From the NCBI RefSeq assembly GCF_028747205.1, contig NZ_CP112880.1:2604001-2668000 (forward strand): DNA of 64,000 bases, written 5' to 3'. A model generated the notes under the pieces. That model did not search any database. It had not been told where the DNA came from and was given only the letters and a program-made list of their open reading frames with translations. The DNA is from Streptomyces sp. CA-278952 (GTDB lineage: Bacteria; Actinomycetota; Actinomycetes; Streptomycetales; Streptomycetaceae). Both the position numbers and the translations under genes were made by a program. Below, piece by piece: positions 1-64,000 of the stretch (position 1 is its first letter; each line of letters begins with the position of its first letter).

Positions 1-337
1 AGACCTCGCCGGCGGTGGCCCGCTCCAGCGTCATCAGGAGCTTGGCGACCGTGGACTTGCCACAGCCGGACTCCCCCACGATGCCGAGGGTCTCACCGGC
101 GTACAGGTCGAAGGAGATCCCGTCGACGGCCTTGACCGCGCCGATCTGCCTCTTGAAGAGGACGCCCTGGGTGAGCGGGAAGTGCTTGACGAGGTTCCGC
201 ACCTGGAGGATCGGCTCGCCCTGGCTGACGGGCGCGTCGATGGCGGCTACGGCCTCCGCCTCGGTCACGGCGTCCACGGTCTCCACGTCGGAGACGTTCG
301 GGGTGGCGTCCACGGGCTCCTTCTTGAGCTCAGCCAT
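1..337 (-). CDS. Peptide-type ABC importer ATPase, partial at left edge
   Basis: Cytoplasmic ATPase that would energise oligo- or dipeptide uptake together with the four genes to its right. About 112 residues are visible: an acidic, alanine-rich N-terminal tail of some 30 residues, then the start of the nucleotide-binding domain with Walker A GESGCGKST near residue 95. The rest lies outside the window. The ATG at 337 overlaps the TGA of the preceding ATPase gene by 8 nt (ATGGCTGA), which indicates translational coupling. Being the second ATPase of the set, it is the OppF/DppF-like partner. The transported peptide cannot be told from sequence. Confidence 0.9.
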   Translation of the reverse strand, partial: MAELKKEPVDATPNVSDVETVDAVTEAEAVAAIDAPVSQGEPILQVRNLVKHFPLTQGVLFKRQIGAVKAVDGISFDLYAGETLGIVGESGCGKSTVAKLLMTLERATAGEV

Positions 338-1388
338 GGATCGTCTCCTTCCAGAAGTGGCACGCGCTGCCGCGGCCGACGAGCTCCAGGCCGTCCTGCT
401 CGGTCACCGGAGTGAGCGGCGGGACGTCGGTGCGGCAGATGTCCTGTGCCATGGGGCAGCGCGGGCTGAAGGCACAGCCCGCGGGGATACGCGTCAGGTT
501 GGGCGGCAGGCCCTTGATCGCGTAGAGCTCCTGGCCCTTCTGGTCCAGGCGCGGGATCGATTCCAGCAGGCCCTTGGTGTACGGGTGCGCCGGGCGGCTG
601 TACAGCTCGCCGACCGGGGCCGTCTCCACGATCCGGCCCGCGTACATCACGGCGATCTTGTCCGCGACGTCGGCGACGACGCCGAGGTCGTGGGTGATCA
701 GGATGAGCCCCATGTTGTACTCGCGCTGGAGCTCGGCCAGCAGGTCCATGACCTGGGCCTGCACCGTCACGTCGAGCGCGGTGGTCGGCTCGTCCGCGAT
801 GATCAGGTCCGGCTCCAGGGCCAGCGCCATGGCGATCATGATGCGCTGGCGCATACCGCCGGAGAACTGGTGCGGGAAGTCCGCGATACGGGCGGCCGCC
901 GCCGGGATCTTGACCTGGTCCATCAGCTCGATGGACTTGGTCTTGGCCTCCTTCTTGGAGAGGCCCTGGTGCACACGGAACATCTCGCCGAGCTGGTAGC
1001 CGACGGAGAGGACCGGGTTCAGCGAGGACAGCGCGTCCTGGAAGATCATCGCGATCTTGCGGCCGCGGATCTTCCGGCGCTCCTCGTTGGACATCTTCAG
1101 CATGTCCTGGCCGCGGAAGAGGATCTCGCCCTGCGTGATCTTCCCCGGCGGCATGTCGAGGATGCCCATGATGGTCTGCGCGGTCACGGACTTGCCGGAG
1201 CCGGACTCGCCGAGCACGGCGAGCGTCTCGCCGGCGCTGACGGTGTAGTTCACACCGTTGACCGCCTTGGCCACACCGTCGCGGGTGTGGAACTCCACGT
1301 GCAGGTCACGGACGTCGAGCAGTGGACCGTCGCCACTCACGGACTCCCGCGGTGCGGGGACGTGAGCCGTCTTGTCGATGGTGGTCAC
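330..1388 (-). CDS. Peptide-type ABC importer ATPase (OppD/DppD-like)
   Basis: 352-residue ATPase of a peptide importer. Walker A GESGSGKS, signature FSGGMRQR and Walker B LIIADEPTT are all present, and the C-terminal oligopeptide-transporter extension carries the cysteines of CAFSPRCPMAQDIC. The frame is open much further upstream, but that sequence only shadows the permease gene. The GTG at 1388, which begins MTTIDKTAHV, lies 11 nt after the permease stop and gives a family-sized protein. It overlaps the next ATPase gene by 8 nt. The two ATPases should form a heterodimer under the two permeases. Confidence 0.93.
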   Translation of the reverse strand: MTTIDKTAHVPAPRESVSGDGPLLDVRDLHVEFHTRDGVAKAVNGVNYTVSAGETLAVLGESGSGKSVTAQTIMGILDMPPGKITQGEILFRGQDMLKMSNEERRKIRGRKIAMIFQDALSSLNPVLSVGYQLGEMFRVHQGLSKKEAKTKSIELMDQVKIPAAAARIADFPHQFSGGMRQRIMIAMALALEPDLIIADEPTTALDVTVQAQVMDLLAELQREYNMGLILITHDLGVVADVADKIAVMYAGRIVETAPVGELYSRPAHPYTKGLLESIPRLDQKGQELYAIKGLPPNLTRIPAGCAFSPRCPMAQDICRTDVPPLTPVTEQDGLELVGRGSACHFWKETIHG

Positions 1389-1399
1389 GAACGCCTCCC

Positions 1400-2353
1400 T
1401 CAGCGCATCTTGGGGTCGAGGGCGTTGCGGACCGCATCGCCGAACATCAGGAAGGACAGCACCGTGATCGAGACCATCACCGAGGGGATGACCAGGACGT
1501 ACGGCGCGTTGCGGAGCTGGTCCTTCGCAGCGGACACATCGATGCCCCACGAGACCGTCGGCTCGGCGAGGCCGATGCCGAGGAACGACAGGGTGGCCTC
1601 GGCGGCGATGTAACCGCCGAGCGCGATGGTGGCGACCACGATCACCGGAGCGATGGCGTTCGGCAGGATGTGCCGCGTCAGGATCCGGAAGGTGGAGGCG
1701 CCGAGCGCCTTGGCGGCGACCACGTAGTCGGCCTGCTTGATCGTGATGACCGAGCCACGGGCGACACGGGCGATCGACGTCCAGCCGAGGAAGGCCAGCG
1801 AGAGGATCACGACCCACACCGAGCGCTTCTCGAAGCTGGTCAGGATGACCATGGCGCCGACGATGAAGGGGACGCCGAAGAAGACGTCGGTGATGCGGGA
1901 CAGGATCGTGTCGATCCAGCCGCCGAAGTAACCGGCGAGCATGCCGATGACCAGGCCGGTGATGGTGACCGCGAGGGTCACCACGACGCCGACGGTGATC
2001 GAGGCGCGGGCGCCGTAGACGAGACGCGCGTAGATCGAGCGTCCCTGTCCGTCGTAGCCGAGCCAGTCGGGGGCGAAGAAGTGGCCCCAGTTCGGGTGCT
2101 GGAGGTAGTGCTCGGCCAGGTTGGCTTCCCTCGGCGAGGCGCTGGTGAACAGCCCGGGGAAGATCGACATCACGGCGAGCAGCAGGATCAGCACCATCGA
2201 GATGATGAAGAGCGGGTTGCGCCGCAGGTCGTGCCAGGCGTCCGACCAGAGGCTGCGCGGCTTGCCCGGCGCGGGGCCGGCGTCCGTGGCGGGCGGCGCG
2301 TCGACCGGGGTGGCCGAGGCGTCGGTGCTCTTGAGTGCGGTGGTGTCAGGCAT
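1400..2353 (-). CDS. Peptide-type ABC importer permease (OppC/DppC-like)
   Basis: 317-residue inner-membrane permease. A cytosolic N-terminal tail of about 40 residues precedes the OppC N-terminal transmembrane helix (SMVLILLLAVMSIFPGLF). A periplasm-side loop follows, then the BPD_transp_1 core with its coupling helix (ALGAS to HILPN). The ATG at 2353 overlaps the end of the first permease gene by 8 nt, so the two are probably translated together. It would pair with the OppB-like protein to form the channel. The family assignment is firm, the substrate unknown. Confidence 0.93.
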   Translation of the reverse strand: MPDTTALKSTDASATPVDAPPATDAGPAPGKPRSLWSDAWHDLRRNPLFIISMVLILLLAVMSIFPGLFTSASPREANLAEHYLQHPNWGHFFAPDWLGYDGQGRSIYARLVYGARASITVGVVVTLAVTITGLVIGMLAGYFGGWIDTILSRITDVFFGVPFIVGAMVILTSFEKRSVWVVILSLAFLGWTSIARVARGSVITIKQADYVVAAKALGASTFRILTRHILPNAIAPVIVVATIALGGYIAAEATLSFLGIGLAEPTVSWGIDVSAAKDQLRNAPYVLVIPSVMVSITVLSFLMFGDAVRNALDPKMR

Positions 2354-3275
2354 ACCGGATCCTCGGGTCCAGGACCGCGTAGAGCAGGTCGACGAGCAGG
2401 CTGCAGATGAGATAGACGACGACGAGCAGCGTCACGACGCCGACGACGGTGGCACCCTCACGCTTGCCCAGAGCCTCGAAGACGAGCGATCCGACGCCCT
2501 TGATGTTGAAGATGCCCTCGGTCACGATCGCGCCGCCCATCAGGGCGCCGATGTCGGTGCCGAGGAAGGTGACGACCGGGATGAGCGAGTTGCGCATCAG
2601 GTGGACGCCGATGACGCGGCGGCGCGGCAGGCCCTTGGCGACAGCCGTACGCATGTAGTCGGCGCGCATGTTCTCGGCGACCGAGGTACGGGTGAGGCGG
2701 GCGACGTACGCGAGTGACAGCGATGCCAGCACGATGGCCGGCATGATCAACTCGGTGCTGGTCGGTTCGAGACTCACGTTCGGCTTGGCGATGCCGAGCT
2801 GGAACGCGAAGAGGTACTGAACGAGGAAGCCCAGCACGAAGGACGGCATGGAGATCAGCACCAGCGTCAGACCGAGCAGACCGCGGTCCCGGAGGGACTC
2901 GGCCTTGAGGCCCGCGACGATGCCGAGCGAGATCCCGGCGACGACCGTGAAGACGAAGGCGAAGATCGCCAGTCTGACGGTGATCGGGTAGGCGTCGGAG
3001 ATGACTTCGGCGACCGGACGCTGTGTCCCGATCTGAACGCCGAGGTCACCCTGGAACAGATTGCCCAGGTAGTTCAAATACTGCTGCCAGATCGGCTGGT
3101 CGAGGCCGTACTGGGCCTTCAGAGCGGCGATCTGTGATGCATCTACGTGCTGTTCACCGGCAAGTGCTCTGACGGGGTCGCCGGGCAGTGCGTACATCAT
3201 CAGGAAGACCAGCAGGGTCGACCCGAGGAAGACCGGGATCATCTGGAGCAGTCGTCGTGCGACATAGCGCCCCAT
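2346..3275 (-). CDS. Peptide-type ABC importer permease (OppB/DppB-like)
   Basis: 309-residue permease starting MGRYVARRLLQMIPV, the characteristic OppB/DppB N terminus with its first membrane helix. The LPGDPVRAL motif follows, and the coupling loop (AKGLPRRRVIGVH) lies near residue 210. The frame is open to 3365, but the ATG at 3275 has a good ribosome site (GGAGGCACCC) and matches the family start. It is the first membrane gene after the binding-protein gene, separated from it by a strong hairpin at 3303-3340. Its stop overlaps the next permease start. Confidence 0.93.
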   Translation of the reverse strand: MGRYVARRLLQMIPVFLGSTLLVFLMMYALPGDPVRALAGEQHVDASQIAALKAQYGLDQPIWQQYLNYLGNLFQGDLGVQIGTQRPVAEVISDAYPITVRLAIFAFVFTVVAGISLGIVAGLKAESLRDRGLLGLTLVLISMPSFVLGFLVQYLFAFQLGIAKPNVSLEPTSTELIMPAIVLASLSLAYVARLTRTSVAENMRADYMRTAVAKGLPRRRVIGVHLMRNSLIPVVTFLGTDIGALMGGAIVTEGIFNIKGVGSLVFEALGKREGATVVGVVTLLVVVYLICSLLVDLLYAVLDPRIRYA

Positions 3276-3302
3276 GGGTGCCTCCGTGTGGGGATAACTG
3301 CG

Positions 3303-3340
3303 GCGCGGGGGCCGCCTCTTCGCAGAGGCGACCCCCGCGC
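3303..3340. terminator. Hairpin between binding-protein and permease genes
   Basis: Inverted repeat with a 9-bp outer stem (3303-3311 with 3332-3340), one mismatch, a 7-bp inner stem (3313-3319 with 3324-3330) and a 4-nt loop TCGC. There is no U-run. Its position between the abundant extracellular binding protein and the membrane subunits suggests a partial terminator or mRNA stabiliser that lets the binding protein outnumber the transporter. Confidence 0.6.
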
Positions 3341-3403
3341 CTCCGGCCGTGCTGAGGGGCAGCACGGGCGGATGACGGCCAGTTGGGGAATGACCCGCAG
3401 GCG

Positions 3404-5023
3404 TTACTTGGTGGTGACGCCGGTCAGTTCGAGGTCACCGTGGAAGTCGACCTTGACGTTGTCGACGTTCTTTCCGTGGCCGCCGTTGATGCGGTAGTAC
3501 CAGAGCGGGATCGCCGGCATCTTCTCGACGAGCGCCTTCTCGACCTCCTGGTAGGCGGCGACCGACTCCTCCAGGGAGTCCGCCTTGTCGCCCTTGGCCA
3601 TCAGCTCGTCGATCTCCTTGTCGGCGAAGCGACCGTTGTTCGACTCCGCCTTGGAGTGGTAGAGCTCCTTGAGGAAGTTCACGTTGACCGGGTAGTCGGC
3701 GACCCAGCCACCGCGGTACATGCCCTTGACCTGGTTGTTGTCACGAGCCTCGAGGTCGGTCGGGAAGTCCGGCTTCGCGTCGCCCACGCAGTCGACCCCG
3801 GTGGCGTTGCGGATGGACTCGCAGACCGCGGTCACCCACTCCTTGTGCCCGCCGTCGGCGTTGTACTGGATGGTGAACTTGTTCTCCGGAACACCGCCGC
3901 CCTCCTTGATGAGGGCCTTGGCCTTGACCGGGTCGTACTTCAGGAAGTCCGACTCGAGCTGCTGGTTGCCCTTGACCTGCGGCGGCGTGAAGCTCGTCGC
4001 GGGGGTACGGGTGTTGTTCAGCACGGTCTTGGTGATCGTGTCGCGGTCGATGCCCATGGACAGGCCCTGGAGGACCTTGGGGTCGATGTCCTTGAACGTG
4101 GCGTTGTAGAACGCCGGGACCAGCGTCTGGATCGCGGCGTAGGGCTGCTCGATCGCGCCGTCGCCCAGGTCCGTCTTGTACTTGGGCAGGTCACGCGGGC
4201 CGACCTGGCGGATCATGTCCAGGTTGCCGGAGATGACGTCGGAGTACGCGGCCTCGACGGTCGAGTAGTTCTTGAACTGGATGCCCTTGTTGGCAGCCTT
4301 GTTCGGGCCCTGGTACTCGTCCCAGGCCTTGACCTGGATGAGCTTCTTGTGGGTCCACTTCTCGAACGTGTACGGGCCGTTGCCGATCGGCTTCTGGCCG
4401 AACGCCTTCGGGTCGTCGTAGAAGACCTTGGGCAGCGGCGCGAACGTCGCGTAACCGAGCTTGTAGTTGAAGTACGGAACCTTCTCCGCCAGCTCGATCG
4501 TGAACGTGGTGTCGTCCACGGCCTTCAGACCCGACATCTCCTTGGACTTCGGCGCACCCTTCTCGGGGTGGACGTCCGCGTAGCCCGCGATGTCGGAGAA
4601 CCAGAACGCGTTCTGCTGCTTGTTCTCGATGTTGGCGTACCAGTTCCACGCGTCGATGTACGACTGCGCGGTCACGGCCTCGCCGTTGTGGAACTTCCAG
4701 CCGGCCTTGAGCTTGACGGTCCAGGTCTTGGAGTCCTCGGACTCGACGGACTCGGCGTTCGTGAGAACGATCTCGCCCTTGTCGTCGAAGTCCAGCAGCT
4801 GGGTGAACAGCGACTGGATGACGTAGGAGCCGTTGCTCTCGTTCGTGTCGGCCGGCATCAGAGGCTTCTGGGGCTCACCGACGTCGATCGAGACGTAACC
4901 GGCGGGCTGGCCCGACGTGCTCTTCTTGCCTTCGTCGCTGCTGTCGCTTCCGCCACAGGCAGTCGCGGCCAGGGCGATGACGGCCGCTCCCGCGACCCAC
5001 TTGGCGCTCTTGGCACCGCGCAT
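3404..5023 (-). CDS. Peptide-type ABC importer solute-binding lipoprotein (SBP_bac_5)
   Basis: 539-residue extracellular lipoprotein. The signal peptide starts MRGAKSAKWVAGAAV and ends at a lipobox (LAATAC) whose cysteine becomes the lipid anchor. The rest is a family 5 peptide-binding fold, for example AVTAQSYIDAWNW and NGPYTFEKW. An ATG at 5038 is also in frame, but only the ATG at 5023 has a well-placed AGGAGG (5030-5035), so I chose 5023. It is the first gene of the importer operon (binding protein, permease, permease, ATPase, ATPase). This order differs from the developmental bldK operon, so I do not call it BldKB. Confidence 0.93.
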   Translation of the reverse strand: MRGAKSAKWVAGAAVIALAATACGGSDSSDEGKKSTSGQPAGYVSIDVGEPQKPLMPADTNESNGSYVIQSLFTQLLDFDDKGEIVLTNAESVESEDSKTWTVKLKAGWKFHNGEAVTAQSYIDAWNWYANIENKQQNAFWFSDIAGYADVHPEKGAPKSKEMSGLKAVDDTTFTIELAEKVPYFNYKLGYATFAPLPKVFYDDPKAFGQKPIGNGPYTFEKWTHKKLIQVKAWDEYQGPNKAANKGIQFKNYSTVEAAYSDVISGNLDMIRQVGPRDLPKYKTDLGDGAIEQPYAAIQTLVPAFYNATFKDIDPKVLQGLSMGIDRDTITKTVLNNTRTPATSFTPPQVKGNQQLESDFLKYDPVKAKALIKEGGGVPENKFTIQYNADGGHKEWVTAVCESIRNATGVDCVGDAKPDFPTDLEARDNNQVKGMYRGGWVADYPVNVNFLKELYHSKAESNNGRFADKEIDELMAKGDKADSLEESVAAYQEVEKALVEKMPAIPLWYYRINGGHGKNVDNVKVDFHGDLELTGVTTK

Positions 5024-5367
5024 GGGTTTCCTCCTCATGAGTCCACTTTTGACTACAAGAGGGGCACTGGAGAGATTCACCGACACCCCTGACGGTGATC
5101 GTTCAGTGCCCCGAGTGTGCTCGTGAGTCGGCACTCCCCACAGTGCGTGACCCATTGACCCGAGCTCAATGGAGCCAACTATTGAGTACGGCCGGGCTGT
5201 AAACCACACTTAAAGGGTCTCGGTTTGACAACATCAGCACCCTCTGCGTGCCCGAAATCCGGACAAAGCGATCCCAGACAGACACGCCCGAAACGGACTG
5301 TTAACACATGTTCCGGAGAGCGACCCCCGATATCCGGACACCTTGGTCAGAAAAAGAGATTGACGAA
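5024..5367. other. Intergenic upstream region of the peptide importer
   Basis: Leader and promoter region for the minus-strand importer. The stretch around 5175-5230 is clearly more AT-rich than its surroundings (TTTACA and AATAGT appear on the minus strand), a likely promoter zone, but I cannot fix a -35/-10 pair. No supported gene lies here. Confidence 0.5.
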
Positions 5368-5404
5368 GGCCCGGCCCACCACAGTGTCCGTGGTGAGCCG
5401 GGCC
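5368..5404 (-). terminator. Terminator hairpin downstream of typA (distal)
   Basis: Stem of 8 plus 6 bp with one mismatch (5368-5382 against 5390-5404) and a 7-nt loop. Read on the minus strand, the hairpin is followed by a T-rich tract ending in TTTTT (complement of AAAAA at 5351-5355). This is the most classical intrinsic terminator in the window and should end transcription coming from typA before the peptide-importer promoter. Confidence 0.7.
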
Positions 5405-5578
5405 TCCTGTCAATGCCTGTGCTGACGGGCCGTCCGGCGGACCTCGGGAGGGCGTTGGGCGTCTCCTCATACGGAGTGCGCGGCTCCGGGAAGCGCGGGG
5501 CCTTCCGGAACCCCCTGCGGCTCCCTCGACTCCCCCGGGACTCCCCGGGACTCCCTCGGCTCCCGGTCGGGGCACACA

Positions 5579-5617
5579 GGACCGCCCGGAAGCCCTCAGG
5601 GGGCTTCCGGGCGGTCC
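5579..5617. terminator. Perfect 17-bp hairpin downstream of typA
   Basis: Perfect inverted repeat, arms 5579-5595 and 5601-5617, with a 5-nt loop TCAGG. It lies about 90 nt after the typA stop and is a probable first terminator, with the U-tailed hairpin at 5368-5404 as a backup. Between the two, 5519-5563 is a run of imperfect CTCCC/GGGACT repeats. Confidence 0.65.
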
Positions 5618-5637
5618 TCACGGCCCAGGGGGCACGT

Positions 5638-5703
5638 GTCAGCCGTAAGGGCCTGACGTCAGCCGTACTACGGACCTGACGTCAGCCGTTCGGTCCGGTG
5701 GTG

Positions 5704-5711
<8 letters not shown>
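5638..5711. repeat. Four copies of GTCAGCCGT at the typA 3' end
   Basis: The 9-mer GTCAGCCGT occurs at 5638, 5658, 5681 and 5703, about 20-23 nt apart. The middle two copies share the longer CCTGACGTCAGCCGT. The last copy overlaps the typA stop codon, so this looks like local duplication of the gene terminus. Confidence 0.7.
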
Positions 5712-7578
<1,867 letters not shown>

Positions 7579-7967
7579 GGGTGGCTTGCGCTTCTCTCAG
7601 ATCGTGGGATCAGGCGTCTCAGTCGGTCTTCGAGTCCTCGTACGCCCGCCGGGCGGCACGCCACGGCTCGTCCCATCGTACGGGCCCGGGGCAGACCGGG
7701 CTTCCCGGACCGATCCGCGGACGCGGTCTTCCCGTGTGATTCAGACGATATTCAGCCGCTGTCAAGGTGCAACCGGGCCATCGTCGTGGCCGGATTCAGG
7801 CGGAGCTGTCGTGGAGCTGTGGTGGAGCTTGGTGGGGGGGTGAGGAGCGGTGAAGCGATGAACGGCCCGGGTCAGGGTTGAAACCAGACTGCCCGCCGGG
7901 CGAACCGGCGGGCAAGGGTTTTGAGGTGCATCTGAGCTTGGCGGCGCGGGGGTGTGGTATTTGACCG
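7579..7967. other. Intergenic region between the second binding protein and typA
   Basis: Contains the typA leader at its right side and the terminator hairpin at 7890-7914 at its left side. A short GTGGAGCT repeat lies at 7810-7830. I see no gene here. Confidence 0.5.
7890..7914 (-). terminator. Terminator of the 7968-10409 lipoprotein gene
   Basis: Perfect 10-bp stem (7890-7899 with 7905-7914) and loop GCGAA. On the minus strand it comes 54 nt after the stop codon and is followed by a moderately T-rich stretch. Confidence 0.65.
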
Positions 7968-10409
7968 CTACTTCTTGCGGTCTGCGGGGGAACCTGCCGC
8001 TTGCCGGTTCTTGAACCCGATGTCCTGGTACCGGGGGGCCGCGAAACCGAACGCCCCGACGTTCGCGAGCTTCTTGTCGACCGCGACCAGCTGCGGGCGC
8101 TGGAAGAGCGGAATCGATCCGGCGGCGGCCCAGATCCGGGCGTCCGCCTGCTTCAGCAGCTCCCGCGCCGCCTTCTCGTCGAGTTCGGCGGCTGCCTGGT
8201 CGAAGAGCTGGTCGATGTGGTCGGTGCCGACCCGGGTGTAGTTCTGCTCCACGAGGAGCGACCCGTCGGTCGCGGGCTCCGGCTTGGCGTAGATCGGGCG
8301 TCCGTCGGTGGCCGGGTAGGCGGTGGCGGGCCACGAGTAGAGCGCCAGGTCGTACGCGCCGGAGGCGACGTGGTCCTTGAAGTAGCTCTCGTCCGGAACC
8401 TTGGTGATCTCCGTGCCGATGCCGATCTTCTCCAGCATCACCGCGATCTTGTCGCCGACGCTGCGCAGCGACTGGGAGCCGGGTCCGGAGGGGAGGACGA
8501 AGCGCAGGGTCAGCGCCTTGCCGTCCTTGCCAAGCTGCCCCTTGGCCGCGGCGGGCGCCGGGGCCGCGGTGCCGACGGGGGCGTACGCCCCGGCGGCTCC
8601 CCCGGGCTGCTTGTCCTGGGCGGCGACGGCGCCGTCCTCGCCGAGGGCGCCGGCCTGGCGGCGCAGGGCGGTGCTCTGGGCGGCGGCCGTCCGGCCGGGA
8701 GCCAGGACGTGGACGGCGGAGGCGCCGCCGGTGGAGGCGGCCTGCGCGGGGGCGTGGGCGCCGGGCTTGTTGTCCTGGCCGACGATGTAGAGGCCCTCGT
8801 CACGGGAGGCGGCGCTGTCCTCGGAGGCCTGGTCGGCCCTCTCCCTCTCCGCTTCCGTCTTCCCCTTCTCCGCTTCCTTCTTCTCGGCCTTCTCCTCGGT
8901 GTCCTGCCCGGCCTTCTCGCTCTTCGCGCCCTCGGCGGTCTTCTTCTCCGCGCCTTCCTTCGCGCCCTCGGCGTCGCCCTCTTCGCCCTGGTCGCCCTTC
9001 TTCTCCGCTTCGCTGCCTGCCTTGGTGTCCTTGGGCGGCTGCGCCGCGCCGCCCCTCGTCCAGCCGGCGTCCGCCAGCAGGGCCTGGGCCTCCTTGGTGT
9101 TCTGGTCGCCGAGCGCCCCGCTGCCGTCCTTGTAGCCGGGCTGTCCCGCGAGGGCGAGGTGGCTGCCGAGCGGCTTCGCCGGAAGGCCCAGCGGCCCCAG
9201 CACCGTCCGGGCCAGCTCCTCGCGGTCCAGGGCGCGGGCCACCGCCCGCCGGACCCGGTCGTCGGCGAGGGGGCCGGACTCGCCGTTCAGCGCGAGCTGG
9301 GTGTAGGCGGGTTCCAGGGACTTGCGGACCGCGAAGTCGCGCAGGGCCTTCTGTTCCGCGGTGTAGGCGACGACGGCCTTGCGGTTCTTCTCCCGGGCGG
9401 CCTGCGCGATCTCCGCGGCCTCCTCGTCGGAACCGTGCGCCAGGGCCCAGGAGCGCAGGGCCGCGGCGGGCGTGGTCTCGGAGCCCGGGCCGTGGGCGAG
9501 CGGCTGGCCGTTGCTGCCCCGGTCGCGGCGGGCGAGCGCGATGCGGTCGGCGGTCGCGGCGTCGATGTCGGCGACGTCCACCGTGCCGTCGGCGAGGGCC
9601 TCGGTGCGGTCCTCGGGGGCGACGGCCCGGAAGACGAGGGTGTCCAGCTTGGCCTTGTCGCCCCACCAGCGCGGACTGCGGGCCAGCGTGACGGTGCCCT
9701 TGGCCTTGCTGACCCCGCGCAGGACGAACGGCCCGGCGGTGTTCTTCAGGGTGGTGCGCGCGCCGTCGTTGAAGGCGTCCGGCGAGCCGGTGACCTCCTT
9801 CGGGTAGAGCGGCGAGAAGAGCGAGCGCCAGTCCGCGTACGGCTTGGAGAACGTGACCCGCACCTGGAGGTCGTCCGCGCCCCGCTCGATCTTCTCGATC
9901 CGCTCGTATCCGGAGTTGCGGGCGGTCCAGAAAGCGGAGTCCTTGCCCCGGAGCGCGCGCCACTGGGCGACGAAGTCGGGGGCCCCGATCTCCCGCCCGT
10001 CGCTCCACACCGCCTGCTGGTTGAGCTTGTAGAGCACGACCTGCTTCGGCTCGCGCTCGATGATCTTCGCGGACTCCAGGTAGTCCGGGTTGAGCTTCGG
10101 CTGCCCGGACCTGTCCATCGGGAAGAGCGTCGGGAGCAGGGCTCCGGTGATCCGGGTGGTGGCGCTGTCCGCGTCGGCCTGGAAGACGTTGAAGGTGGCG
10201 GGCAGCGCGTCGACCGCCCAGTTCACCGTCGAACCGTCGGCGACCGCCTGACGGGCGGTGGGCGCGATGTCCTGGGGCACGCCCCGGGAGGTCTCCTCGC
10301 TGGCGGAGGTGCAGCCGGCCAGCACGGGGATCGTGAGCACCCCCGTCGTGAGGAGCGCGAGTGATCGACGCTTTCGAACCGTCCCGCGCGGGACGCCGAC
10401 GTGGGACAT
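7968..10409 (-). CDS. Large solute-binding lipoprotein (SBP_bac_5) with charged insert
   Basis: 813-residue extracellular lipoprotein. Signal peptide MSHVGVPRGTVRKRRSLALL, lipobox LAGC, then a family 5 binding fold (typical pieces: VWSDGREIGAPDFVAQWRAL and DDRVRRAVARALDREELA). The fold is interrupted at about residues 453-531 by a Glu/Lys/Ala-rich segment and then an Ala/Pro/Gly-rich stretch, before it resumes with LRFVLPSGPGSQSL. The ATG at 10409 has GGAGGT about 8 nt before it; the upstream in-frame ATG does not. No permease genes are adjacent, so it may serve another importer or be a sensor-like orphan. It is much longer than the usual 500-600 residues because of the insert. Confidence 0.88.
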   Translation of the reverse strand: MSHVGVPRGTVRKRRSLALLTTGVLTIPVLAGCTSASEETSRGVPQDIAPTARQAVADGSTVNWAVDALPATFNVFQADADSATTRITGALLPTLFPMDRSGQPKLNPDYLESAKIIEREPKQVVLYKLNQQAVWSDGREIGAPDFVAQWRALRGKDSAFWTARNSGYERIEKIERGADDLQVRVTFSKPYADWRSLFSPLYPKEVTGSPDAFNDGARTTLKNTAGPFVLRGVSKAKGTVTLARSPRWWGDKAKLDTLVFRAVAPEDRTEALADGTVDVADIDAATADRIALARRDRGSNGQPLAHGPGSETTPAAALRSWALAHGSDEEAAEIAQAAREKNRKAVVAYTAEQKALRDFAVRKSLEPAYTQLALNGESGPLADDRVRRAVARALDREELARTVLGPLGLPAKPLGSHLALAGQPGYKDGSGALGDQNTKEAQALLADAGWTRGGAAQPPKDTKAGSEAEKKGDQGEEGDAEGAKEGAEKKTAEGAKSEKAGQDTEEKAEKKEAEKGKTEAERERADQASEDSAASRDEGLYIVGQDNKPGAHAPAQAASTGGASAVHVLAPGRTAAAQSTALRRQAGALGEDGAVAAQDKQPGGAAGAYAPVGTAAPAPAAAKGQLGKDGKALTLRFVLPSGPGSQSLRSVGDKIAVMLEKIGIGTEITKVPDESYFKDHVASGAYDLALYSWPATAYPATDGRPIYAKPEPATDGSLLVEQNYTRVGTDHIDQLFDQAAAELDEKAARELLKQADARIWAAAGSIPLFQRPQLVAVDKKLANVGAFGFAAPRYQDIGFKNRQAAGSPADRKK

Positions 10410-10673
10410 GGCTGATACCTCCGGGGCCGGCCCGGACCACCCCGTACCGGAATGGACCGGATAGTGCGTATGTGGTGGCATTTGCAGTTGATCACACTGA
10501 TTCCTTCCACCCACTGAAACGCCCCCTCGCGCGAGGGGGCGCAGACACGGCGGGCGGCGGGCGCAAGCTCACCCGGCCGGAGGAACGTTTCGCTCCCGCG
10601 GGTCGCGCGGCACCCTGCGCACGCTCGGCGCGACTGCGGACGGCCTTGCTCCCCCTGCGGCCCACGCTCTAGG
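10410..10673. other. Divergent intergenic region
   Basis: Leader of the minus-strand lipoprotein gene and upstream region of the LacI gene. It contains the 22-bp perfect palindrome at 10520-10541. I see no gene. Confidence 0.5.
10520..10541. repeat. Perfect 22-bp palindrome
   Basis: CGCCCCCTCGC followed directly by its reverse complement. It lies 111 nt upstream of the lipoprotein start and is a possible operator or a hairpin in the leader. No U-run accompanies it. Confidence 0.55.
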
Positions 10674-10689
10674 GTGAATGCGCTTTCAC
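10674..10689. promoter_or_regulatory. Candidate LacI-family operator (autoregulatory)
   Basis: GTGAATGCGCTTTCAC is a near-palindrome with one mismatched base pair out of eight. Its core matches TGTATGCGCTTACA at 14404-14417 in 12 of 14 positions. It lies about 100 nt before the LacI gene, as expected for autoregulation. The CG-centred shape is that of LacI/GalR operators. Confidence 0.6.
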
Positions 10690-10789
10690 GGGCTTCGTGA
10701 TCGCATCGGCAGGCGAGCAGGCCGCCGGCCCGGTATCAGCACACGCGCCAGGCGCGGCGCTACGGAAGAAGAAGCGGACGGTCGGTCGA

Positions 10790-11860
10790 GTGAGCGCCCC
10801 CACGGTGTACGACGTCGCCGAGCGGTCGGGCGTCTCCATTGCCACGGTCTCCCGGGTCTACCGGAACCCCGATTCCGTACGCGCCCAGACCCGCGAGAAG
10901 GTCATGGAGGCGGCCCGCGAACTGGGGTACGTACCGTCCGGCAGCGCCCGGGGCCTGGCCAGCCGGACGACCGGCGTGCTCGGGCTCTGCTTCCCCGACT
11001 ACGCGGACCCGGACGCCGAGACCGCCGCGGCGGCGAGCGACGCGGACGACGACCAGGCCGTCATGCTCTACTCCGACCAGATCATCCGGGGCATGGAACG
11101 GGCGGCCCGCCGGCACGGCTACGCCCTGCTGATCGCCGCCTCGCTGGACGGCGGGCCGGAGAGCCTGGTGGCGAAGGTCGCGGGGCGGGTCGACGGGTTC
11201 GCCGTACTGGCGCGGACCGTTCCGACCGAGGACCTGGAGGTGATATCGCGCCGGCTGCCCGTGGTGATGCTCGCCGGGCCGCGCGAGATCGACCACCTGG
11301 ACCACATCGTGGTGGCCAACGCCGAGGGCGAACGGGAACTGACCCGCCACCTCATCGAGGACCACGGGCTGCGCAGGCTGGCGTTCATCGGCAGCGAGGA
11401 GAACTCACCGGACGCCGAGGCCCGGTTCCGGGGGTTCCAGGAGGGGTGCCGGGACGCGGGCCTTCCGGTGCCCTCCCGGCCGGAGCTGCGCGCCGGGATG
11501 ATGACGCAGGCGGAGGGCGCGCTGGCGGCGGGCACTCTGCTGGACCGGTCGGAGGGTACGGGGGTGGAGCGGCCGGAGGCGATGCTGTTCGCCAACGACC
11601 AGATGGCGGTCGGCGCGCTCCAGGCGCTGGAGCGGCGGGACGTGCGGGTGCCCGAGGACATTGCCGTGACCGGGTTCGACGGGATTCCGCTGAGCCGGAT
11701 CGTCCGCCCGCCCCTGACGACCGTCCGGCAGCCGATCCGGCAGCTGGGCGAGCAGGCGGTGGAACTGCTGGTGCAGCGCCTGGCGGACCCGGGCCGCGCC
11801 CCGGTCTCGCTGGAGCTGCCGGTCTCCGTGACCCGCCGCGCGAGCTGCGGCTGCGGCTGA
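10790..11860 (+). CDS. LacI-family transcriptional regulator
   Basis: 356-residue DNA-binding repressor. The N-terminal LacI helix-turn-helix is TVYDVAERSGVSIATVSRVY. The periplasmic-binding-protein-like effector domain follows and includes AMLFANDQMAVGALQAL and the domain end LVQRLADPGRAPVSLELP. It ends in RASCGCG, as in many Streptomyces LacI proteins. I chose the GTG at 10790 because it puts the helix-turn-helix at the very N terminus. A GTG at 10697 is also in frame and would add a basic 31-residue tail, and neither start has a clear ribosome site. It probably controls the sugar importer operon starting at 14469, whose promoter carries a similar palindrome. Confidence 0.9.
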   Translation: MSAPTVYDVAERSGVSIATVSRVYRNPDSVRAQTREKVMEAARELGYVPSGSARGLASRTTGVLGLCFPDYADPDAETAAAASDADDDQAVMLYSDQIIRGMERAARRHGYALLIAASLDGGPESLVAKVAGRVDGFAVLARTVPTEDLEVISRRLPVVMLAGPREIDHLDHIVVANAEGERELTRHLIEDHGLRRLAFIGSEENSPDAEARFRGFQEGCRDAGLPVPSRPELRAGMMTQAEGALAAGTLLDRSEGTGVERPEAMLFANDQMAVGALQALERRDVRVPEDIAVTGFDGIPLSRIVRPPLTTVRQPIRQLGEQAVELLVQRLADPGRAPVSLELPVSVTRRASCGCG

Positions 11861-11949
11861 GCCGCCCGGCAGCCCCGCAGGCGCCGCGCCCGGGGCGGGC
11901 GGCCGGGATCGAGCAGGTACTCAGCGGCTCCGCACGGCATGCCTGAGCG

Positions 11950-12684
11950 TCAGGGCCAGAACAGCTTGACCTCGTCCGACGCCTGGCGCGCGCCAGGCAC
12001 CACCGGCTCGACCACTGTGTACCCAAGGCTGCGCAGAACCTGGGCGGCCGAGTCAGGGGCATCCCTGACTGCCGTCTTCAGCTGCATCAGCCGCCAACTG
12101 CGCAGATGTTCATCGATCACGGCCTTCCAGCCGTCGACCGTGTCGATCGCGAACTCCCGCTTCAGGAAAAGCAACACGTCCTCCAGCGCCGGGCGCATCC
12201 TGTGCCCGCCAACCGGCAAGTGCAACTCCGCCAAGCGCGGGAGCCTGTTGAACTTCTGCTTCGGACGCCCCTTCACCGCCAGCCGCAAAAGGTATGCGAC
12301 CTCATCGCGATGCGCGTGCACCTGCACGTGAGCGCCCGGCGGCTCCTTGCTCCGCCGCACGTATTCAAAGCGAAACAACGGGTCGGGGCTCCCGGCGTAG
12401 AAGACGTGCACGTCGGCCTGGTCGGTAGCCATGAACGTGCTGGACCCGTCCCAACAGCAGGAGAACCGGACCATGAGGCTGAGACGCTGCTCCCCACCGA
12501 TACTGACCGGGATGCGCTGAAGAACTTCGTCCTCCCGTATCGGCGAGACCCTGATCTTGGAACCCGTGTTGATTGCATGAAAACGCGGGGTGTCCTCGCC
12601 GAGGACACCCCGCGTCAGGGCAGTCAGTTGGTCAGCGAAATCCGCCGCCGACACGTCGAGGGCCTTGGCCTCTTCAGCAGTCAC
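11950..12684 (-). CDS. Uncharacterised 244-residue protein, second gene of a coupled pair
   Basis: I do not recognise the family. The protein is soluble, with no signal peptide or membrane helix. It starts MTAEEAKALDVSAADFADQL, has a mixed middle with a Cys-Cys (VRFSCCWDG) and a histidine-containing segment (HVQVHAHRDEV), and a helical C terminus. Its ATG at 12684 lies inside the end of the 61-residue gene upstream (11-nt overlap), so the two are translated together. Base composition is less GC-rich than the flanking sugar genes. The pair lies between a LacI regulator and its likely target operon, which suggests insertion. A toxin-antitoxin-like arrangement (small first gene, larger second gene) is possible but unproven. 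Confidence 0.75.
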   Translation of the reverse strand: MTAEEAKALDVSAADFADQLTALTRGVLGEDTPRFHAINTGSKIRVSPIREDEVLQRIPVSIGGEQRLSLMVRFSCCWDGSSTFMATDQADVHVFYAGSPDPLFRFEYVRRSKEPPGAHVQVHAHRDEVAYLLRLAVKGRPKQKFNRLPRLAELHLPVGGHRMRPALEDVLLFLKREFAIDTVDGWKAVIDEHLRSWRLMQLKTAVRDAPDSAAQVLRSLGYTVVEPVVPGARQASDEVKLFWP

Positions 12685-12859
12685 CTTCGAGAAGGTAGTC
12701 GAGACCTTCGATCGTGTGCCACACGTCCAGCTCGTTCATGCTGAGGCTGTAGGTGGCAGCACGTTCCGCGAGCTCGTCGTAGGTCATGTTCACGCTGGCC
12801 AACAGTTGCTCACGCTGGGCCTCAAGCTCGCTGCGCGTCCTATGGATCACAGTCGGCAT
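12674..12859 (-). CDS. Small uncharacterised 61-residue protein, first gene of the pair
   Basis: Starts MPTVIHRTRSELEAQREQLL and ends EGLDYLLEGDC. It is predicted all-helical and soluble, with an acidic C-terminal half. The ATG at 12859 has AGGGAG about 8 nt upstream. It overlaps the start of the 244-residue gene. Its size and position resemble an antitoxin or small regulator of the larger partner, but I see no DNA-binding motif that proves it. Confidence 0.7.
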   Translation of the reverse strand: MPTVIHRTRSELEAQREQLLASVNMTYDELAERAATYSLSMNELDVWHTIEGLDYLLEGDC

Positions 12860-13163
12860 AACTCGCTCCCTGGGTTCGATGGCCTCAGTCAAGCAGGGAC
12901 CACTGACAGCTGTGCTGTCTCTCTGGGGCAAAGTCACCCACAAGAGCCGAACTTTCCGCAACCCGTAACCCCTGCCGTCCGCAATGTGAGGGCGGGACGC
13001 TGCTCGGAGCTGCGGGGCGCTCCGGCAGGCGACTGCGCCGCCATACCTGGCACGAAGACACGACACGGCCCTCATGGTCGGGGCCCCCGCTGACGGCCGT
13101 CATCGGACGACGCACCAGCCCATGAGTCAGCCGGGCCCGCCGGGCGACCGGGCGACCGGGTCC
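12860..13163. other. Intergenic region upstream of the two-gene module
   Basis: Upstream region of the minus-strand pair. It holds an inverted repeat GACAGC-TGT-GCTGTC at 12905-12919, about 45 nt from the start codon, which could be an operator. Otherwise I see nothing; short open frames here are not supported. Confidence 0.45.
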
Positions 13164-14189
13164 TCAGGCCACCGGATCAGGCCCCGCCGTCAGCCGCTCC
13201 CCGAAGAACCGCGCCCGGTTCGCGTCCAGCTCCGCCGCCTCGGCCACCATGCCCCGGTACGCGAAGTGCCCCGCCGTCAGCACCTGGAGTTCCCGCTCGC
13301 CGGCCAGCGCGTTGTGCACCGCGAACTGCCCCGGCGGCGGCACGCACGGGTCGAACAGCGCGGCCGCGACCAGCGTGGGCAGGGTGAGCCGGGTCGCCGC
13401 CGTCGCCGCGTCGAAGTAGCGCAGGACATCCGTGACCTCGGGGTGCTCGCGGTGGTGCGCCCGGACCGCCTCGCCGCTGCCCGCGCAGGGCAGGGTCAGC
13501 CGCAGCGGGTGGTTGCCGAAGGTGGGGACCGTGAGCTGGGCCGCGCCGAAGCGGTCGTCCCAGGGCAGCGCGAGGGCCCCGAGTCCGCCGCCGAAGCTCT
13601 CGCCCAGGTAGCCGAGGCGGGGTCCGCCCGGGAGGCCGGCCCCCGCCAGCTCCGGGGCGAGCGCCGTGAGGGCGGAGGCGGCGCACCACAGGTCGGCCAC
13701 GCAGTCGCCGATGACGTACGACTCGCGGGAGCCGATGCCGTGCAGGACGTGCGCGTCGGCCAGGTCCGGGAGGGAGTCGGCCCGGCCCCGCTCCCCCATG
13801 CCCCGTACGCACGGCAGGATCACGGCCGCCCCGGACAGCGGCGCCGGAAGGTCGCGGCCGGGCGCCTGGCGGCCGCCGTAGCCGTGCCCGACGACGAAGC
13901 CGTACCGGACGGGCCCCTCGGCGGGCAGGGCGAGCCAGCCGCCGAGCCGGACGCCGCCCACGGAGGTGTAGGTCACGCCGTGGATCCGGAGGCCGTCGCG
14001 CTCCTCCTCGACCGGGCCGAGGACCGGCCGCGTGTCGACGGCGCGGGCTCGCGCGTACCGGCCCCGCCAGAAGGCGTCGAAGTCGACGGGGGCGGGCGGG
14101 GCGGGGATGTCGAGCAGGGCGTCCGGCGCGTCGTACCCGTAGGCCGGGTCGAACGGGAAGCCGTGGGAGAAGGCGACGGATGAGGCCAT
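13164..14189 (-). CDS. Acetylxylan esterase / cephalosporin-C deacetylase family (AXE1)
   Basis: 341-residue alpha/beta hydrolase of the carbohydrate esterase 7 type, expected to remove acetyl groups from short oligosaccharides in the cytoplasm. The nucleophile elbow is GESFGGG. The acid is probably in ALFDPCVPP and the catalytic histidine in TAGHFAY. The family's CVRGMGERGRA segment (compare RGQG in CE7) is also present. No signal peptide. The ATG at 14189 fits the family N terminus, and the longer open frame upstream is low-complexity. It is divergent from the sugar importer operon, with the palindromic operator region between them, so the two may share control. Confidence 0.85.
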   Translation of the reverse strand: MASSVAFSHGFPFDPAYGYDAPDALLDIPAPPAPVDFDAFWRGRYARARAVDTRPVLGPVEEERDGLRIHGVTYTSVGGVRLGGWLALPAEGPVRYGFVVGHGYGGRQAPGRDLPAPLSGAAVILPCVRGMGERGRADSLPDLADAHVLHGIGSRESYVIGDCVADLWCAASALTALAPELAGAGLPGGPRLGYLGESFGGGLGALALPWDDRFGAAQLTVPTFGNHPLRLTLPCAGSGEAVRAHHREHPEVTDVLRYFDAATAATRLTLPTLVAAALFDPCVPPPGQFAVHNALAGERELQVLTAGHFAYRGMVAEAAELDANRARFFGERLTAGPDPVA

Positions 14190-14401
14190 GCCGCGAGGGT
14201 AGACGCCGACCACGCCGACGCCGGGTGTGCCCCCGGCATCGGCCCCCACGACGTCGACCCCCAACGACGAATCGGTCACATCGCCTGTTCTTCCACAAAC
14301 AGTGCGTTTACGGTTCAACCACAAGGCGTCAGGGTGTCGAGCACGTTGCACGAGTGTGACCCAGCACCCTCTTGCGGATTCCCGAAGGACTGGCGCAGAG
14401 T

Positions 14402-14432
14402 GATGTATGCGCTTACAGGCAGCGCATACATC
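14402..14432. promoter_or_regulatory. Operator region of the sugar importer operon
   Basis: Perfect 12-bp inverted repeat (14402-14413 with 14421-14432, 7-nt spacer). The left arm also forms the compact pseudo-palindrome TGTATGCGCTTACA at 14404-14417, nearly identical to the site before the LacI gene. It lies 37 nt upstream of the binding-protein start, a suitable position for repression. Confidence 0.65.
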
Positions 14433-14468
14433 GCGCAGCATCCGGATTGCTCAAGGAGGAGCCCTCCC

Positions 14469-15713
14469 ATGTCCCGCATCGCCAGAACCGCCCCCGCCGG
14501 CATAGCGCTCGCGCTCGCCGTGACCCTTTCCGCCTGCGGCTCCTCCGGCGGCGACGTCGCGGCGGACGAGAAGCAGACGCTCACCGTGTGGGCCATGGGG
14601 GCCGAGGGCGAGAAGCTCGCCGAGGTGGCCGAGGTCTACGAGAAGGCCAATCCGAACATCACGGTGAAGGTGACCCCGATCGGCTGGGACGTCGCCCACC
14701 AGAAGCTCGTCTCGGCAGCGGCGGCGGGCACCCTGCCCGACGTGGCGCAGATGGGCGGCAGTTACCTGGGCGAGTTCGCCGAGCTCGGCGTGCTGGAGCC
14801 GGTGGACACCAAGGCCTTCGACAAGAAGGACTTCTTCCCGGCGGGCTGGGAGCAGGGCGAGGTGGACGGCACCGCCTACGGCGTGCCGTGGTACGTCGAC
14901 ACCCGCGTCCTCTACTACCGCACGGACCTGGCCGAGAAGGCGGGCGTGACGAAGGCTCCGACCGACTGGAAGGGCCTGAAGGACCTGGCGACCGCGTACC
15001 AGGAGAAGGCCGGTACGAAGTGGGGGCTGTCCATCCAGCCCAGCGGCCTGGACACCGTGCAGAACTTCTACTCCTTCCTGTACTCGGCGGGCGGCGAGAT
15101 CGTCAACGACGAGGGCGAGGCCGTCGTCGACAGCCCGGAGGCGGTCAAGGCGCTGAAGGAGTACGGCTCGTACTTCGACAAGGGCCTCTCCAACAAGTCC
15201 GTGCAGCCCGGCTACGACGTGGTGAAGGACTTCGGCAACGGCCGGGTCCCGATGTTCTTCGGCGGCCCCTGGCACGTGACGCTCCTCAACGAGGGCCAGC
15301 CGCAGCTCAAGGGCAAATGGGCCATCGCCAACGTCCCGGCGGACGCCTCCTCCACCTCCATGGCCGGCGGTTCCTCCCTCGTCGTCTCCAAGGACAGCGA
15401 GCACAAGGCCGCGGCCACCGAGTTCATCACGTACCTGACCGACACCAAGGGCCAGGCCGACTGGTACGAGCGGACGAAGGACCTGCCCGCCAACACCTCG
15501 GCGTGGGAGTCCGGGGCGCTCGCCGACGACGCCGACCTCCAGATCTTCAAGAAGCAGATGGACACCGCCAAGTCCTCCCCGTCCCTGGCCAATTGGACCG
15601 AGATCACCGACAAGGTGGACCAGGCCATCGCCAAGGTGACGCAGGGCAAGGCTTCCGCCGAGGACGCGCTGAAGACCGCGCAGTCCGAGATCGAAGGCCT
15701 CGTGAAGCAGTAG
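14469..15713 (+). CDS. Sugar ABC importer solute-binding lipoprotein (family 1)
   Basis: 414-residue extracellular lipoprotein. Signal peptide MSRIARTAPAGIALALAV with lipobox LSAC, then a family 1 sugar-binding fold (TLTVWAMGAEGEKL, GWDVAHQKLVSAAAAGTLPDV, YGVPWYVDTRVLYYR, MFFGGPWHV). The ATG at 14469 has AGGAGGAG about 8 nt upstream. First gene of an operon: two permeases follow with a 2-nt gap and a 4-nt overlap. No ATPase is present; in Streptomyces such importers usually share the MsiK ATPase encoded elsewhere (established for several sugars). Confidence 0.93.
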   Translation: MSRIARTAPAGIALALAVTLSACGSSGGDVAADEKQTLTVWAMGAEGEKLAEVAEVYEKANPNITVKVTPIGWDVAHQKLVSAAAAGTLPDVAQMGGSYLGEFAELGVLEPVDTKAFDKKDFFPAGWEQGEVDGTAYGVPWYVDTRVLYYRTDLAEKAGVTKAPTDWKGLKDLATAYQEKAGTKWGLSIQPSGLDTVQNFYSFLYSAGGEIVNDEGEAVVDSPEAVKALKEYGSYFDKGLSNKSVQPGYDVVKDFGNGRVPMFFGGPWHVTLLNEGQPQLKGKWAIANVPADASSTSMAGGSSLVVSKDSEHKAAATEFITYLTDTKGQADWYERTKDLPANTSAWESGALADDADLQIFKKQMDTAKSSPSLANWTEITDKVDQAIAKVTQGKASAEDALKTAQSEIEGLVKQ

Positions 15714-15715
15714 CC

Positions 15716-16687
15716 ATGAGCACCACGACCGAGAAGGCCCGAGGGCCCCGGAAGGCCGGGACCGCACCGTCCCCGGCCACCGGGGGCAGCCGGGGCCGCA
15801 AGCCGTCGATGGGCGTGCAGAACGCGGCGGGCTGGCTGTTCTCCACCCCGTTCCTCGTCCTGTTCACCGTCTTCATGGCGTTCCCGATCCTCGCCACGCT
15901 GGTGATGAGCTTCACCGACTTCGGGCTGCGCAACGTGACGCGCCCGTGGGAAGCGAACTTCATCGGGTTCGAGAACTACGTCAACCTCTTCGGCGACGAG
16001 AAGTTTCTCAAGTCCCTCTTCAACACAGGGTACTTCGTCGTCGTCGGCGTACCGCTGACCATCGGCATCGGGCTGGTCGTCGCCGTTCTGCTGAACAACG
16101 GCATCGACCGGGCGCGGACGTTCTTCCGGGTCGGCTTCTACGCCCCGGTGGTCACCACCATCGTCGCGGTGGCCGTCGTCTGGCGGTTCGTCCTCGATCC
16201 GAGCGACGGGCTGATCGCGGGCCTCTTCTCCGAAGTGGGCTGGACGGCACCGGACTTCCTCGGCTCCGAGACGCTGGCGATGCCGTCGCTGATCGTCATG
16301 GCGGTCTGGCGGAACGTCGGCACGGTGATGGTGCTGTTCATCGCGGGCCTCCAGGCGATCCCCACCGAGGTGCGCGAGGCCGCGAAGCTCGACGGCGCGA
16401 GCGTCTGGCAGGAGTTCCGGGGCATCACGGTCCCGCTCCTGCGTCCGACCCTCCTCTACGCCACCGTGATCACGACGATCGGCTATCTCAACGTGTTCGA
16501 GGAGCCGTTCGTGATGACCCAGGGCGGCCCGTCCGACTCGACCCTCACGGTCTCGCTGAACATGTACCGCGAAGGGTTCAACTTCTTTCACATGGGCTAC
16601 GCGAGCGCCATGGCGTACGTCCTCTTCGTGGTGATCATGGGCATCACGGTGCTCCAGCTCCGACTGCTGAAGGACAACACGAAATGA
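15716..16687 (+). CDS. Sugar ABC importer permease (MalF-like)
   Basis: 323-residue permease. A basic, proline-rich N-terminal tail of about 35 residues leads to the first membrane helix (AAGWLFSTPFLVLFTVFMAF). Six helices in all follow, with the coupling loop EAAKLDGASVWQEFRGITVP. The ATG lies 2 nt after the binding-protein stop. It ends with an ATGA overlap to the next permease. Confidence 0.93.
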   Translation: MSTTTEKARGPRKAGTAPSPATGGSRGRKPSMGVQNAAGWLFSTPFLVLFTVFMAFPILATLVMSFTDFGLRNVTRPWEANFIGFENYVNLFGDEKFLKSLFNTGYFVVVGVPLTIGIGLVVAVLLNNGIDRARTFFRVGFYAPVVTTIVAVAVVWRFVLDPSDGLIAGLFSEVGWTAPDFLGSETLAMPSLIVMAVWRNVGTVMVLFIAGLQAIPTEVREAAKLDGASVWQEFRGITVPLLRPTLLYATVITTIGYLNVFEEPFVMTQGGPSDSTLTVSLNMYREGFNFFHMGYASAMAYVLFVVIMGITVLQLRLLKDNTK

Positions 16688-17637
16688 GCGCCACCAGCGG
16701 CAACGCGGCGGTCGAGCCCCTGAAGAGCGACGCACCGCCGACTCCCCCGAAGAACAACGGCGGGACGACCAACGACCGGAAGAACAACGGCGGGAAGAAG
16801 AACAACGGCGGGCAGCGGAACGTCTCCCGCCGCCTGGTCTACGTCCTGCTCTCGCTCGGCCTGCTGGTCATGTCGGCGCCCTTCCTCTGGATGGGTCTCT
16901 CCGCCTTCAAGACGCAGAGCGAGCTGTCGGCCAGCCCGCCCGTGTGGATCCCCACCGAGTGGACCCTGGAGAACTTCCGGCAGCTGCTCGACAAGCTGGA
17001 CCTGCCGCTGTACTTCATGAACTCGGTGATCGTGGCGGTCCTGGTGACCGTCTCGAACCTGGTCTTCTGCTCGATGCTCGGCTACGCCCTGGCCAAGCTG
17101 AACTTCGTCGGCCGCAACAAGGTCTTCGGCCTGGTGCTCGGCGCGCTGATGGTGCCCGGCAACCTGATGCTGCTGCCGCTGTTCGTGCTGATGAGCAAGC
17201 TCCAGCTGATCGACAGCTACGCGGGTCTGGTGCTGCCGTTCGCCGCCGGGGCCTTCGGGGTGTTCCTGATGCGCCAGTTCATGCAGTCGATCCCGGACGA
17301 GCTGCTGGAGGCGGCCCGGATGGACGGCGCGAGCGAGTGGTACATCTTCTGGCGGATCGTGATGCCGCTGGTGAAGCCCGCCCTCGCGACCCTGTCGATC
17401 TTCACGTTCCTGGGTTCCTGGAACAACTTCGTCTGGCCGCTGATCGCGACCAACGACCCCGACAAATACACCCTCCCGGTGGCCCTGGCGACCTTCGCCA
17501 CCGACCCCAACAAGGCCGGCGGCTCCAACGGGATGCTGATGGCCGGGGCCTTCCTGATCGTGCTGCCGGTGCTGGTCGTCTTCATCGCGCTGCAACGGCA
17601 CTTCACGCAGGGCATCGCCACGGCGGGCATGAAGTAA
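16684..17637 (+). CDS. Sugar ABC importer permease (MalG-like) with Asn/Gly repeat tail
   Basis: 317-residue permease. The membrane core starts at RRLVYVLLSLGLLVMSAPF and the coupling loop is EAARMDGASEWYIFWRIVMP, as in MalG. The cytosolic N-terminal tail is unusual: KNNGG occurs three times between residues 24 and 42, from a short DNA repeat (AAGAACAACGGCGGG). The ATG overlaps the preceding stop by 4 nt, so translation is coupled. It forms a channel with the MalF-like protein. Confidence 0.93.
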   Translation: MSATSGNAAVEPLKSDAPPTPPKNNGGTTNDRKNNGGKKNNGGQRNVSRRLVYVLLSLGLLVMSAPFLWMGLSAFKTQSELSASPPVWIPTEWTLENFRQLLDKLDLPLYFMNSVIVAVLVTVSNLVFCSMLGYALAKLNFVGRNKVFGLVLGALMVPGNLMLLPLFVLMSKLQLIDSYAGLVLPFAAGAFGVFLMRQFMQSIPDELLEAARMDGASEWYIFWRIVMPLVKPALATLSIFTFLGSWNNFVWPLIATNDPDKYTLPVALATFATDPNKAGGSNGMLMAGAFLIVLPVLVVFIALQRHFTQGIATAGMK

Positions 17638-17731
17638 CGCGTCCGCCCGGGCACTTCACGTACGAGGCCGCACCCCGCCCCGTAACAGAGCGCGGCCACA
17701 CCCCTCACCACCACCAGAAAGACATGTCGCG

Positions 17732-18952
17732 ATGACACACACCCCTGCTCCGAACCAGAAGAACCCCGTCCCGTTCCCCGAGGGCTTCCTCTGGGGCGCC
17801 TCCACGGCCGCCTTCCAGATCGAGGGCAACAACACCAACAGCGACTGGTGGGTCAAGGAGCACGCCGCGGGGACCCACATCGCGGAGCCGAGCCTGGACG
17901 CCTGCGACAGCTACCACCGCTGGCCCGAGGACATGGACCTGCTGGCCTCCCTCGGCTTCACCGACTACCGCTTCTCCCTCGAATGGGCCCGCATCGAGCC
18001 GGTCGAAGGCCGCTTCTCCCGCGCCGAACTGGCCCACTACCGGCGGATGGTGGAGGGTGCGATCGCGCGCGGCCTGCGCCCGATGGTGACCCTGCACCAC
18101 TTCACCGTCCCGCAGTGGTTCGAGGCGCGCGGCGGCTGGACGGCCGAGGGCGCGGTGGAGCTGTTCGCCCGGTACGTGGCGGCCTGCGCCCCCGTCATCT
18201 CCGAGGGCGTGTCGCACGTCTGCACGATCAACGAGCCGAACATGGTCGCCGTGATGGCGGGCCAGGCCAAGCGCGGCGACAACAGCTTCCCGCCCGCCGG
18301 CCTGCCCACCCCCGACGACGAGACGACCGTGGCCGTCATCGCCGCCCACCACGCGGCCGTCAAGGAGGTCCGGGCCCTGGACGCGGGCATCCAGGTCGGC
18401 TGGACCATCGCCAACCAGGTCTACCAGGCCCTCCCCGGCGCGGAGGACGTCACCGCCGCCTACCGCCACCCGCGCGAGGACGTCTTCATCGAGGCGGCGC
18501 GCGGCGACGACTGGATCGGCGTGCAGTCCTACACCCGTACGCGGATCGGCCCCGACGGACCGATCCCGGCGGCCGACGACGTCGAGCGGACGCTGACGAC
18601 GTGGGAGTACTACCCGACGGCGGTCGGCGAGGCGCTGCGCCACACGGCCGAGGTGGTGGGCGACGTCCCGCTGATCGTCACGGAGAACGGCATCGCCACC
18701 GCCGACGACAGCCGCCGCGTCGACTACTACGCGGGTGCGCTGGACGAGGTCGCCGCCGCGCTGGCCGACGGCATCGACATCAGGGGTTACCTGGCGTGGA
18801 GCGCCCTGGACAACTACGAATGGGGCACGTACAGGGCCACGTTCGGCCTGATCGCCATCGACTGGGAGACCTTCGAGCGCACCCCGCGCGACTCGGCGAA
18901 GTGGCTGGGCTCGCTCGGCCGCACCCGCGAACTCCCGCGCACGGCAGCCTGA
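17732..18952 (+). CDS. GH1 beta-glucosidase
   Basis: 406-residue glycoside hydrolase family 1 enzyme without a signal peptide, so it acts in the cytoplasm on imported oligosaccharides. Family landmarks: FPEGFLWGASTAAFQIEG at the start, the acid/base glutamate in TINEPN, the nucleophile glutamate in VTENGIA, and WSALDNYEWG near the end. It is about 50 residues shorter than many GH1 enzymes, a common size in actinobacteria. It lies 94 nt downstream of the permease and is probably in the same operon. A hairpin follows at 19013-19044. It should release glucose from the imported beta-glucoside. Confidence 0.93.
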   Translation: MTHTPAPNQKNPVPFPEGFLWGASTAAFQIEGNNTNSDWWVKEHAAGTHIAEPSLDACDSYHRWPEDMDLLASLGFTDYRFSLEWARIEPVEGRFSRAELAHYRRMVEGAIARGLRPMVTLHHFTVPQWFEARGGWTAEGAVELFARYVAACAPVISEGVSHVCTINEPNMVAVMAGQAKRGDNSFPPAGLPTPDDETTVAVIAAHHAAVKEVRALDAGIQVGWTIANQVYQALPGAEDVTAAYRHPREDVFIEAARGDDWIGVQSYTRTRIGPDGPIPAADDVERTLTTWEYYPTAVGEALRHTAEVVGDVPLIVTENGIATADDSRRVDYYAGALDEVAAALADGIDIRGYLAWSALDNYEWGTYRATFGLIAIDWETFERTPRDSAKWLGSLGRTRELPRTAA

Positions 18953-19281
18953 TTCACCCCCGGGGCTGCCCCTCCGTACGGGGAGCCACCTGACGGCTCC
19001 CTCGGGTGGGCGGGGGCCGGCGGATCCTGACGACCGCCGGCCCCGGCCCCCCCGGCACCACGCCCGCGCACACCCGGCGCGACCTCGCATCCCGCGCACA
19101 ACCCAGCCCGCCCGGCGCGGTCTCACGCGCGCCCGCACACCCCCGAAGCCCGGCGCGACCTCACGCGCGCCCGCCCGACTCCGGACGCCCGCACGATTTC
19201 GCGTCCCCCGCAGTATCTCCGCACGGCCGAACACCACGACTTGCCCTTCCCCTCCCCCTTCTGCCACCAGGAGCCGGAACG
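18953..19281 (+). other. Intergenic region between GH1 and GH144-like genes
   Basis: Contains the hairpin at 19013-19044 and three imperfect copies (period about 37 nt, roughly 19073-19180) of a sequence around CCCGGCGCGACCTCACGCGCGC. No gene is supported. The GH144-like gene may therefore have its own promoter; I could not identify one. Confidence 0.5.
19013..19044 (+). terminator. Hairpin downstream of GH1
   Basis: Perfect 11-bp stem (19013-19023 with 19034-19044) and a 10-nt loop, 60 nt after the GH1 stop. No U-run. It acts as terminator or attenuator before the GH144-like gene. Confidence 0.6.
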
Positions 19282-20742
19282 ATGGACCGTCGCACGTTTC
19301 TCACCGCCGCAGGGACCGGGGCCGCGGCCCTGTCGCTCGGAGCCGTAACCGCCCCGGCGGCTGTCGCCGCCCCCGCCGACCCAGGCCTCCTGAAGACCTG
19401 GTTCCGCGACACGTACCGCTCGATCGAGGCGATGACGACCGACTTCGGCCTCGTCACCGACAAGATCGACCTCAGTGGCCCCGGAGCCCCCGCCCAGTCC
19501 ACCCAGACCTCACCGACCAACATCGGCTGCGGCCTGTGGTCGACGGTTGCGGCCGCGGGCCTCGGCGTGATCCGCGAGAGCACGATGACCCGCGCCCTGA
19601 CCCGTACCGTCGCCGCCGTCGAGAAGCTGGAACGCCACCACGGCTTCTGGCTCAACTGGTACGACGCGCACGACGGTTCGGTGCTCACCCAGTGGCCGGG
19701 CACCGGCGACCCGGTCCGCCCGTTCCTGTCATCCGTCGACAACGCCTGGCTGGTGACGGGCCTGCGGATAGCCGCCGACGCGGCCCCGGCGCTGCGCCCC
19801 CGCATCAACCGCATCCTGGCCACGGCCGACTGGTCCTTCTTCTACACTCCCTACGACCCGGCCGACCCGGTCGCTGGCCCGGGCCAGCTGCGCGGCGGCG
19901 TCTGGACCGACACGGACGAGCCGACCCCGCACCACTACGGCGCGCTCAACACCGAGCCTCGCATGGCCAGTTACCTCGGCATCGCGGACGGCTCGCTCCC
20001 CGGCGACCACTACTGGCACCTGCTGCGGACGATGCTGCCGGAGCACGAGCAGGAGCAGAAGCCGGGCGGCGGTTACGTCACGGTCGACGGCGTACGCGTC
20101 TGGAACGGGCACTACACCCACCGCGGCCGCAAGGTGGTCCCCACCTGGGGCGGCTCGATGTTCGAGGCGCTGATGGTGCCGCTGTTCGTACCGGAGCAGC
20201 AGTGGTCGCCGCGCGCGTGGGGCGCGACCCACCACCGCTACGTACGCGGCCAGATCGACCACGGGCTGCGGGAGGCGGAGTACGGCTACTGGGGCTTCTC
20301 CCCCGCCAACGTTCCCGAGGACGGCTACCAGGAGTACGGGGTCGACGCGCTCGGCATGGCGGTCGACGGCTACGCCTCCAACACCGACCGCACGCACACC
20401 ACGGACGGCGAACCCCTGCCGCCGCCCTCGGCGTTCACCAACGGCGTCGTCACCCCGCACGCCTCCTTCCTGGCCCTGCCGTTCGCGGGCCGGGAGGCGG
20501 TGGCCAATCTGCGGGCGCTGGAGCGGGACTTCGGCGCGTACGCGGACGGACTCGGCTTCCGGGACTCGGTGAACGTGTCCACGGGCCGGGTCAGCGACTT
20601 CATGCTCGCCCTGGACCAGGGAATGATCGTCGCGGCCCTCGCCCAGGAGCTGCGGCCCGGCCTGCTCCAGCAGCCGTTCCGCACGGGCGGCTTCCGGTCC
20701 CGGGTGCGGCCGCTGCTGGAGCGGGAGCGGTTCTCGATCTGA
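19282..20742 (+). CDS. Secreted GH144-like (glycoamylase-like domain) glucanase
   Basis: 486-residue exported protein. It starts MDRRTFLTAAGTGAAALSLG, a twin-arginine (Tat) type signal with an Ala-rich cleavage region. The body resembles the glycoamylase-like / GH144 fold: FWLNWYDAHDG, the conserved TWGGSMFEALMVPLFVPE segment, and WGFSPANVPEDGYQEYGVDALGM. Characterised GH144 enzymes are endo-beta-1,2-glucanases that release sophorooligosaccharides. The ATG at 19282 has AGGAG about 9 nt upstream. It follows the beta-glucosidase and sugar importer, which fits an extracellular depolymerase feeding that uptake system. The substrate is inferred from family and context. Confidence 0.75.
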   Translation: MDRRTFLTAAGTGAAALSLGAVTAPAAVAAPADPGLLKTWFRDTYRSIEAMTTDFGLVTDKIDLSGPGAPAQSTQTSPTNIGCGLWSTVAAAGLGVIRESTMTRALTRTVAAVEKLERHHGFWLNWYDAHDGSVLTQWPGTGDPVRPFLSSVDNAWLVTGLRIAADAAPALRPRINRILATADWSFFYTPYDPADPVAGPGQLRGGVWTDTDEPTPHHYGALNTEPRMASYLGIADGSLPGDHYWHLLRTMLPEHEQEQKPGGGYVTVDGVRVWNGHYTHRGRKVVPTWGGSMFEALMVPLFVPEQQWSPRAWGATHHRYVRGQIDHGLREAEYGYWGFSPANVPEDGYQEYGVDALGMAVDGYASNTDRTHTTDGEPLPPPSAFTNGVVTPHASFLALPFAGREAVANLRALERDFGAYADGLGFRDSVNVSTGRVSDFMLALDQGMIVAALAQELRPGLLQQPFRTGGFRSRVRPLLERERFSI

Positions 20743-21029
20743 GGTCGCGGCCGGCCTGTCCTTCACGAGGAGAGCGGGCCGGATGACGGCAGCCGGCCGA
20801 GCGAGAGGCGCGCTACCGCGTCACGGGGGCCGGCTGCCGGTGTGCGGGGTCACGAGCGATGCGCTGTTCGAGGCCCACCCGGCAGTCCGGCCACTCGGCC
20901 GCGGTGAACGGCTCCGTCCCAGGGCGGCACCTTTCTCCCCAACGGACTCCTCGGCCTGTCCGCCATCTCAACGTCCGGAGTGGACATGGGATTCACCAGC
21001 GAACCCGAGGGCACACGCGGGGAATGAAG

Positions 21030-21245
21030 ATGTCAGAGCCGCACGTCGGATGGACGACGGAGCAGCGCGCCGTCGTCAAGCGGTATGTTCAGTTCGCCGC
21101 CGCATTCGCAGTCGCGGGTATCGCCCTTTCTGTTTTCCTGATCGCTTCCGGCAACAGCGGAGGGTGGGGACTGCTGGCGATCATCGGATGCGTTTCCGTC
21201 ATCGGCTACTTCTTCATTCAAAGAGGGAAGAGTGGGCGCGCTTGA
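21030..21245 (+). CDS. Small membrane protein, unknown function
   Basis: 71 residues with two predicted membrane helices (FAAAFAVAGIALSVFLIAS and GWGLLAIIGCVSVIGYFFI) and a short charged C terminus, RGKSGRA. ATG codons at 21024 and 21030 are in frame. I chose 21030 because GGGGA lies at a suitable distance. It could form a hairpin in the cytoplasmic membrane. I do not recognise a family. Confidence 0.55.
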   Translation: MSEPHVGWTTEQRAVVKRYVQFAAAFAVAGIALSVFLIASGNSGGWGLLAIIGCVSVIGYFFIQRGKSGRA

Positions 21246-21392
21246 CAGCCAGCCGAGTTGGCGCGAGATGACCGGAAAGGTATTGCCGCATGACCAACGA
21301 GAAGGCAACGATAAGTAAGGTGCAGCGGGGTAGGGGGCTTCGACCATGGGTGAGTAGGTGTCCCTGTCGTACGTGATCGCGCGTGCGGCCGA

Positions 21393-21611
21393 GTGGTCGT
21401 GCTGCCCCTCGACCCGGGCCGCGTCCCCGACCCGGCCCTCGGTGATCCTGGCGGCGGAAAGTGGGGGCTGTACTCGCCTCCGGGCACGTCCAACGCCTGG
21501 GACGTCAAGAAGGTGAACCTGGACATCCCGGAGGGCAGAACGGTGACGATCACCATCTACGACGACAAGGCGATGAAGCAGAGGGTCGGCCAGATCACCG
21601 GCCGAGCCTGA
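21393..21611 (+). CDS. Doubtful 72-residue ORF, possibly a gene fragment
   Basis: The C-terminal 50 residues (WGLYSPPGTSNAWDVKKVNL, then DIPEGRTVTITIYDDKAMKQ) have a normal amino-acid composition and less codon bias noise than the surrounding frames, as if this were the 3' end of a once longer gene. No good ribosome site precedes the GTG at 21393, and the first 20 residues look non-coding. I would treat it as a remnant. Confidence 0.25.
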   Translation: MVVLPLDPGRVPDPALGDPGGGKWGLYSPPGTSNAWDVKKVNLDIPEGRTVTITIYDDKAMKQRVGQITGRA

Positions 21612-21716
21612 TCCCGAAGCCGGCCCCGCTTCCGGCGACCCGGCGACGGCCTCGGCCCACGGCCCGGGCCGTCGCCGCAGGAGCCTCCTTCAGGGAAAGC
21701 CCGCGATGACGGCCCA

Positions 21717-22100
21717 TCACACAACACCGCGCCGCCGCAGGAGATGCGGGCACTCCTGAGCGAGGACCGCGTCCACTGCCGCGAGCGTCGGATCGACGAT
21801 GTCCCAGGCATGGGCGGAGGGGTGACCGGCGAACAGTCCGCACGCGTCCTCGCCCCGGGGGTCGATCGCGCCGCACCAGGCCAGTTCCGACAGAGTCGCC
21901 CGCTCGCCACTCCAACGGGCCCAGACGGCCGTGCGGTTCGCGTCGTCGTCCCACAGCACCGTCGCGTGGTCGTCGCCTTCGTGGTCGGCGGCCAGCTCGC
22001 AGAGGAGGTATCCGGCCTCCGGGCGGCTGCCGCCGGGAGCGGCGAGCCGGATCAGGAACTCCGGGGGCGGCAGCAGGGCCACGGCAGTGCACTGGTTCAT
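21717..22100 (-). CDS. Uncharacterised protein, paralogue of its upstream neighbour
   Basis: 127 residues starting MNQCTAVALLPPPEFLIRL. It shares an architecture with the 158-residue product of 22123-22599: an N-terminal QCTAV, then LLCELA-DH-E at similar spacing, W-(V/L)-WSG, and a C-terminal acidic helix after a histidine-rich turn. The two are therefore a tandem duplication. Soluble, no signal peptide. The ATG at 22100 has GGAGGT 10 nt upstream. It is the last of four minus-strand genes that point away from the XRE/DUF397 pair. Function unknown. Confidence 0.75.
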   Translation of the reverse strand: MNQCTAVALLPPPEFLIRLAAPGGSRPEAGYLLCELAADHEGDDHATVLWDDDANRTAVWARWSGERATLSELAWCGAIDPRGEDACGLFAGHPSAHAWDIVDPTLAAVDAVLAQECPHLLRRRGVV

Positions 22101-22122
22101 GGGGTGGAACCTCCGGTCGCCG

Positions 22123-22599
22123 TCACGGCGCGTCGGTGTCGGGTACGTCGGGGGCATCGGGCGCCGCGCCGGGAGCGTCGTCCTCGGAGACGAGTCGCCG
22201 GACCTCGCTGTGGACGTGGTCGGCGATGAGGTCGCCGAGGGGGTCGCTCACGGAGAAGGAGTGCGGCCCGGGGTGGTGGTCGAAGTACGCGCACGTGGTG
22301 ACCGTGCGGGCCGCCAGCTCGCGGAGCACGGCGGGGCACAGCCGCACCGTGTCGAGCCGGTGGACGCGGTGGGCGCCGGTCCCCGACCAGAGGAACCACA
22401 GGTCCCGGTCGTCCAGCACGTCCGCCGTCCACAGGTGCGCGGCGTGCTCGGCCGTCTCGTCGTGGTCGGCCAGCTCGCAGAGCAGGAAGTCGTCCTGGTC
22501 GAGGACATCGGGCGGGTGCACGGGCCCGCCCTCCATCATGGCGAGCGCCAGCAGAGCTTCGGCGTAAGGTACTTGAGTTACGGCGGTGCATTGCAGCAC
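22123..22599 (-). CDS. Uncharacterised protein, paralogue of 21717-22100
   Basis: 158 residues, starting at a GTG (22599) with GGAAGGGG about 10 nt upstream. Shared features with the neighbouring gene are the N-terminal QCTAV, DFLLCELADHDE, DLWFLWSG and a conserved Cys after RLDTVRL. It has a longer Asp/Ala/Pro-rich C terminus. Soluble. The DH-E and CELA elements could bind metal, but this is only a guess. It belongs to the same minus-strand operon as its paralogue. Confidence 0.75.
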   Translation of the reverse strand: MLQCTAVTQVPYAEALLALAMMEGGPVHPPDVLDQDDFLLCELADHDETAEHAAHLWTADVLDDRDLWFLWSGTGAHRVHRLDTVRLCPAVLRELAARTVTTCAYFDHHPGPHSFSVSDPLGDLIADHVHSEVRRLVSEDDAPGAAPDAPDVPDTDAP

Positions 22600-22603
22600 G
22601 GGG

Positions 22604-23065
22604 TCAGACCCCTTCCGTACGGGGCGGGCACGGGCGGTACACCGAGGCTGCCGCCGCCGCCCACCCGCACAGATCCACGGGCCACCCGCCGAGGGTGACG
22701 CGCAGCCCCACGAAGGGGTCGACCACGGTGAGCAGGGCAGGGAGCCCGGATGCCAGCGCGCTCATGGCGTGGTCCTGGCTGCCGTGGCCGCCCGCCCACG
22801 CCCGGAGCGCCTCGGGGGCATCGGAACCGTGGAAGGTGACCGGCCGGACGTCCCTCGCACCGTGCCACGCAGCGGCCGGGGCCGGATCGCGCCCGTGCCC
22901 GTCCGCCAGCCGCAGGGCCTGCCGCCGGAGCCAGCGCAGAACGAGCCGGCGGTTCGGCAGGGCGACTCCGCCGAGCGGGAGAGCCCGGCCGCTGACCGTC
23001 ACCGTGACGGCCGCGACGTAGTCCGGATTCCTCTCGCGGCCCGGGGCCGAAACCGTCGCCCTCAC
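22604..23065 (-). CDS. Uncharacterised 153-residue protein
   Basis: Starts at a GTG (23065) whose GTGA overlaps the TGA of the gene before it, so the two are coupled. Sequence highlights are an N-terminal beta-rich stretch (DYVAAVTVTVSGRALPLGG), an Arg-rich helix (RRLVLRWLRRQALRLADGHG), and a C-terminal region with VDPFVGLRVTLGGWPVDLCG. No recognised domain. The 4-nt gap to the next gene supports a single transcript. Confidence 0.65.
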   Translation of the reverse strand: MRATVSAPGRERNPDYVAAVTVTVSGRALPLGGVALPNRRLVLRWLRRQALRLADGHGRDPAPAAAWHGARDVRPVTFHGSDAPEALRAWAGGHGSQDHAMSALASGLPALLTVVDPFVGLRVTLGGWPVDLCGWAAAAASVYRPCPPRTEGV

Positions 23066-23322
23066 AGCACTTCGCCCCGGCTGCGGGCGTTGAGCCGCGC
23101 GGTGCGGGCCCGTAGCTGCTCCATGAGCAACGCGGGGCGAACGTAACGCGGTTCGACCTCCCACTCGCGTCCACCGGCGACCGGCCGGAGGGACCAGTAC
23201 GGACCGGCGACGCCCCGGAACTCCCCCACGCGGTCACCGCGACTGGTGTCCACGAGGAGGGTCCCGGGGGCCGGGACGTGTGGGGATGGCTCCGTATTCG
23301 AGCTGGCGTTCTCGCCGTACAC
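23062..23322 (-). CDS. Small uncharacterised 86-residue protein
   Basis: Starts MYGENASSNTEPSPHVPAPG. The middle (TLLVDTSRGDRVGEFRGVAG then WSLRPVAGGREWEVEP) looks like a small beta-barrel of the type that often lies next to XRE/DUF397 genes in Streptomyces. It is the first gene of a four-gene minus-strand operon, divergent from the XRE gene with about 90 nt between. Regulation by that XRE protein is plausible. Confidence 0.7.
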   Translation of the reverse strand: MYGENASSNTEPSPHVPAPGTLLVDTSRGDRVGEFRGVAGPYWSLRPVAGGREWEVEPRYVRPALLMEQLRARTARLNARSRGEVL

Positions 23323-23415
23323 CGTTCGCTCCTCTCTGTAGCCGAATGACTACCGGGGCGACTCAGCGTGGCCTAGCGTGGAGACGTCTTCAACGTTTCG
23401 AACCTGGGGGATACG

Positions 23416-24255
23416 TTGGTCAACCGCAAGGAAGTCAACCCTGACGGGGGCCCGGAGGCGGCCTACGGAGCACGTCTGCGTAGGGAGCGCGAAGCGCGGG
23501 GCTGGAAACAGGACGACCTCGGCGCGCGCATCGGCTACACGGGGCGGCATGTTTCCGGGGTGGAATTGTGCCACAAGTCCCCAACCCGCAAGTTCTCGAT
23601 CGCTGTTGACGTGGCGATGAGTTTTACGGGGACCGCTGATTCGTTCGAGCGCGAGTGGCGCAAGATCAAGCACGGCGTGCTGTTGCAGGGCTTCCCGGAG
23701 TACGTGGCGCTGGAGGGCCGGGCGGCGGAGATCCGGTTGTTCGAGGTGGGCGTCATCCCGGGGCTGTTGCAGACCCGGGAGTACGCGGAGGCGCTGGCGA
23801 GCGGGGCCGTCGATCGAGGGGTCATCACCCCCGAACAGGGTGATCAGCGCGTCTCGTTACTCATGGAGCGCCAGGGCGCCCTGTTACGCACTGTGCCGCC
23901 GATGCTCATCGCGGTGCTGGACGAGAGCTGCATCCGCCGACCGATCGGCAGTCCTGCCGTGATGGATGCCCAGTTGCAGTATCTGATCGACTTCGCCGCG
24001 CAGTCCCACACCATGCTGCAGATCGCCCCTTTCGGCATCGGTGAGCAGCGGCCCTTCAATCGCGCGGTGAATCTGCTGACACTTCAGGACCGGTCCGTGG
24101 TCTCGTACGTCGAGTCCGAGACGCAGGGGCACCTGGACCGTGAACTCAGCTCTGTCATCCCGATGGTGAGGTCCTACCATCAGTTGCAGGCCGTGTCTCT
24201 GTCGCAGACAGATACGGTGGACATGATCCACCAGCATCGAAAGGGCACCCCGTGA
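23416..24255 (+). CDS. XRE-family regulator with DUF5753 ligand-binding domain
   Basis: 279 residues: an N-terminal helix-turn-helix (YGARLRREREARGWKQDDLG and IGYTGRHVSGVE), then the DUF5753 domain (IRLFEVGVIPGLLQTREYAE, FLPW-like aromatic core, VVSYVESETQGHL). The start is probably the TTG at 23416 behind GGGGG. The gene contains two in-frame TTA codons (23857-23859 and 23884-23886), the rarest codon in Streptomyces, so expression may depend on the bldA leucyl-tRNA. Its stop overlaps the DUF397 start (GTGA). Such pairs include WhiJ/AbaA-type developmental regulators. Confidence 0.9.
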   Translation: MVNRKEVNPDGGPEAAYGARLRREREARGWKQDDLGARIGYTGRHVSGVELCHKSPTRKFSIAVDVAMSFTGTADSFEREWRKIKHGVLLQGFPEYVALEGRAAEIRLFEVGVIPGLLQTREYAEALASGAVDRGVITPEQGDQRVSLLMERQGALLRTVPPMLIAVLDESCIRRPIGSPAVMDAQLQYLIDFAAQSHTMLQIAPFGIGEQRPFNRAVNLLTLQDRSVVSYVESETQGHLDRELSSVIPMVRSYHQLQAVSLSQTDTVDMIHQHRKGTP

Positions 24256-24470
24256 CGACCGAATCCACGACCCCGCAGTGGGTCAAGTCCTCCTACAGTG
24301 ACAACGGCGGCACCTGCGTTGAGTGGGCCCCGCGCACCGCGTCCGCCACCGGCACCGTCCCCGTACGCGACTCGAAGAACCCGGGCGGCCCGGCCCTGGC
24401 CGTCGCCGCCGAGGCGTTCTCCTCCTTCGTGGCGGGCGTCAAGGCCGGGGGTTTCGACACCCGCGCCTGA
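24252..24470 (+). CDS. DUF397 protein, partner of the XRE regulator
   Basis: 72 residues with the diagnostic WVKSSYSDNGGTCVEWA, then VPVRDSKNPGGPALAV and FSSFVAGVKAGGF. The GTG start overlaps the XRE stop by 4 nt. DUF397 proteins are small partners of XRE/DUF5753 regulators, proposed to modulate them, and some pairs behave like toxin-antitoxin systems when unbalanced. Confidence 0.93.
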   Translation: MTTESTTPQWVKSSYSDNGGTCVEWAPRTASATGTVPVRDSKNPGGPALAVAAEAFSSFVAGVKAGGFDTRA

Positions 24471-24613
24471 CCGCCTCCCCGCTTGGCTACGCCCCACCGT
24501 GCCCGCGCGGTGGGGCGTCCCGCTGTCCGGGCAGGCAACCTGCCCCGCCCCGCGCGGACCTCCTGGCGGAAAAGCGGTTGCACTCGTTGGCTTCCGGTAA
24601 GAAGGGTGCGGTG

Positions 24614-25522
24614 ATGATCGGAACGGAGATCGAACTCCCCGTCGTGGACGGCGTTCTCTCGGGTGTGGACTTCGGCGGCCACGGCGAGGGGGTGCTACTT
24701 GTCCACGGCAGCGGACAGAACGCCGCCGCCTGGGCCGATGTGGCGTCCCGTCTGGTGAGCGCGTGTCACCCGGTCGCCATCGACCTGCGCGGCCACGGGC
24801 AGACCCTGCTCGACTCGACCGGACCCGAGCAGTACTGGCGAGACCTCGGTGGCGTCGTCACCGCCCTGGGCTGGGACCACCCCGTGCTGGTCGGCCACTC
24901 CACCGGCGGGTACGCCGTGACGGCCGCCGCTGCCAGTGGCCTCGTGGAACCGGCCGCCCTCTGCATCGTGGACGGTGTGGTGCTCGATGACCGTAACGCG
25001 TCACTCGCCGAGCACGCCGCCGCCCGGACCACCGAGGCGGCGGACCGTTTGCGGGCGATGTTCCGCTACGGCTGGGAAGCGGACGACGACCAGATGCACG
25101 CCTATGTCGAGCGATGCGCGCGGGAGGCCGGAGGGGACTGGCTCAACGCCGGAGCACGGCACGGACTCGTCGAGGAGGTCACGCGGCGCTCCTTCCTGCG
25201 CCGCGGCCACCGGTGGGTACGGCGACCGGCCATCGAGGAGATCGCGACCGTCACCGCCGTGGAACCCGACGCGGAGATCTTCCCGAGCATCGAGGTGTAT
25301 GACCGCCTCACCTGTCCGACGACGATCGTGCTGGCCGAGGATGGCTTCTACGCCTCGCGACGCGACGAAGTGCGTGCCGTCGTCGACGCCGCCCCCGGCC
25401 GCCGGCTGACCGACATCAGCTCGAACCACAACATCCCCATGACCCGGCCCGCCGACCTCGCCGCGATCATTCTCGACCTGCTGCCGGACCGAGCTGCGGC
25501 ATCGGTCGGGAACGTCGATTGA
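24614..25522 (+). CDS. Alpha/beta hydrolase
   Basis: 302 residues with the alpha/beta hydrolase order: oxyanion motif HGSGQN near residue 34, a conserved DLRGHGQT, the nucleophile GHSTGGYA, a helical cap (about residues 120-200), and a late histidine in SSNHNIP. The ATG at 24614 follows AAGGGTG. No signal peptide, so cytoplasmic. It lies 40 nt upstream of a virginiamycin B lyase-like gene and may be co-transcribed. The substrate is unknown. Confidence 0.85.
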   Translation: MIGTEIELPVVDGVLSGVDFGGHGEGVLLVHGSGQNAAAWADVASRLVSACHPVAIDLRGHGQTLLDSTGPEQYWRDLGGVVTALGWDHPVLVGHSTGGYAVTAAAASGLVEPAALCIVDGVVLDDRNASLAEHAAARTTEAADRLRAMFRYGWEADDDQMHAYVERCAREAGGDWLNAGARHGLVEEVTRRSFLRRGHRWVRRPAIEEIATVTAVEPDAEIFPSIEVYDRLTCPTTIVLAEDGFYASRRDEVRAVVDAAPGRRLTDISSNHNIPMTRPADLAAIILDLLPDRAAASVGNVD

Positions 25523-25562
25523 TCCCCAGCCCATCCCCACCCCGCCCCTCCAAGGAGTTGTC

Positions 25563-26438
25563 GTGGCCGTAAGCGAGATGTCCGTGGCAGACGAGGGCGC
25601 CGGTCCGTACGGCATCGCGACCGGACCCGACGGCGCACTGTGGCTGACCTTCGCGCACAGCGGCCGCATCGCACGCCTCACCCTCGACGGCGAACTCACC
25701 GAGTACCCCCTGGAATCGCCCGGGTGTCGCCCTACGGTCATCACCCCCGGGCCCGACGGAGCACTGTGGTTCACCCGGTCCCAGGACCACCGGATCGGCC
25801 GGATCACCGTCGACGGTGAAACGGAGTCCTTCCCCGTGCCTACGCCCGACAGCGGCCCCTTCGGGATCACCGCCGGCCCGGACGACGCGATGTGGTTCAC
25901 GGAGATGAACACCGACCGGATCGGCCGCATCACCAGCGGGGGAGAGATCACCGAGTACGCCCTTCGCTGTGTCGGCGCCTATCCCTCGGCGATCACCGCA
26001 GGCCCTGATGGGGCCCTGTGGTTCACCCTCAACCAGGCGAACGCGATCGGCCGCATCACTGTCCACGGAGACATCGTCATCCACCCGCTCCCCACCCCGA
26101 GCGCTGCACCCGTGGGTATCACCAGCGACGGCACCGCCTTGTGGTTCGTCGAGATCGCGGCAGGCCAGATCGGCAGGATCTCGGTGGACGGCACGGTCGA
26201 GGAGTTCCCGCTGCCCGACCGCACAGCCAAGCCCCACGCCATCGTCGCGGCCTCCACCGGAGACTGCTGGTTCACCGAATGGGGAACCAACAGCATCGGC
26301 CACATCACCGGGAGCGGCAAGATCACCGAGTACGGTCTGCCGTCACCGTCGTCAGAGCCGCACGGCATCACCCTGGGTCCCGACGGCGCTCTGTGGGCGG
26401 CCCTCGAAACGGGAGGGGTCGCGCGGCTTGAACCGTAG
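25563..26438 (+). CDS. vgb: Virginiamycin B lyase (streptogramin lyase)-like beta-propeller
   Basis: 291 residues built of repeats of the type GPDGALWFT...GRIGRIT, about seven blades, as in the streptogramin B lyase Vgb, which opens the cyclic depsipeptide by elimination. The residues expected for catalysis can be placed: His in KPHAIV and the Glu-X-His of SEPHGIT (compare His228, Glu268 and His270 in the staphylococcal enzyme). GTG start with AAGGAG about 8 nt upstream. Many Vgb-like proteins in actinobacteria have no proven lyase activity, so the resistance role is inference. Neighbours are a hydrolase and a methyltransferase. Confidence 0.85.
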   Translation: MAVSEMSVADEGAGPYGIATGPDGALWLTFAHSGRIARLTLDGELTEYPLESPGCRPTVITPGPDGALWFTRSQDHRIGRITVDGETESFPVPTPDSGPFGITAGPDDAMWFTEMNTDRIGRITSGGEITEYALRCVGAYPSAITAGPDGALWFTLNQANAIGRITVHGDIVIHPLPTPSAAPVGITSDGTALWFVEIAAGQIGRISVDGTVEEFPLPDRTAKPHAIVAASTGDCWFTEWGTNSIGHITGSGKITEYGLPSPSSEPHGITLGPDGALWAALETGGVARLEP

Positions 26439-26556
26439 CCACAGGAGGAAGGACGTCCTGACGTCTACCGACCCCCGGGTCGGCCGGTGCCCCGGTCGAG
26501 CGGTTGACGGCGCTCCCCCGCCACGGGCCACGGCTCGGCTCTGATGGACTCACCTC

Positions 26557-27228
26557 ATGACGGCCGTACTCCCCCGCGTCCTGCGCGCACTCGACCGGTT
26601 CCACGCCGCCCACCCGTGGGATCACAACGCCCACTACCACCGGTGGATCCTGCGCCGGCTCCCCGGGCGTTTCGCCGACGCCCTGGACGTCGGATCGGGC
26701 AGTGGCGACCTCGCCCGGCTGCTGGCCACCCGGGCCGAAGCGGCGCACGGCATCGACGCCGACCCCGCCATCGTCGACCGCGCGCGGGAGCGCACCGCTC
26801 CCGGGGTTCCGGTGACCTTCTCCGTCGGGGACACGCTGGAGGACGTACCGTCCGGCCTGTACGACGTCATCACCTGCGTCGCCGCCATCCACCACATGCC
26901 GTTGACCGACGCACTCACCCGCTTCCGCGAGCACCTGGCTCCCGGGGGCACTCTGATCGTCGTCGGCCTCTACCGCCCGCAGTCCTGGAGCGACTACCTG
27001 ATCGACGCGGTCGCCGTACCGTCGAACATCGCCATGGCCTGGTTCAAGAACAAGGGCCGCAGAGCGCCGCGCCCCGTCGCCATGACCGCACCGACCCGAC
27101 CGGCGACCACCGCCTTTCCGGACATCGTTCGCGAGGCCCGCCGCGTGCTGCCCGGCGCGCGGCTGCGCCGGCGGCTGTTCTGGCGCTACACCTTGGTCTG
27201 GAATCAGCGCCTGCCCCTTACGGATTGA
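26557..27228 (+). CDS. Class I SAM-dependent methyltransferase
   Basis: 223 residues. SAM-binding motif I is ALDVGSGSGDLARLL, motif II is HGIDADPAIVDRARE, and the post-motif segment is YDVITCVAAIHHMPL, where the IHH is typical of Methyltransf_11 small-molecule enzymes. LAPGGTLIVVGLYRPQ is motif III. The C-terminal tail is basic. The ATG at 26557 lacks a strong ribosome site. The target is unknown; a natural-product, lipid or quinone substrate is possible. Confidence 0.87.
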   Translation: MTAVLPRVLRALDRFHAAHPWDHNAHYHRWILRRLPGRFADALDVGSGSGDLARLLATRAEAAHGIDADPAIVDRARERTAPGVPVTFSVGDTLEDVPSGLYDVITCVAAIHHMPLTDALTRFREHLAPGGTLIVVGLYRPQSWSDYLIDAVAVPSNIAMAWFKNKGRRAPRPVAMTAPTRPATTAFPDIVREARRVLPGARLRRRLFWRYTLVWNQRLPLTD

Positions 27229-27357
27229 GCCACCCCGGGCCCCTCGCCCTCCACGCCGAGAGGTGGTCGTGGGCTGCCCGAGTCGAACCGGCCGGACAGC
27301 GCGTGGAAGAAGCTGGACGTTCTCCGCGCCAACGGCACGAGTCAACGGCGCTCGTTC

Positions 27358-27969
27358 TTATGTGGTGACCGTGGCCGAGGGACGCTGGATCTCCAGGACA
27401 ACTGCCGCGCCTGCCACGGATCGGTTCTCGTGCATGGTGATCACCTGGCCGGGCTGAAGGTGCTGCCACTGCGAGGGGTCCAGGGGTGCGAGTCGTACCG
27501 CGGCGTGTCCCCCGGGCTCCAGGAAGGGCGTGAACTCCGCCCAGAGCCGGGCGGTGTTGAGAGCCGGTGCGCCGGTCGCGGTTCGGTGGCCGATGTTCCA
27601 CATCGGCCGCAGGACGCCGGCGCCGGAGATGGGCGTCTGTCGTCGTGTTTCAGCGGCCGGGCGGAGGGTGAGATCGGCTCGGATGATCCCGTGGCGGGTC
27701 TCGTAACCGCGCCAGTGACACCAGGCCGCGCTCTTCTCCAGTCGCATCTGTTCGGCTGCGGTGGCCAGGGTTTCCCAGAAGCTGAGCGAAAGCTGGTGGA
27801 CGTCGCCGAGTTCTTCCAGCAGATCGAGGGCTACTTCCCACTCGTCGTGAACGAGGTACTCCCAGACGTCGTTCACCGTGATGTCGTTCTCGGTGGCGAT
27901 CCTCTCAGGAACCAGCAGGGATGCGGCTTCCAGCAGCTCGGGGACGTCCATGCCTCGATTCTGGACCAC
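27358..27969 (-). CDS. Uncharacterised protein with an EF-Tu domain III-like C terminus
   Basis: 203 residues. The N-terminal half is helical (DVWEYLVHDEWEVALDLLEE, then ETLATAAEQMRLEKSAAWCH). The C-terminal part AVRLAPLDPSQWQHLQPGQV followed by ITMHENRSVAGAAVVLEI resembles the last strands of EF-Tu domain III, in particular the RFAIREGGRTVGAGVV segment. No GTPase motifs exist. GTG at 27969 has AGGGGA close upstream; an ATG at 27951 is also possible. It diverges from a frameshifted gene 29 nt away. It may be an immunity-type or tRNA/translation-related protein, but the function is unknown. Confidence 0.7.
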   Translation of the reverse strand: MVQNRGMDVPELLEAASLLVPERIATENDITVNDVWEYLVHDEWEVALDLLEELGDVHQLSLSFWETLATAAEQMRLEKSAAWCHWRGYETRHGIIRADLTLRPAAETRRQTPISGAGVLRPMWNIGHRTATGAPALNTARLWAEFTPFLEPGGHAAVRLAPLDPSQWQHLQPGQVITMHENRSVAGAAVVLEIQRPSATVTT

Positions 27970-27998
27970 GGTCCCCTGGCGACGGCAGGAGCTGCCCG

Positions 27999-28360
27999 GT
28001 GACTTCCGTCGATCAGATCACGGCTCCGGCGACCTCCGGCCCGGGGCGGGCCCTGTTCGCCCCCCACCCAGACCGTGCGATCACACTGTTCCGCGACCAG
28101 ACCGAGATCCTGGCCGACCCGGCGCTACGGCAGCTCTTCCTGACTACGACCACGCACACGACCTCGACACCGATGATCCCCGCCTCGACGCCCTCGCCCG
28201 CCGGATCACCAAGGCGACGCGCAAACGCTATGGATCCGACGAACCGCCCCAGTTGGGCGCGGCATCCGAGATCCCCGCCCTCAACCAGAGCACCATCAAC
28301 GCCTCGTCCCCGGCATGGCAGCGACTCGACACCCTCATTCGCGCGCGACTGGGCGCATGA
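27999..28360 (+). pseudogene. Frameshifted gene of unknown function
   Basis: A GTG at 27999 opens a plausible protein (MTSVDQITAPATSGPGRALF to ADPALRQLF). After about 28135 this frame turns into Ser/Thr/Pro/Arg-rich text typical of a wrong frame in GC-rich DNA. The normal-looking protein continues in the frame one base back (PDYDHAHDLDTDDPRLDALA to WQRLDTLIRARLGA, stop at 28358-28360). One lost base near 28130-28145 explains this. It could be a sequencing error rather than a true pseudogene. The family is not recognised. Confidence 0.5.
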
Positions 28361-28536
28361 CACGACGCGTATGCCTCACCAGCCCGCCCCTGTGCGGGAA
28401 TCAGTTCACGCGTCGTGAACTGCCCGGCGAGGGTTGCCTGATGTGGCACTGGTCCCGTGACCGGGATGGTCCACCGCGATCGGAAGGCGGCTCGCGGGAC
28501 GAGCGCATGCGCAACGGCGGCTGGTATTACTGGGGC

Positions 28537-28914
28537 ATGCAGGAAGAGACGGCACGCTCCGCGATCGACACGTTCATCTCCGCGTTCAACGCCTCGGACG
28601 ACAGCTATGTGACTGCCCTGCTCTCCCAGGCCCTGACCTCGGACGTGGTCTTCTGGGGGCCGTTGGGTCGCAGCGAAGGAATCGCGGCGGTCGAGCAGTT
28701 CGTGCTGGACATCCGGCGCCACCCGGCGGGAACCGGCACGATGGTGCGCTGCTCAGCGGTGGACATGCCGGACGAATGGGCCCGGTACCAGTGGGTCTTC
28801 ACGACGCCGGATGGAGGCCCCCGCCTGGCGGGAACGGACGTCGTGCATCTGCGGCGGAGCCTCATCGACCAGGTCATCGTCTTCGCGGGGGAGATCGAGC
28901 CGTCCGCCTCCTGA
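28537..28914 (+). CDS. SnoaL-like / nuclear transport factor 2-fold protein
   Basis: 125 residues: ETARSAIDTFISAFNASDDS, then SDVVFWGPLGRSEGIAAVEQ, and a beta-rich C terminus, the pattern of NTF2-like small enzymes and accessory proteins. Cytoplasmic. I chose the ATG at 28537 because the upstream open frame is not protein-like. No clear ribosome site. Such proteins include isomerases, cyclases and hydrolases, and the specific role cannot be told. Confidence 0.7.
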   Translation: MQEETARSAIDTFISAFNASDDSYVTALLSQALTSDVVFWGPLGRSEGIAAVEQFVLDIRRHPAGTGTMVRCSAVDMPDEWARYQWVFTTPDGGPRLAGTDVVHLRRSLIDQVIVFAGEIEPSAS

Positions 28915-29056
28915 GTCGCCCTTCTGTCGCCGCCGAAGCGAGCAGCATCGCCGCCCGCCGGTAGCGCACCGAACTCGCGCTGCCCCGGCGCACGATCTGC
29001 TTCAGCCGCTGCCCCTCCTTGCCGGTCAGGCTGCGCACACGGGCGGGCTCAGCCAC
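28915..29056 (-). pseudogene. IS630-family transposase remnant
   Basis: Short frame reading VAEPARVRSLTGKEGQRLKQ then IVRRGSASSVRYRRAAMLLA, the well-known N-terminal winged-helix of IS630-type transposases in Streptomyces. It stops after about 45 residues, before any catalytic domain. The rest of the element and its terminal repeats are absent. It marks a past insertion in this accessory stretch. Confidence 0.6.
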
Positions 29057-29138
29057 CGCGCCTCCAGCAGCCGCTTGGACGTCACCACGCATCGGACCGT
29101 CACGACCACCAACCCGGCGAACCTACGCGGTCACAGCA

Positions 29139-30050
29139 CTAGGCACCGGGGGCGTCGTGCGCGGAGAGCTCTACGGCCAGTTCCATACTGCGCAGGCGGG
29201 CCGGGGAGAAGTCGTAGGGCATCTTGCCGACGGCGTCCAGCACGCTCATGGAGTCGGCCTCCCGCCCCCCGGAGCCGGGATCGGCCTCGCTCTCGCCACC
29301 GTCAGCGGTTTCGGGGTGCGCGGCCTCCCAGGCGTCGCAGAGGGCCTCGTCCTCCTCGCTCAGGCCGGACTCCTCGATGAAGGCGTCCAGCGCGCACTCG
29401 AAGGCGTGTCGCTCGGCGGCGACGTGAGCCACCCGCGGATCATCGACGGCGACGCTGTCGTCGAGTGCTTCCTCGGCGTCGTCGACGCGGTCGGATTCCT
29501 GCCGCAGGGTGGGATGCGTGGCCAGGGCGATGAAGCGGGTGGCCTGGACCGCCGCGCCGAGTGGGCCGAAGATCCGCTCGGTGACCAGCAGGGTGTCCAG
29601 GTCCGCCGGGCGCAGGGAGCCTTCGGGCAGGCTCTTGAGGCGGCCGGTGACAAGGTCGGAAAGCAGGCCCATCCGGCTGCCTTCGGTGCGCATCCGCTGC
29701 ACGGCGGCCCGCTGCCGCCGCAGCTCCGCCTCCCGCTCGGCGAGGGTTTCCTCCAACCGCTCCAGGATGCCCGCGATGCCTTCTCCGCTCTCCGCACCGG
29801 CGGGAGCCGTGCCGGTCGTGAAGGCGTCACGGATGTCGTCCAGGGCGATCCCCGCGTCGGCCGTCCTGCGGATCCACAGCAGGCTGATCATGTCCTCGTA
29901 GCCGTAGCGGCGGCGGCCGTCGCCGCCCCGCTCGGGCTCCGGGAGCAGGCCGATCTCGTGGTAGTGGCGAATCGCCCGCGGAGTGCTGCCGGCGAAGGCC
30001 GCCGCGTCACCGATCTTGATCCGGCGGGGTGGCATAAAGGACGAATGCAT
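29139..30050 (-). CDS. MerR-family regulator with acidic C-terminal extension
   Basis: 303 residues. The N-terminal MerR helix-turn-helix is IKIGDAAAFAGSTPRAIRHYHEIGLLPEPER, here split as IKIGDAAAFAGS and IRHYHEIGLLPEPER. A coiled-coil dimerisation helix (about residues 80-120) follows, then a long helical C-terminal domain rich in Asp/Glu around ESGLSEEDEALCDAWEAAHP. Without a cysteine pattern for metals, the inducer is probably organic or none. ATG codons at 30050 and 30035 are both possible; neither ribosome site is strong. Confidence 0.85.
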   Translation of the reverse strand: MHSSFMPPRRIKIGDAAAFAGSTPRAIRHYHEIGLLPEPERGGDGRRRYGYEDMISLLWIRRTADAGIALDDIRDAFTTGTAPAGAESGEGIAGILERLEETLAEREAELRRQRAAVQRMRTEGSRMGLLSDLVTGRLKSLPEGSLRPADLDTLLVTERIFGPLGAAVQATRFIALATHPTLRQESDRVDDAEEALDDSVAVDDPRVAHVAAERHAFECALDAFIEESGLSEEDEALCDAWEAAHPETADGGESEADPGSGGREADSMSVLDAVGKMPYDFSPARLRSMELAVELSAHDAPGA

Positions 30051-30405
30051 GAGCAGGGACCTTCTTCGCGAGGGACCGGTACCGGGACGTAGACCCACCG
30101 GACCACATACCGCTACGGAAGGTGCAACCGCAGCCTCCGGTCTGCCTCTGCGTCCCGTGCGGGGGGGCTGAGCAGTCTGGGCGAGGACTACCTCGAAGCC
30201 GGCCGGTCGTACACCGATGACTCCGCTACCCGCAGGTCAGCGCGAAGCCCCGCCCATGGTCGATTTATCGCCATACTCCCATCCTGTCACCCCGCCACGA
30301 GGCCGGACCCCTGGCAGCATGTTGACATGACCTTGACACCCTCCGCGTTGCGTCCGAGGCTCGGAATCCCCCTGCACAGCTTGACGACAATGAGGTGTAG
30401 CCCCC
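30051..30405. other. Divergent intergenic region
   Basis: Upstream of the MerR gene and of the M15 peptidase gene. Two TTGACA hexamers at 30323-30328 and 30334-30339 may be -35 elements for the peptidase, but no convincing -10 is spaced from them. No gene seen. Confidence 0.4.
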
Positions 30406-31188
30406 ATGCGATCACGCCCCATCGGATTCCTCCTCTCGGCCCTCGCGGGCGCGGCCCTCGCGTTCGGCGGCACCGCGACCGCCTCCGCGACCCCGTCCAC
30501 GACCCCGGCCCCCGGTTCCGCGTCGGCCGGTGACGTCGGTACGGCCGACGCCTGTTACACCTGGAGCGGCACGCTCCAGGAAGGCTCCAGCGGCGAAGCC
30601 GTACGTCAGCTCCAGATCCGGGTCGCCGGCTATCCGGGCACCGGGAACCAGATCGCCATCGACGGGGCGTTCGGCCCGGCCACGAAGGCGGCCGTGCAGC
30701 GCTTCCAGGCCGCGTACGGGCTGGCCGCCGACGGCATCGCCGGCGCCCAGACGTTCAGCAAGATCTACGCGTTGCAGGACGACGACTGCACCCCGGTCAA
30801 CTTCACCTACGCCGAGCTGAACCGCTGCAACTCCGACTGGTCCGGCGGCAAGGTCAGCGCCGGCACGGCACGCGCCAACGCCCTGGTGACCATGTGGAAG
30901 CTCCAGGCCATGCGGCACGCGATGGGGGACCGGCCGATCACCGTCAACGGCGGCTTCCGCAGCGTGTCCTGCAACAGCGCGGTCGGCGGGGCCACCAACA
31001 GCCGCCACCTGTACGGGCACGCGGCGGACCTCGGCGCGGGCGCCCAGGGCTTCTGCGCCCTCGCCCAGGCGGCGCGCAACCACGGCTTCACCGAGATCCT
31101 CGGCCCGGGCTACCCCGGTCACAACGACCACACCCACGTCGCCGGGGGCAGCGGCCGCTTCTGGTCCGCGCCCAGCTGCGGCATCTGA
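30406..31188 (+). CDS. Secreted peptidoglycan-binding M15 peptidase (D-Ala-D-Ala carboxypeptidase type)
   Basis: 260-residue exported protein. A Sec signal (MRSRPIGFLLSALAGAALAF) ends in an Ala-rich site. A PG_binding_1 domain follows (SSGEAVRQLQIRVAGYPGTG and IDGAFGPATKAAVQRFQ). The M15 catalytic domain has the zinc ligands in SRHLYGHAADL and NDHTHVAGG. This architecture matches the zinc D-Ala-D-Ala carboxypeptidase of Streptomyces albus G. It would trim cell-wall peptides outside the cell. The terminator follows at 31212-31243. Confidence 0.9.
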   Translation: MRSRPIGFLLSALAGAALAFGGTATASATPSTTPAPGSASAGDVGTADACYTWSGTLQEGSSGEAVRQLQIRVAGYPGTGNQIAIDGAFGPATKAAVQRFQAAYGLAADGIAGAQTFSKIYALQDDDCTPVNFTYAELNRCNSDWSGGKVSAGTARANALVTMWKLQAMRHAMGDRPITVNGGFRSVSCNSAVGGATNSRHLYGHAADLGAGAQGFCALAQAARNHGFTEILGPGYPGHNDHTHVAGGSGRFWSAPSCGI

Positions 31189-31211
31189 GGCCCGCGGTCC
31201 CATGAAGCCCG

Positions 31212-31243
31212 GGGGGCCTCCGGTCAGCGGACCGGAGGCCCCC
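31212..31243. terminator. Bidirectional terminator hairpin
   Basis: Perfect 13-bp stem (31212-31224 with 31231-31243), 6-nt loop, between the convergent peptidase and hydrolase genes. Confidence 0.7.
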
Positions 31244-31322
31244 GCACTCGTGCCCGTACCTCGTGCCGGGCTACTAGTAGCGCTCGGTCACTTCCAGTTC
31301 TGCTGCCGCGGAGGAAACGCTG

Positions 31323-32186
31323 TCATTCCGCCGCGCGCCGCAGGATACGGGCGGCCACCAGCTCCGGATCGTCGGTCGGCAGGGCGTGGCTCGCACCGGG
31401 CACGACCTCCACCTCGGCTGTGGGTACGAGGGCTCCCACCCGCTCCGCGACCCGGCGTGCGTCGTGCAGCGAGCTCTGCTCCCCCAGCAGGAAGAGCGAG
31501 GGGACGCGCACCCGGTGCACCTCCTCGTCGGTGAAGACCCGAGCCGGTGGAAGGGTGCGCCGGAACCCGATGGAGGCCCGTCCCAGTTCCATCAGCTCGG
31601 TCTCCAGGATGGCGCTGTTGCCGACCCAGCGGGAAAGCCTGGGCCTCAGCATGTGGGGCGCCATGCCCGCCAGACCGCCGGCGATGAGCCAGGCGTAGAA
31701 GCGACGCCCGGGGTCGGCGAATCCGGCGGGTTCCACCAGGGTGAGGGCGGCCGCGCGGCCGGGGTGGTGCATCTGATGGCCGAGCGCCAGCCAGCCCCCG
31801 TAGGAGCAGCCGACGACATGGGCGGCGGTGGCCTCCAGCCCGGCGAGTACCTCCTCCAGCCAGCGGGCGCCGTCCTCGGCGCCGGTCAGGGGCGCGCTCT
31901 GGATGCTGGCGCCCGGCTCACCGACCGTGTCAACGGCGATCACCGTGTGATGGCGGGCGATCGGCTCAATGTACCGGTGCCACATGAGGGAGTTGCCGTT
32001 GGCGCCCGACAGCAGGACGACCGGGTCGGAGCAGGGTGGCCCGGCGCGGTGGACGCGGGTGGTACCGAAGGATGTCGGCAGGTCGAAGGCGTCCCTGGGG
32101 CCCGGCCAGAGCTGGCCGAGCAGGCGTCCGTAAACGGCGTGGAAACGCTCGCGGGTCTTGTCGTTCCTGAACTCGCCTATGCTCAT
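31323..32186 (-). CDS. Alpha/beta hydrolase
   Basis: 287 residues. The oxyanion region is LLSGANGNSLMWH, the nucleophile elbow GCSYGGW, the acid is near LLGEQSSLHDARR, and the catalytic His is in PGASHALPTDDP. Cytoplasmic. The ATG at 32186 overlaps an imperfect palindrome in the divergent promoter shared with the TetR gene, so it is very likely the regulatory target of that TetR. Substrate unknown. Confidence 0.88.
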   Translation of the reverse strand: MSIGEFRNDKTRERFHAVYGRLLGQLWPGPRDAFDLPTSFGTTRVHRAGPPCSDPVVLLSGANGNSLMWHRYIEPIARHHTVIAVDTVGEPGASIQSAPLTGAEDGARWLEEVLAGLEATAAHVVGCSYGGWLALGHQMHHPGRAAALTLVEPAGFADPGRRFYAWLIAGGLAGMAPHMLRPRLSRWVGNSAILETELMELGRASIGFRRTLPPARVFTDEEVHRVRVPSLFLLGEQSSLHDARRVAERVGALVPTAEVEVVPGASHALPTDDPELVAARILRRAAE

Positions 32187-32202
32187 GGTACAGACGTATC
32201 AT
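32185..32202. promoter_or_regulatory. Imperfect palindrome at the hydrolase start
   Basis: ATGGTAC-AGAC-GTATCAT pairs at 6 of 7 arm positions and contains the hydrolase start codon. It shares TGGTAC with the perfect palindrome at 32207-32222 and may be a weaker binding site of the same repressor. Confidence 0.4.
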
Positions 32203-32206
32203 GACT

Positions 32207-32222
32207 TGGTACACGTGTACCA
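32207..32222. promoter_or_regulatory. Candidate TetR operator, perfect 16-bp palindrome
   Basis: TGGTACACGTGTACCA is a perfect palindrome located between the divergent hydrolase and TetR genes, 20 nt from each. Its size and place are typical of a TetR operator controlling both. Confidence 0.65.
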
Positions 32223-32240
32223 CTACCGGGAGGCCGGACC

Positions 32241-32849
32241 ATCGCCGCGCGCGTCGATCACGAGGAACGTCGGAAACAGATCGCGGAGGCTCTGCTGCGT
32301 ATCGCCGCCACCGAGGGACTCCAGTCGGTGAGCATGCGGGCGGTCGCCGCCGAGGCGGGCGTCTCCCTTCGACTGGTGCAGTACTACTTCACGACCAAGC
32401 AAGCCCTGGTGCTGGACGCCCTAGCCCGGCTGGGCACCCAGCTCCAGGCCCGTATGGACCGGTGGGTCCGCGAGGCGGGCTCTCCGCCGCGACCACGCTC
32501 CACGGTCACTGCCATCCTCTCCAGCGTCCTGCCGACCGACGAGGAGAGCCGTCGGATCACCCGGATCTACGCCGCCTACTACGTGCTCGTCCTCGGTGAC
32601 AGCTCGCTGGAAGAGCACGCCACCCCCCAACCCGCCCTGCTGGAGGGCTTCCTCGCCAAGCAGCTCCGCTTGGCGCAGGAAGCCGGCGCTGTCGGCCCCG
32701 AGAAGGATCCCGCCATGGTGGCGGCCGGACTGATGGCCATGGTCAACGGCCTCGGCTCCAGCGTGCTGGGCGGCCAGCGCACCGGCAAGGCGGCTCTGGA
32801 CGTCCTGCGCCATCACTTGGACGAGCTGTTCGGCCCCGCCACTCCTTGA
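32241..32849 (+). CDS. TetR-family regulator, probable ATC start
   Basis: 202-residue repressor. Reading from 32241 gives AARVDHEERRKQIAEALLRI then SMRAVAAEAGVSLRLVQYYF, a complete TetR DNA-binding domain, and a C-terminal ligand domain. No ATG, GTG or TTG lies in frame between the upstream stop (32202) and 32328, and a start at the GTG 32328 would remove helix 1. GGGAGG sits about 8 nt before the ATC at 32241. I therefore propose ATC initiation, or a mutated or misread ATG. It is divergent from the hydrolase it likely represses. Confidence 0.75.
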   Translation: MAARVDHEERRKQIAEALLRIAATEGLQSVSMRAVAAEAGVSLRLVQYYFTTKQALVLDALARLGTQLQARMDRWVREAGSPPRPRSTVTAILSSVLPTDEESRRITRIYAAYYVLVLGDSSLEEHATPQPALLEGFLAKQLRLAQEAGAVGPEKDPAMVAAGLMAMVNGLGSSVLGGQRTGKAALDVLRHHLDELFGPATP

Positions 32850-32897
32850 TCTCGATATCCCGTTGCGGCGATCCGAACGGAAAGGGGTACGCCGGGG

Positions 32898-33347
32898 TCA
32901 CCCGGCCGCGGTCGGCTCCGGCGGCCTCTCGGCCGCGACGGCGATCGTGCCCTGGGCCACCGCGCAGAGCGTCTCCACCCCTTCGGCGTCCACCATCAGC
33001 AGATCGCAGCGGCAGACGACCCGGGTACGGCCGGGGCGGACTACCTGGGCCCGCGCGCGCAGCGCCTCGCCCCGGGCCGGGCGCAGATAGTCGATGGTGA
33101 AGCCGGCGGTCAGGACGGACGGGCCGACGGCCGCGCCCGCCGCGAAGGTGAGGGCGTTGTCGGCCGCGTAGCTCAGGACGCCGCCGTGGACGAAGCCGTT
33201 CTGCTGGCGCAGCTCGTCCCGTACGTCCAGCTCCAGGACCGCCGCCCCGTCGCCGAAGGCCGTCAGCCGCGCGCCCAGCAGGACGCTGAAGGGCTGGGCA
33301 TCCAGAATCTGCTGCCCGAACGCGAGTTGCGAGGCGTGTGCCTCCAT
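32898..33347 (-). CDS. PaaI-type hotdog-fold thioesterase
   Basis: 149 residues with the hotdog signature NGFVHGGVLSYAADNAL. The Asp in the helix after HGG is the expected catalytic residue. The second half (LTAGFTIDYLRPARGEALRA, then VVRPGRTRVVCRCDLL) is standard for acyl-CoA thioesterases. Cytoplasmic. It probably hydrolyses an aryl- or acyl-CoA, and the substrate is open. Confidence 0.87.
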   Translation of the reverse strand: MEAHASQLAFGQQILDAQPFSVLLGARLTAFGDGAAVLELDVRDELRQQNGFVHGGVLSYAADNALTFAAGAAVGPSVLTAGFTIDYLRPARGEALRARAQVVRPGRTRVVCRCDLLMVDAEGVETLCAVAQGTIAVAAERPPEPTAAG

Positions 33348-33453
33348 GCTTCACCTCTCATCCCTGTTGCGGTGAGCGTCGCCTCCCGGGAACCGATCCG
33401 TCAACATCGGCCTCTCGGAGCCCCGTCACCACCGGGCCACTACTGTCTGCCGG

Positions 33454-34464
33454 ATGGAGAACACGATCCCCCGGGGCAGTTGGCTCGACGACGACATCTT
33501 CCGCGAGCTGGTGCGCGAGGTCACTCCGCTCCGCTTCGGCTCGTGGAGCCTGTCGGATTTCGAGCACGCCACATCGGAGCTGGGCTGGCAACTCCGGGAG
33601 CCCAAGGAGGTCGTGGGCCAGGTCTGGCGCAGATTCGCTCCCCGGAAGGGGCCCTGGGGCGGCTACGGCACGGTGATCGCCGACGCCTCGACACCCGAGC
33701 AGGTGCGCAAAGTGAACGTACGCGTCGTCGACCTGCCCGCCGAGGACATACGCTCCGCCGCCGGCCTCGTCCGCGCCGCCTGGTGGGTCATGGAGGAGGA
33801 GCTGGGCCCGCCCACGATGTGGGGAGGCGACTCGGGCCCGTGGATGCTGTGGCGACTCCCCGGCGCCTGCCTCCTCGTGCACACGCACGACGAGGGCGAG
33901 GTGAGCCTCGAACTCCTGCCTCCCGACGCGGACGCCGACGCCGCCGGAAGCGGCTACTCCCGGGGCCGTTGGCGCGCCGCCGAGCAGGCGGGCCTGCCGA
34001 CCGTGCCGCCCGCTTCCGGCACCACATGGGAAGACGTGGAGAAGCGCCTGGCGGAAACCCTGCGCTCCCTCGACCACGACACCCCGTTCTTCCCCGGTGC
34101 ATTCATCCTGCACCTCGGATCCGCCGACGATCCGCAGCGCTTCGTCCAGTGCTGGAGCCAGGATTTGGGTCTCGTCATCGAAGCCACCGGCTATCTGCAC
34201 CAACCGGAGGCGGCCGACCCCGACCGGCTGGCGCGGAGCGGCTGGGACTCCTCCGCCTCGGTCTGGCAACGTCGCTTCCCCGACGCCATGGACGAACCGG
34301 CGCACGCCGCGACGGGGGCCCGCATGCTCGTCGAGGAACTGCGGCACCTGGGCGTCGGCCTGGACGACCTCTCCTACGACGGCACCATGACCGGTCGCGG
34401 GCGCGGCTTCCACCTCGACCTGCCGGACCTGGGACTCCGCCGCGTCCACCAGCCCGCCGAGTAG
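33454..34464 (+). CDS. Uncharacterised 336-residue protein
   Basis: Soluble protein starting MENTIPRGSWLDDDIFRELV. It is Trp-rich and acidic. The N-terminal part has EHATSELGWQL and FGSWSL, and the C-terminal part has FVQCWSQDLGLVIEATGYLH and TGARMLVEELRHLGVGLDDL, so it may consist of two related halves (each with a Trp-containing start and a helix near the end). It is reminiscent of DUF6301-type Streptomyces proteins, but I am not sure. No motif gives a function, and no operon partner lies nearby. Confidence 0.75.
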   Translation: MENTIPRGSWLDDDIFRELVREVTPLRFGSWSLSDFEHATSELGWQLREPKEVVGQVWRRFAPRKGPWGGYGTVIADASTPEQVRKVNVRVVDLPAEDIRSAAGLVRAAWWVMEEELGPPTMWGGDSGPWMLWRLPGACLLVHTHDEGEVSLELLPPDADADAAGSGYSRGRWRAAEQAGLPTVPPASGTTWEDVEKRLAETLRSLDHDTPFFPGAFILHLGSADDPQRFVQCWSQDLGLVIEATGYLHQPEAADPDRLARSGWDSSASVWQRRFPDAMDEPAHAATGARMLVEELRHLGVGLDDLSYDGTMTGRGRGFHLDLPDLGLRRVHQPAE

Positions 34465-34513
34465 GAGCGGATCGACGTCTCCCGATCAACGCTCCGGCCC
34501 GGCGTCCGTTCTC

Positions 34514-35209
34514 TCAGGCGGAGGGAACGGCGTCGGCCGGGGCGGTGTGCCAGTTGGTGACGACCGGCTTGTCGACCGTGATGGTGCCGACCTTCAGGGA
34601 GACCGGGTCGGGGTCCTCGTTGCCGACGCCGACGATGATGGAGTCCAGCTCCTTGCCGCCGTCCGTGTTGGTGGTCTTCGGGTTCACCCCGGCGTAGGCG
34701 GTGGTGGAGCCGCTCAGCGTGACCGCGTCGCCGACGGCCTGCTCGGCGGGGCCCGCCTGGGTGCCGTCGGAGCCGAACGCCACCGTCGGGAGCGCGGCCG
34801 GCAGGATGCAGGTGATCCCCTGCTTGGCCTTCGCCATGACCAGGATGTAACCGCCGGCCTGGCTCTCGGACCGGGTGCTCCAGGAGATGTCGTTGGCGCC
34901 GCAGGTCTGCTGGACCGGCACCTTCGTGCCGTCGCCCGCGTCGGCGCCGGAGCCCTCCGCGCTGCCCCCGTCCTTCGCGCCGGACCCCTGGTCGGCACCC
35001 TGCTCCGTACCCTCTTCGGCGCCCTTGTCGGCACCCTTCGAGGCGTCGGTCCCGGCCGCGTCGGCCCCGGAAACGTCCGCGGCGGGCACGTTGGTGGCGG
35101 AGGGACCCGCCGCCGCGCCGTCCTCCGTGTCCTGGCACGCCGTCATCAACAGGGCGCCGCCCACGAGGGCAGCGGAGACGATGAAGGACTTGCGACGGTT
35201 GCCGAACAT
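34514..35209 (-). CDS. DUF4232-type secreted lipoprotein
   Basis: 231-residue lipoprotein. Signal MFGNRRKSFIVSAALVGG with lipobox LMTAC, then an acidic Gly/Asp/Ala-rich linker (about residues 30-95), then a DUF4232 immunoglobulin-like domain (QQTCGANDISW, GGYILVMAKA). Two cysteines (QQTCG and GITCILP) could form a disulfide. ATG at 35209 with AAGGGGATCTC. Anchored outside the membrane. Function unknown. Confidence 0.88.
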   Translation of the reverse strand: MFGNRRKSFIVSAALVGGALLMTACQDTEDGAAAGPSATNVPAADVSGADAAGTDASKGADKGAEEGTEQGADQGSGAKDGGSAEGSGADAGDGTKVPVQQTCGANDISWSTRSESQAGGYILVMAKAKQGITCILPAALPTVAFGSDGTQAGPAEQAVGDAVTLSGSTTAYAGVNPKTTNTDGGKELDSIIVGVGNEDPDPVSLKVGTITVDKPVVTNWHTAPADAVPSA

Positions 35210-35478
35210 GAGATCCCCTTGGGGGTCGTGAGCGTGAGAGTGGCCGTGGCACCGAAGCGAGTGCGACCGCCCGGGTGTTCCTTGATCACTATGAGGGGTC
35301 GAAAAGCCAAAGGGGCCCCCGTGTGCCGTTCCAGGACAGCGCTGTCACAGACCGAAGACATGATCACGGCGTGGGCGCTCGGTCCGCACGCAACCGTCAC
35401 CCGACGGACGGAACGAGTCCGGTTGCCCGGACCCCGCGGCCACCGCCGCCCCGGAGGCGGCCGTCGCGAAGGCCGCCC

Positions 35479-35844
35479 TCATGCAGGCGGCCAGGCCCGC
35501 AGGGCGGCCTCGGTCATCTCCCGCAGCTCGTCGCGGCAGACTCCGCTCGCGGCCTGCACCGCGATGCCGAACGCCAGGGTGGTCACATAGCGGGCCAAGA
35601 GCCCCGGGTCCGCCTCCGGAGGCAGGTCTCCCTCGTCGACGGCTCGCCGGAACCGTTCCTGGACGCGGCCGCAGCTGTCGTTGCGCCAGGCGGCGAGAAG
35701 GTCGCGGACCTCCTGCCCGGCGTCGCTCGCGACCAGCGCGCCCCGGACGCCCAGACACCCCTGCGGGCCGGCCGGGCGGGTGGTGGTCCGCAGAGTGCCC
35801 TGGAGGATTCCGGCGGCCCGCTCGGGACCGCCTCTCCCTGGAGG
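35479..35844 (-). pseudogene. TetR-family regulator lacking its N terminus
   Basis: The frame encodes a good TetR C-terminal domain (QGTLRTTTRPAGPQGCLGVR, DEGDLPPEADPGLLARYVTT, FGIAVQAASGVCRDEL) but no helix-turn-helix. Its 5' side runs straight into the ribosome site of the SDR gene on the other strand, so the DNA-binding half has been deleted, probably in the event that brought the SDR here. Confidence 0.65.
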
Positions 35845-35851
35845 AAGCCTC

Positions 35852-36538
35852 ATGACCGTCACCCTGATCACCGGAGCCAACAAGGGCATCGGTTTCGAGA
35901 CGGCGAAGCAGCTTCTCGCGCTGGGCCACACCGTCTACATCGGCGCGCGTGACGCCGAGCGGGGCGAGAAGGCCGCGGCGACCCTCGGCGGCCGGTTCGT
36001 CCAACTCGACGTGACCGGCGACGCCTCGGTGAACGGCGCGCTGGCGAAGATCGGTTCGGCCGAGGGGCGGCTCGACGTCCTCGTGCACAACGCAGGAGCC
36101 CTGGGGCACGGAGACATCGACGGCCCCAAGGCCCTGCGCGTCTTCGACACCAACGCGGTCGGGATCGTCCGCGTCACGGAGGCGTCGCTCCCCCTGCTGC
36201 GCGAGTCCTCGAACCCCACCGTGGTCACCGTCTCCAGCAGCGCGGGGTCGTTCTGGGCCGTGAACAACCCCGACCGGCCGGAGTCGGGCCTGCCGCTGAC
36301 GCTCTACTCCGCCTCGAAGGCGGCGGCCACCATGCTGACGGTCCAGTACGCCAAGTCCCAGCCGGGGATCAAGTTCAACGCGGTCGAGCCCGGCCCCACC
36401 GCCACGGACATGCCCGCGGAGTTCGGCATCGGACGCTCTCCCGAGGAGAGCGCCGGTGTCGTGGTGCGCTTCGCGACGCTCGACGCGGACGGCCCGACCG
36501 GAACCCTCCAGGACGAGACCGGGGAACTGCCCTGGTAG
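35852..36538 (+). CDS. Short-chain dehydrogenase/reductase
   Basis: 228-residue cytoplasmic SDR. Cofactor motif TGANKGIG, NNAG-like HNAGALG, catalytic Ser in VSSSAGSF, and YSASK with Tyr and Lys. The FDTNAVGIVRVTEA segment is the Asn helix. An Arg after the cofactor motif (YIGARDAERG) favours NADPH. ATG at 35852 with GGAGG 9 nt upstream. Adjacent to the truncated TetR, which in intact relatives often regulates such an SDR divergently. Confidence 0.92.
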   Translation: MTVTLITGANKGIGFETAKQLLALGHTVYIGARDAERGEKAAATLGGRFVQLDVTGDASVNGALAKIGSAEGRLDVLVHNAGALGHGDIDGPKALRVFDTNAVGIVRVTEASLPLLRESSNPTVVTVSSSAGSFWAVNNPDRPESGLPLTLYSASKAAATMLTVQYAKSQPGIKFNAVEPGPTATDMPAEFGIGRSPEESAGVVVRFATLDADGPTGTLQDETGELPW

Positions 36539-36896
36539 GCGGGCGAGAACACCCTCCCCGGAGCGAGCGCGCACTCCTACTTCCAGCCATGCGCAGATGA
36601 TCGTTCCGCTGGGCGACGGCGCGACGGATACCGCAAATCCTTCACAGGCAGGGCACCTGCGCGGCAAGTCCTGCGCCCTCCGACGCCTCAGGCACCGACG
36701 CGGAGCGGAACGGGAAGCAGGTGACACCTCCACGTCCCGCTGAGTCCGCCCTATGTCCGTGAAGACGTGTCCGTATGAGACCCAACCCTTTTTTCCCTGC
36801 TTATGCGGACGGTCACCCCCGTGTAGACATGGTCACGGCGGCCCCGGACAACGACCAGGGGGGCCGCCTCCACCATGTTCCGGGGGTACATCCGCC
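36539..36896. other. Upstream region of melC
   Basis: No supported gene. It must contain the melC promoter. An A/T-containing stretch CCCTTTTTTCCCTGCTTATG at about 36785-36805 stands out. I could not place a -35/-10 pair. Confidence 0.4.
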
Positions 36897-37328
36897 ATGC
36901 TCAGACCCACCCGCCGTCAGGCCCTCGGGGCCGCCATCGGCGTCGCCGCGAGCGGAGCGCTCGTCGGTATGGCCGCCGCGTCCACGGACACCGTGGCGGC
37001 CGAGGCCCAAAGCTCCGGGGGCGGGACCGGCGCACCCGGCTCCTTCGACGAGGTCTTCAAGGGCCGCCGCATCCAGGGCACGCCCGCCGAGGCCGGCGCC
37101 AACGCCGACTCCCCCGCGCACGCCGGGCACGGCGGGCACGGCGGGCACGACGCCGACTACCGCGTGATGATCGACGGCCGCGAGCTTCCCGTGATGCGGC
37201 ACGGGAAGAGCGGCTGGAGCAGCACGATCAACCACTACGAGAGATTCGCGACCCCGCTGGAGGCCGCTCGCACCGCGGTCATCTCGCTCAAGGGCGCCGT
37301 CGTCGTTCCGTTCGACCCCACCGCCTGA
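36897..37328 (+). CDS. melC1: Tyrosinase cofactor/caddie protein MelC1
   Basis: 143 residues. A Tat signal with RRQALG at the start; MelC1 carries the signal that exports the MelC1-MelC2 complex. A His-rich stretch HAGHGGHGGH (about residues 75-84) and the conserved H102 and H113 (in MRHGKSGW and INHYERF) fit the copper-transfer residues of the family. The C-terminal VISLKGAVVVPFDP is the typical end. It lies 16 nt before melC2 in one operon. MelC1 loads copper into and chaperones the tyrosinase. Confidence 0.92.
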   Translation: MLRPTRRQALGAAIGVAASGALVGMAAASTDTVAAEAQSSGGGTGAPGSFDEVFKGRRIQGTPAEAGANADSPAHAGHGGHGGHDADYRVMIDGRELPVMRHGKSGWSSTINHYERFATPLEAARTAVISLKGAVVVPFDPTA

Positions 37329-37344
37329 CTCGGGAGCAGCAGCC

Positions 37345-38169
37345 ATGACCGTACGGAAGAACCAGGCGAACCTCACGGCCCCCGAGAAGAAGGCCTTCGT
37401 CGACGCGGTACTGGAGGTCAAACGCACAGGGGTGTACGACGAATTCGTCCTCGCCCATCGCACGCGGTTCGCGATAGACATGAACTCCGGTGTGTACGTG
37501 GGCCACTTCGGGCCGTCGTTCCTGCCCTGGCACCGCAAGTTCCTCATCGATTTCGAGAACGAGCTCCAGAAGATCGACGCGTCGGTCTCGATCCCCTACT
37601 GGGACTGGACCGCCGACAACACCGTCGGCTCCTCGCTCTGGGCGCCGGACTTCCTCGGCGGCACCGGACGCCCCCTGGACGACCAGGTGATGGACGGGCC
37701 CTTCGCGCATTCCGGCGGAGACTGGACGATCAACGTCTCGGTCGACAGCCGCGCCTTCCTCGCCCGCAACCTCGCCTACCGCGTTCCCTCGCTCCCGCCC
37801 CGGTCGGACGTCGACGCCGCCCTCGCCATGCCCACGTACGACTCCCCGCCCTTCCGTGACGGCTCGGCGGGCTTCCGCTCCACGCTGGAAGGGTCCGCGG
37901 GATACATGAGCATGCACAACCGTGTGCACACCTGGGTCTGGGGCCATATGGAGACGAGCGTCTCCCCGAACGATCCGGTGTTCTGGCTGCACCACTCGTT
38001 CGTCGACAAGCTCTGGGCGGACTGGCACGCGCTCCATCCGGCGAGCGCCGAGTACCTCCCCGCCGGCGGGACGGTCGATGTGATCGACCTGAACGACACC
38101 ATGCCGCCCTGGCCGAACACGACCCCGCAGAGCATGCTGGACCACACGCAGTTCTACACGTACGCCTGA
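37345..38169 (+). CDS. melC2: Tyrosinase MelC2
   Basis: 274-residue type 3 copper monooxygenase that hydroxylates monophenols and oxidises diphenols to quinones for melanin. CuA ligands are H38 (AHRTRF), H54 (VGHF) and H63 (PWHRKF). CuB ligands are H191 and H195 (MHNRVH) and one of the HH pair at 216-217 (FWLHHSF). It has no signal peptide of its own, since it is exported with MelC1. Length equals other Streptomyces tyrosinases. It ends 7 nt before the convergent DUF6056 gene. Confidence 0.95.
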   Translation: MTVRKNQANLTAPEKKAFVDAVLEVKRTGVYDEFVLAHRTRFAIDMNSGVYVGHFGPSFLPWHRKFLIDFENELQKIDASVSIPYWDWTADNTVGSSLWAPDFLGGTGRPLDDQVMDGPFAHSGGDWTINVSVDSRAFLARNLAYRVPSLPPRSDVDAALAMPTYDSPPFRDGSAGFRSTLEGSAGYMSMHNRVHTWVWGHMETSVSPNDPVFWLHHSFVDKLWADWHALHPASAEYLPAGGTVDVIDLNDTMPPWPNTTPQSMLDHTQFYTYA

Positions 38170-38176
38170 GCCCTCG

Positions 38177-39688
38177 TCACGGAGCGTCCCTCGACCCGTC
38201 CGTGACGCGGTCGAGCCCGTAGAGGTCGGCGACGCAGCCGCCGGGCCAGTACGAACGCCCGCCCTGGCTGAACGGCTCCAGCATGTTGCTGATCACCTGG
38301 CGCTCGTACGGCAGTACGCGGCTCCCTGCCTTCGCTCCCTCACGGAGCCGGCGGTCCTGGGCGTCCCACTTCTCGGCCCGGGCCCGCATCGCGGTCTCCA
38401 GGTCGGTGAGCGCCACGGCCGGGCCGACACAGACCAGGACGCAGAGCGCGGCGCACACCGCCTTCGCCGGGGCGGTGCGGCGGGTGTGCCGGCGCAGGGC
38501 CAGGCCCAGCAGGGCACCCGCGCCGACGAGCAGGATCACGTACAGCAGGAGGTAGTCGTTCCACAGCCGGTTGGCGCCCGGGTCGCTGACCCGGTCGCCG
38601 AACACCGGATAGGCGATGACCGTGCAGAGGTAGCCGGAGACGAGGATCGCGAGCACTCCGGCGCCGGCGAGCAGGGGGCTGTGCGCGGGCGGGCGGGGCG
38701 GTGTCCCGTCCGCCCGTCGGCAGAGCAGCCCCAGCAGTACGCCGGCCGCGACAGCCCCGGCGTACTGCCAGGTCGTGGCCACGGTGACGGCGATCTCGGC
38801 GAATGCGCGCAGCGACGCGGCGAGGGAGTCGGGAGCGAGCAGGGAGGTCGTCTCCGCGCCGAACCGCTCCCTTCGGCGCAGGGAGCCGGGTGAGGTGATG
38901 AGGACGACGGCCCCGGCCGCCGTCCCGGCGATCCCCGCCGCGCACCAGCGCCGGACGAACCTCCGGTCGGGGGCGGGGACGACGCGGCCGGACAGCAGGA
39001 GCGCGGTCACGAGCACCGTCACGACGACGATCGCCGTCTCCTCGGACAGCGTGGCGAGGAAGGCGCCCATGAGCGCGGCGACGGCGAGCGCGAGGGCCTG
39101 CCCCCGGCGGGAGCGGGCGAGCAGGAACGGGATCAGGGCGGCGCAGGCCAGGACGGGCGGCAGGGTGTGCGAGACGGACGCCGCAGGCCAGTAGAACGTC
39201 TTGTACGTGTTCGGCGTGACGAACAGGAAGAGCGCGGTGGTCAGGGCCGCGAGCAGGAGCGGCAGCCCGCGCGGGGTGCGCAGCCGGGCCCGGCGCAGGG
39301 CCGCAGCGGCCACCGTCCAGAGGACCGCGAGCACCAGAACCCCGCTGATCAGGGGAAACCACTGGTGTCCGGCGACCTGGAACTTCGCGTACGCGCCGAC
39401 CAGGAGGGCGTTGGCGACCCGCCCGTTGTCGTCGAAGTAGAACTTCCCCACGAGGCCGGTGATGCCGTCGTCCCGTACGGCGGGCAGGAAGCACCAGTCG
39501 TCCGCGCCGGGCCTCACCCACCGCCCGAACCAGGACGCGGCGGCGAGCAGGGCGAGGGGCGGGAGCGCGAGGGCGCTCACCCAGAGGGCGGTCCAGGGGC
39601 GGTCCGAGGGGCGCCCGGCCGGGTCCGGCGTCTCCTCGCCCCTCCGGGGTCTCTCCGGGGCGGCGGTCACGGGAACGTCGTCGGACAT
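38177..39688 (-). CDS. DUF6056-type polytopic membrane protein
   Basis: 503 residues with about 10-12 hydrophobic segments, starting after a polar N-terminal tail of 30 residues. Recognisable features: RPGADDWCFLPAVRDDG (an Asp-Asp pair typical of GT-C-like membrane enzymes), TPNTYKTFYWPAASVSHTLP, and a C-terminal soluble tail with cysteine (YWPGGCVADLYGLDRV). It is transcribed after the GT2-GtrA gene with an 8-nt gap, which suggests a joint role in adding sugars to an envelope polymer or lipid. GT-C-like function is inference. Confidence 0.8.
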   Translation of the reverse strand: MSDDVPVTAAPERPRRGEETPDPAGRPSDRPWTALWVSALALPPLALLAAASWFGRWVRPGADDWCFLPAVRDDGITGLVGKFYFDDNGRVANALLVGAYAKFQVAGHQWFPLISGVLVLAVLWTVAAAALRRARLRTPRGLPLLLAALTTALFLFVTPNTYKTFYWPAASVSHTLPPVLACAALIPFLLARSRRGQALALAVAALMGAFLATLSEETAIVVVTVLVTALLLSGRVVPAPDRRFVRRWCAAGIAGTAAGAVVLITSPGSLRRRERFGAETTSLLAPDSLAASLRAFAEIAVTVATTWQYAGAVAAGVLLGLLCRRADGTPPRPPAHSPLLAGAGVLAILVSGYLCTVIAYPVFGDRVSDPGANRLWNDYLLLYVILLVGAGALLGLALRRHTRRTAPAKAVCAALCVLVCVGPAVALTDLETAMRARAEKWDAQDRRLREGAKAGSRVLPYERQVISNMLEPFSQGGRSYWPGGCVADLYGLDRVTDGSRDAP

Positions 39689-39696
39689 CGCGGACG

Positions 39697-41274
39697 TCAC
39701 CCCTCCTGGGACGAGCGGGTGGGCAGCGGTTCCGGTGCCGGACGGCCGGGCAGCGGTTCGGTCTTCGGCACCGCCGTGGCGGCCTTGGACCGGCCCGAGG
39801 TGATCGCCCATCGGGCCAGCAGGAACGAGACCGGGGTGACGAGGACGCCCGCTGCCAGCGCGGCGAGGTTCTTGTCCATCCCGAGACCGCTGACCGCCCC
39901 GTAGAGCAGCGCTCCGGACGCCACCAGGTTGACCAGGCTGGAGAGGGGATAGCGGACGAACGCGTGCCAGGTCGGCCTCGTCCGGCAGGTGACGTAGGAG
40001 TTGAGCAGGAACGAGCACACGATGCTGACCGCGTAGCCGATGACATGGGCCGTCAGGTAGGGCATCCAGCGGTTCAGCGAGGCGTAGATCCCGAGGTAGA
40101 CGGCCGTGTTCACGCAGCCGATGAGGACGAAGCTGCCGAACTGGCGGGCGGTGCGGGACCGGCCGGGGGCTCCGGTAGCGGGGGCTCCGGTCACGACGGC
40201 CGGGGCGGGGGCTCCGGCCGCCGCGACGGGGGCGGGGGCGGCGGTGGTGGCGGTGGTGGCGGTGGTGGCGGTGGTGGTGGTGGCCCGTTCGCCCGGACCT
40301 CCGGTGAGTCGCGGGCGCGGCGGCGGGCTGTCCGGCAGCGCCCGTCGGGTCGCGTCGGTCTCCCGCACGACGTAGGGCGGGCGGTGCTTCGCCTCGTGGT
40401 AGATGCGGCCCACGTACTCGCCGATGACCCCGAGCGTCACCAGCTGGATGCCGCTGAGGGCGACGACGGCGGTGAGGAGGGTGGCGTAACCGGGGGTGTC
40501 CGCGCCGTGCAGGGCGACGCCCACGACCGTCCACAGGGCGTAGACCAGGGCCGAGACGAAGACCCAGAAGCCGGTGTAGATCGCGAGGCGGAGCGGACGG
40601 TTGTTGAAGGAGAGCAGTCCGTCGATGCCGTAGTTCAGCAGCCGTCTGCTGCCCCATTTCGACCGGCCCGCCACCCGCTCGCTGTTGCGGTAGCGGAAGG
40701 TGACCGTGTCGAAGCCGATCCAGGAGAAGATCCCCTTGGAGAAGCGGTTGCTCTCGGGAAGGGACAGGACGCTCTCCACCGCCCGCCGGGACAGCAGCCG
40801 GAAGTCCCCCGACCCGTCGATGAGCTCCACGTCCATGCAGCGGCGGACGAGCGCGTAGTAGGTGTGGCTGAGGGTGGTGCGGAGCATGCCCTCGCCCGCG
40901 CGGTCGCGGCGCGGGATGACCTGGTCGTAGCCGAGCCGGTGCAGTTCCAGCATGCGGGGGATCAGCTCGGGCGGGTGCTGGAGGTCGGCGTCCATGATCA
41001 CCACAGCCGCTCCCCGTGCCATGCGGAGGCCGGCGAGCATGGCGGCCTCCTTGCCGAAGTTGCGGCTGAAGGCGGTGTAGTGGACCCGTGGGTCGCGCGC
41101 GGCGAGAGCGCTCAGCAGGAGGCGGGTGCGGTCCCGGCTACCGTCGTCCACGTAACAGATCTCGAAACTGTCCCCGAGGGGTTCCAGGACGCCGATCAGG
41201 GCGGCGTGGAAGGCCTCGATCACCTCGGCCTCGTCGAAACACGGCACCACGACCGACAGCTGAAGGCCAGTCAC
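39697..41274 (-). CDS. GT2 polyprenyl-phosphate glycosyltransferase fused to GtrA
   Basis: 525 residues. The N-terminal GT2 domain has [14 protein letters not shown], the acidic motif [11 protein letters not shown] and [13 protein letters not shown]. Two membrane helices follow near residues 240-300. A Thr/Ala-rich linker encoded by a GGTGGC-type microsatellite (about 40230-40280) leads to a C-terminal GtrA flippase domain with four helices ([20 protein letters not shown]). GTG at 41274 with GGAGG. The parts suggest making and flipping a lipid-linked sugar, in one chain instead of the usual two genes. The DUF6056 neighbour may use that donor. Confidence 0.9.
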
Positions 41275-41516
41275 ACACCACCTCCGGACTTCGGGCCCCT
41301 CGTGGGTGCCGGGCCTCCCCGGCGCGGCACCGGCGGCCTCCGGCACCGGGCCCCGGAACGCGCCACGTCCGCCCCATCTGACGACGGGCGGCGACCTCCG
41401 TCTCTCCGTACACGCGCGGGGGTGTCTCTTTCCCTCGCCCATTCATGCGAACAGCCGACGCTGGTCGGCAGAACGCCGGGTCGCGGGGGTGAAAAAGCGC
41501 ACATAGCCTCGCAAAG

Positions 41517-43781
41517 GTGACATCTCCTCGACTGCCACGGATTCGGAGCACCGCCCCCGGCAGCGCCCGGCTTCCGGGCCGGGCCCGGCTTCCCGGCCGG
41601 TCCACCGGGCCTCTCACCGGGTCTCCCACCGACCTGCTCACCGGTCCTCTCGCCGGGTCTCCCACGGGACCACGCCTCACCGGCCTGCTCGCCGGGCCCC
41701 TCGCCGGCCTCCTCGCCCTGCTGTCCGCCGTGTGCTGGCTGGTGCTCCCCGCCGCCGCGACCGCCCGCGCCGACGACCCCGTCGAGCTGTCCCGCGACGG
41801 GCAGATCACCGACCGGGTGGAGGCGCTGGGCGACCGGACGGGGCAGGTGGGGGACGCACTCGACCGGTTGTACGCCGACGAGCGCGTCCAGCTCTTCGTG
41901 GTGTACGTACGTGATTTCTCCGGCCGGTCCGGACAGACGTGGAGCGACGAGACCGCCAACCGCAACGGTCTCGGCCAGGACGACGTGCTGCTCTCCGTCG
42001 CCACCCACGACCGGCAGTACGCCTACTCCGTCGACGCCGGCTCCCTGCTCACCGACGAACAGCTGCGGAACGTGGCGGGCACCGCGATCGAACCCGCGCT
42101 GCGGGAGAACGACTGGGCGGGGGCCGCGATCGGCGCGGCCGACGGCTACGGCTCCGTACTGGCAGGACGCCCGGTGACCGCCCCCGCCATCACGCCGGGG
42201 CCCGCCGACCCCGGAACGAGCGGCTCCGACTCCACCGGCGCCCGCGACTTCCTTCTTCCGGTGGCCGTCGTGGTGGGCGTGGGCGCGGTCGGCGCCTACG
42301 CGTACGCCCGGCGCAGACGGCGCACGGCGACCCGCACCACCCCGGCGGCCACCGGCTGGGGCCGGGGCGCGGAGGCGGGCGGTGCGCCGGAGCCGCCGAC
42401 GCCGCTGCCGGAGCTGGACGGGCAGGCCAAGGAGGTGCTGGTGGACACCGACGACGCGGTGCGCACCAGCGAGGAGGAACTCGGCTTCGCCACCGCCCAG
42501 TTCGGCGAGGAGGCGGCGAAGCCCTTCACCGAGGCGGTCACGCGGGCGAAGGACGAGCTGACGCGGTCGTTCCGGTTGCGTCAGCAGCTCGACGACGCCT
42601 TCCCCGAGGACGACGCGACCCGCCGCCGGATGCTGGAGGAGATCCTGCGACGGTGCGCGACCGCGAACGAGGGCCTGGACACCGTCGCCGAGGACTTCGA
42701 CCGGCTGCGCGCCCTGGAACGTACCGCTCCGCAGGCCCTGGCCACCGTGGACGCCACCCACCGCGACCTCGCCGGGAGGGTCGCGGCGGCCGAGTCGGGC
42801 ACCGCCGGGCTGCGCGCGCGGTACGGGGAGGGCGCCGCCGCACCCGTGGCGGCCGACGTCGAGCAGGCGAAGGACCGGCTCGTCTTCGCGGCCTCGGCCG
42901 TGGAGCAGGCCCGTACGGCGGTCGACGGCGGCGAGAACTCCCGGGCCGCCGTGTACATCCGGGGAGCCGAGGGCGCGGTGGGCCAGGCGGGCACGCTGCT
43001 GGACTCGGTGGACCGGCGGGCGGCGGAGCTGGGCGAGGCCGCGCGGAAGCTGCCCGCCGCGCTGACCGAGACGGAGACCGACCTCGCGGACGCGGGCGGG
43101 CTGCTCGAAGGGACCGCCGAGGGCGCGTCGACCGCCGATCTGCGCGGCCGGATCGCCCGCGCCCAGGCCGTGCTCGGCGATGTCCGGGCCGCGACGGCCG
43201 CGGGACCGTACGACCCGATCGACGCGCTGCGCCGGGTGGAGGAGGCGGACGCGGCCCTGGACGAGTCGCTGGCGGGGGCCCGCGACCAGGAGCGGGGCGA
43301 GGCGAAGGCCCGCTCCCTCCTCGATCAGGCGATGCTCACCGCCCGGTCCGCGATCGGGGCAGCGGCCGACTACATCACGACCCACCGGGGTGCGGTCGGC
43401 AGCCAGGCCCGTACCCGGCTCGCGGAGGCGCAGCGGCGGTGGGAGCGGGCCCGGGAGCTGTCGGCCACGGACGCGCAGGGAGCGCTGGCCGAGGCGCGGC
43501 AGGCGGACGCGCTGGCCGGGCAGGCGATGAGCCTGGCCGAGCAGGACGTCCGGGGCTTCGGCGGTATGCAGGGGCCCGGCTCCCTGCACGGCGGAGGTGG
43601 CGGCATGGGCGGGGCCGTGCTCGGCGGCATCCTCCTCGGCGGGCTGTTCGGGGGCGGCGGTCGGGGCGGGGGCCTCGGCGGCGGCTTCGGCGGCGGCCGG
43701 TCCGGCGGGTTCGGGGGCGGGCCGGGCAGCTTCGGAGGGGGCGGAACACGGGGCCGCCGGGGCGGTGGCGGCCGCTTCTGA
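41517..43781 (+). CDS. TPM-domain envelope protein with long coiled coil
   Basis: 754 residues. A long Pro/Gly/Leu N-terminal region with repeated LTGSPT/LAGSPT pieces leads to a signal or anchor helix (LLAGLLALLSAVCWLVLP). The TPM domain is at about residues 85-210 (VQLFVVYVRDFSGRSGQTWS). A second membrane helix (FLLPVAVVVGVGAVGAYAYA) precedes a 450-residue helical coiled-coil region and a Gly-rich tail. GTG start. It is upstream of a PspA-like gene, an arrangement common in actinobacteria, and is probably part of an envelope stress or membrane maintenance system. Confidence 0.85.
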   Translation: MTSPRLPRIRSTAPGSARLPGRARLPGRSTGPLTGSPTDLLTGPLAGSPTGPRLTGLLAGPLAGLLALLSAVCWLVLPAAATARADDPVELSRDGQITDRVEALGDRTGQVGDALDRLYADERVQLFVVYVRDFSGRSGQTWSDETANRNGLGQDDVLLSVATHDRQYAYSVDAGSLLTDEQLRNVAGTAIEPALRENDWAGAAIGAADGYGSVLAGRPVTAPAITPGPADPGTSGSDSTGARDFLLPVAVVVGVGAVGAYAYARRRRRTATRTTPAATGWGRGAEAGGAPEPPTPLPELDGQAKEVLVDTDDAVRTSEEELGFATAQFGEEAAKPFTEAVTRAKDELTRSFRLRQQLDDAFPEDDATRRRMLEEILRRCATANEGLDTVAEDFDRLRALERTAPQALATVDATHRDLAGRVAAAESGTAGLRARYGEGAAAPVAADVEQAKDRLVFAASAVEQARTAVDGGENSRAAVYIRGAEGAVGQAGTLLDSVDRRAAELGEAARKLPAALTETETDLADAGGLLEGTAEGASTADLRGRIARAQAVLGDVRAATAAGPYDPIDALRRVEEADAALDESLAGARDQERGEAKARSLLDQAMLTARSAIGAAADYITTHRGAVGSQARTRLAEAQRRWERARELSATDAQGALAEARQADALAGQAMSLAEQDVRGFGGMQGPGSLHGGGGGMGGAVLGGILLGGLFGGGGRGGGLGGGFGGGRSGGFGGGPGSFGGGGTRGRRGGGGRF

Positions 43782-43809
43782 ACGACCGGCAGGGCAGGTC
43801 CGAACGACC

Positions 43810-43840
<31 letters not shown>

Positions 43841-43881
43841 CCACAGCACATGACCCGCATCGATTTCCAAGGAGCCATCCC

Positions 43882-44595
43882 ATGTCCAAGCAGACCATCC
43901 TCGGCCGCGTCACCCAGCTCGCGAAGGCCAACATCAACGCTCTCATCGATCAGGCCGAGGACCCGCAGAAAATGCTGGACCAGCTGATCCGCGACTACAC
44001 GAACAACATCGCGGAGGCCGAGCAGGCGGTCGCGTCCACCATCGGCAACCTCCGGCTGATGGAGCAGGACCACAAGGAGGACGTCGAGGCGGCGGCCGAG
44101 TGGGGCGGCAAGGCGCTGGCCGCCAGCCGGAAGGCCGACGAGCTGCGCGGGGCGGGGTCGGTCGCGGAGGCCGACAAGTTCGACAATCTGGCGAAGGTCG
44201 CGCTCGGCCGCCAGCTCCGGTCCGAGCAGGAGGCGAAGACGGCCGGGCCCACGATCGCCTCGCAGAGCGAGGTGGTGGACAAGCTGAAGTCGGGGCTCGA
44301 CCAGATGAAGGGCAAGCTCTCCCAGTTGAAGGCCAAGCGCGACGAGTTGGTGGCGCGTTCGAAGTCCGCGCAGGCGCAGAACCAGATGATGGACGCCGTG
44401 AAGAACATCGACGTCCTGGACCCGACGAGCGAGCTGGGCCGCTTCGAGGACAAGGTGCGGCGCGAGGAGGCGAAGGCGCTGGGGAAGCAGGAGCTGGCGG
44501 CCTCCTCGCTGGACGCCCAGTTCGAGGAGTTGGACAGCCTGGGCGACAGCGCGGAGGTCGAGGCCCGGCTGGCGGCCCTGAAGACGGGCGCGTGA
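43882..44595 (+). CDS. PspA/IM30-family protein
   Basis: 237 residues, starting MSKQTILGRVTQLAKANINA with the amphipathic first helix of PspA/Vipp1, then IDQAEDPQKMLDQLIRDY and a long coiled coil. Binds and stabilises the inner side of the cytoplasmic membrane, as ESCRT-III-like assemblies do. ATG at 43882 with AAGGAG. Likely co-transcribed with the TPM protein upstream. Confidence 0.92.
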   Translation: MSKQTILGRVTQLAKANINALIDQAEDPQKMLDQLIRDYTNNIAEAEQAVASTIGNLRLMEQDHKEDVEAAAEWGGKALAASRKADELRGAGSVAEADKFDNLAKVALGRQLRSEQEAKTAGPTIASQSEVVDKLKSGLDQMKGKLSQLKAKRDELVARSKSAQAQNQMMDAVKNIDVLDPTSELGRFEDKVRREEAKALGKQELAASSLDAQFEELDSLGDSAEVEARLAALKTGA

Positions 44596-44671
44596 CGCGG
44601 GGTGCGCCGGGAGCGGCCGAGTGCCCCTGGCGGTCCGGACGGGTCCCGTGCCCTCCCGAGCCTCGCCGGGC

Positions 44672-47302
44672 TCAGTACATGCTCAGGAGCTGCTCCACGG
44701 AGAGTTCGGCGGCCGGGGCCCCGTCCGGCAGGGCCAGTTCGAACCAGACGGTCTTGCCGCGCGGGGTGCGGCGCGAGCCCCAGGCGGCGCTGAGCAGGCC
44801 GACGAGCTGGAGGCCGCGGCCGCCTTCGTCGGTTTCGCGGGCGCGGCGGCGGCGCGGCTGGACGAGACCGGCGTCCCACACCTCGCAGACCAGGGTGCGG
44901 TCGCGCAGCAGCCGGAGCCTGATCTCGCCCTCGCCGTAGCGCAGGGCGTTGGTGACCAGCTCGCTGACGAGGAGTTCGGTGGTGTCGACCAGGTCGTCGA
45001 GGTCCCAGGCGACCAGCTGGGAGCGGGCCAGCTCGCGGGCGCGCCCCACGGAGCGGGGTTCGCGCGGCAGCGTCCAGTCCCCGACCGCCTCCTCGGGGAG
45101 CCCCTGGATGCGGGCCATCAGCAGGGCGATGTCGTCCTCGCCGTGCCGGGTGTCGAGGGTGCTGAGGACGTGGTCGCAGGCGTCCTCCAGCTCCATCTGC
45201 GGACCGGTGAGGACCGCCCGCAGTGCGTCCAGGCCCTCGTCCAGGGGCTGGTCGCGGGACTCCACGAGGCCGTCGGTGTAGAGGGTGAGCAGGGCGTTCT
45301 CCGCCAGCTCGACCTCGACCTCCTCGAACGGCTCGCCGCCGACGCCCAGCGGCATGCCCGGCGGTACGTCGATGAGCCGGGCGGGCCGGCCGGGCTCGAC
45401 GACGGCCGGGGGGAGGTGCCCGGCGTTGGCGAACGTACATCGCCGGGTGACCGGGTCGTAGACCGCGTACACGCAGGTCGCGAGATACACCTCGGAGAGG
45501 TCCGCCTCGCGGGACTTCTGCGCGGCGCGGGAGGGCCACTGCGCTCCCCCGCTGCCGCCGAGTCCCGCGCTGCGCTCGCCGGCGCCCGGGGAGCCGAGGC
45601 CGCGGGCGACCTCGTCGAGGGCGGAGAGCACTTCGGCGGGCTCCAGGTCGAGGAGGGCCAGGGTCCGCACGGCGGTGCGCAGTTCGCCCATGGCGACGGC
45701 GGCGCGCAGGCCGCGGCCCATGACGTCGCCGACGACGAGGGCGGTGCGGTGGCCGGGCAGCTCGATCACGTCGAACCAGTCGCCGCCGACCTCGGTGGCG
45801 GTGTTGCCCGGCAGATAGCGGCAGGCGATGTCGAGGCCGGCGGCCTCCGGGTCGCCGGGGGGCAGGAGGCTGCGCTGGAGGATCAGGGCGCGCTCGTGCT
45901 CGCGGCGGTAGAGGCGGGCGTTGTCGATGCAGACGGCGGCGCGGGCGGCCAGTTCGGTGGCCAGGGCCCGGTCGCGCTCCCCGAACGGCTCGCTGCCCTT
46001 CGTACGGGAGAACTGGACGAGGCCGACGACGGTGTCGTGCGCGACCATCGGCACGGCGAGCGTCGACTGCACGAAGCCCATCTCGTCACCGGGGACGTCC
46101 TCGACCCGGCCGGAGCGCAGCGCCATGGCGCACGGTGAGCCGAACGGGAAGCGGTGGACGGAGCCGAGCGCGGGCGGCAGATCGTCCGGGCCCGGGGGCC
46201 CGCTGCCGGCCACGGCGGTGGGCAGGGCGTCGGCGACCGCGCTGGCGTGGGCCACCCGGCGCAGCTCGGCCGAGCCTCCGGCGGATTCGCGGTGGGCGGG
46301 CGCCCAACTGCCGGGAGCGGCCTCCTCGCCGGTGAGCAGCCCCTGGTAGAGGTCGACGGCGGCGAGGTCGCAGAAGCCGGGGACGGCCACGTCGAGGAGC
46401 TCGCGGGCGGTGGTCTCCAGGTCCAGGGAATTGCCGATGCGGGCGCTGGCCTCGTTGAGGAGGGCGAGGTTGCGGCGGGCGCTGGCCGCCTCGCGGGCCG
46501 CGATGTGCCGGCGGGTGACGTCGGTGGCGAGGCCGGCGACGCCGACGGGACGGCCGGCCCCGCTGTGCACCCGGTAGAGGTTCATGGACCAGTGGCGGCG
46601 TTCGGTGCCGCCGGGCGCGGGGCCGACGAGCTGGAGGTCGGTGACCGACTCCCCGGTCTCCAGGACCCGTTTCAGCGTGGCGGACAGCCGGTCGGCCTCG
46701 GCCCGCGGCAGATAGTCCTCCACCGTGCGGCCGCGGTGGTCGTCGGCCGCGCCGCCGAAGACCGTGGCGAACCGCTGGTTGGCCCGGACGACGGCGAAGT
46801 CCGTGCCGAACAGCACGAAGCCGAAGGGAGATTGGCCGAATATGGCCTGAGAGGCGGCGAGGTCGGTCTCGATGCGCCGCAGGGCCCGGACGTCCACGAC
46901 GATACAGAGCGCGGCCCGCTCCCTCTGGCCCGTCAGGCTCGGCATCACATAGACCTCGGCGACGCCGTGCGCCCCGCCCTCACCCGGCACCCGGAACGGG
47001 ACGAGACCCGTCCACTCCTTGCCGTCGAGGATCTCGCCGACCCTCCGATGACCGTCCGAGCGCAGCTCGGCGGGCATGAAGGCATCCACCGGGTCGCGAC
47101 CGATCGCCTCGGTCGAGGACATGCCGAACAGACCGGCGGCCCGGCTGCTCCACTGCTCGATCAGACCGTCGGGGCCGATCGAGAAGGAGGCGACCCTGAT
47201 GTAGTCGTAGATCGAGCCGGGCGGGCTGCTCTGCCACACGACGTCGCCCGTGGTCCCGACGACATCACCGACCTGACCCGTTGTCCCAGGTATTTCGCTC
47301 AC
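44672..47302 (-). CDS. PAS-PAS-GAF-PP2C (SpoIIE)-HATPase regulator
   Basis: 876 residues. Two PAS domains (about 30-130 and 150-260), a GAF domain (about 290-450), a PP2C/SpoIIE phosphatase domain (CRYLPGNTATEVGGDWFDVI, GDVMGRGLRAA and the late metal-binding GEDDIALLMAR), and a C-terminal RsbW-like ATPase (LLVSELVTNALRYGEG, DEGGRGLQLV). It likely dephosphorylates an anti-sigma factor antagonist and may also act as an anti-sigma kinase, controlling an alternative sigma factor. Convergent with the PspA gene. Cytoplasmic, ligand unknown. Confidence 0.93.
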   Translation of the reverse strand: MSEIPGTTGQVGDVVGTTGDVVWQSSPPGSIYDYIRVASFSIGPDGLIEQWSSRAAGLFGMSSTEAIGRDPVDAFMPAELRSDGHRRVGEILDGKEWTGLVPFRVPGEGGAHGVAEVYVMPSLTGQRERAALCIVVDVRALRRIETDLAASQAIFGQSPFGFVLFGTDFAVVRANQRFATVFGGAADDHRGRTVEDYLPRAEADRLSATLKRVLETGESVTDLQLVGPAPGGTERRHWSMNLYRVHSGAGRPVGVAGLATDVTRRHIAAREAASARRNLALLNEASARIGNSLDLETTARELLDVAVPGFCDLAAVDLYQGLLTGEEAAPGSWAPAHRESAGGSAELRRVAHASAVADALPTAVAGSGPPGPDDLPPALGSVHRFPFGSPCAMALRSGRVEDVPGDEMGFVQSTLAVPMVAHDTVVGLVQFSRTKGSEPFGERDRALATELAARAAVCIDNARLYRREHERALILQRSLLPPGDPEAAGLDIACRYLPGNTATEVGGDWFDVIELPGHRTALVVGDVMGRGLRAAVAMGELRTAVRTLALLDLEPAEVLSALDEVARGLGSPGAGERSAGLGGSGGAQWPSRAAQKSREADLSEVYLATCVYAVYDPVTRRCTFANAGHLPPAVVEPGRPARLIDVPPGMPLGVGGEPFEEVEVELAENALLTLYTDGLVESRDQPLDEGLDALRAVLTGPQMELEDACDHVLSTLDTRHGEDDIALLMARIQGLPEEAVGDWTLPREPRSVGRARELARSQLVAWDLDDLVDTTELLVSELVTNALRYGEGEIRLRLLRDRTLVCEVWDAGLVQPRRRRARETDEGGRGLQLVGLLSAAWGSRRTPRGKTVWFELALPDGAPAAELSVEQLLSMY

Positions 47303-47462
47303 GCGACCGTCCCCTCCAGCTCACACACCGGACCGGTCCTGCCCGCAGTATTCAGCACTACGGCCCCGACCGACACGGCGTTCACGATCACAGCAAGGTC
47401 TCAGTCCCTTTCAGCCAGGTCCTGCCCGACCTCTGGTGATCGCTGTGCGTCCCTCCACTCTC

Positions 47463-47897
47463 CTAACCAGGGAGAGCCAGCTCGAACCACACCATCTTGC
47501 CACTCTTTCCGCGCCGGGTCCCCCAGCGACGCGCGGAACAGGCCACGAGCTGGAGTCCTCGGCCGCCTTCGTCGTCGGGTCCCGCACTGCGTTCGGTGGG
47601 TGGGTCCGGAAGCGGATCGGAGACTTCCACCCGCAGAACCGGGGCCGGGGGAGCGAAGTCGGCGGGCGGAGTGCCCCCGTCCGCGGGCGACTGGACCAGG
47701 CGTACGCCGATGGGTCCGGAGGCGTACCGGAGGGAGTTGGTCACCAGCTCGCTGACGAGCAGGACCGCCAGGTCACCCACCGCGGCGTCGAGGCCCCAGG
47801 AACCCAGCGCACCCCGGACGGCGTGCCGGGCGCTCCGCACGGAGCCGGGTTCGGCGGGGAAGGCCCACTCGGCGCAATCGCCTTCGGTATCGATCAC
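47463..47897 (-). CDS. RsbW-like ATP-binding anti-sigma-type protein
   Basis: 144 residues with the HATPase_c_2 motifs SELVTNSLRYASG (N box) and DDEGGRGLQLVA (G box). The start is GTG; 47897 has GGGA 10 nt upstream, and 47906 is also in frame. The final ELALPG matches the end of the ATPase domain in the large SpoIIE protein next door, so the two share ancestry or partners. Probable Ser/Thr kinase acting on an STAS-domain antagonist. Confidence 0.88.
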   Translation of the reverse strand: MIDTEGDCAEWAFPAEPGSVRSARHAVRGALGSWGLDAAVGDLAVLLVSELVTNSLRYASGPIGVRLVQSPADGGTPPADFAPPAPVLRVEVSDPLPDPPTERSAGPDDEGGRGLQLVACSARRWGTRRGKSGKMVWFELALPG

Positions 47898-48055
47898 GCC
47901 GATCACTTCCCAGGGACGACCACGGGCTCACCCCTTATGCAAATGGGGACTAAATAGCCCATACCCACCATTTGTTGCTCACTACCGCGCAACCCGCCGT
48001 TTGATGCAGACGGGTGCAGAGGCGGGGCAGTTCTCACGCGCGCCACGGCCGGGGA

Positions 48056-48457
48056 TCAGTTGAGCGCACCCGCCGCCCTGAGGTCGTCGAAGAGCAACTG
48101 GTCCACGGGCGGCACGAGGGCCCGGTCGGCAAAGGAGAACCACGCCATCTCCTCGATCTCGCTGCTCGCGGCGAGCGTCCCGCGGTAATCGCCGTAATAG
48201 CAGCTCATCCGCACGACGGCGGCGCCGCACCGGTCGTCCACGGGGGCCTCGTACGTCCCGGCGTGGACGACGGTCTCCGGGATCAGGCCGACCGTCAGCT
48301 CCTCCTCGATCTCCCGCAGGAGGGTCTGCAGATCGGTCTCCGCACCCTCGCGCTTGCCGCCCGGGATGTAGAAGACGTCCTTGCCCCGGGGCCGCGCGCA
48401 GAGGATCCTGCCGCCCTCGATCCGCACCCACGCCACCGTGTCGATCAGCACCGTCAC
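48056..48457 (-). CDS. Nudix hydrolase
   Basis: 133 residues with the Nudix box GGKREGAETDLQTLLREIEE then EL, complete in Gly, Glu and RE-EE positions. Starts GTG at 48457 (MTVLIDTVAWVR). The substrate is a nucleoside diphosphate-linked compound that cannot be specified. Cytoplasmic. Confidence 0.9.
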   Translation of the reverse strand: MTVLIDTVAWVRIEGGRILCARPRGKDVFYIPGGKREGAETDLQTLLREIEEELTVGLIPETVVHAGTYEAPVDDRCGAAVVRMSCYYGDYRGTLAASSEIEEMAWFSFADRALVPPVDQLLFDDLRAAGALN

Positions 48458-48593
48458 CACTCCGCCCCGCTCGCCGCGCCTCCGGCGGCTTCCGCGCCCC
48501 GGTCCGGGCGGGACCCTACCGCCCGGACCGCCGGAGCACGGAACGCGGGGGCGGAGGCGGGGCAGAGGGGGCGCGCAAGCACCCAGGGGGAGG

Positions 48594-48639
48594 CCGTGGG
48601 GCCCCGGGAGCCACGGAACGGCCTCCCGGGGCCCCACGG
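48594..48639 (-). terminator. Terminator of the SPOR-like gene
   Basis: Perfect 17-bp stem (48594-48610 with 48623-48639) and a 12-nt loop, 14 nt after the stop of the 60-residue gene on the minus strand. Confidence 0.7.
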
Positions 48640-48652
48640 GCCGTCCACCGCG

Positions 48653-48835
48653 TCAGGGTCTGGTGCCCTGCCCCACGCGCTCCACCCGGTAGACCTGGTG
48701 GCGATGGCGGTCGTCGAGGCCGTCGGCGACCTTCTGCGCCTCGGCCTGCGTGGCGTACCTGCCCACGCGGTAGCGATTGCCGCCGTCGTCCTGCCGTATC
48801 ACCTGCCAAGGGAGCACGGCGCCGCTGTCGCTCAT
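48653..48835 (-). CDS. Small SPOR-like protein
   Basis: 60 residues: MSDSGAVLPWQVIRQDDGGN then RYRVGRYATQAEAQKVADGL and HQVYRVERVG. The pattern of two short strands, a helix with AQK and another strand is like a single SPOR repeat. ATG at 48835 with AGGGAG. Widespread in Streptomyces as a stand-alone short protein; function unknown. Confidence 0.8.
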   Translation of the reverse strand: MSDSGAVLPWQVIRQDDGGNRYRVGRYATQAEAQKVADGLDDRHRHQVYRVERVGQGTRP

Positions 48836-49142
48836 CGTGTCGCTCCCTCGCATATCGCCCCTCTCCCCACCGGCGTGCACGTCTCTAAGGATCCCCAGGA
48901 AACCGCAGTACGCATATGCCCGAGCGTACGCCTGACCTTCACTCAGTGCAGGCGGGTTTACACAAAGAGATACACATCCGGCCATCACGAAAGGGGCGCA
49001 CCCGCAGAATGCGCCCCCTCGTGACCCAACGCCCCCCGGCCGGCGCCCCTGGGCCGGCCCGACGGGGCGTCATCTCACCTCATCGCACCGGCAGGTGGTA
49101 CGCGACCCACCTCATCCCGCGGCAGGCGGTACGCGACTCACC
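48836..49142. other. Intergenic region with GntR 3' repeats
   Basis: Upstream of the SPOR-like gene; the right part is the repeat array at 49077-49171. No other gene seen. Confidence 0.5.
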
Positions 49143-49171
49143 TCATCGCACCGGCAGGTGGTAGGCGACCC
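49077..49171. repeat. Three 31-32-bp tandem repeats at the GntR 3' end
   Basis: Units begin at 49077, 49109 and 49140 (ACCTCATCGCACCGGCAGGT and variants). The last unit is the true end of the GntR gene (VAYHLPVR and stop). The other two are downstream copies of that end, each with its own in-phase stop signal. Confidence 0.8.
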
Positions 49172-49895
49172 GGTACCGGTCCGCCGGCACCACCACGTCG
49201 GCCGTCTCCACGGCCCGGCCCGAGGCGTAGTACGTACGCCCGATGACGATGACCACATGACCGGGCACGCCACCCAGCGCCAGGAGCTCCTCCGCAAGCC
49301 CCGGGCGCGCGCCGACCTCCTCGGCGACGTTGTCCACGACGACGTCGATCGCGGCCATCCGGTCGACCACCCCGCAGCCGCCCAACGGGCCCTCCTCCGG
49401 CAGCATCACCGGCGTCCGGCCGGTGACGGCGAGCGGCTCCCAAGAGGTGGAGAGCATGACCGGCTCCCCCGCCTCCCGGAAGACGTAGTGCGTACGCATG
49501 ACCCGGTCACCCGGCTCGACGCCCAGCCGCTCGGCGGTCTCGGGGCTCGCCCCCTCCTGCTCGCTGCGGGACTCCCACGTCCCACGCGCCCCCTCCGCCG
49601 TCTGCTCCTGCCGGAACGGGCTGGCCCCTCCGTCCGGCCGATTGCCGGAGCGGGCGATCATGCGGGGCACGGGACGCTCGCGCACGTAGGTGCCGGAGCC
49701 GGAGCGCCCCTCGACCAGCCCCTCCGCCATCAGGACCTTCCGCGCCTCCAGGGCGACGGTGTCCGAGACCCCGTACTCCTCCCGGATGCGAGCCTGCGAC
49801 GGCAGGCGGGTATGGGGCGGCAGCGCGCCGTTGACGATCTTCTCCCTGAGATCGCTCGCCACGCGCAGATAGGCGGGCTGCTCACCGAAAGCCAC
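49143..49895 (-). CDS. GntR-family regulator with UTRA domain
   Basis: 250 residues. GntR winged helix at the N terminus (YLRVASDLREKIVNGALPPH, LPSQARIREEYGVSDTVALE, SGSGTYVRE) and a UTRA ligand domain (MRTHYVFREAGEPVMLSTSW, VIVIGRTYYASGRAVE). GTG at 49895 with GGGAG. It is divergent from the chitinase, but is not DasR itself by sequence. The ligand is unknown. Confidence 0.9.
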   Translation of the reverse strand: MAFGEQPAYLRVASDLREKIVNGALPPHTRLPSQARIREEYGVSDTVALEARKVLMAEGLVEGRSGSGTYVRERPVPRMIARSGNRPDGGASPFRQEQTAEGARGTWESRSEQEGASPETAERLGVEPGDRVMRTHYVFREAGEPVMLSTSWEPLAVTGRTPVMLPEEGPLGGCGVVDRMAAIDVVVDNVAEEVGARPGLAEELLALGGVPGHVVIVIGRTYYASGRAVETADVVVPADRYRVAYHLPVR

Positions 49896-50275
49896 AGGCC
49901 ACTCCCAACAGGTTGACAGTCTGCGACAGCCTGACAACCGTGGGTTGTGCACCGCAAGCATAGGCCATAGTTTCACTCATTGTGATGACCTTATGACGGT
50001 CCACGCATACATCGAGCACGGACACCAGATCAGTCCCGGACGTTCTCCGACTCGACCCTGCCCACCGCCGCACCCGCCGACACGGCCGCGCCGACATCCC
50101 CGCACCGACGCCACCGCCGAAGGCCACAACTCCCGGACTCTTGAACATTTCTGGTCCAGACCAATACATTCCTGTGCACAGCACGGCCGCCGCACTTCCT
50201 TCCGCTTTCCCTCCGCTGTCCTTCTGCTCCCTCCCGCCTTCCCTCCGCACCGGATCACGCACAGGAACGAGCCTC
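49896..50275. other. Divergent promoter region, GntR / chitinase
   Basis: Contains the chitinase promoter with the DasR-type site (50141-50170). No gene here. Confidence 0.6.
50141..50170 (+). promoter_or_regulatory. Chitinase promoter with DasR-type operator
   Basis: TGGTCCAGACCA at 50152-50163 matches the DasR responsive element core (TGGTCTAGACCA) in all but one position. It sits between a -35-like TTGAAC (50141-50146) and a -10-like TACATT (50165-50170), 18 nt apart. This is the known layout of Streptomyces chitinase promoters, repressed by DasR until N-acetylglucosamine-derived signals appear. Confidence 0.75.
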
Positions 50276-51706
50276 ATGCGCCGAAGAAACCTGTCCCGAA
50301 TGACCACCGCCGGCGTCGCCCTGGCCCTGCTGGGCGGCATCGCACCCGCGGCCACGGCCAGCGCCGACCACGACCGGAGCAACGGCGGCGACCGCGACAA
50401 GGGCCACCACCGCCCCGCGTACAAGAGCATCGGCTACTTCACCCAATGGGGCGTCTACGGACGGGACTTCCAGGTCAAGGACCTGGACACCAGCGGGGCC
50501 GCGGCCAAGCTGACCCACATCAACTACGCCTTCGGCAACGTCAACGCCGAGGGCAAGTGCTTCACCGGCAACATCCCCGGCCAGGCCGACGCCTGGGCGG
50601 ACTACGCCCGTCCGCTCGACGCGGCGGGCTCGGTCGACGGCGTCGCCGACACCGACACCCAGCCCCTCGCGGGCAACTTCAACCAGCTGCGCGAGCTGAA
50701 GGCCAAGCACCCCGGCCTCAAGGTGATGATCTCGCTGGGCGGCTGGAGCTACTCCACCCACTTCTCCGACGCGGCCCGCACCGCGGCCTCCCGCAAGGCC
50801 CTCGTCGCCTCCTGCCTCGACCTGTACATCAAGGGCAACCTCCCGGTGGACGGGGCCCGCGGCGGCCAGGGCGCCGCGGCCGGCCTCTTCGACGGCATCG
50901 ACGTCGACTGGGAGTGGCCCGGCTCGGCGGGCAATGAGGGCACCGTCTTCCGCCCGGAGGACAAGAAGAACTTCACCGCCCTGATCCACGAGTTCCGCAC
51001 CCAGCTCGACGCCTACGCGAAGAGCCAGGCGAAGGCCAAGGAGAAGGCGGCCAAGGGCAAGGGCGGGCACGGCCACGGCCACGGCCACGGCCACGGGAAA
51101 CCGAAGCCGGTCCACTACGACCTGTCGGCCTACGTAGCGGCCAACCCGAAGGCAATCGACGCGGGCTTCGACGTGAAGCGCCTCATGAAGGACTTCGACT
51201 TCGTCAACATCCAGGGCTACGACTACCACGTCTCCGGCGAGAAGAAGACGGCCCAGCAGTCGGCCCTGTACGCGAAGAACGACTTCAGCGTCGATCAGAC
51301 CGTGCGCGACTGGGTACGCCGCGGCGCGCCCAGGCACAAGCTCGTGATGGGCATGCCGACCTACGGTCAGGGCTGGACCGGAGTCAGCGGCGGCGGCACG
51401 GGCATGGGCCGGCCGGCCACGGGCCCGGCTCCGGCCACCTGGGCGGCGGGCTACGAGGACTACAAGGTCCTGAAGCAGCTGGCCGCGTCGGGGACGTACA
51501 AGGTCCACCGTGATGTGAAGAACGGCCACGCGTGGCTGTTCGACGGCACGACGCTGTGGACGTACGACGACCCCCAGGTGCTCCGCACGAAGGCCGAGTA
51601 CATCCGGGACAAGGGTCTCGGCGGGGCGATGTTCTGGTCTCTGGACGGGGACACCGAGAACGGTGAGCTGATCACCGCGGTCGACCGCGGGCTCAACCGC
51701 CGCTGA
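50276..51706 (+). CDS. GH18 chitinase
   Basis: 476-residue secreted chitinase. Sec signal MRRRNLSRMTTAGVALALLG. The catalytic motif is FDGIDVDWEW with the acid Glu, and the SxGG is ISLGGWSYST. VNIQGYDYH and MFWSLDGDTENGELI are the later barrel strands. No chitin-binding module is present. It has an unusual Lys/Gly/His-rich loop with HGHGHGHGHG after the catalytic strand (about residues 260-280). ATG at 50276 with AGGAACGAG. Regulated by the DasR-type site upstream. A strong hairpin follows. Confidence 0.93.
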   Translation: MRRRNLSRMTTAGVALALLGGIAPAATASADHDRSNGGDRDKGHHRPAYKSIGYFTQWGVYGRDFQVKDLDTSGAAAKLTHINYAFGNVNAEGKCFTGNIPGQADAWADYARPLDAAGSVDGVADTDTQPLAGNFNQLRELKAKHPGLKVMISLGGWSYSTHFSDAARTAASRKALVASCLDLYIKGNLPVDGARGGQGAAAGLFDGIDVDWEWPGSAGNEGTVFRPEDKKNFTALIHEFRTQLDAYAKSQAKAKEKAAKGKGGHGHGHGHGHGKPKPVHYDLSAYVAANPKAIDAGFDVKRLMKDFDFVNIQGYDYHVSGEKKTAQQSALYAKNDFSVDQTVRDWVRRGAPRHKLVMGMPTYGQGWTGVSGGGTGMGRPATGPAPATWAAGYEDYKVLKQLAASGTYKVHRDVKNGHAWLFDGTTLWTYDDPQVLRTKAEYIRDKGLGGAMFWSLDGDTENGELITAVDRGLNRR

Positions 51707-51739
51707 GACCGCCGCTGACACCGGCGCTGACACCGAAGA

Positions 51740-51776
51740 GGGCCGGGGCGGCCGCGTCACGCGGCCGCCCCGGCCC
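51740..51776. terminator. Bidirectional terminator, perfect 17-bp stem
   Basis: Arms 51740-51756 and 51760-51776 with loop TCA, between the convergent chitinase and subtilase genes. Confidence 0.75.
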
Positions 51777-51793
51777 GACTTCCGGGACTCAGC

Positions 51794-51823
51794 GGTTCAG
51801 TGGTTCAGTGGTTCAGTGGTTCG
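51794..51823. repeat. GGTTCAGT tandem repeat
   Basis: Three and a half copies of GGTTCAGT just downstream of the subtilase stop. Purpose unknown. Confidence 0.8.
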
Positions 51824-51833
51824 ACGAGCGTGT

Positions 51834-53420
51834 TCAGAACTGGAGCGCCCAGCTGTTGATCCGGCCGGTGTCGGCGTTCGCGTTGTCGCTGACCCGGAGC
51901 TTCCAGGTGCCGTTGGCGACCTCGGAGGAGGCGTTGACGGTGTACGTGGTGACCACGTTGTCGCTGCTGCCGCCGGAGCCGTACGCCTTCAGGTTGTAGA
52001 CCGAACCGTCGGGCGCGACCAGGTCGATCTTCAGGTCGCCGATGTAGGTGTGCGAGATGTTCACCGGGACGCTCAGCGCGGCCGGGGCGTTACCGGTGAC
52101 TCCGGTGACGGTGACCGGCGCCTCGACGGTGGCGTTGTCGTTGATCGCGTACCCGGTGGTGTTCTCGAACTTCTTGCCGGGGGGCGGGGTGGTGCCGCCC
52201 GGACCGACGTACAGGAGCCGGTTCGGCGAGCCGGTGCCCGGGTTGGTGACGACCCCGGGAGTGGAGGCCGCGACCAGTCCGGCGGAGACCTGGGCGGGGG
52301 TGGAGCCCGGGTTGTCGGCGAGGTAGATGGCGGCGGCGCCGGCTACGTGCGGGCTGGCCATCGACGTGCCGGAGATGGTGTTCGTGGCGCTGTCGCCGGT
52401 GTGCCACGACGAGGTGATCGAGGAACCGGGGGCGAAGATGTCCACGATCGAGCCGTAGTTGGAGAAGCTGGAGCGGGCGTCGGTGTTGGTCGTCGAGCCC
52501 ACCGTGATCGCCTCGGCGACGCGAGCCGGGGACTTCGTGCTCGCGTTGGTCGACTCGTTGCCCGCCGCGACGGCGTAGGTGATGCCGGAGGCCACGGACC
52601 GGCGCACGGCGGCGTCGAGCACCGAGTCCGCACCGCCGCCGAGGCTCATGTTGGCGACGGCCGGCTTGACGGCGTTGGCCGTCACCCAGTCGATGCCCGC
52701 GACGACCCCTGCGGTGGTGCCGGAGCCGCTGTTGTTCAGCACCCGCACGCCGACGATCTTGGCCTTCTTGGCCACGCCGTGCGCGGTACCCGCGACGGTG
52801 CCCGCCACGTGCGTGCCGTGGCCGTTGCCGTCCTGCGACACGTTGTCGTTGTCCACGGCGTCGAAGCCGTTGAAGGCCCGGCCGCCGAAGTCGCTGTGGC
52901 TGATGCGCACCCCGGTGTCGATGATGTACGCGGTGACGCCCTCGCCGGCCTTGTCGGGGTAGGTGTAGCGCTGGTCCAGCGGCAGGCTCCGCTGATCGAT
53001 CCGGTCGAGGCCCCAGGAGGGCGGGTTGTTCTGGGTGGCGGAAGCCGTGAAGGTGCGGTTCTGCGAGACGGACGCGACGGCCGGGTCGGCGGCGAACCTC
53101 TTCGCCTCGGCGGCCGAGGCCTCGACCGCGTAGCCGTTGAGGGCCGAGCGGTAGGTGCGCTCGATGCCCGCACCGTACTTCTTCGCGAGGGCCCTGCCCT
53201 GGGCGGAGTCGGACTTCGCGGCCGAGTCCTTCAGCGTGACGATGTAGCTGTCGCTGATGGTGCCGGGGGCGTCCGCGTTCAGGATCACGCCTTCGGGTGC
53301 GCGCTCGGCCGCGGTGGCCGGGAGGGCGGCTGTGGCCAGTGCGACAGCGGCTGCGGTGGCTATGACGGTCGCTGCGGCGAGTCTTCGACGGGCCTGGGGG
53401 GTGTGACGCGTCACTGACAT
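51834..53420 (-). CDS. Secreted subtilisin-like serine protease with P domain
   Basis: 528 residues. Signal MSVTRHTPQARRRLAAATVI, then an I9 propeptide (SYIVTLKDSAAKSD to VASVSQNRTF). The S8 domain of the proteinase K type has Asp in IIDTGVRISHSDFGG, His in GNGHGTHVAG and Ser in GTSMASPHVAG. A Pro-rich linker and a C-terminal proprotein convertase P domain follow (YIGDLKIDLVAPDGS, WKLRVSDNA). ATG at 53420 with AGGAGG. Extracellular protein degradation. Confidence 0.95.
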   Translation of the reverse strand: MSVTRHTPQARRRLAAATVIATAAAVALATAALPATAAERAPEGVILNADAPGTISDSYIVTLKDSAAKSDSAQGRALAKKYGAGIERTYRSALNGYAVEASAAEAKRFAADPAVASVSQNRTFTASATQNNPPSWGLDRIDQRSLPLDQRYTYPDKAGEGVTAYIIDTGVRISHSDFGGRAFNGFDAVDNDNVSQDGNGHGTHVAGTVAGTAHGVAKKAKIVGVRVLNNSGSGTTAGVVAGIDWVTANAVKPAVANMSLGGGADSVLDAAVRRSVASGITYAVAAGNESTNASTKSPARVAEAITVGSTTNTDARSSFSNYGSIVDIFAPGSSITSSWHTGDSATNTISGTSMASPHVAGAAAIYLADNPGSTPAQVSAGLVAASTPGVVTNPGTGSPNRLLYVGPGGTTPPPGKKFENTTGYAINDNATVEAPVTVTGVTGNAPAALSVPVNISHTYIGDLKIDLVAPDGSVYNLKAYGSGGSSDNVVTTYTVNASSEVANGTWKLRVSDNANADTGRINSWALQF

Positions 53421-53648
53421 CTGAGGGGTCCTCCTCATAGGCGGTGCTCTGGTGGGGGGTGGTGCCGGAGCCACACGACGACTCCCGACAGGGGCATGAC
53501 AAATCAGTCGGCCGAACGCCCCGTTTTCTGCGTCGTCCGGTGAGCCGCGTGCCCTGCTGCCAGCGAAAGATTGACCGATCCATGGCGAACTCACAAGGGT
53601 GCCTTGAGGAGTTCCGTACGCGTGTCATTCATCTGTCATACGCCTGAC

Positions 53649-53931
53649 ATGCCGGCGGGCCTGACGGCCGCTCACTGCCCGCGGGACGGGACCCGGTCCG
53701 AGATCACCGCCCTGACCTGGTGCTGCCCGGTCTGCCGGGGCCCCTGGGACCTCGACTTCACCCCCGCGCGGGGCGTGGCGCCGAACGCGCTGTCCGGGCG
53801 GGCCGATTCATTGTGGCGTTACGAGGAATTCCTGCCGCTCGCCGCCCCGCCGATCTCCCTGGGCGAGGGTCGCACCCCGCTCGTCCCGCTCACGCCATCC
53901 CCCGCCCGCCGCGCGCCCGGCGGATCGGGGT
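53649..53931 (+). pseudogene. Truncated threonine synthase-like gene
   Basis: Reads MPAGLTAAHCPRDGTRSEIT, WCCPVCRGPWDLDFTP, then SLWRYEEFLPLAAPPISLGE and GRTPLVPL, the zinc-ribbon-like N terminus and first part of a threonine synthase-type PLP enzyme. After residue 90 it ends in an unrelated repeat, so the catalytic domain is missing. A 22-bp repeat (53921-53942 and 53944-53965) lies at the break. Confidence 0.6.
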
Positions 53932-53965
53932 GGGAAGACCACCCGGATCGGGGTGGGAAGACCAC
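53921..53965. repeat. Two 22-bp direct repeats at the threonine synthase break
   Basis: CGGATCGGGGTGGGAAGACC (plus AC) occurs at 53921-53942 and 53944-53965. Confidence 0.9.
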
Positions 53966-54088
53966 GCCCCTCCGCCGACCCGAGAACGGACACGGCGGGG
54001 TGAGGGCGCGCGCGGGATCTGCTCCATCCGGCGGTCGGACGGACGCCCGGTGCGGGGGCCGTGCGTGCCGTGACGGCCGACCGCACCC

Positions 54089-56818
54089 GTGCGTCCCTAC
54101 CTTCGTCCTGTGAGCCTCTCGCGCATCTCCGTCCTCGCGCCCCTCGTCGCGGCCGCCCTGATCGCACCGCTGCCGCCCCTCGCCGGCGCCACCGGAACCC
54201 CCGGCCCCGTACCGCTGCCGGGCCCCGCCCACCCGTCCGGCTCCCCCGCACCGCCCCCGTCCCCGCACCCGGCGGTGCCCGCCTGCGGCATGACGGCCGG
54301 TCAGGGCGGCCCCGGGACCTCCTGGGCGCCGACGTCCACCCGCTTCGGGGAGGCCGCCGGCTACGACCCGTACATCGGCAACGGCTACCTCGGCCACCGG
54401 GTCCCCCCGGCCGGCGCCGGTTACGCGGCCACCGGCGAGAAGACCGGCTGGCCGCTCTACACCCCCCGCTACGACGGCGCGTTCGTCTCCGGGCTCTACG
54501 CCCGGGACAAGGCCGTCTCCGAGGGCCGCGAGGTGATCGCCGCGCTGCCGAGCTGGACGAACATCGATGTGGGCGTGGGCGAGGAGACCCTCGGCCCGGA
54601 CACTCCGGCCGGCCGGGTCTCGCACTACCGGCAGACGGTCTTCCTCTCCTGCGGCCTCGTGCGCACCTCCCTGCGGTGGACGACGGCGGACGGCCGGGCC
54701 AGCGACCTCGTGTACGAGGTGCTGGCCGACCGGTCCGACGTCCACACCGGAGCCGTACGGCTGCGGATGACGCCGCGCTGGAGCGGCACCGCGACCGTCA
54801 CCGGCCGGCTCGACGACCGGGGCGCGCGCCGGATCACGCTCCGCGAGGACGGCACGTTCCGGACACGGGGCACCGGGATCGAGGGGGCCGTCGCCCAGAC
54901 GATGCGGCGCGGCTCGGGCGTGGTCGAGAGCCTGCGGCCGGGGGGCCGTACGCCCTCGGCGGCGACCCCGGTCCGCGCGGGCCGGACGTACACGTTCGAG
55001 AAGTACGTCGGCGTCGACACCGCCCTGACCTCCCGCGCCCCGGCCGAGGACGCCCGCGAGGCGGCACACCGGGCGGCGCGGCGCGGCTGGGACCGGGTCT
55101 TCGCGGCCAACGAGGCCGCCTGGCGCGAGGCCTGGTCCGCCGATGTGCTGGTCCCGGGGGACCGCCGGCTCCAGGGCTGGCTGCGCTCGGCCCAGTACGG
55201 CCTGCTGGCGAGCACCCGGCGCGGCTCCTCCGACAGCATCGCCCCGGCCGGTCTGACCAGCGACAACTACGCGGGCATGGTGTTCTGGGACGCCGAGACA
55301 TGGATGTTCCCGGGGCTCCTCGCCACCCGACCGGAGCTGGCGCGCTCGGTCGTCGAATACCGCTACCGCACCCGGGACGCGGCCCGCGCGAACGCCGAGA
55401 AGCTGGGCTACCGGGGCCTGTTCTACCCCTGGACCAGCGCGAGCCGGGGCCGCCTCGACTCCGAGTGCCAGAGCTGGGACCCGCCGCACTGTCTGACCCA
55501 GAACCACCTCCAGGGCGATGTCTCGCTGGCCGTCTGGCAGTACTACCTCGCCACCGGCGACCGCGACTGGCTGGCGTCGAGGGGCTGGCCCCTGCTCCGG
55601 GGCATCGCCGAGTTCTGGGAGTCGCGCGCCACGGCGAACGCGGACGGCAGCTACTCCGTCAACGACGTGGCGGGCCCCGACGAGTACAGCAACGGTGTCG
55701 ACGACGGCGTCTTCACCAACGCGGTCGCCGCCACCGCGCTGCGCAACGCGACCCGCGCCGCCCGCATCCTCGGCCAGAGCCCGCCCGCCGCCTGGAACAG
55801 GGTGGCGGACGGCCTGCGGATCCCGTACGACGCGGAGAAGAAGGTCTTCCTCCAGTACGCGGGCTACAACGGCTCCACGATCAAGCAGGCGGACACCGTC
55901 CTGCTGACCTACCCGCTGGAGTGGCCGATGGAGCCGGGCGCCGCCGCGGCCACCCTGGACTACTACGCGGCCCGCACCGACCCGGACGGACCGGCGATGA
56001 CGGACTCGGTCCACGCGATCGACGCGGCGGCGATCGGGGAGCCGGGCTGCTCGGCGTACACCTACCTCCAGCGCGCGGTACGCCCCTTCATGCGGGGTCC
56101 GTACGAGCTCTTCTCCGAGGCGCGCGGCGACAAGGCGGGCGCCGAGGACCCGCTGTCCGGCTTCCCCGCCGACGACTTCCTGACCGGGAAGGGCGGACTC
56201 CTCCAGGTGTTCACGCACGGCCTGACGGGGCTCAGGCTCCGCGAGGACGGCGTGCGCCTGGATCCGACGCTGCCGCCCCAACTGCACGAGGGCGTCACGC
56301 TGAAGGGCCTGCGGTACCGGGACGCCGTGTACGAGGTGGCGATCGGCCCCCGGACGACCACCATCCGCCTGACGTCGGGCGCCCCGTTCACGGTCCACAC
56401 GGCGAAGGGGCCGCGCCGCCTCTCCTCGACGCTGGAGCTTCCCACCCGGCGCCCCGACCTGACCCCGACGGCCGACGTGGCGCGCTGCCGCCCGGTGTCG
56501 GCGACGTCCGAGGCCCCGGGCCTGTACGCGGAGGCGGCGGTGGACGGGGCGCCGGCGACGTCCTGGTCCCCCGACGGCGCGGAGGGAGCCCTGACGGTTG
56601 ACCTGGGGGCCAGGCCCCTCCGGCTCGCCTCCGTGACCCCGGCCTGGAGCGACACCGCCCCCGCCTCGCACACCGTGGAGACCTCTCTCGACGGCCGCTT
56701 CTGGCGTCCCTACCTGGCGGGTGACACGGCACGCAAGGTCCGCGTGACGGTCCGCTCGGAGGACCCGGAGAAGCCGGCGGGCCTGGCGGAACTGCGGGTG
56801 GCGGCGCAGGGGCGGTAG
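54089..56818 (+). CDS. Secreted GH65-family hydrolase with C-terminal F5/8-type (CBM32-like) domain
   Basis: 909 residues. Signal-like VSLSRISVLAPLVAAALIAP, then the GH65 layout: an N-terminal beta-sandwich (about residues 75-330), an alpha/alpha barrel with WDAETWMFPGL and VNDVAGPDEYSNGVDDGVFT (the Glu of GPDE is the expected acid), and a C-terminal discoidin-like domain (AVDGAPATSWSPDG, AELRVAA). Resembles secreted acid trehalase/kojibiose-type hydrolases rather than phosphorylases. GTG starts at 54089 or 54110 are possible. Cleaves an alpha-linked disaccharide outside the cell; the exact sugar is uncertain. Confidence 0.85.
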   Translation: MRPYLRPVSLSRISVLAPLVAAALIAPLPPLAGATGTPGPVPLPGPAHPSGSPAPPPSPHPAVPACGMTAGQGGPGTSWAPTSTRFGEAAGYDPYIGNGYLGHRVPPAGAGYAATGEKTGWPLYTPRYDGAFVSGLYARDKAVSEGREVIAALPSWTNIDVGVGEETLGPDTPAGRVSHYRQTVFLSCGLVRTSLRWTTADGRASDLVYEVLADRSDVHTGAVRLRMTPRWSGTATVTGRLDDRGARRITLREDGTFRTRGTGIEGAVAQTMRRGSGVVESLRPGGRTPSAATPVRAGRTYTFEKYVGVDTALTSRAPAEDAREAAHRAARRGWDRVFAANEAAWREAWSADVLVPGDRRLQGWLRSAQYGLLASTRRGSSDSIAPAGLTSDNYAGMVFWDAETWMFPGLLATRPELARSVVEYRYRTRDAARANAEKLGYRGLFYPWTSASRGRLDSECQSWDPPHCLTQNHLQGDVSLAVWQYYLATGDRDWLASRGWPLLRGIAEFWESRATANADGSYSVNDVAGPDEYSNGVDDGVFTNAVAATALRNATRAARILGQSPPAAWNRVADGLRIPYDAEKKVFLQYAGYNGSTIKQADTVLLTYPLEWPMEPGAAAATLDYYAARTDPDGPAMTDSVHAIDAAAIGEPGCSAYTYLQRAVRPFMRGPYELFSEARGDKAGAEDPLSGFPADDFLTGKGGLLQVFTHGLTGLRLREDGVRLDPTLPPQLHEGVTLKGLRYRDAVYEVAIGPRTTTIRLTSGAPFTVHTAKGPRRLSSTLELPTRRPDLTPTADVARCRPVSATSEAPGLYAEAAVDGAPATSWSPDGAEGALTVDLGARPLRLASVTPAWSDTAPASHTVETSLDGRFWRPYLAGDTARKVRVTVRSEDPEKPAGLAELRVAAQGR

Positions 56819-57016
56819 GGCGCGCAGGCCCGACGAGGTCACGCCCGGGCGGCCGTTTCGCAGGTGGCGGCAGTGATGACCAGGACGGGCCTCCCGAGCA
56901 GGATCCGCCTGGCGGTCCTGGCGACGACGCACCGGTGAGCCCCCGCGCGCCCGTGCCCGGCATCAGGTGCAGCATGGAAGAGGGGCCAGAACCGAGCATC
57001 CGGAGGTGTACGCATC

Positions 57017-57265
57017 ATGGGCATGTACATGGATGTCCATCGGGGCATGAAGGGCATCACGTCCGAGCAGTTGAAGGAAGCCCACGCGGCCGACGCCGCG
57101 ATCGAGAAGGAGGAGGGCGTGCACTTCGAGAACGCTTGGGCGGACCCGCGATCCGGCACGGTCTACTGCCTGTCCACGGCGCCCTCGGCGGAAGCGGTCC
57201 AGCGCATCCACGAGCGCGCGGGCCACGCGGCGGACGAGATCCACGCGGTGCCGCTGGCGGTGTGA
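57017..57265 (+). CDS. SCO4226-type (DUF4242) nickel-binding small protein
   Basis: 82 residues: MGMYMDVHRGMKGITSEQLK then AHAADAAIEKEEGVHFENAW and VYCLSTAPSAEAVQRIHERA. This is the ferredoxin-like fold of S. coelicolor SCO4226, which binds nickel. ATG with GGAGGTG. Cytoplasmic, role unknown. Confidence 0.88.
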   Translation: MGMYMDVHRGMKGITSEQLKEAHAADAAIEKEEGVHFENAWADPRSGTVYCLSTAPSAEAVQRIHERAGHAADEIHAVPLAV

Positions 57266-57348
57266 CCAGGACGCGCGACGCCGATGACGGGGACACCCTC
57301 CGTCCCGGGTCCCGCGGCATGAGGTCCGGCGGCATGAGCCGCGACGGG

Positions 57349-57399
57349 GTGCGCCGGGGTCCTCGGGCGGCGACGTGCGCCGGGGTCCTCGGGCGGCGA
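57349..57399. repeat. 25-bp direct repeat
   Basis: GTGCGCCGGGGTCCTCGGGC (plus GGCGA) occurs at 57349-57373 and 57375-57399 in the gap between the SCO4226-type and SPFH genes. Confidence 0.9.
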
Positions 57400-57516
57400 A
57401 GCGGAGACGCGGTTCGGCACGGATGACGCCGGACCGCGTCTCTCGTCTCCCGCCACCAGCACGCCCTGCCCGACCGATCACCACTTTCCGGCACCACTTT
57501 CCGCCTCGGCCCGAAC

Positions 57517-58626
57517 TCAATCGCCGGAAGCCTGCCCCCGCCCCGGCAACCGCGTCTCTCCCGCGGCCTCCGCCTCCGCCTTCGCGTCGCTCACGGCGAC
57601 GGCTGCCTGCTTCGCGGCCTCGTCGGCGGCCGCGACGGCGTCCAGCGCGAGCGTGGAGTTCGCCTCGACCTCCGGGGCCCCGACATGGTCCTTGTCGGAG
57701 GCGTCGGCGTCGGTCGCGTCCTCGCGCTGCGCACCCGGCGGGGGGCCGGTGCCCGACGCCTGGTCGCCGAACGCGCTGGTGACGGTGCGGATCGCCTCGG
57801 TCAGCTCGCCCGGGATCACCCAGAAGGTGTTGTTGTCGCTCTGCGCCAGATGCGGGAGCGTCTCCAGATACTTGTAGGCCAGGACCTTCGCGTCGGCGTT
57901 GTTGCGGTGGACGGCCTGGAAGACGAGCTCCACCGCCTTCGACTCGCCGTCCGCCCGGAGGATCATGGCCTGCTGCGTACCCTGCGCCTCCAGGATGTCC
58001 TTCTGCTTCGTGCCCTCGGCGGTGAGGATCTTGGCCTGCCGCTCGCCCTCGGCGTGCAGGATGGCCGCGCGCTTGTCACGCTCGGCCCGCATCTGCTTCT
58101 CCATCGCCTCTTTGATGGTGTTCGGCGGATCGATGGCCTTGATCTCGACGCGGTTGACCCGGATGCCCCACTTCCCGGTCGCGTCGTCGAGGACGGCACG
58201 GAGCCGGGCGTTGATCTCCTCACGCGAGGTGAGCGTCCCTTCCAGGTCCATGCTGCCGATGACGTTCCGCAGGGTGGTCACGGTGAGCTGATCGATGGCG
58301 TGCAGATAGTCGGCGACCTCGTAGGCCGCCGCCCGCGGGTCGGTGATCTGGTAATAGAGCACGGTGTCGATGTTGACCACGAGGTTGTCCTCGGTGATCA
58401 CCGGCTTGGGGTCGGACGAATACACCTGCTCGCGCACGTCGAGTTTGGTGTTGATCCGGTCCGCCACCGGCAGGACGAAGTTCAGGCCGGGCTGCAGCGT
58501 CCGGCGGTACCGGCCGAACCGCTCGATGTTGTAGCGGCGCGCCTGCGGGACGATACGTACGGTGGCGGCCACGAGAAAGACGACGACGATCGCCGCCACA
58601 AGAATCGGGATGACAACCGGATCCAT
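57517..58626 (-). CDS. SPFH/band 7 (stomatin-type) membrane protein
   Basis: 369 residues. N-terminal membrane helix (VVIPILVAAIVVVFLVAATV), then the SPFH domain (RYNIERFGRYRRTLQPGLNF, NLVVNIDTVLYYQITDP, NVIGSMDLEGTLTSREEINA), then a coiled coil (QMRAERDKRAAILHAEGERQ), and an acidic Ala-rich tail. Forms oligomeric microdomains in the membrane. It is 71 nt after nfeD on the same strand, the usual SPFH-NfeD pair, so they work together. Confidence 0.93.
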   Translation of the reverse strand: MDPVVIPILVAAIVVVFLVAATVRIVPQARRYNIERFGRYRRTLQPGLNFVLPVADRINTKLDVREQVYSSDPKPVITEDNLVVNIDTVLYYQITDPRAAAYEVADYLHAIDQLTVTTLRNVIGSMDLEGTLTSREEINARLRAVLDDATGKWGIRVNRVEIKAIDPPNTIKEAMEKQMRAERDKRAAILHAEGERQAKILTAEGTKQKDILEAQGTQQAMILRADGESKAVELVFQAVHRNNADAKVLAYKYLETLPHLAQSDNNTFWVIPGELTEAIRTVTSAFGDQASGTGPPPGAQREDATDADASDKDHVGAPEVEANSTLALDAVAAADEAAKQAAVAVSDAKAEAEAAGETRLPGRGQASGD

Positions 58627-58697
58627 TCTTCCTCCTACGTCCCTCTACGTCCCCCCACGATCCTCTCCCGCGTACACCCGCACCGCGCTTCAGCCGT

Positions 58698-59135
58698 TCA
58701 CGGAAGGAGCTCGCGGGGATACACGACGGCTGTAGCGCCTTCGATCTCCATGACGTCCACCAGAGCGCCCACCGGAATCACCAGACTCTCGTCGAGAGCG
58801 CGGGCGGACCATTCCTCGCCGGAGACCTTGATCAGGCCGTGGGTCGCGGTGACCTCCTGCATGACCTCGGCCCGCTTGCCGATCAGCGCGTCGGTGCCCT
58901 CGTAGGTCAGGGGCCCCTGCGCCAGGTGCCGCAGCGCGACAGGGCGGACCAGGGCGAGGCCCGCTGCCGCCGCCAGTCCGAGCGCCACGAGCTGGCCGAG
59001 CAGGCCGACGCCCACTCCGGCCACGACGGCGGTGACCAGCGCCGCGCCGGCCAGCAATCCGAAAACGAGTGTGAGAGTGAAGAACTCCGCAGCGCCCAGC
59101 GCCGCGGCGGCCAGCAGCCAAGCGAACCACGGCAT
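58698..59135 (-). CDS. NfeD-family membrane protein
   Basis: 145 residues with three or four membrane helices (MPWFAWLLAAAALGAAEFFT and following) and a C-terminal OB-fold NfeD domain (GKRAEVMQEVTATHGLIKVS, VGALVDVMEIEGATAVVYP). The short NfeD form without protease. First gene of the NfeD-SPFH operon. Confidence 0.92.
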   Translation of the reverse strand: MPWFAWLLAAAALGAAEFFTLTLVFGLLAGAALVTAVVAGVGVGLLGQLVALGLAAAAGLALVRPVALRHLAQGPLTYEGTDALIGKRAEVMQEVTATHGLIKVSGEEWSARALDESLVIPVGALVDVMEIEGATAVVYPRELLP

Positions 59136-59246
59136 CGAATCAGCCTCCCCAAGGGGACTTATTCAGCTACTTACCCCTTCTGCCCCGCAGGGAACCGTTC
59201 GCCCCGCCCGATCTGCGACCGGAACGCGTCGGAGACGGGTTCCGAT

Positions 59247-59261
59247 CTGTGCACTGCACAG
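59247..59261. promoter_or_regulatory. Palindrome upstream of the peptide gene
   Basis: CTGTGCA-C-TGCACAG, perfect 7-bp arms around one base, 89 nt before the peptide ATG and in the divergent region with nfeD. Possible operator for the right-edge cluster. Confidence 0.45.
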
Positions 59262-59349
59262 GTGTGACCTTATTGATCTTCTCTGCCTGCCGAAGAATCA
59301 AGGCCGGGGGGACAGCCCCCGTGCGAAGTATTCGAGGGGGGACCGAAAG

Positions 59350-59541
59350 ATGCGTCAGCAGAGATACGTACGAGTGGTCAGTGCGGCCCTGGCGGCCGCG
59401 AGCGTGGCCGTGATGAGCGCGCTGCTGGTGGCGGGGGGCGCCACCGGCGGGAGCGAAGCGACGTCGGCCATGTCGGCGCCGGCATCGGTACGGATCAGCA
59501 CCACGCCCGCCGATCACGGCTGGGACACACCGGCTCCGTGA
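59350..59541 (+). CDS. Small secreted peptide, unknown
   Basis: 63 residues: basic MRQQRYVRVVSAALAAASVA, hydrophobic segment to about residue 29 (LLVAGGATGG), then a Ser/Ala-rich part and the end TPADHGWDTPAP. It looks like a Sec signal plus a 30-residue mature peptide. ATG with GGGGGGACC upstream. It lies 74 nt before thyX on the same strand and may be transcribed with it. It has no conserved RiPP leader that I recognise. Confidence 0.6.
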   Translation: MRQQRYVRVVSAALAAASVAVMSALLVAGGATGGSEATSAMSAPASVRISTTPADHGWDTPAP

Positions 59542-59615
59542 CCACCGACGAACTCTGAACGCTCCCGTAGGTGCCGTAGATCGCTTCCGTAGGAATTCCC
59601 AGGAGGAGCATCACC

Positions 59616-60416
59616 ATGACGATCAGTTCACTCACCCCGGCTGAATTCGCCGCTGACCGTGCAATCGGCTCGGAGATCGGTCCGGAGATCGGTCCGGAGA
59701 TCGGTCCGGAGATCGAGCTTCGGAGCAAGATTTCCGTGGAGCTCGTCGATCACACCGCGTCGGACCTCGGCGTGATCCGGGCGGCCCGCGTTTCCACCGC
59801 CGGCGAGGAGGCCCACCGGGAGGAGCGCGGCGACGATTACATGGCCGGGCTCATCCAGTACCTGATGCGCAGCCGGCACGGCAGCCCCTTCGAGCACAAC
59901 TCGATGACGTTCCTGGTGAACGCCCCGATCTTCGTGATCCGGCACATGATGCGTCACCGTATGTGGTCGTTCAACGAGGAGAGCGCGCGCTACAAGAATC
60001 TGGAATCCGTCTTCTACGTTCCGGACAGCGACCGGCTTCTCAAGCAGGAGGGAAAGCCGGGGCACTACAAGTACGTGCCCGGCAGCGAGGAGGACTACGA
60101 GCTGCTGTCGCTGTCGGCGAGCACCGCCTATCGGGCCGCGTTCCGCGAGTACCAGCAGATGCTCGATGCCGGTATCGCCCGTGAACTGGCCCGCATGGTT
60201 CTTCCGGTGGCCACGTTCTCGACGGTATACGCGACCTGCAACGCGCGGTCGTTGATGCACTTCCTCGGCCTCCGCACCAACCGCGCGGACGCCACGTACG
60301 TATCCCATCCTCAGCGCGAGATCGAGATCGTGGCGGAGCAGATGGAGGCCGAGTTCGCGCGGCTCATGCCGTTGACACACGCGTCCTACGAGCGCTGCGG
60401 ACGCGTCAGCCCCTGA
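59616..60416 (+). CDS. thyX: ThyX-type flavin-dependent thymidylate synthase
   Basis: 266 residues. The ThyX motif is RHRMWSFNEESARY (RHRX7S form). FEHNSMTFLVNAPIFVIRH and YATCNARSLMHFLGLRT are other conserved parts. The enzyme methylates dUMP at C5 with FAD, NADPH and methylene-tetrahydrofolate. A 12-bp repeat near the start encodes EIGP three times (about residues 19-31), not a family feature. ATG with AGGAGG. Followed 36 nt later by a LOG gene. In this setting it may act on a pathway intermediate rather than on dUMP for DNA. Confidence 0.93.
   Translation: MTISSLTPAEFAADRAIGSEIGPEIGPEIGPEIELRSKISVELVDHTASDLGVIRAARVSTAGEEAHREERGDDYMAGLIQYLMRSRHGSPFEHNSMTFLVNAPIFVIRHMMRHRMWSFNEESARYKNLESVFYVPDSDRLLKQEGKPGHYKYVPGSEEDYELLSLSASTAYRAAFREYQQMLDAGIARELARMVLPVATFSTVYATCNARSLMHFLGLRTNRADATYVSHPQREIEIVAEQMEAEFARLMPLTHASYERCGRVSP
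59672..59715 (+). repeat. 12-bp in-frame repeat in thyX
   Basis: GGAGATCGGTCC three times plus 8 nt; codes for the EIGP repeats at the ThyX N terminus. Confidence 0.9.
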
Positions 60417-60451
60417 CGCTGCCGGCCCCTGACAGACGGAGGAATGGTCGT

Positions 60452-61012
60452 ATGCGCATCACTGTGTACGCGGGATCGGCGCTGGGCAACCGCACCGTCT
60501 ACCGCGAAGCCGCGGAACGGTTCGCCCGGGATCTGGCGACTGCCGGGCACGAGATCGTCTACGGCGGCGGGGCCGTCGGCCTGATGGGCGTGGTGGCCGA
60601 CGCCGCCCTGGCCGCGGGCGGACGGGTGACCGGCGTCATTCCCCAGTCCCTCGTGGACGCGGAGGTCGCCCATCTCGGACTGACCGACCTGCGTGTCGTC
60701 GACAGCATGCATGAACGCAAACAGCTCATGGCCGACCTGGGCGACTGCTTCGTGGCGTTGCCGGGCGGCGTGGGGACGATCGAGGAAATCCTCGAGGTAT
60801 GGGCCTGGCTGGTCCTCGGTCACCATGACAAACCCGTCGTGCTGTTGAACACCGACGGCTATTGGGACCGCCTGGTGCGGATGACGAACCGCATGTCGGT
60901 CAGCGGATTCCTCCGCCCCGAGGAAGCCGGGACGCTCGCTTCCGTCGCCGATTCCGCGGAATTGTTCGAAGTGATCCAGCAGTGGAAAGCCCCGCCGCCC
61001 CGGTGGGGATGA
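60452..61012 (+). CDS. LOG-family nucleotide 5'-monophosphate phosphoribohydrolase
   Basis: 186 residues, Rossmann-type. LOG motifs: ERKQLM-type segment (MHERKQLMADLGDCFVALPG) and PGGVGTIEE. LOG enzymes cut the N-glycosidic bond of nucleoside 5'-monophosphates and release the base; cytokinin nucleotides are the best-known substrates, but related bacterial enzymes take AMP or pyrimidine nucleotides. ATG at 60452 after GGAGG. It lies between thyX and an oxygenase in the same direction, so the base made by ThyX could be its substrate. Confidence 0.9.
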   Translation: MRITVYAGSALGNRTVYREAAERFARDLATAGHEIVYGGGAVGLMGVVADAALAAGGRVTGVIPQSLVDAEVAHLGLTDLRVVDSMHERKQLMADLGDCFVALPGGVGTIEEILEVWAWLVLGHHDKPVVLLNTDGYWDRLVRMTNRMSVSGFLRPEEAGTLASVADSAELFEVIQQWKAPPPRWG

Positions 61013-61029
61013 TCTGAGAGGTGGCAGCG

Positions 61030-62082
61030 ATGTCCGTCATGGAAGAAGAGATACGCGATACAGCAGCGCTCATCACCGTCGTGGACGGGTACGTTCCGGT
61101 CCTCGACCTGAGCGGATCCCGTTCGGGATCCGCCGGCTCCCGGGAACAACTGGCCGCGACCATCGACAAGGTGTGCCGCACCAGCGGATTCCTGGTCATC
61201 GTCGGGCACGGAGTTCCTGGGACGACCATCTCCGACATGTACCGGGCCACGCGGGAGTTCTTCTCGCTGCCGGCCCACGAGAAGGCGGAATTGCTGGCGG
61301 ATCCCGGGGATCCGCTGATGCGGGGCTTCGGCCGGAAGGGCAGCCTCGCCGCTTCGAACGAGGACGCGGCGGTCGAGCGGGAGCGGGCCCTGCCGGACAT
61401 CTCCGAGACGTACACGGTCAATCGTCTCGGCGAGAGCCACGGGGCGCGGTCCCTGCCCGCGCACGCCGACCCCGCGCTGCGGTCCCCGAACCGCTGGCCG
61501 GCGCTGCCCGGCTTCTCCGATGCCTATCTGGCCTATTACGCGGCGATGGAGGACCTCGCCGGGCACATCATGCGGCTCTTCGCCCTGGGCCTCGGCCTTC
61601 CGGAGGACTGGTTCGACGACAAGATCGACCAGCACATGACCAATATGACGGCGAACTACTACCCGGCGCAGGAGACGCCGCCCGAGCCGGGGCAGTTGCG
61701 CAAGGGCGTCCACAGCGACTGGGGCAGCCTCACCATCCTGTACCAGGACAACGGCACCGGAGGGCTACAGGTCCAGTCGAAGACCGGGGACTGGCTCGAC
61801 GTCCCCGTCATCGACGGTTCGTTCGTGGTGAACATCGGCGACCTGATGGCCAACTGGACCAACAACCAGTGGGTGAGCACGGTGCATCGGGTCGTCAACC
61901 CGCCCGCGGAGCTCGCCGGGACCGAACGGTACTCGATCCCGTTCTTCCACCAGCCCAACTTCGACGCGGTCATCGAATGCATTCCGACGTGCACCGGACC
62001 GGAGAACCCGCCGAGGCACCTGCCGGTGCGCTCGGGCGCGTACATCACCGGGAAGTTCCGCAAGGCCTACGGGGCCCCGTAG
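61030..62082 (+). CDS. 2-oxoglutarate/Fe(II)-dependent oxygenase (isopenicillin N synthase-like)
   Basis: 350 residues. DIOX_N domain (VVDGYVPVLDLS, SGFLVIVGHGVPG), then the double-stranded beta-helix with the iron ligands in HSDWG (His-X-Asp) and VHRVVNPP (distal His), and Arg of RYSIPF for 2-oxoglutarate. NYYPAQETPPEPGQL is the usual N-Y-Y-P. ATG at 61030 has AGAGGTGG upstream; a GTG at 61021 is in frame. The next 47 codons after its TAG stay open into the MFS gene. The substrate is unknown; a free pyrimidine base or amino acid is possible. Confidence 0.92.
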   Translation: MSVMEEEIRDTAALITVVDGYVPVLDLSGSRSGSAGSREQLAATIDKVCRTSGFLVIVGHGVPGTTISDMYRATREFFSLPAHEKAELLADPGDPLMRGFGRKGSLAASNEDAAVERERALPDISETYTVNRLGESHGARSLPAHADPALRSPNRWPALPGFSDAYLAYYAAMEDLAGHIMRLFALGLGLPEDWFDDKIDQHMTNMTANYYPAQETPPEPGQLRKGVHSDWGSLTILYQDNGTGGLQVQSKTGDWLDVPVIDGSFVVNIGDLMANWTNNQWVSTVHRVVNPPAELAGTERYSIPFFHQPNFDAVIECIPTCTGPENPPRHLPVRSGAYITGKFRKAYGAP

Positions 62083-62154
62083 CTCCCGCATCCGCTCCCG
62101 TATCCGTCTCCGCATCCGCTTCCGCTTCCGCTCCCGTATCCGTCTCCGTATCCG
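62083..62154 (+). repeat. Twelve hexamer repeats coding for X-Pro
   Basis: Twelve 6-nt units of CTCCCG, NATCCG, CTTCCG or TCTCCG, in phase with the oxygenase and MFS frames, so the frame reads (X-Pro)12. The block CTCCCGTATCCGTCTCCG occurs at 62095-62112 and 62131-62148. Between the oxygenase TAG and MFS ATG. Confidence 0.9.
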
Positions 62155-62223
62155 CCGGGAACGGCGGCGGCCACGCCGTGCCAGGCCCGGCCCATCCCTC
62201 CTGTCACCAGAAAGGCCTTCGCC

Positions 62224-63525
62224 ATGCCCTCGGCCGCCGCCGCCCCGCCCGCTGCGAGCAGACTGTCCCGGTTCGGGTTCCCCGAGATCCGCGGTTCCGG
62301 AAACTTCCTGTTGGCGAGCCTGATCCAGGGAACCGGGAACGGCCTGCTGCTCGCCTTCCAACTGGTCTACTTCACCGCCACCACCGCCATGTCCGCGGTG
62401 GCGGTCGGTACCGCGCTCACCCTCTCCCGACTGCTCACGCTCCCCGCACCGGCTGTGGTGGGGCCCCTGATGGACCGGTACGGGGCACGACGCGTCGTCA
62501 TCGTCGGCAACGCCCTGTGCGCCGTGGCCTTCTTCTCCTTCCTCTTCGTGGAGAACTCCTGGCAGGTGGTCGCGACCGGGGTCGCGGTGCAGTTCGGCAC
62601 CGCGATGTTCTGGACCGCCAACAGCGCCCTGGTCTCCCTGGCCGCTCACCAGGGGGACCGCACCCGGTGGTTCGGCCTGATCCGGGTCATCCGGAACGTC
62701 GGGCTGGGCGTGGGCGGTGCGGTGGCGGCGCTGGCCACCAGCACCTCGGGGACCGCGGGCCTGCGCGTCCTGGTGATCGGCTGCGCACTGTCCTACGCCG
62801 TGGCCGGCGTTCTCATCGCCACCTGGCATCCGCGGGAGAAGGGGCAGGGCGTGGCGGGCGCGCACGGCGCGGAGCAGACGCCGAAGGCGAGCTACCGCCT
62901 GGTCCTGCGGGACCATGTCTATCTGCGCCTGGTCGCGGTGAACGTGGTCTTCGTCCTGGCCGCGATGGTGCTCAGTTTCCTGCTGGCCATCTACGTCGTG
63001 GACGCGCTCTCCGCCCCCACCTGGCTCGTCGGCGTCCTGCTCATCGTCAACAGCGCGCTGGTGATCGGCGGGCAGTCGGTGGCCACCCGGCTGATCGAAC
63101 GCCACCCGCTGACGAAGGTGATCGCTGTCGCGTCCGCACTGGACGCGCTGGCCTTTGGTATCTACGCCCTGCTCGACGGTATGCCGCAAGGGGCCGTCAT
63201 CGCGGGCCTGTTCCTGGGGATGATCATCTTCACGGCCGGAGAGATCCTGGCCTCGCCCGGCCTGGGAGAGCTCAGCGTCGCGCTGGCTCCGCCCCACGCA
63301 CTCGGGCGCTATCTGGCGGTGTTTCAGCTCTCCTGGACGCTCGGCATGGCACTGGCCCCGTGGCTGTTCACCACGCTGCTGAGCGCGGGGCCGAGGACGC
63401 CCTGGCTGGTGCTCTGCGCGCTCAGCGTGATCGCGATCCCGGCCGTCCGGGGCCTGCCGCGGCAACTCGCCCCGCAGGGGGAGCCCGCCGGACAGGACGC
63501 CGTTCCGTCCGGCGCGGCCGGCTAG
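62224..63525 (+). CDS. MFS transporter
   Basis: 433 residues with about 12 membrane helices. The loop 2-3 motif is GPLMDRYGARRVVI (DRYGAR type), as in drug exporters of the major facilitator family. The N-terminal RFGFPEIRGSGNFLLASLI and the C-terminal basic tail are cytosolic. ATG with a weak AAAGG. Probably exports the product of the cluster, or confers self-resistance. Confidence 0.9.
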   Translation: MPSAAAAPPAASRLSRFGFPEIRGSGNFLLASLIQGTGNGLLLAFQLVYFTATTAMSAVAVGTALTLSRLLTLPAPAVVGPLMDRYGARRVVIVGNALCAVAFFSFLFVENSWQVVATGVAVQFGTAMFWTANSALVSLAAHQGDRTRWFGLIRVIRNVGLGVGGAVAALATSTSGTAGLRVLVIGCALSYAVAGVLIATWHPREKGQGVAGAHGAEQTPKASYRLVLRDHVYLRLVAVNVVFVLAAMVLSFLLAIYVVDALSAPTWLVGVLLIVNSALVIGGQSVATRLIERHPLTKVIAVASALDALAFGIYALLDGMPQGAVIAGLFLGMIIFTAGEILASPGLGELSVALAPPHALGRYLAVFQLSWTLGMALAPWLFTTLLSAGPRTPWLVLCALSVIAIPAVRGLPRQLAPQGEPAGQDAVPSGAAG

Positions 63526-63612
63526 CGCGACAGCACCGGACGGCCCGCACATCCATCCACCCGGACCCGTCCGTAATCCATCCAACCGATCCCGGAACTG
63601 GGGTAACCCATC

Positions 63613-64000
63613 GTGACCAGAGGTGTCCTGCTCTTCGGAGCGGAGAGCAGTGCGGCGGAAGACGTCGTCGACGCTGCCCGTGACCTGGGGGTGTCCGTCC
63701 ACCTGGCCACCCACTCGGAGGTGTACGACCGCTACTCCGACGGCCTGAGGAAGAAGTTCACCGGCACCGTCTTCACCGACTTCCGCTCCCCGCAGACAGC
63801 ACTGGAGGAGCTGGAGCTCTACTGCACCACCCAGGGCATCTCCGGGGTGCTCGTCGGCTGGGAGTTCCTCTCTCCGCTGGCCACGCGACTGGCCGCACGG
63901 CTGGGGCTGCCCGGTCACGATGTGGATCGTGCCGACGCGGTACGCAACAAAGGCAGCATGGCGGAGCTGTTCGGCAAGTACGCCGTACCCAGCCCGCTCT
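63613..64000 (+). CDS. ATP-grasp ligase, N-terminal part (cut by window end)
   Basis: 129 residues visible. A GTG at 63613 begins MTRGVLLFGAESSAAEDVVD. A pre-ATP-grasp alpha/beta domain follows, then GLPGHDVDRADAVRNKGSMA, which is the usual entry to the ATP-grasp domain (Lys of NKG as nucleotide ligand), and GKYAVPSPL. These enzymes join a carboxylate to an amine or thiol with ATP. It is the last gene seen of the right-edge cluster; the C terminus is outside. Confidence 0.85.
   Translation, partial: MTRGVLLFGAESSAAEDVVDAARDLGVSVHLATHSEVYDRYSDGLRKKFTGTVFTDFRSPQTALEELELYCTTQGISGVLVGWEFLSPLATRLAARLGLPGHDVDRADAVRNKGSMAELFGKYAVPSPL

Follow-up and report, generated by a model that had tools for sequence, protein, structure and literature searches.

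What might an extra thyX gene be doing at the head of a run of genes for a LOG-family phosphoribohydrolase, a 2OG-Fe(II) oxygenase, a transporter and ATP-grasp ligases? The run lies in a 64,000-nt stretch of DNA from the soil bacterium Streptomyces sp. CA-278952, here called the window (GCF_028747205.1, NZ_CP112880.1, positions 2,604,001-2,668,000, forward strand). An earlier note on this DNA had described six plus-strand genes with short gaps, and the ORF coordinates bear this out, with six ORFs from 59350 separated by 74, 35, 17, 141 and 87 bases (Table 1). Pfam agrees with all five families named there (ThyX, LOG, 2OG oxygenase, MFS and ATP-grasp), and NCBIfam with ThyX and LOG. To the right of 64000, where the same note had suggested looking, a longer stretch (L003; window position = L003 position + 57000) holds two more ATP-grasp genes, a uracil permease gene and a LuxR-like gene. 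Rfam searches returned nothing above gathering scores in the window, and simple sigma-70 and intrinsic-terminator consensus scans, which suit Streptomyces poorly, found no promoter or terminator in L003 2000-13300.

Table 1. Features of the locus, in window positions unless L003 is given. The ATG at 61030 is taken as the start of the oxygenase, whose ORF begins with GTG at 61021.
Feature	Position	Strand	Remarks
Small ORF, 63 aa	59350-59541	+	Hydrophobic N-terminal stretch; C-terminal ...DHGWDTPAP
Extra ThyX, PolB type	59616-60416	+	Pfam Thy1, 170 bits; TIGR02170, 188 bits (NCBIfam, above cut-off)
LOG-family phosphoribohydrolase	60452-61012	+	Pfam Lysine_decarbox; TIGR00730, 173 bits (cut-off 96)
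2OG-Fe(II) oxygenase, thymine-7-hydroxylase-like	61030-62082	+	Pfam DIOX_N and 2OG-FeII_Oxy
MFS transporter	62224-63525	+	Pfam MFS_1, 124 bits
ATP-grasp ligase AG1, L-amino-acid-ligase type	63613-64848	+	Runs past window end at 64000; Pfam ATP-grasp_4 and LAL_C2
Second ATP-grasp gene	L003 7852-9138	+	Beyond window
Third ATP-grasp gene	L003 9189-10412	+	Beyond window
NCS2-type uracil permease	L003 10409-11896	+	Beyond window
LuxR-like regulator	L003 11931-12947	-	Beyond window
Alpha/beta hydrolase	L003 13253-14035		Beyond window

Our best reading, at slightly better than even confidence, is that the locus belongs to a conserved actinobacterial family of biosynthetic clusters that would turn UMP, an RNA building block, into a free, oxidised thymine, join this to amino acids through amide bonds and export the product. 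The oxidised, ligated pyrimidine base for export suggested in the earlier note is supported and its enzyme roles are sharpened, while we still infer the product, how far it is oxidised and which amino acids it carries.

Conservation of the gene set

The thyX, LOG and 2OG genes occur together in all 21 loci compared, which span Streptomyces, Kitasatospora, Actinokineospora and Saccharothrix, and in most loci they keep the order thyX-LOG-2OG. These counts omit L032 and L033, which duplicate L060 and L063, and some gene calls in the set are fragments (e.g. AG1 of L088). By comparison, thyX, LOG, AG1 and AG2 were not found around 15 more distant 2OG genes used as control loci. Conservation in 21 loci and absence around the controls indicate that the gene set is more than chance, and the concern in the earlier note that the genes might not be found together elsewhere no longer stands. 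Among 392 evenly drawn Streptomyces genomes, oxygenase genes at least 63% identical to that of the cluster had thyX within 1.5 kb in 7 of 7 loci (6 genomes), counting thyX whole or cut by a stretch end; those at 47-51% identity had it in none of 5.

The remainder of the cluster is more variable. AG1 and AG2 are present in 19 of the 21 loci and absent from two, AG3 is found in only three, and the MFS gene is of this type in 13 and of another in six. Median pairwise identity is 65-72% for the head genes against 48-51% for the ligases (medians exclude L071 and L073; for LOG n=18, one gene having been missed by the gene caller). This difference fits one head group with varied tails. More tentatively, with a confidence just short of even, we suggest that thyX-LOG-2OG is a portable module supplying a free pyrimidine carboxylic acid, 5-carboxyuracil, as a building block, to ATP-grasp ligases in most loci and to AMP-ligase/KAS III chemistry in a few; the products would then be peptides and ketides capped by a nucleobase, and would make up a class of their own that is new.

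Enzymes of the predicted pyrimidine route

The cluster thyX is an extra copy: a second ThyX is present in the genome, contrary to the possibility, raised in the earlier note, that this is its sole thymidylate synthase gene. Each of the 13 cluster-bearing genomes tested carries two or three ThyX genes, against a single one in each of three genomes in which the triad was not seen. The closest PDB relative of the cluster ThyX is PolB (4p5a, 357 bits), to which it is 68% identical over 226 aligned residues, with His83, Ala97, Tyr99, Tyr124 and Tyr126 in common. Tyr126 in Loop 1, Tyr99 and Tyr124 are present in all 23 cluster rows (L105 and L116 gave no ThyX row, and the ThyX match G263:C6 is without a locus), and Phe126 is found in 12 of 12 housekeeping copies. 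A ThyX tree, which omits the distant, poorly aligning L090-L092, places 21 cluster copies and PolB apart from the 12 housekeeping copies (support 0.887). Methylation of UMP is reported in the available part of PMC5003785 for PolB and, in vitro, for SVIThyX2, which we take to be the orthologue in L058, a cluster of the same kind. Of the steps proposed here, this is the one with direct support, which comes from that orthologue. The cluster ThyX is therefore predicted to be a PolB-like UMP C5-methylase, acting on UMP as well as dUMP, and in the first step it would convert UMP to 5-methyl-UMP.

The LOG protein contains PGGVGTIEE, which fits the LOG-family motif PGGxGTxxE; the L065 relative carries PGSVGT. 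Its best PDB match is 5its, and it scores below the cytokinin-LOG equivalog NF058542 (131 bits against a cut-off of 300). It is predicted to cleave the N-glycosidic bond of 5-methyl-UMP, which would free thymine.

The oxygenase would then oxidise the methyl group, most likely by way of 5-hydroxymethyl- and 5-formyluracil to 5-carboxyuracil, although the level of oxidation is uncertain. Its nearest solved structure by both profile and fold is the fungal thymine-7-hydroxylase (T7H) NcT7H (5c3p-5c3s), with about 34% identity and a modest profile margin (176 bits against 161 for the next protein). An AlphaFold model built from 33 sequences has a mean pLDDT of 86.7; one built from five sequences (34) was useless. 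When compared with the T7H residues given in the available part of PMC4787775, all 23 cluster rows keep the Fe triad His214/Asp216/His271, the 2OG ligands Tyr194/Arg286/Ser288 and the stacking Phe292; most 2OG ligands of T7H are retained. T7H position 217 (Tyr, or Phe/Trp) is Trp throughout, and the aromatic clamp is retained. However, every one of the 23 rows has Thr, Met, Thr and Gln in place of T7H Arg190, Asn87, Glu122 and Asn294, and because of these replacements we describe the enzyme as T7H-like rather than as T7H. A relative with no thyX nearby (L074) has the same residue pattern.

Replacement of four contact residues means that the cluster oxygenase may not carry the oxidation to its end, or may take a nucleotide as substrate. 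The substrate could thus be 5-methyl-UMP or 5-methyluridine, with LOG acting later, or oxidation could halt at 5-hydroxymethyluracil. A ligase might then form an ester at the hydroxymethyl group, or couple some other acid. D-Ala-D-lactate ligases, which share the ATP-grasp fold, make esters. The replaced residues include those that in T7H hold the free base around N1 and O2 (Asn87, Glu122, Arg190); there, Arg190 is vital, and losing Asn87 or Glu122 mainly harms the later oxidations, of 5hmU and 5fU (PMC4787775, available part). Moreover, oxidation at the UMP level has been proposed for polyoxin (PMC5003785, available part). Against this, both fold and sequence are closest to a free-base enzyme with its clamp kept, the prevailing gene order is thyX-LOG-2OG, and the KAS III and AMP-ligase variants fit an acid. 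We consider a swapped order or lower oxidation unlikely.

Self-resistance, in which the extra ThyX takes over from a housekeeping thymidylate synthase inhibited by the product and LOG and the oxygenase have unrelated roles, would account for the second ThyX elsewhere in the genome, and PolB can stand in for ThyX in growth (PMC5003785, available part). It is very improbable, since thyX goes together with LOG and 2OG in every one of the 21 loci and its product carries the residues of a UMP methylase, not those of housekeeping ThyX. Slightly harder still to credit is a salvage or catabolic role, recycling thymine to uracil in the manner of the fungal pathway to which T7H belongs (PMC4787775, available part). 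No decarboxylase of such a pathway was recognised among the 20 called L003 genes (Pfam scan), making 5-methyl-UMP merely for degradation would be futile, and 19 of the 21 loci have ligases beside the triad. Both rank below synthesis of an oxidised thymine amide.

Proposed ligation and export, and the small ORF

In that preferred route, the ATP-grasp ligases would activate both the pyrimidine acid and the amino acids by forming acyl phosphates, giving a small amide or peptide bearing the acid. The best PDB match of AG1 is the L-amino acid ligase 3vot, with BacD also among the best matches, and AG1 scores far under the NCBIfam equivalog cut-offs, with 73 bits for DdaF (cut-off 840) and 57 for BacD (cut-off 850). 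Export of the product is probably the task of the MFS protein and handling of the pyrimidine base that of the uracil permease, and the LuxR-like protein would regulate the cluster.

Upstream of the cluster, 13 of the 21 loci have a relative of the small ORF with a C-terminal D-x-G-W motif; all 13 are among the 15 distinct loci that carry the LuxR-like gene, and none was found in the six loci lacking that gene. The ORFs of L063 and L067 have no obvious signal sequence; motif matches in L070 (opposite strand, at a long distance from thyX) and L076 were taken as chance. The ORF has no NCBIfam match, no comparable ORF was found near four LuxR-like paralogues of the same genome, and neither the LuxR-like protein nor the U448 protein has a convincing solved relative. 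The 63-aa product of the small ORF is possibly an exported signal peptide, and its role is probably regulatory. That the ligases instead couple the pyrimidine acid to a peptide cleaved out of this product is the least credible reading and ranks below the amino-acid amide: the pheganomycin ligase works with a ribosomal peptide and the ORF adjoins thyX with a conserved D-x-G-W-D-like end, but its distribution follows the LuxR-like gene, and it was not found in some loci that keep AG1 and AG2, for example L066, L069, L070 and L072.

Comparison with known systems

The earlier note knew of no described cluster with this exact set, and the literature searched, whose coverage excludes most subscription journals, likewise gave no description of the cluster or its product. 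The cluster is conserved and apparently undescribed, and its probable chemistry would point to natural products of a new family. It would offer a biosynthetic setting for SVIThyX2, a UMP methylase whose cluster the available part of PMC5003785 does not describe, and it suggests a route, testable step by step, to a nucleobase-peptide metabolite of a kind not seen before. The family numbers at least 21 clusters, in which the head stays the same and the ligases differ, and could be mined for antimetabolites and new ATP-grasp ligases.

The parallel with polyoxin drawn in the earlier note holds for ThyX alone. PolB and the cluster ThyX are of one family, and the 5-methyl group is oxidised later on in polyoxins A and F (PMC5003785, available part), but polyoxin keeps its nucleoside, whereas LOG should here remove the sugar phosphate. 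Polyoxin-type peptidyl nucleoside clusters build the nucleoside skeleton with radical SAM and enolpyruvyl-transferase genes, and neither Pfam domain was found among the 20 genes called at this locus. Mildiomycin and bacimethrin (MilA/MilB type) embody the same idea as here, C5 modification and N-glycosidic cleavage of a pyrimidine nucleotide, but use other thymidylate-synthase and hydrolase families. Within the LOG family, AgmA (angustmycin) is used, and 8-AzgD (8-azaguanine) is proposed, to release a base from a 5'-monophosphate (PMC7674941 and PMC8599513, available parts); their known or presumed substrates are purine nucleotides, whereas a C5-methylated pyrimidine nucleotide is expected here. 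Fungal T7H is a salvage enzyme, in contrast to the biosynthetic setting of the cluster oxygenase. BL00235, BacD (bacilysin) and DdaF (dapdiamide) belong to the same ligase superfamily as AG1, which has the LAL_C2 domain. A difference from these systems is that here three ligases stand in a row, adjoining a pyrimidine module.

Layout of the cluster and its small ORF

The last 4.65 kb of the window contains an ORF for a 63-aa peptide, thyX, a LOG (phosphoribohydrolase family) gene, a 2OG oxygenase gene (thymine-7-hydroxylase-like), an MFS gene and, running off the window end, the first part of an ATP-grasp gene. The earlier note described these as six plus-strand genes with short gaps, and ORF and family calls bore this out, with intergenic gaps of 17 to 141 bases. 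The window occupies positions 2604001-2668000 of the 8.21-Mb host genome, a single contig. The sequence to the right of position 64000 was read in L003, a stretch of the same genome, where the first ATP-grasp gene (AG1) is followed by two more, with 3 bases between AG1 and AG2 and 50 between AG2 and AG3. Next comes a gene for an NCS2-type uracil permease, overlapping AG3 by 4 bases. AG1 is of the L-amino-acid-ligase type, AG2 is more distant, and AG3 is similar to AG1. Beyond the permease lie a LuxR-like regulator gene and an alpha/beta hydrolase gene. Both flanks look ordinary, with family-65 glycoside hydrolase, SPFH and NfeD proteins on the left and ParE/RelE-like, YchF, ROK and LytB proteins on the right.

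Features in and beside the cluster (window position = L003 position + 57000)
Feature	Sequence	Position	Strand
Small ORF upstream of thyX	window	59350-59541	+
12-base tandem repeat, 3.8 perfect copies, near the thyX 5' end; encodes repeated EIGP units within an extra N-terminal stretch	window	59664-59715	
12/36-base tandem repeat between the 2OG and MFS genes	window	62082-62155	
LuxR-like regulator, beyond the permease gene	L003	11931-12947	-
ParE/RelE-type toxin-like gene, immediately past the cluster	L003	14090-14440	

The regulator had no match in Pfam or NCBIfam; its LuxR-like name derives from a relative in locus L064 that is 37% identical and matches GerE. Relatives of the small ORF, which end in D-H/P/S-G-W-D/G, were found in L034, L056-L058, L060-L063, L065, L067, L068 and L088. 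An ORF with the D-x-G-W-(D/G) ending occurs directly upstream of the cluster in 13/15 distinct loci bearing a LuxR-like gene, versus 0/6 without one (Fisher p 0.0005, uncorrected for relatedness and with the motif drawn from the same data). An obvious signal sequence is absent from two of 13 small ORFs (L063 and L067). The small ORF is possibly a peptide signal for the LuxR-like regulator, rather than part of the product.

Conservation of the gene set

AG2 relatives were sought at E 1e-60 in a sample of 392 Streptomyces genomes. Of these, 26 were positive, and stretches were fetched around the AG2 relative in the 25 other than the host. The triad of thyX, LOG and 2OG genes adjoins the ligases in five of the 26, including the host; it was not seen near AG2 relatives in the other 21, four of whose stretches are shortened by contig ends. 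A profile built from five oxygenases gave 34 named loci. Both thyX and LOG are present at all 19 of these with oxygenase identity of at least 63%, while the 15 with oxygenases at 43-49% showed no thyX, LOG, AG1, AG2 or permease in the stretches fetched, four of which span only 3.6-17 kb. In a second count, among 392 Streptomyces genomes, thyX lies within 1.5 kb at 7/7 loci (six genomes) with oxygenases of at least 63% identity, and near 0/5 loci with oxygenases at 47-51%. LOG is visible in the short stretch at five of the seven; the remaining two stretches end within thyX, and longer sequences covering those sites (L071 and L073) show LOG. When 394 genomes were drawn across the class, only the host and two relatives at 49-53% were recovered, and a protein search with the oxygenase gave 60 matches of at least 61% identity among the best 120 (P0001-P0060).

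Together with the host and one further genome (G259), the 19 loci make 21 distinct loci in 20 genomes (Streptomyces sp. Ru73 has two) of Streptomyces, Kitasatospora, Actinokineospora and Saccharothrix. The gene set is kept together elsewhere: the triad is present at 21/21 loci, AG1, AG2 and MFS at 19 each (MFS in two types, 13 and 6), a LuxR-like gene at 15, uracil permease at 14, alpha/beta hydrolase at seven and AG3 at three. The earlier note knew of no described cluster with this set, and we likewise found no published description in the open-access literature searched.

Median pairwise identity is 71% for ThyX, 65% for LOG, 72% for the 2OG oxygenase and 71% for the permease, versus 48% for AG1, 51% for AG2 and 50% for MFS. 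These values suggest a constant pyrimidine head and base permease, with tail building and export that vary. In midpoint-rooted trees that took in relatives from clusters lacking thyX, triad AG1 stands apart from the other sequences and L060 takes the root position; triad AG2 groups together, but with L035 placed among its members. Some loci have extra genes for amino-acid tailoring. An Asp/Arg hydroxylase is encoded in L059 and, judged by similar protein start, in L064, L066 and L072; L058 adds a carbamoyltransferase and a TauD-type oxygenase, and L034 a 2OG-Fe_Oxy_2 protein. Since no amino-acid tailoring gene was recognised in L003, the Streptomyces sp. CA-278952 cluster may use common amino acids. 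AG1 and AG2 are missing from L071 and L073, which both hold KAS III homologues; L071 further holds an AMP-forming ligase, an SDR, an enoyl-CoA hydratase and a YdcZ-type exporter. These two loci suggest that the triad serves as a carboxylic-acid module.

Several other arrangements were seen. Streptomyces loci L036-L038, L040-L052 and L054 carry AG1, AG2 and MFS relatives with no thyX-LOG-2OG set seen, and represent a second cluster type; scans of L044 and L037 identified a HemN-like radical SAM protein, a FemAB-like transferase and a DUF1152 protein, a family of which we found no mention in the open-access literature searched. In L074 (Streptomyces pathocidini), a 2OG enzyme has the cluster-type residue pattern, with thyX, LOG and ligases absent nearby. 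A protein of 448-463 aa (U448) is encoded near the cluster end in L060 (also fetched as L032), L059 and L064; it had no Pfam match (L032 copy) and no NCBIfam or convincing PDB match (L059 copy). A small F420-dependent PPOX family protein (TIGR03618, assigned by scanning the L072 copy, the others being alike by protein start) lies at the cluster edge in L066, L069, L071, L072, L073 and L088.

A predicted UMP methylase and a LOG-type enzyme

The cluster thyX is not the only thymidylate synthase gene of the host, a result that favours the earlier note's reading: a second ThyX gene lies outside the cluster, in a region that we take to be dapA-thyX-dapB. Among 16 genomes searched, each of the 13 cluster-bearing ones has two or three ThyX copies, and the three with no visible triad have one each. 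In the two Actinokineospora genomes and the Saccharothrix genome, the non-cluster copy is a distant ThyX, 28-30% identical to PolB, the polyoxin-pathway ThyX-family methylase. The closest solved structure to the cluster ThyX is 4p5a, that of PolB, which is reported to methylate UMP and dUMP (PMC5003785). In the same report, PolB Tyr126 corresponds to Phe in Streptomyces ThyX proteins, and the Y126F change removed over 60% of UMP activity (PMC5003785). Tyr126, His83 and Ala97 occur in all 23 aligned cluster rows (21 distinct loci), and the same positions are Phe, Glu and Gly in 12/12 well-aligned housekeeping copies. A tree sets the 21 cluster copies and PolB apart from the 12 housekeeping copies (support 0.887), with the position of PolB inside or outside the cluster copies poorly resolved (0.528). 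SVIThyX2 of S. viridochromogenes DSM 40736, 71% identical to PolB, was reported to methylate UMP and dUMP (PMC5003785). Judged by sequence, SVIThyX2 is almost certainly the cluster ThyX of L058, from the same strain: over 237 residues the L058 copy shares 70% identity with PolB, and the one further ThyX detected in the strain carries Phe126 and is of the housekeeping type. We are highly confident that the genes form a genuine biosynthetic cluster, conserved and equipped with its own dedicated UMP methylase. The triad probably gives oxidised free thymine, and on balance we lean towards the full scheme, in which the final product is an amide or peptide of 5-carboxyuracil.

The cluster LOG clears the TIGR00730 cut-off and scores far under the cytokinin equivalog; the host has two LOG paralogues, the closer being 41% identical. 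LOG-type enzymes of the same family act or are proposed to act in other pathways. AgmA releases adenine from AMP in angustmycin biosynthesis (PMC8599513), and 8-AzgD was proposed for the final step to 8-azaguanine, where the reported assay detected no product (PMC7674941).
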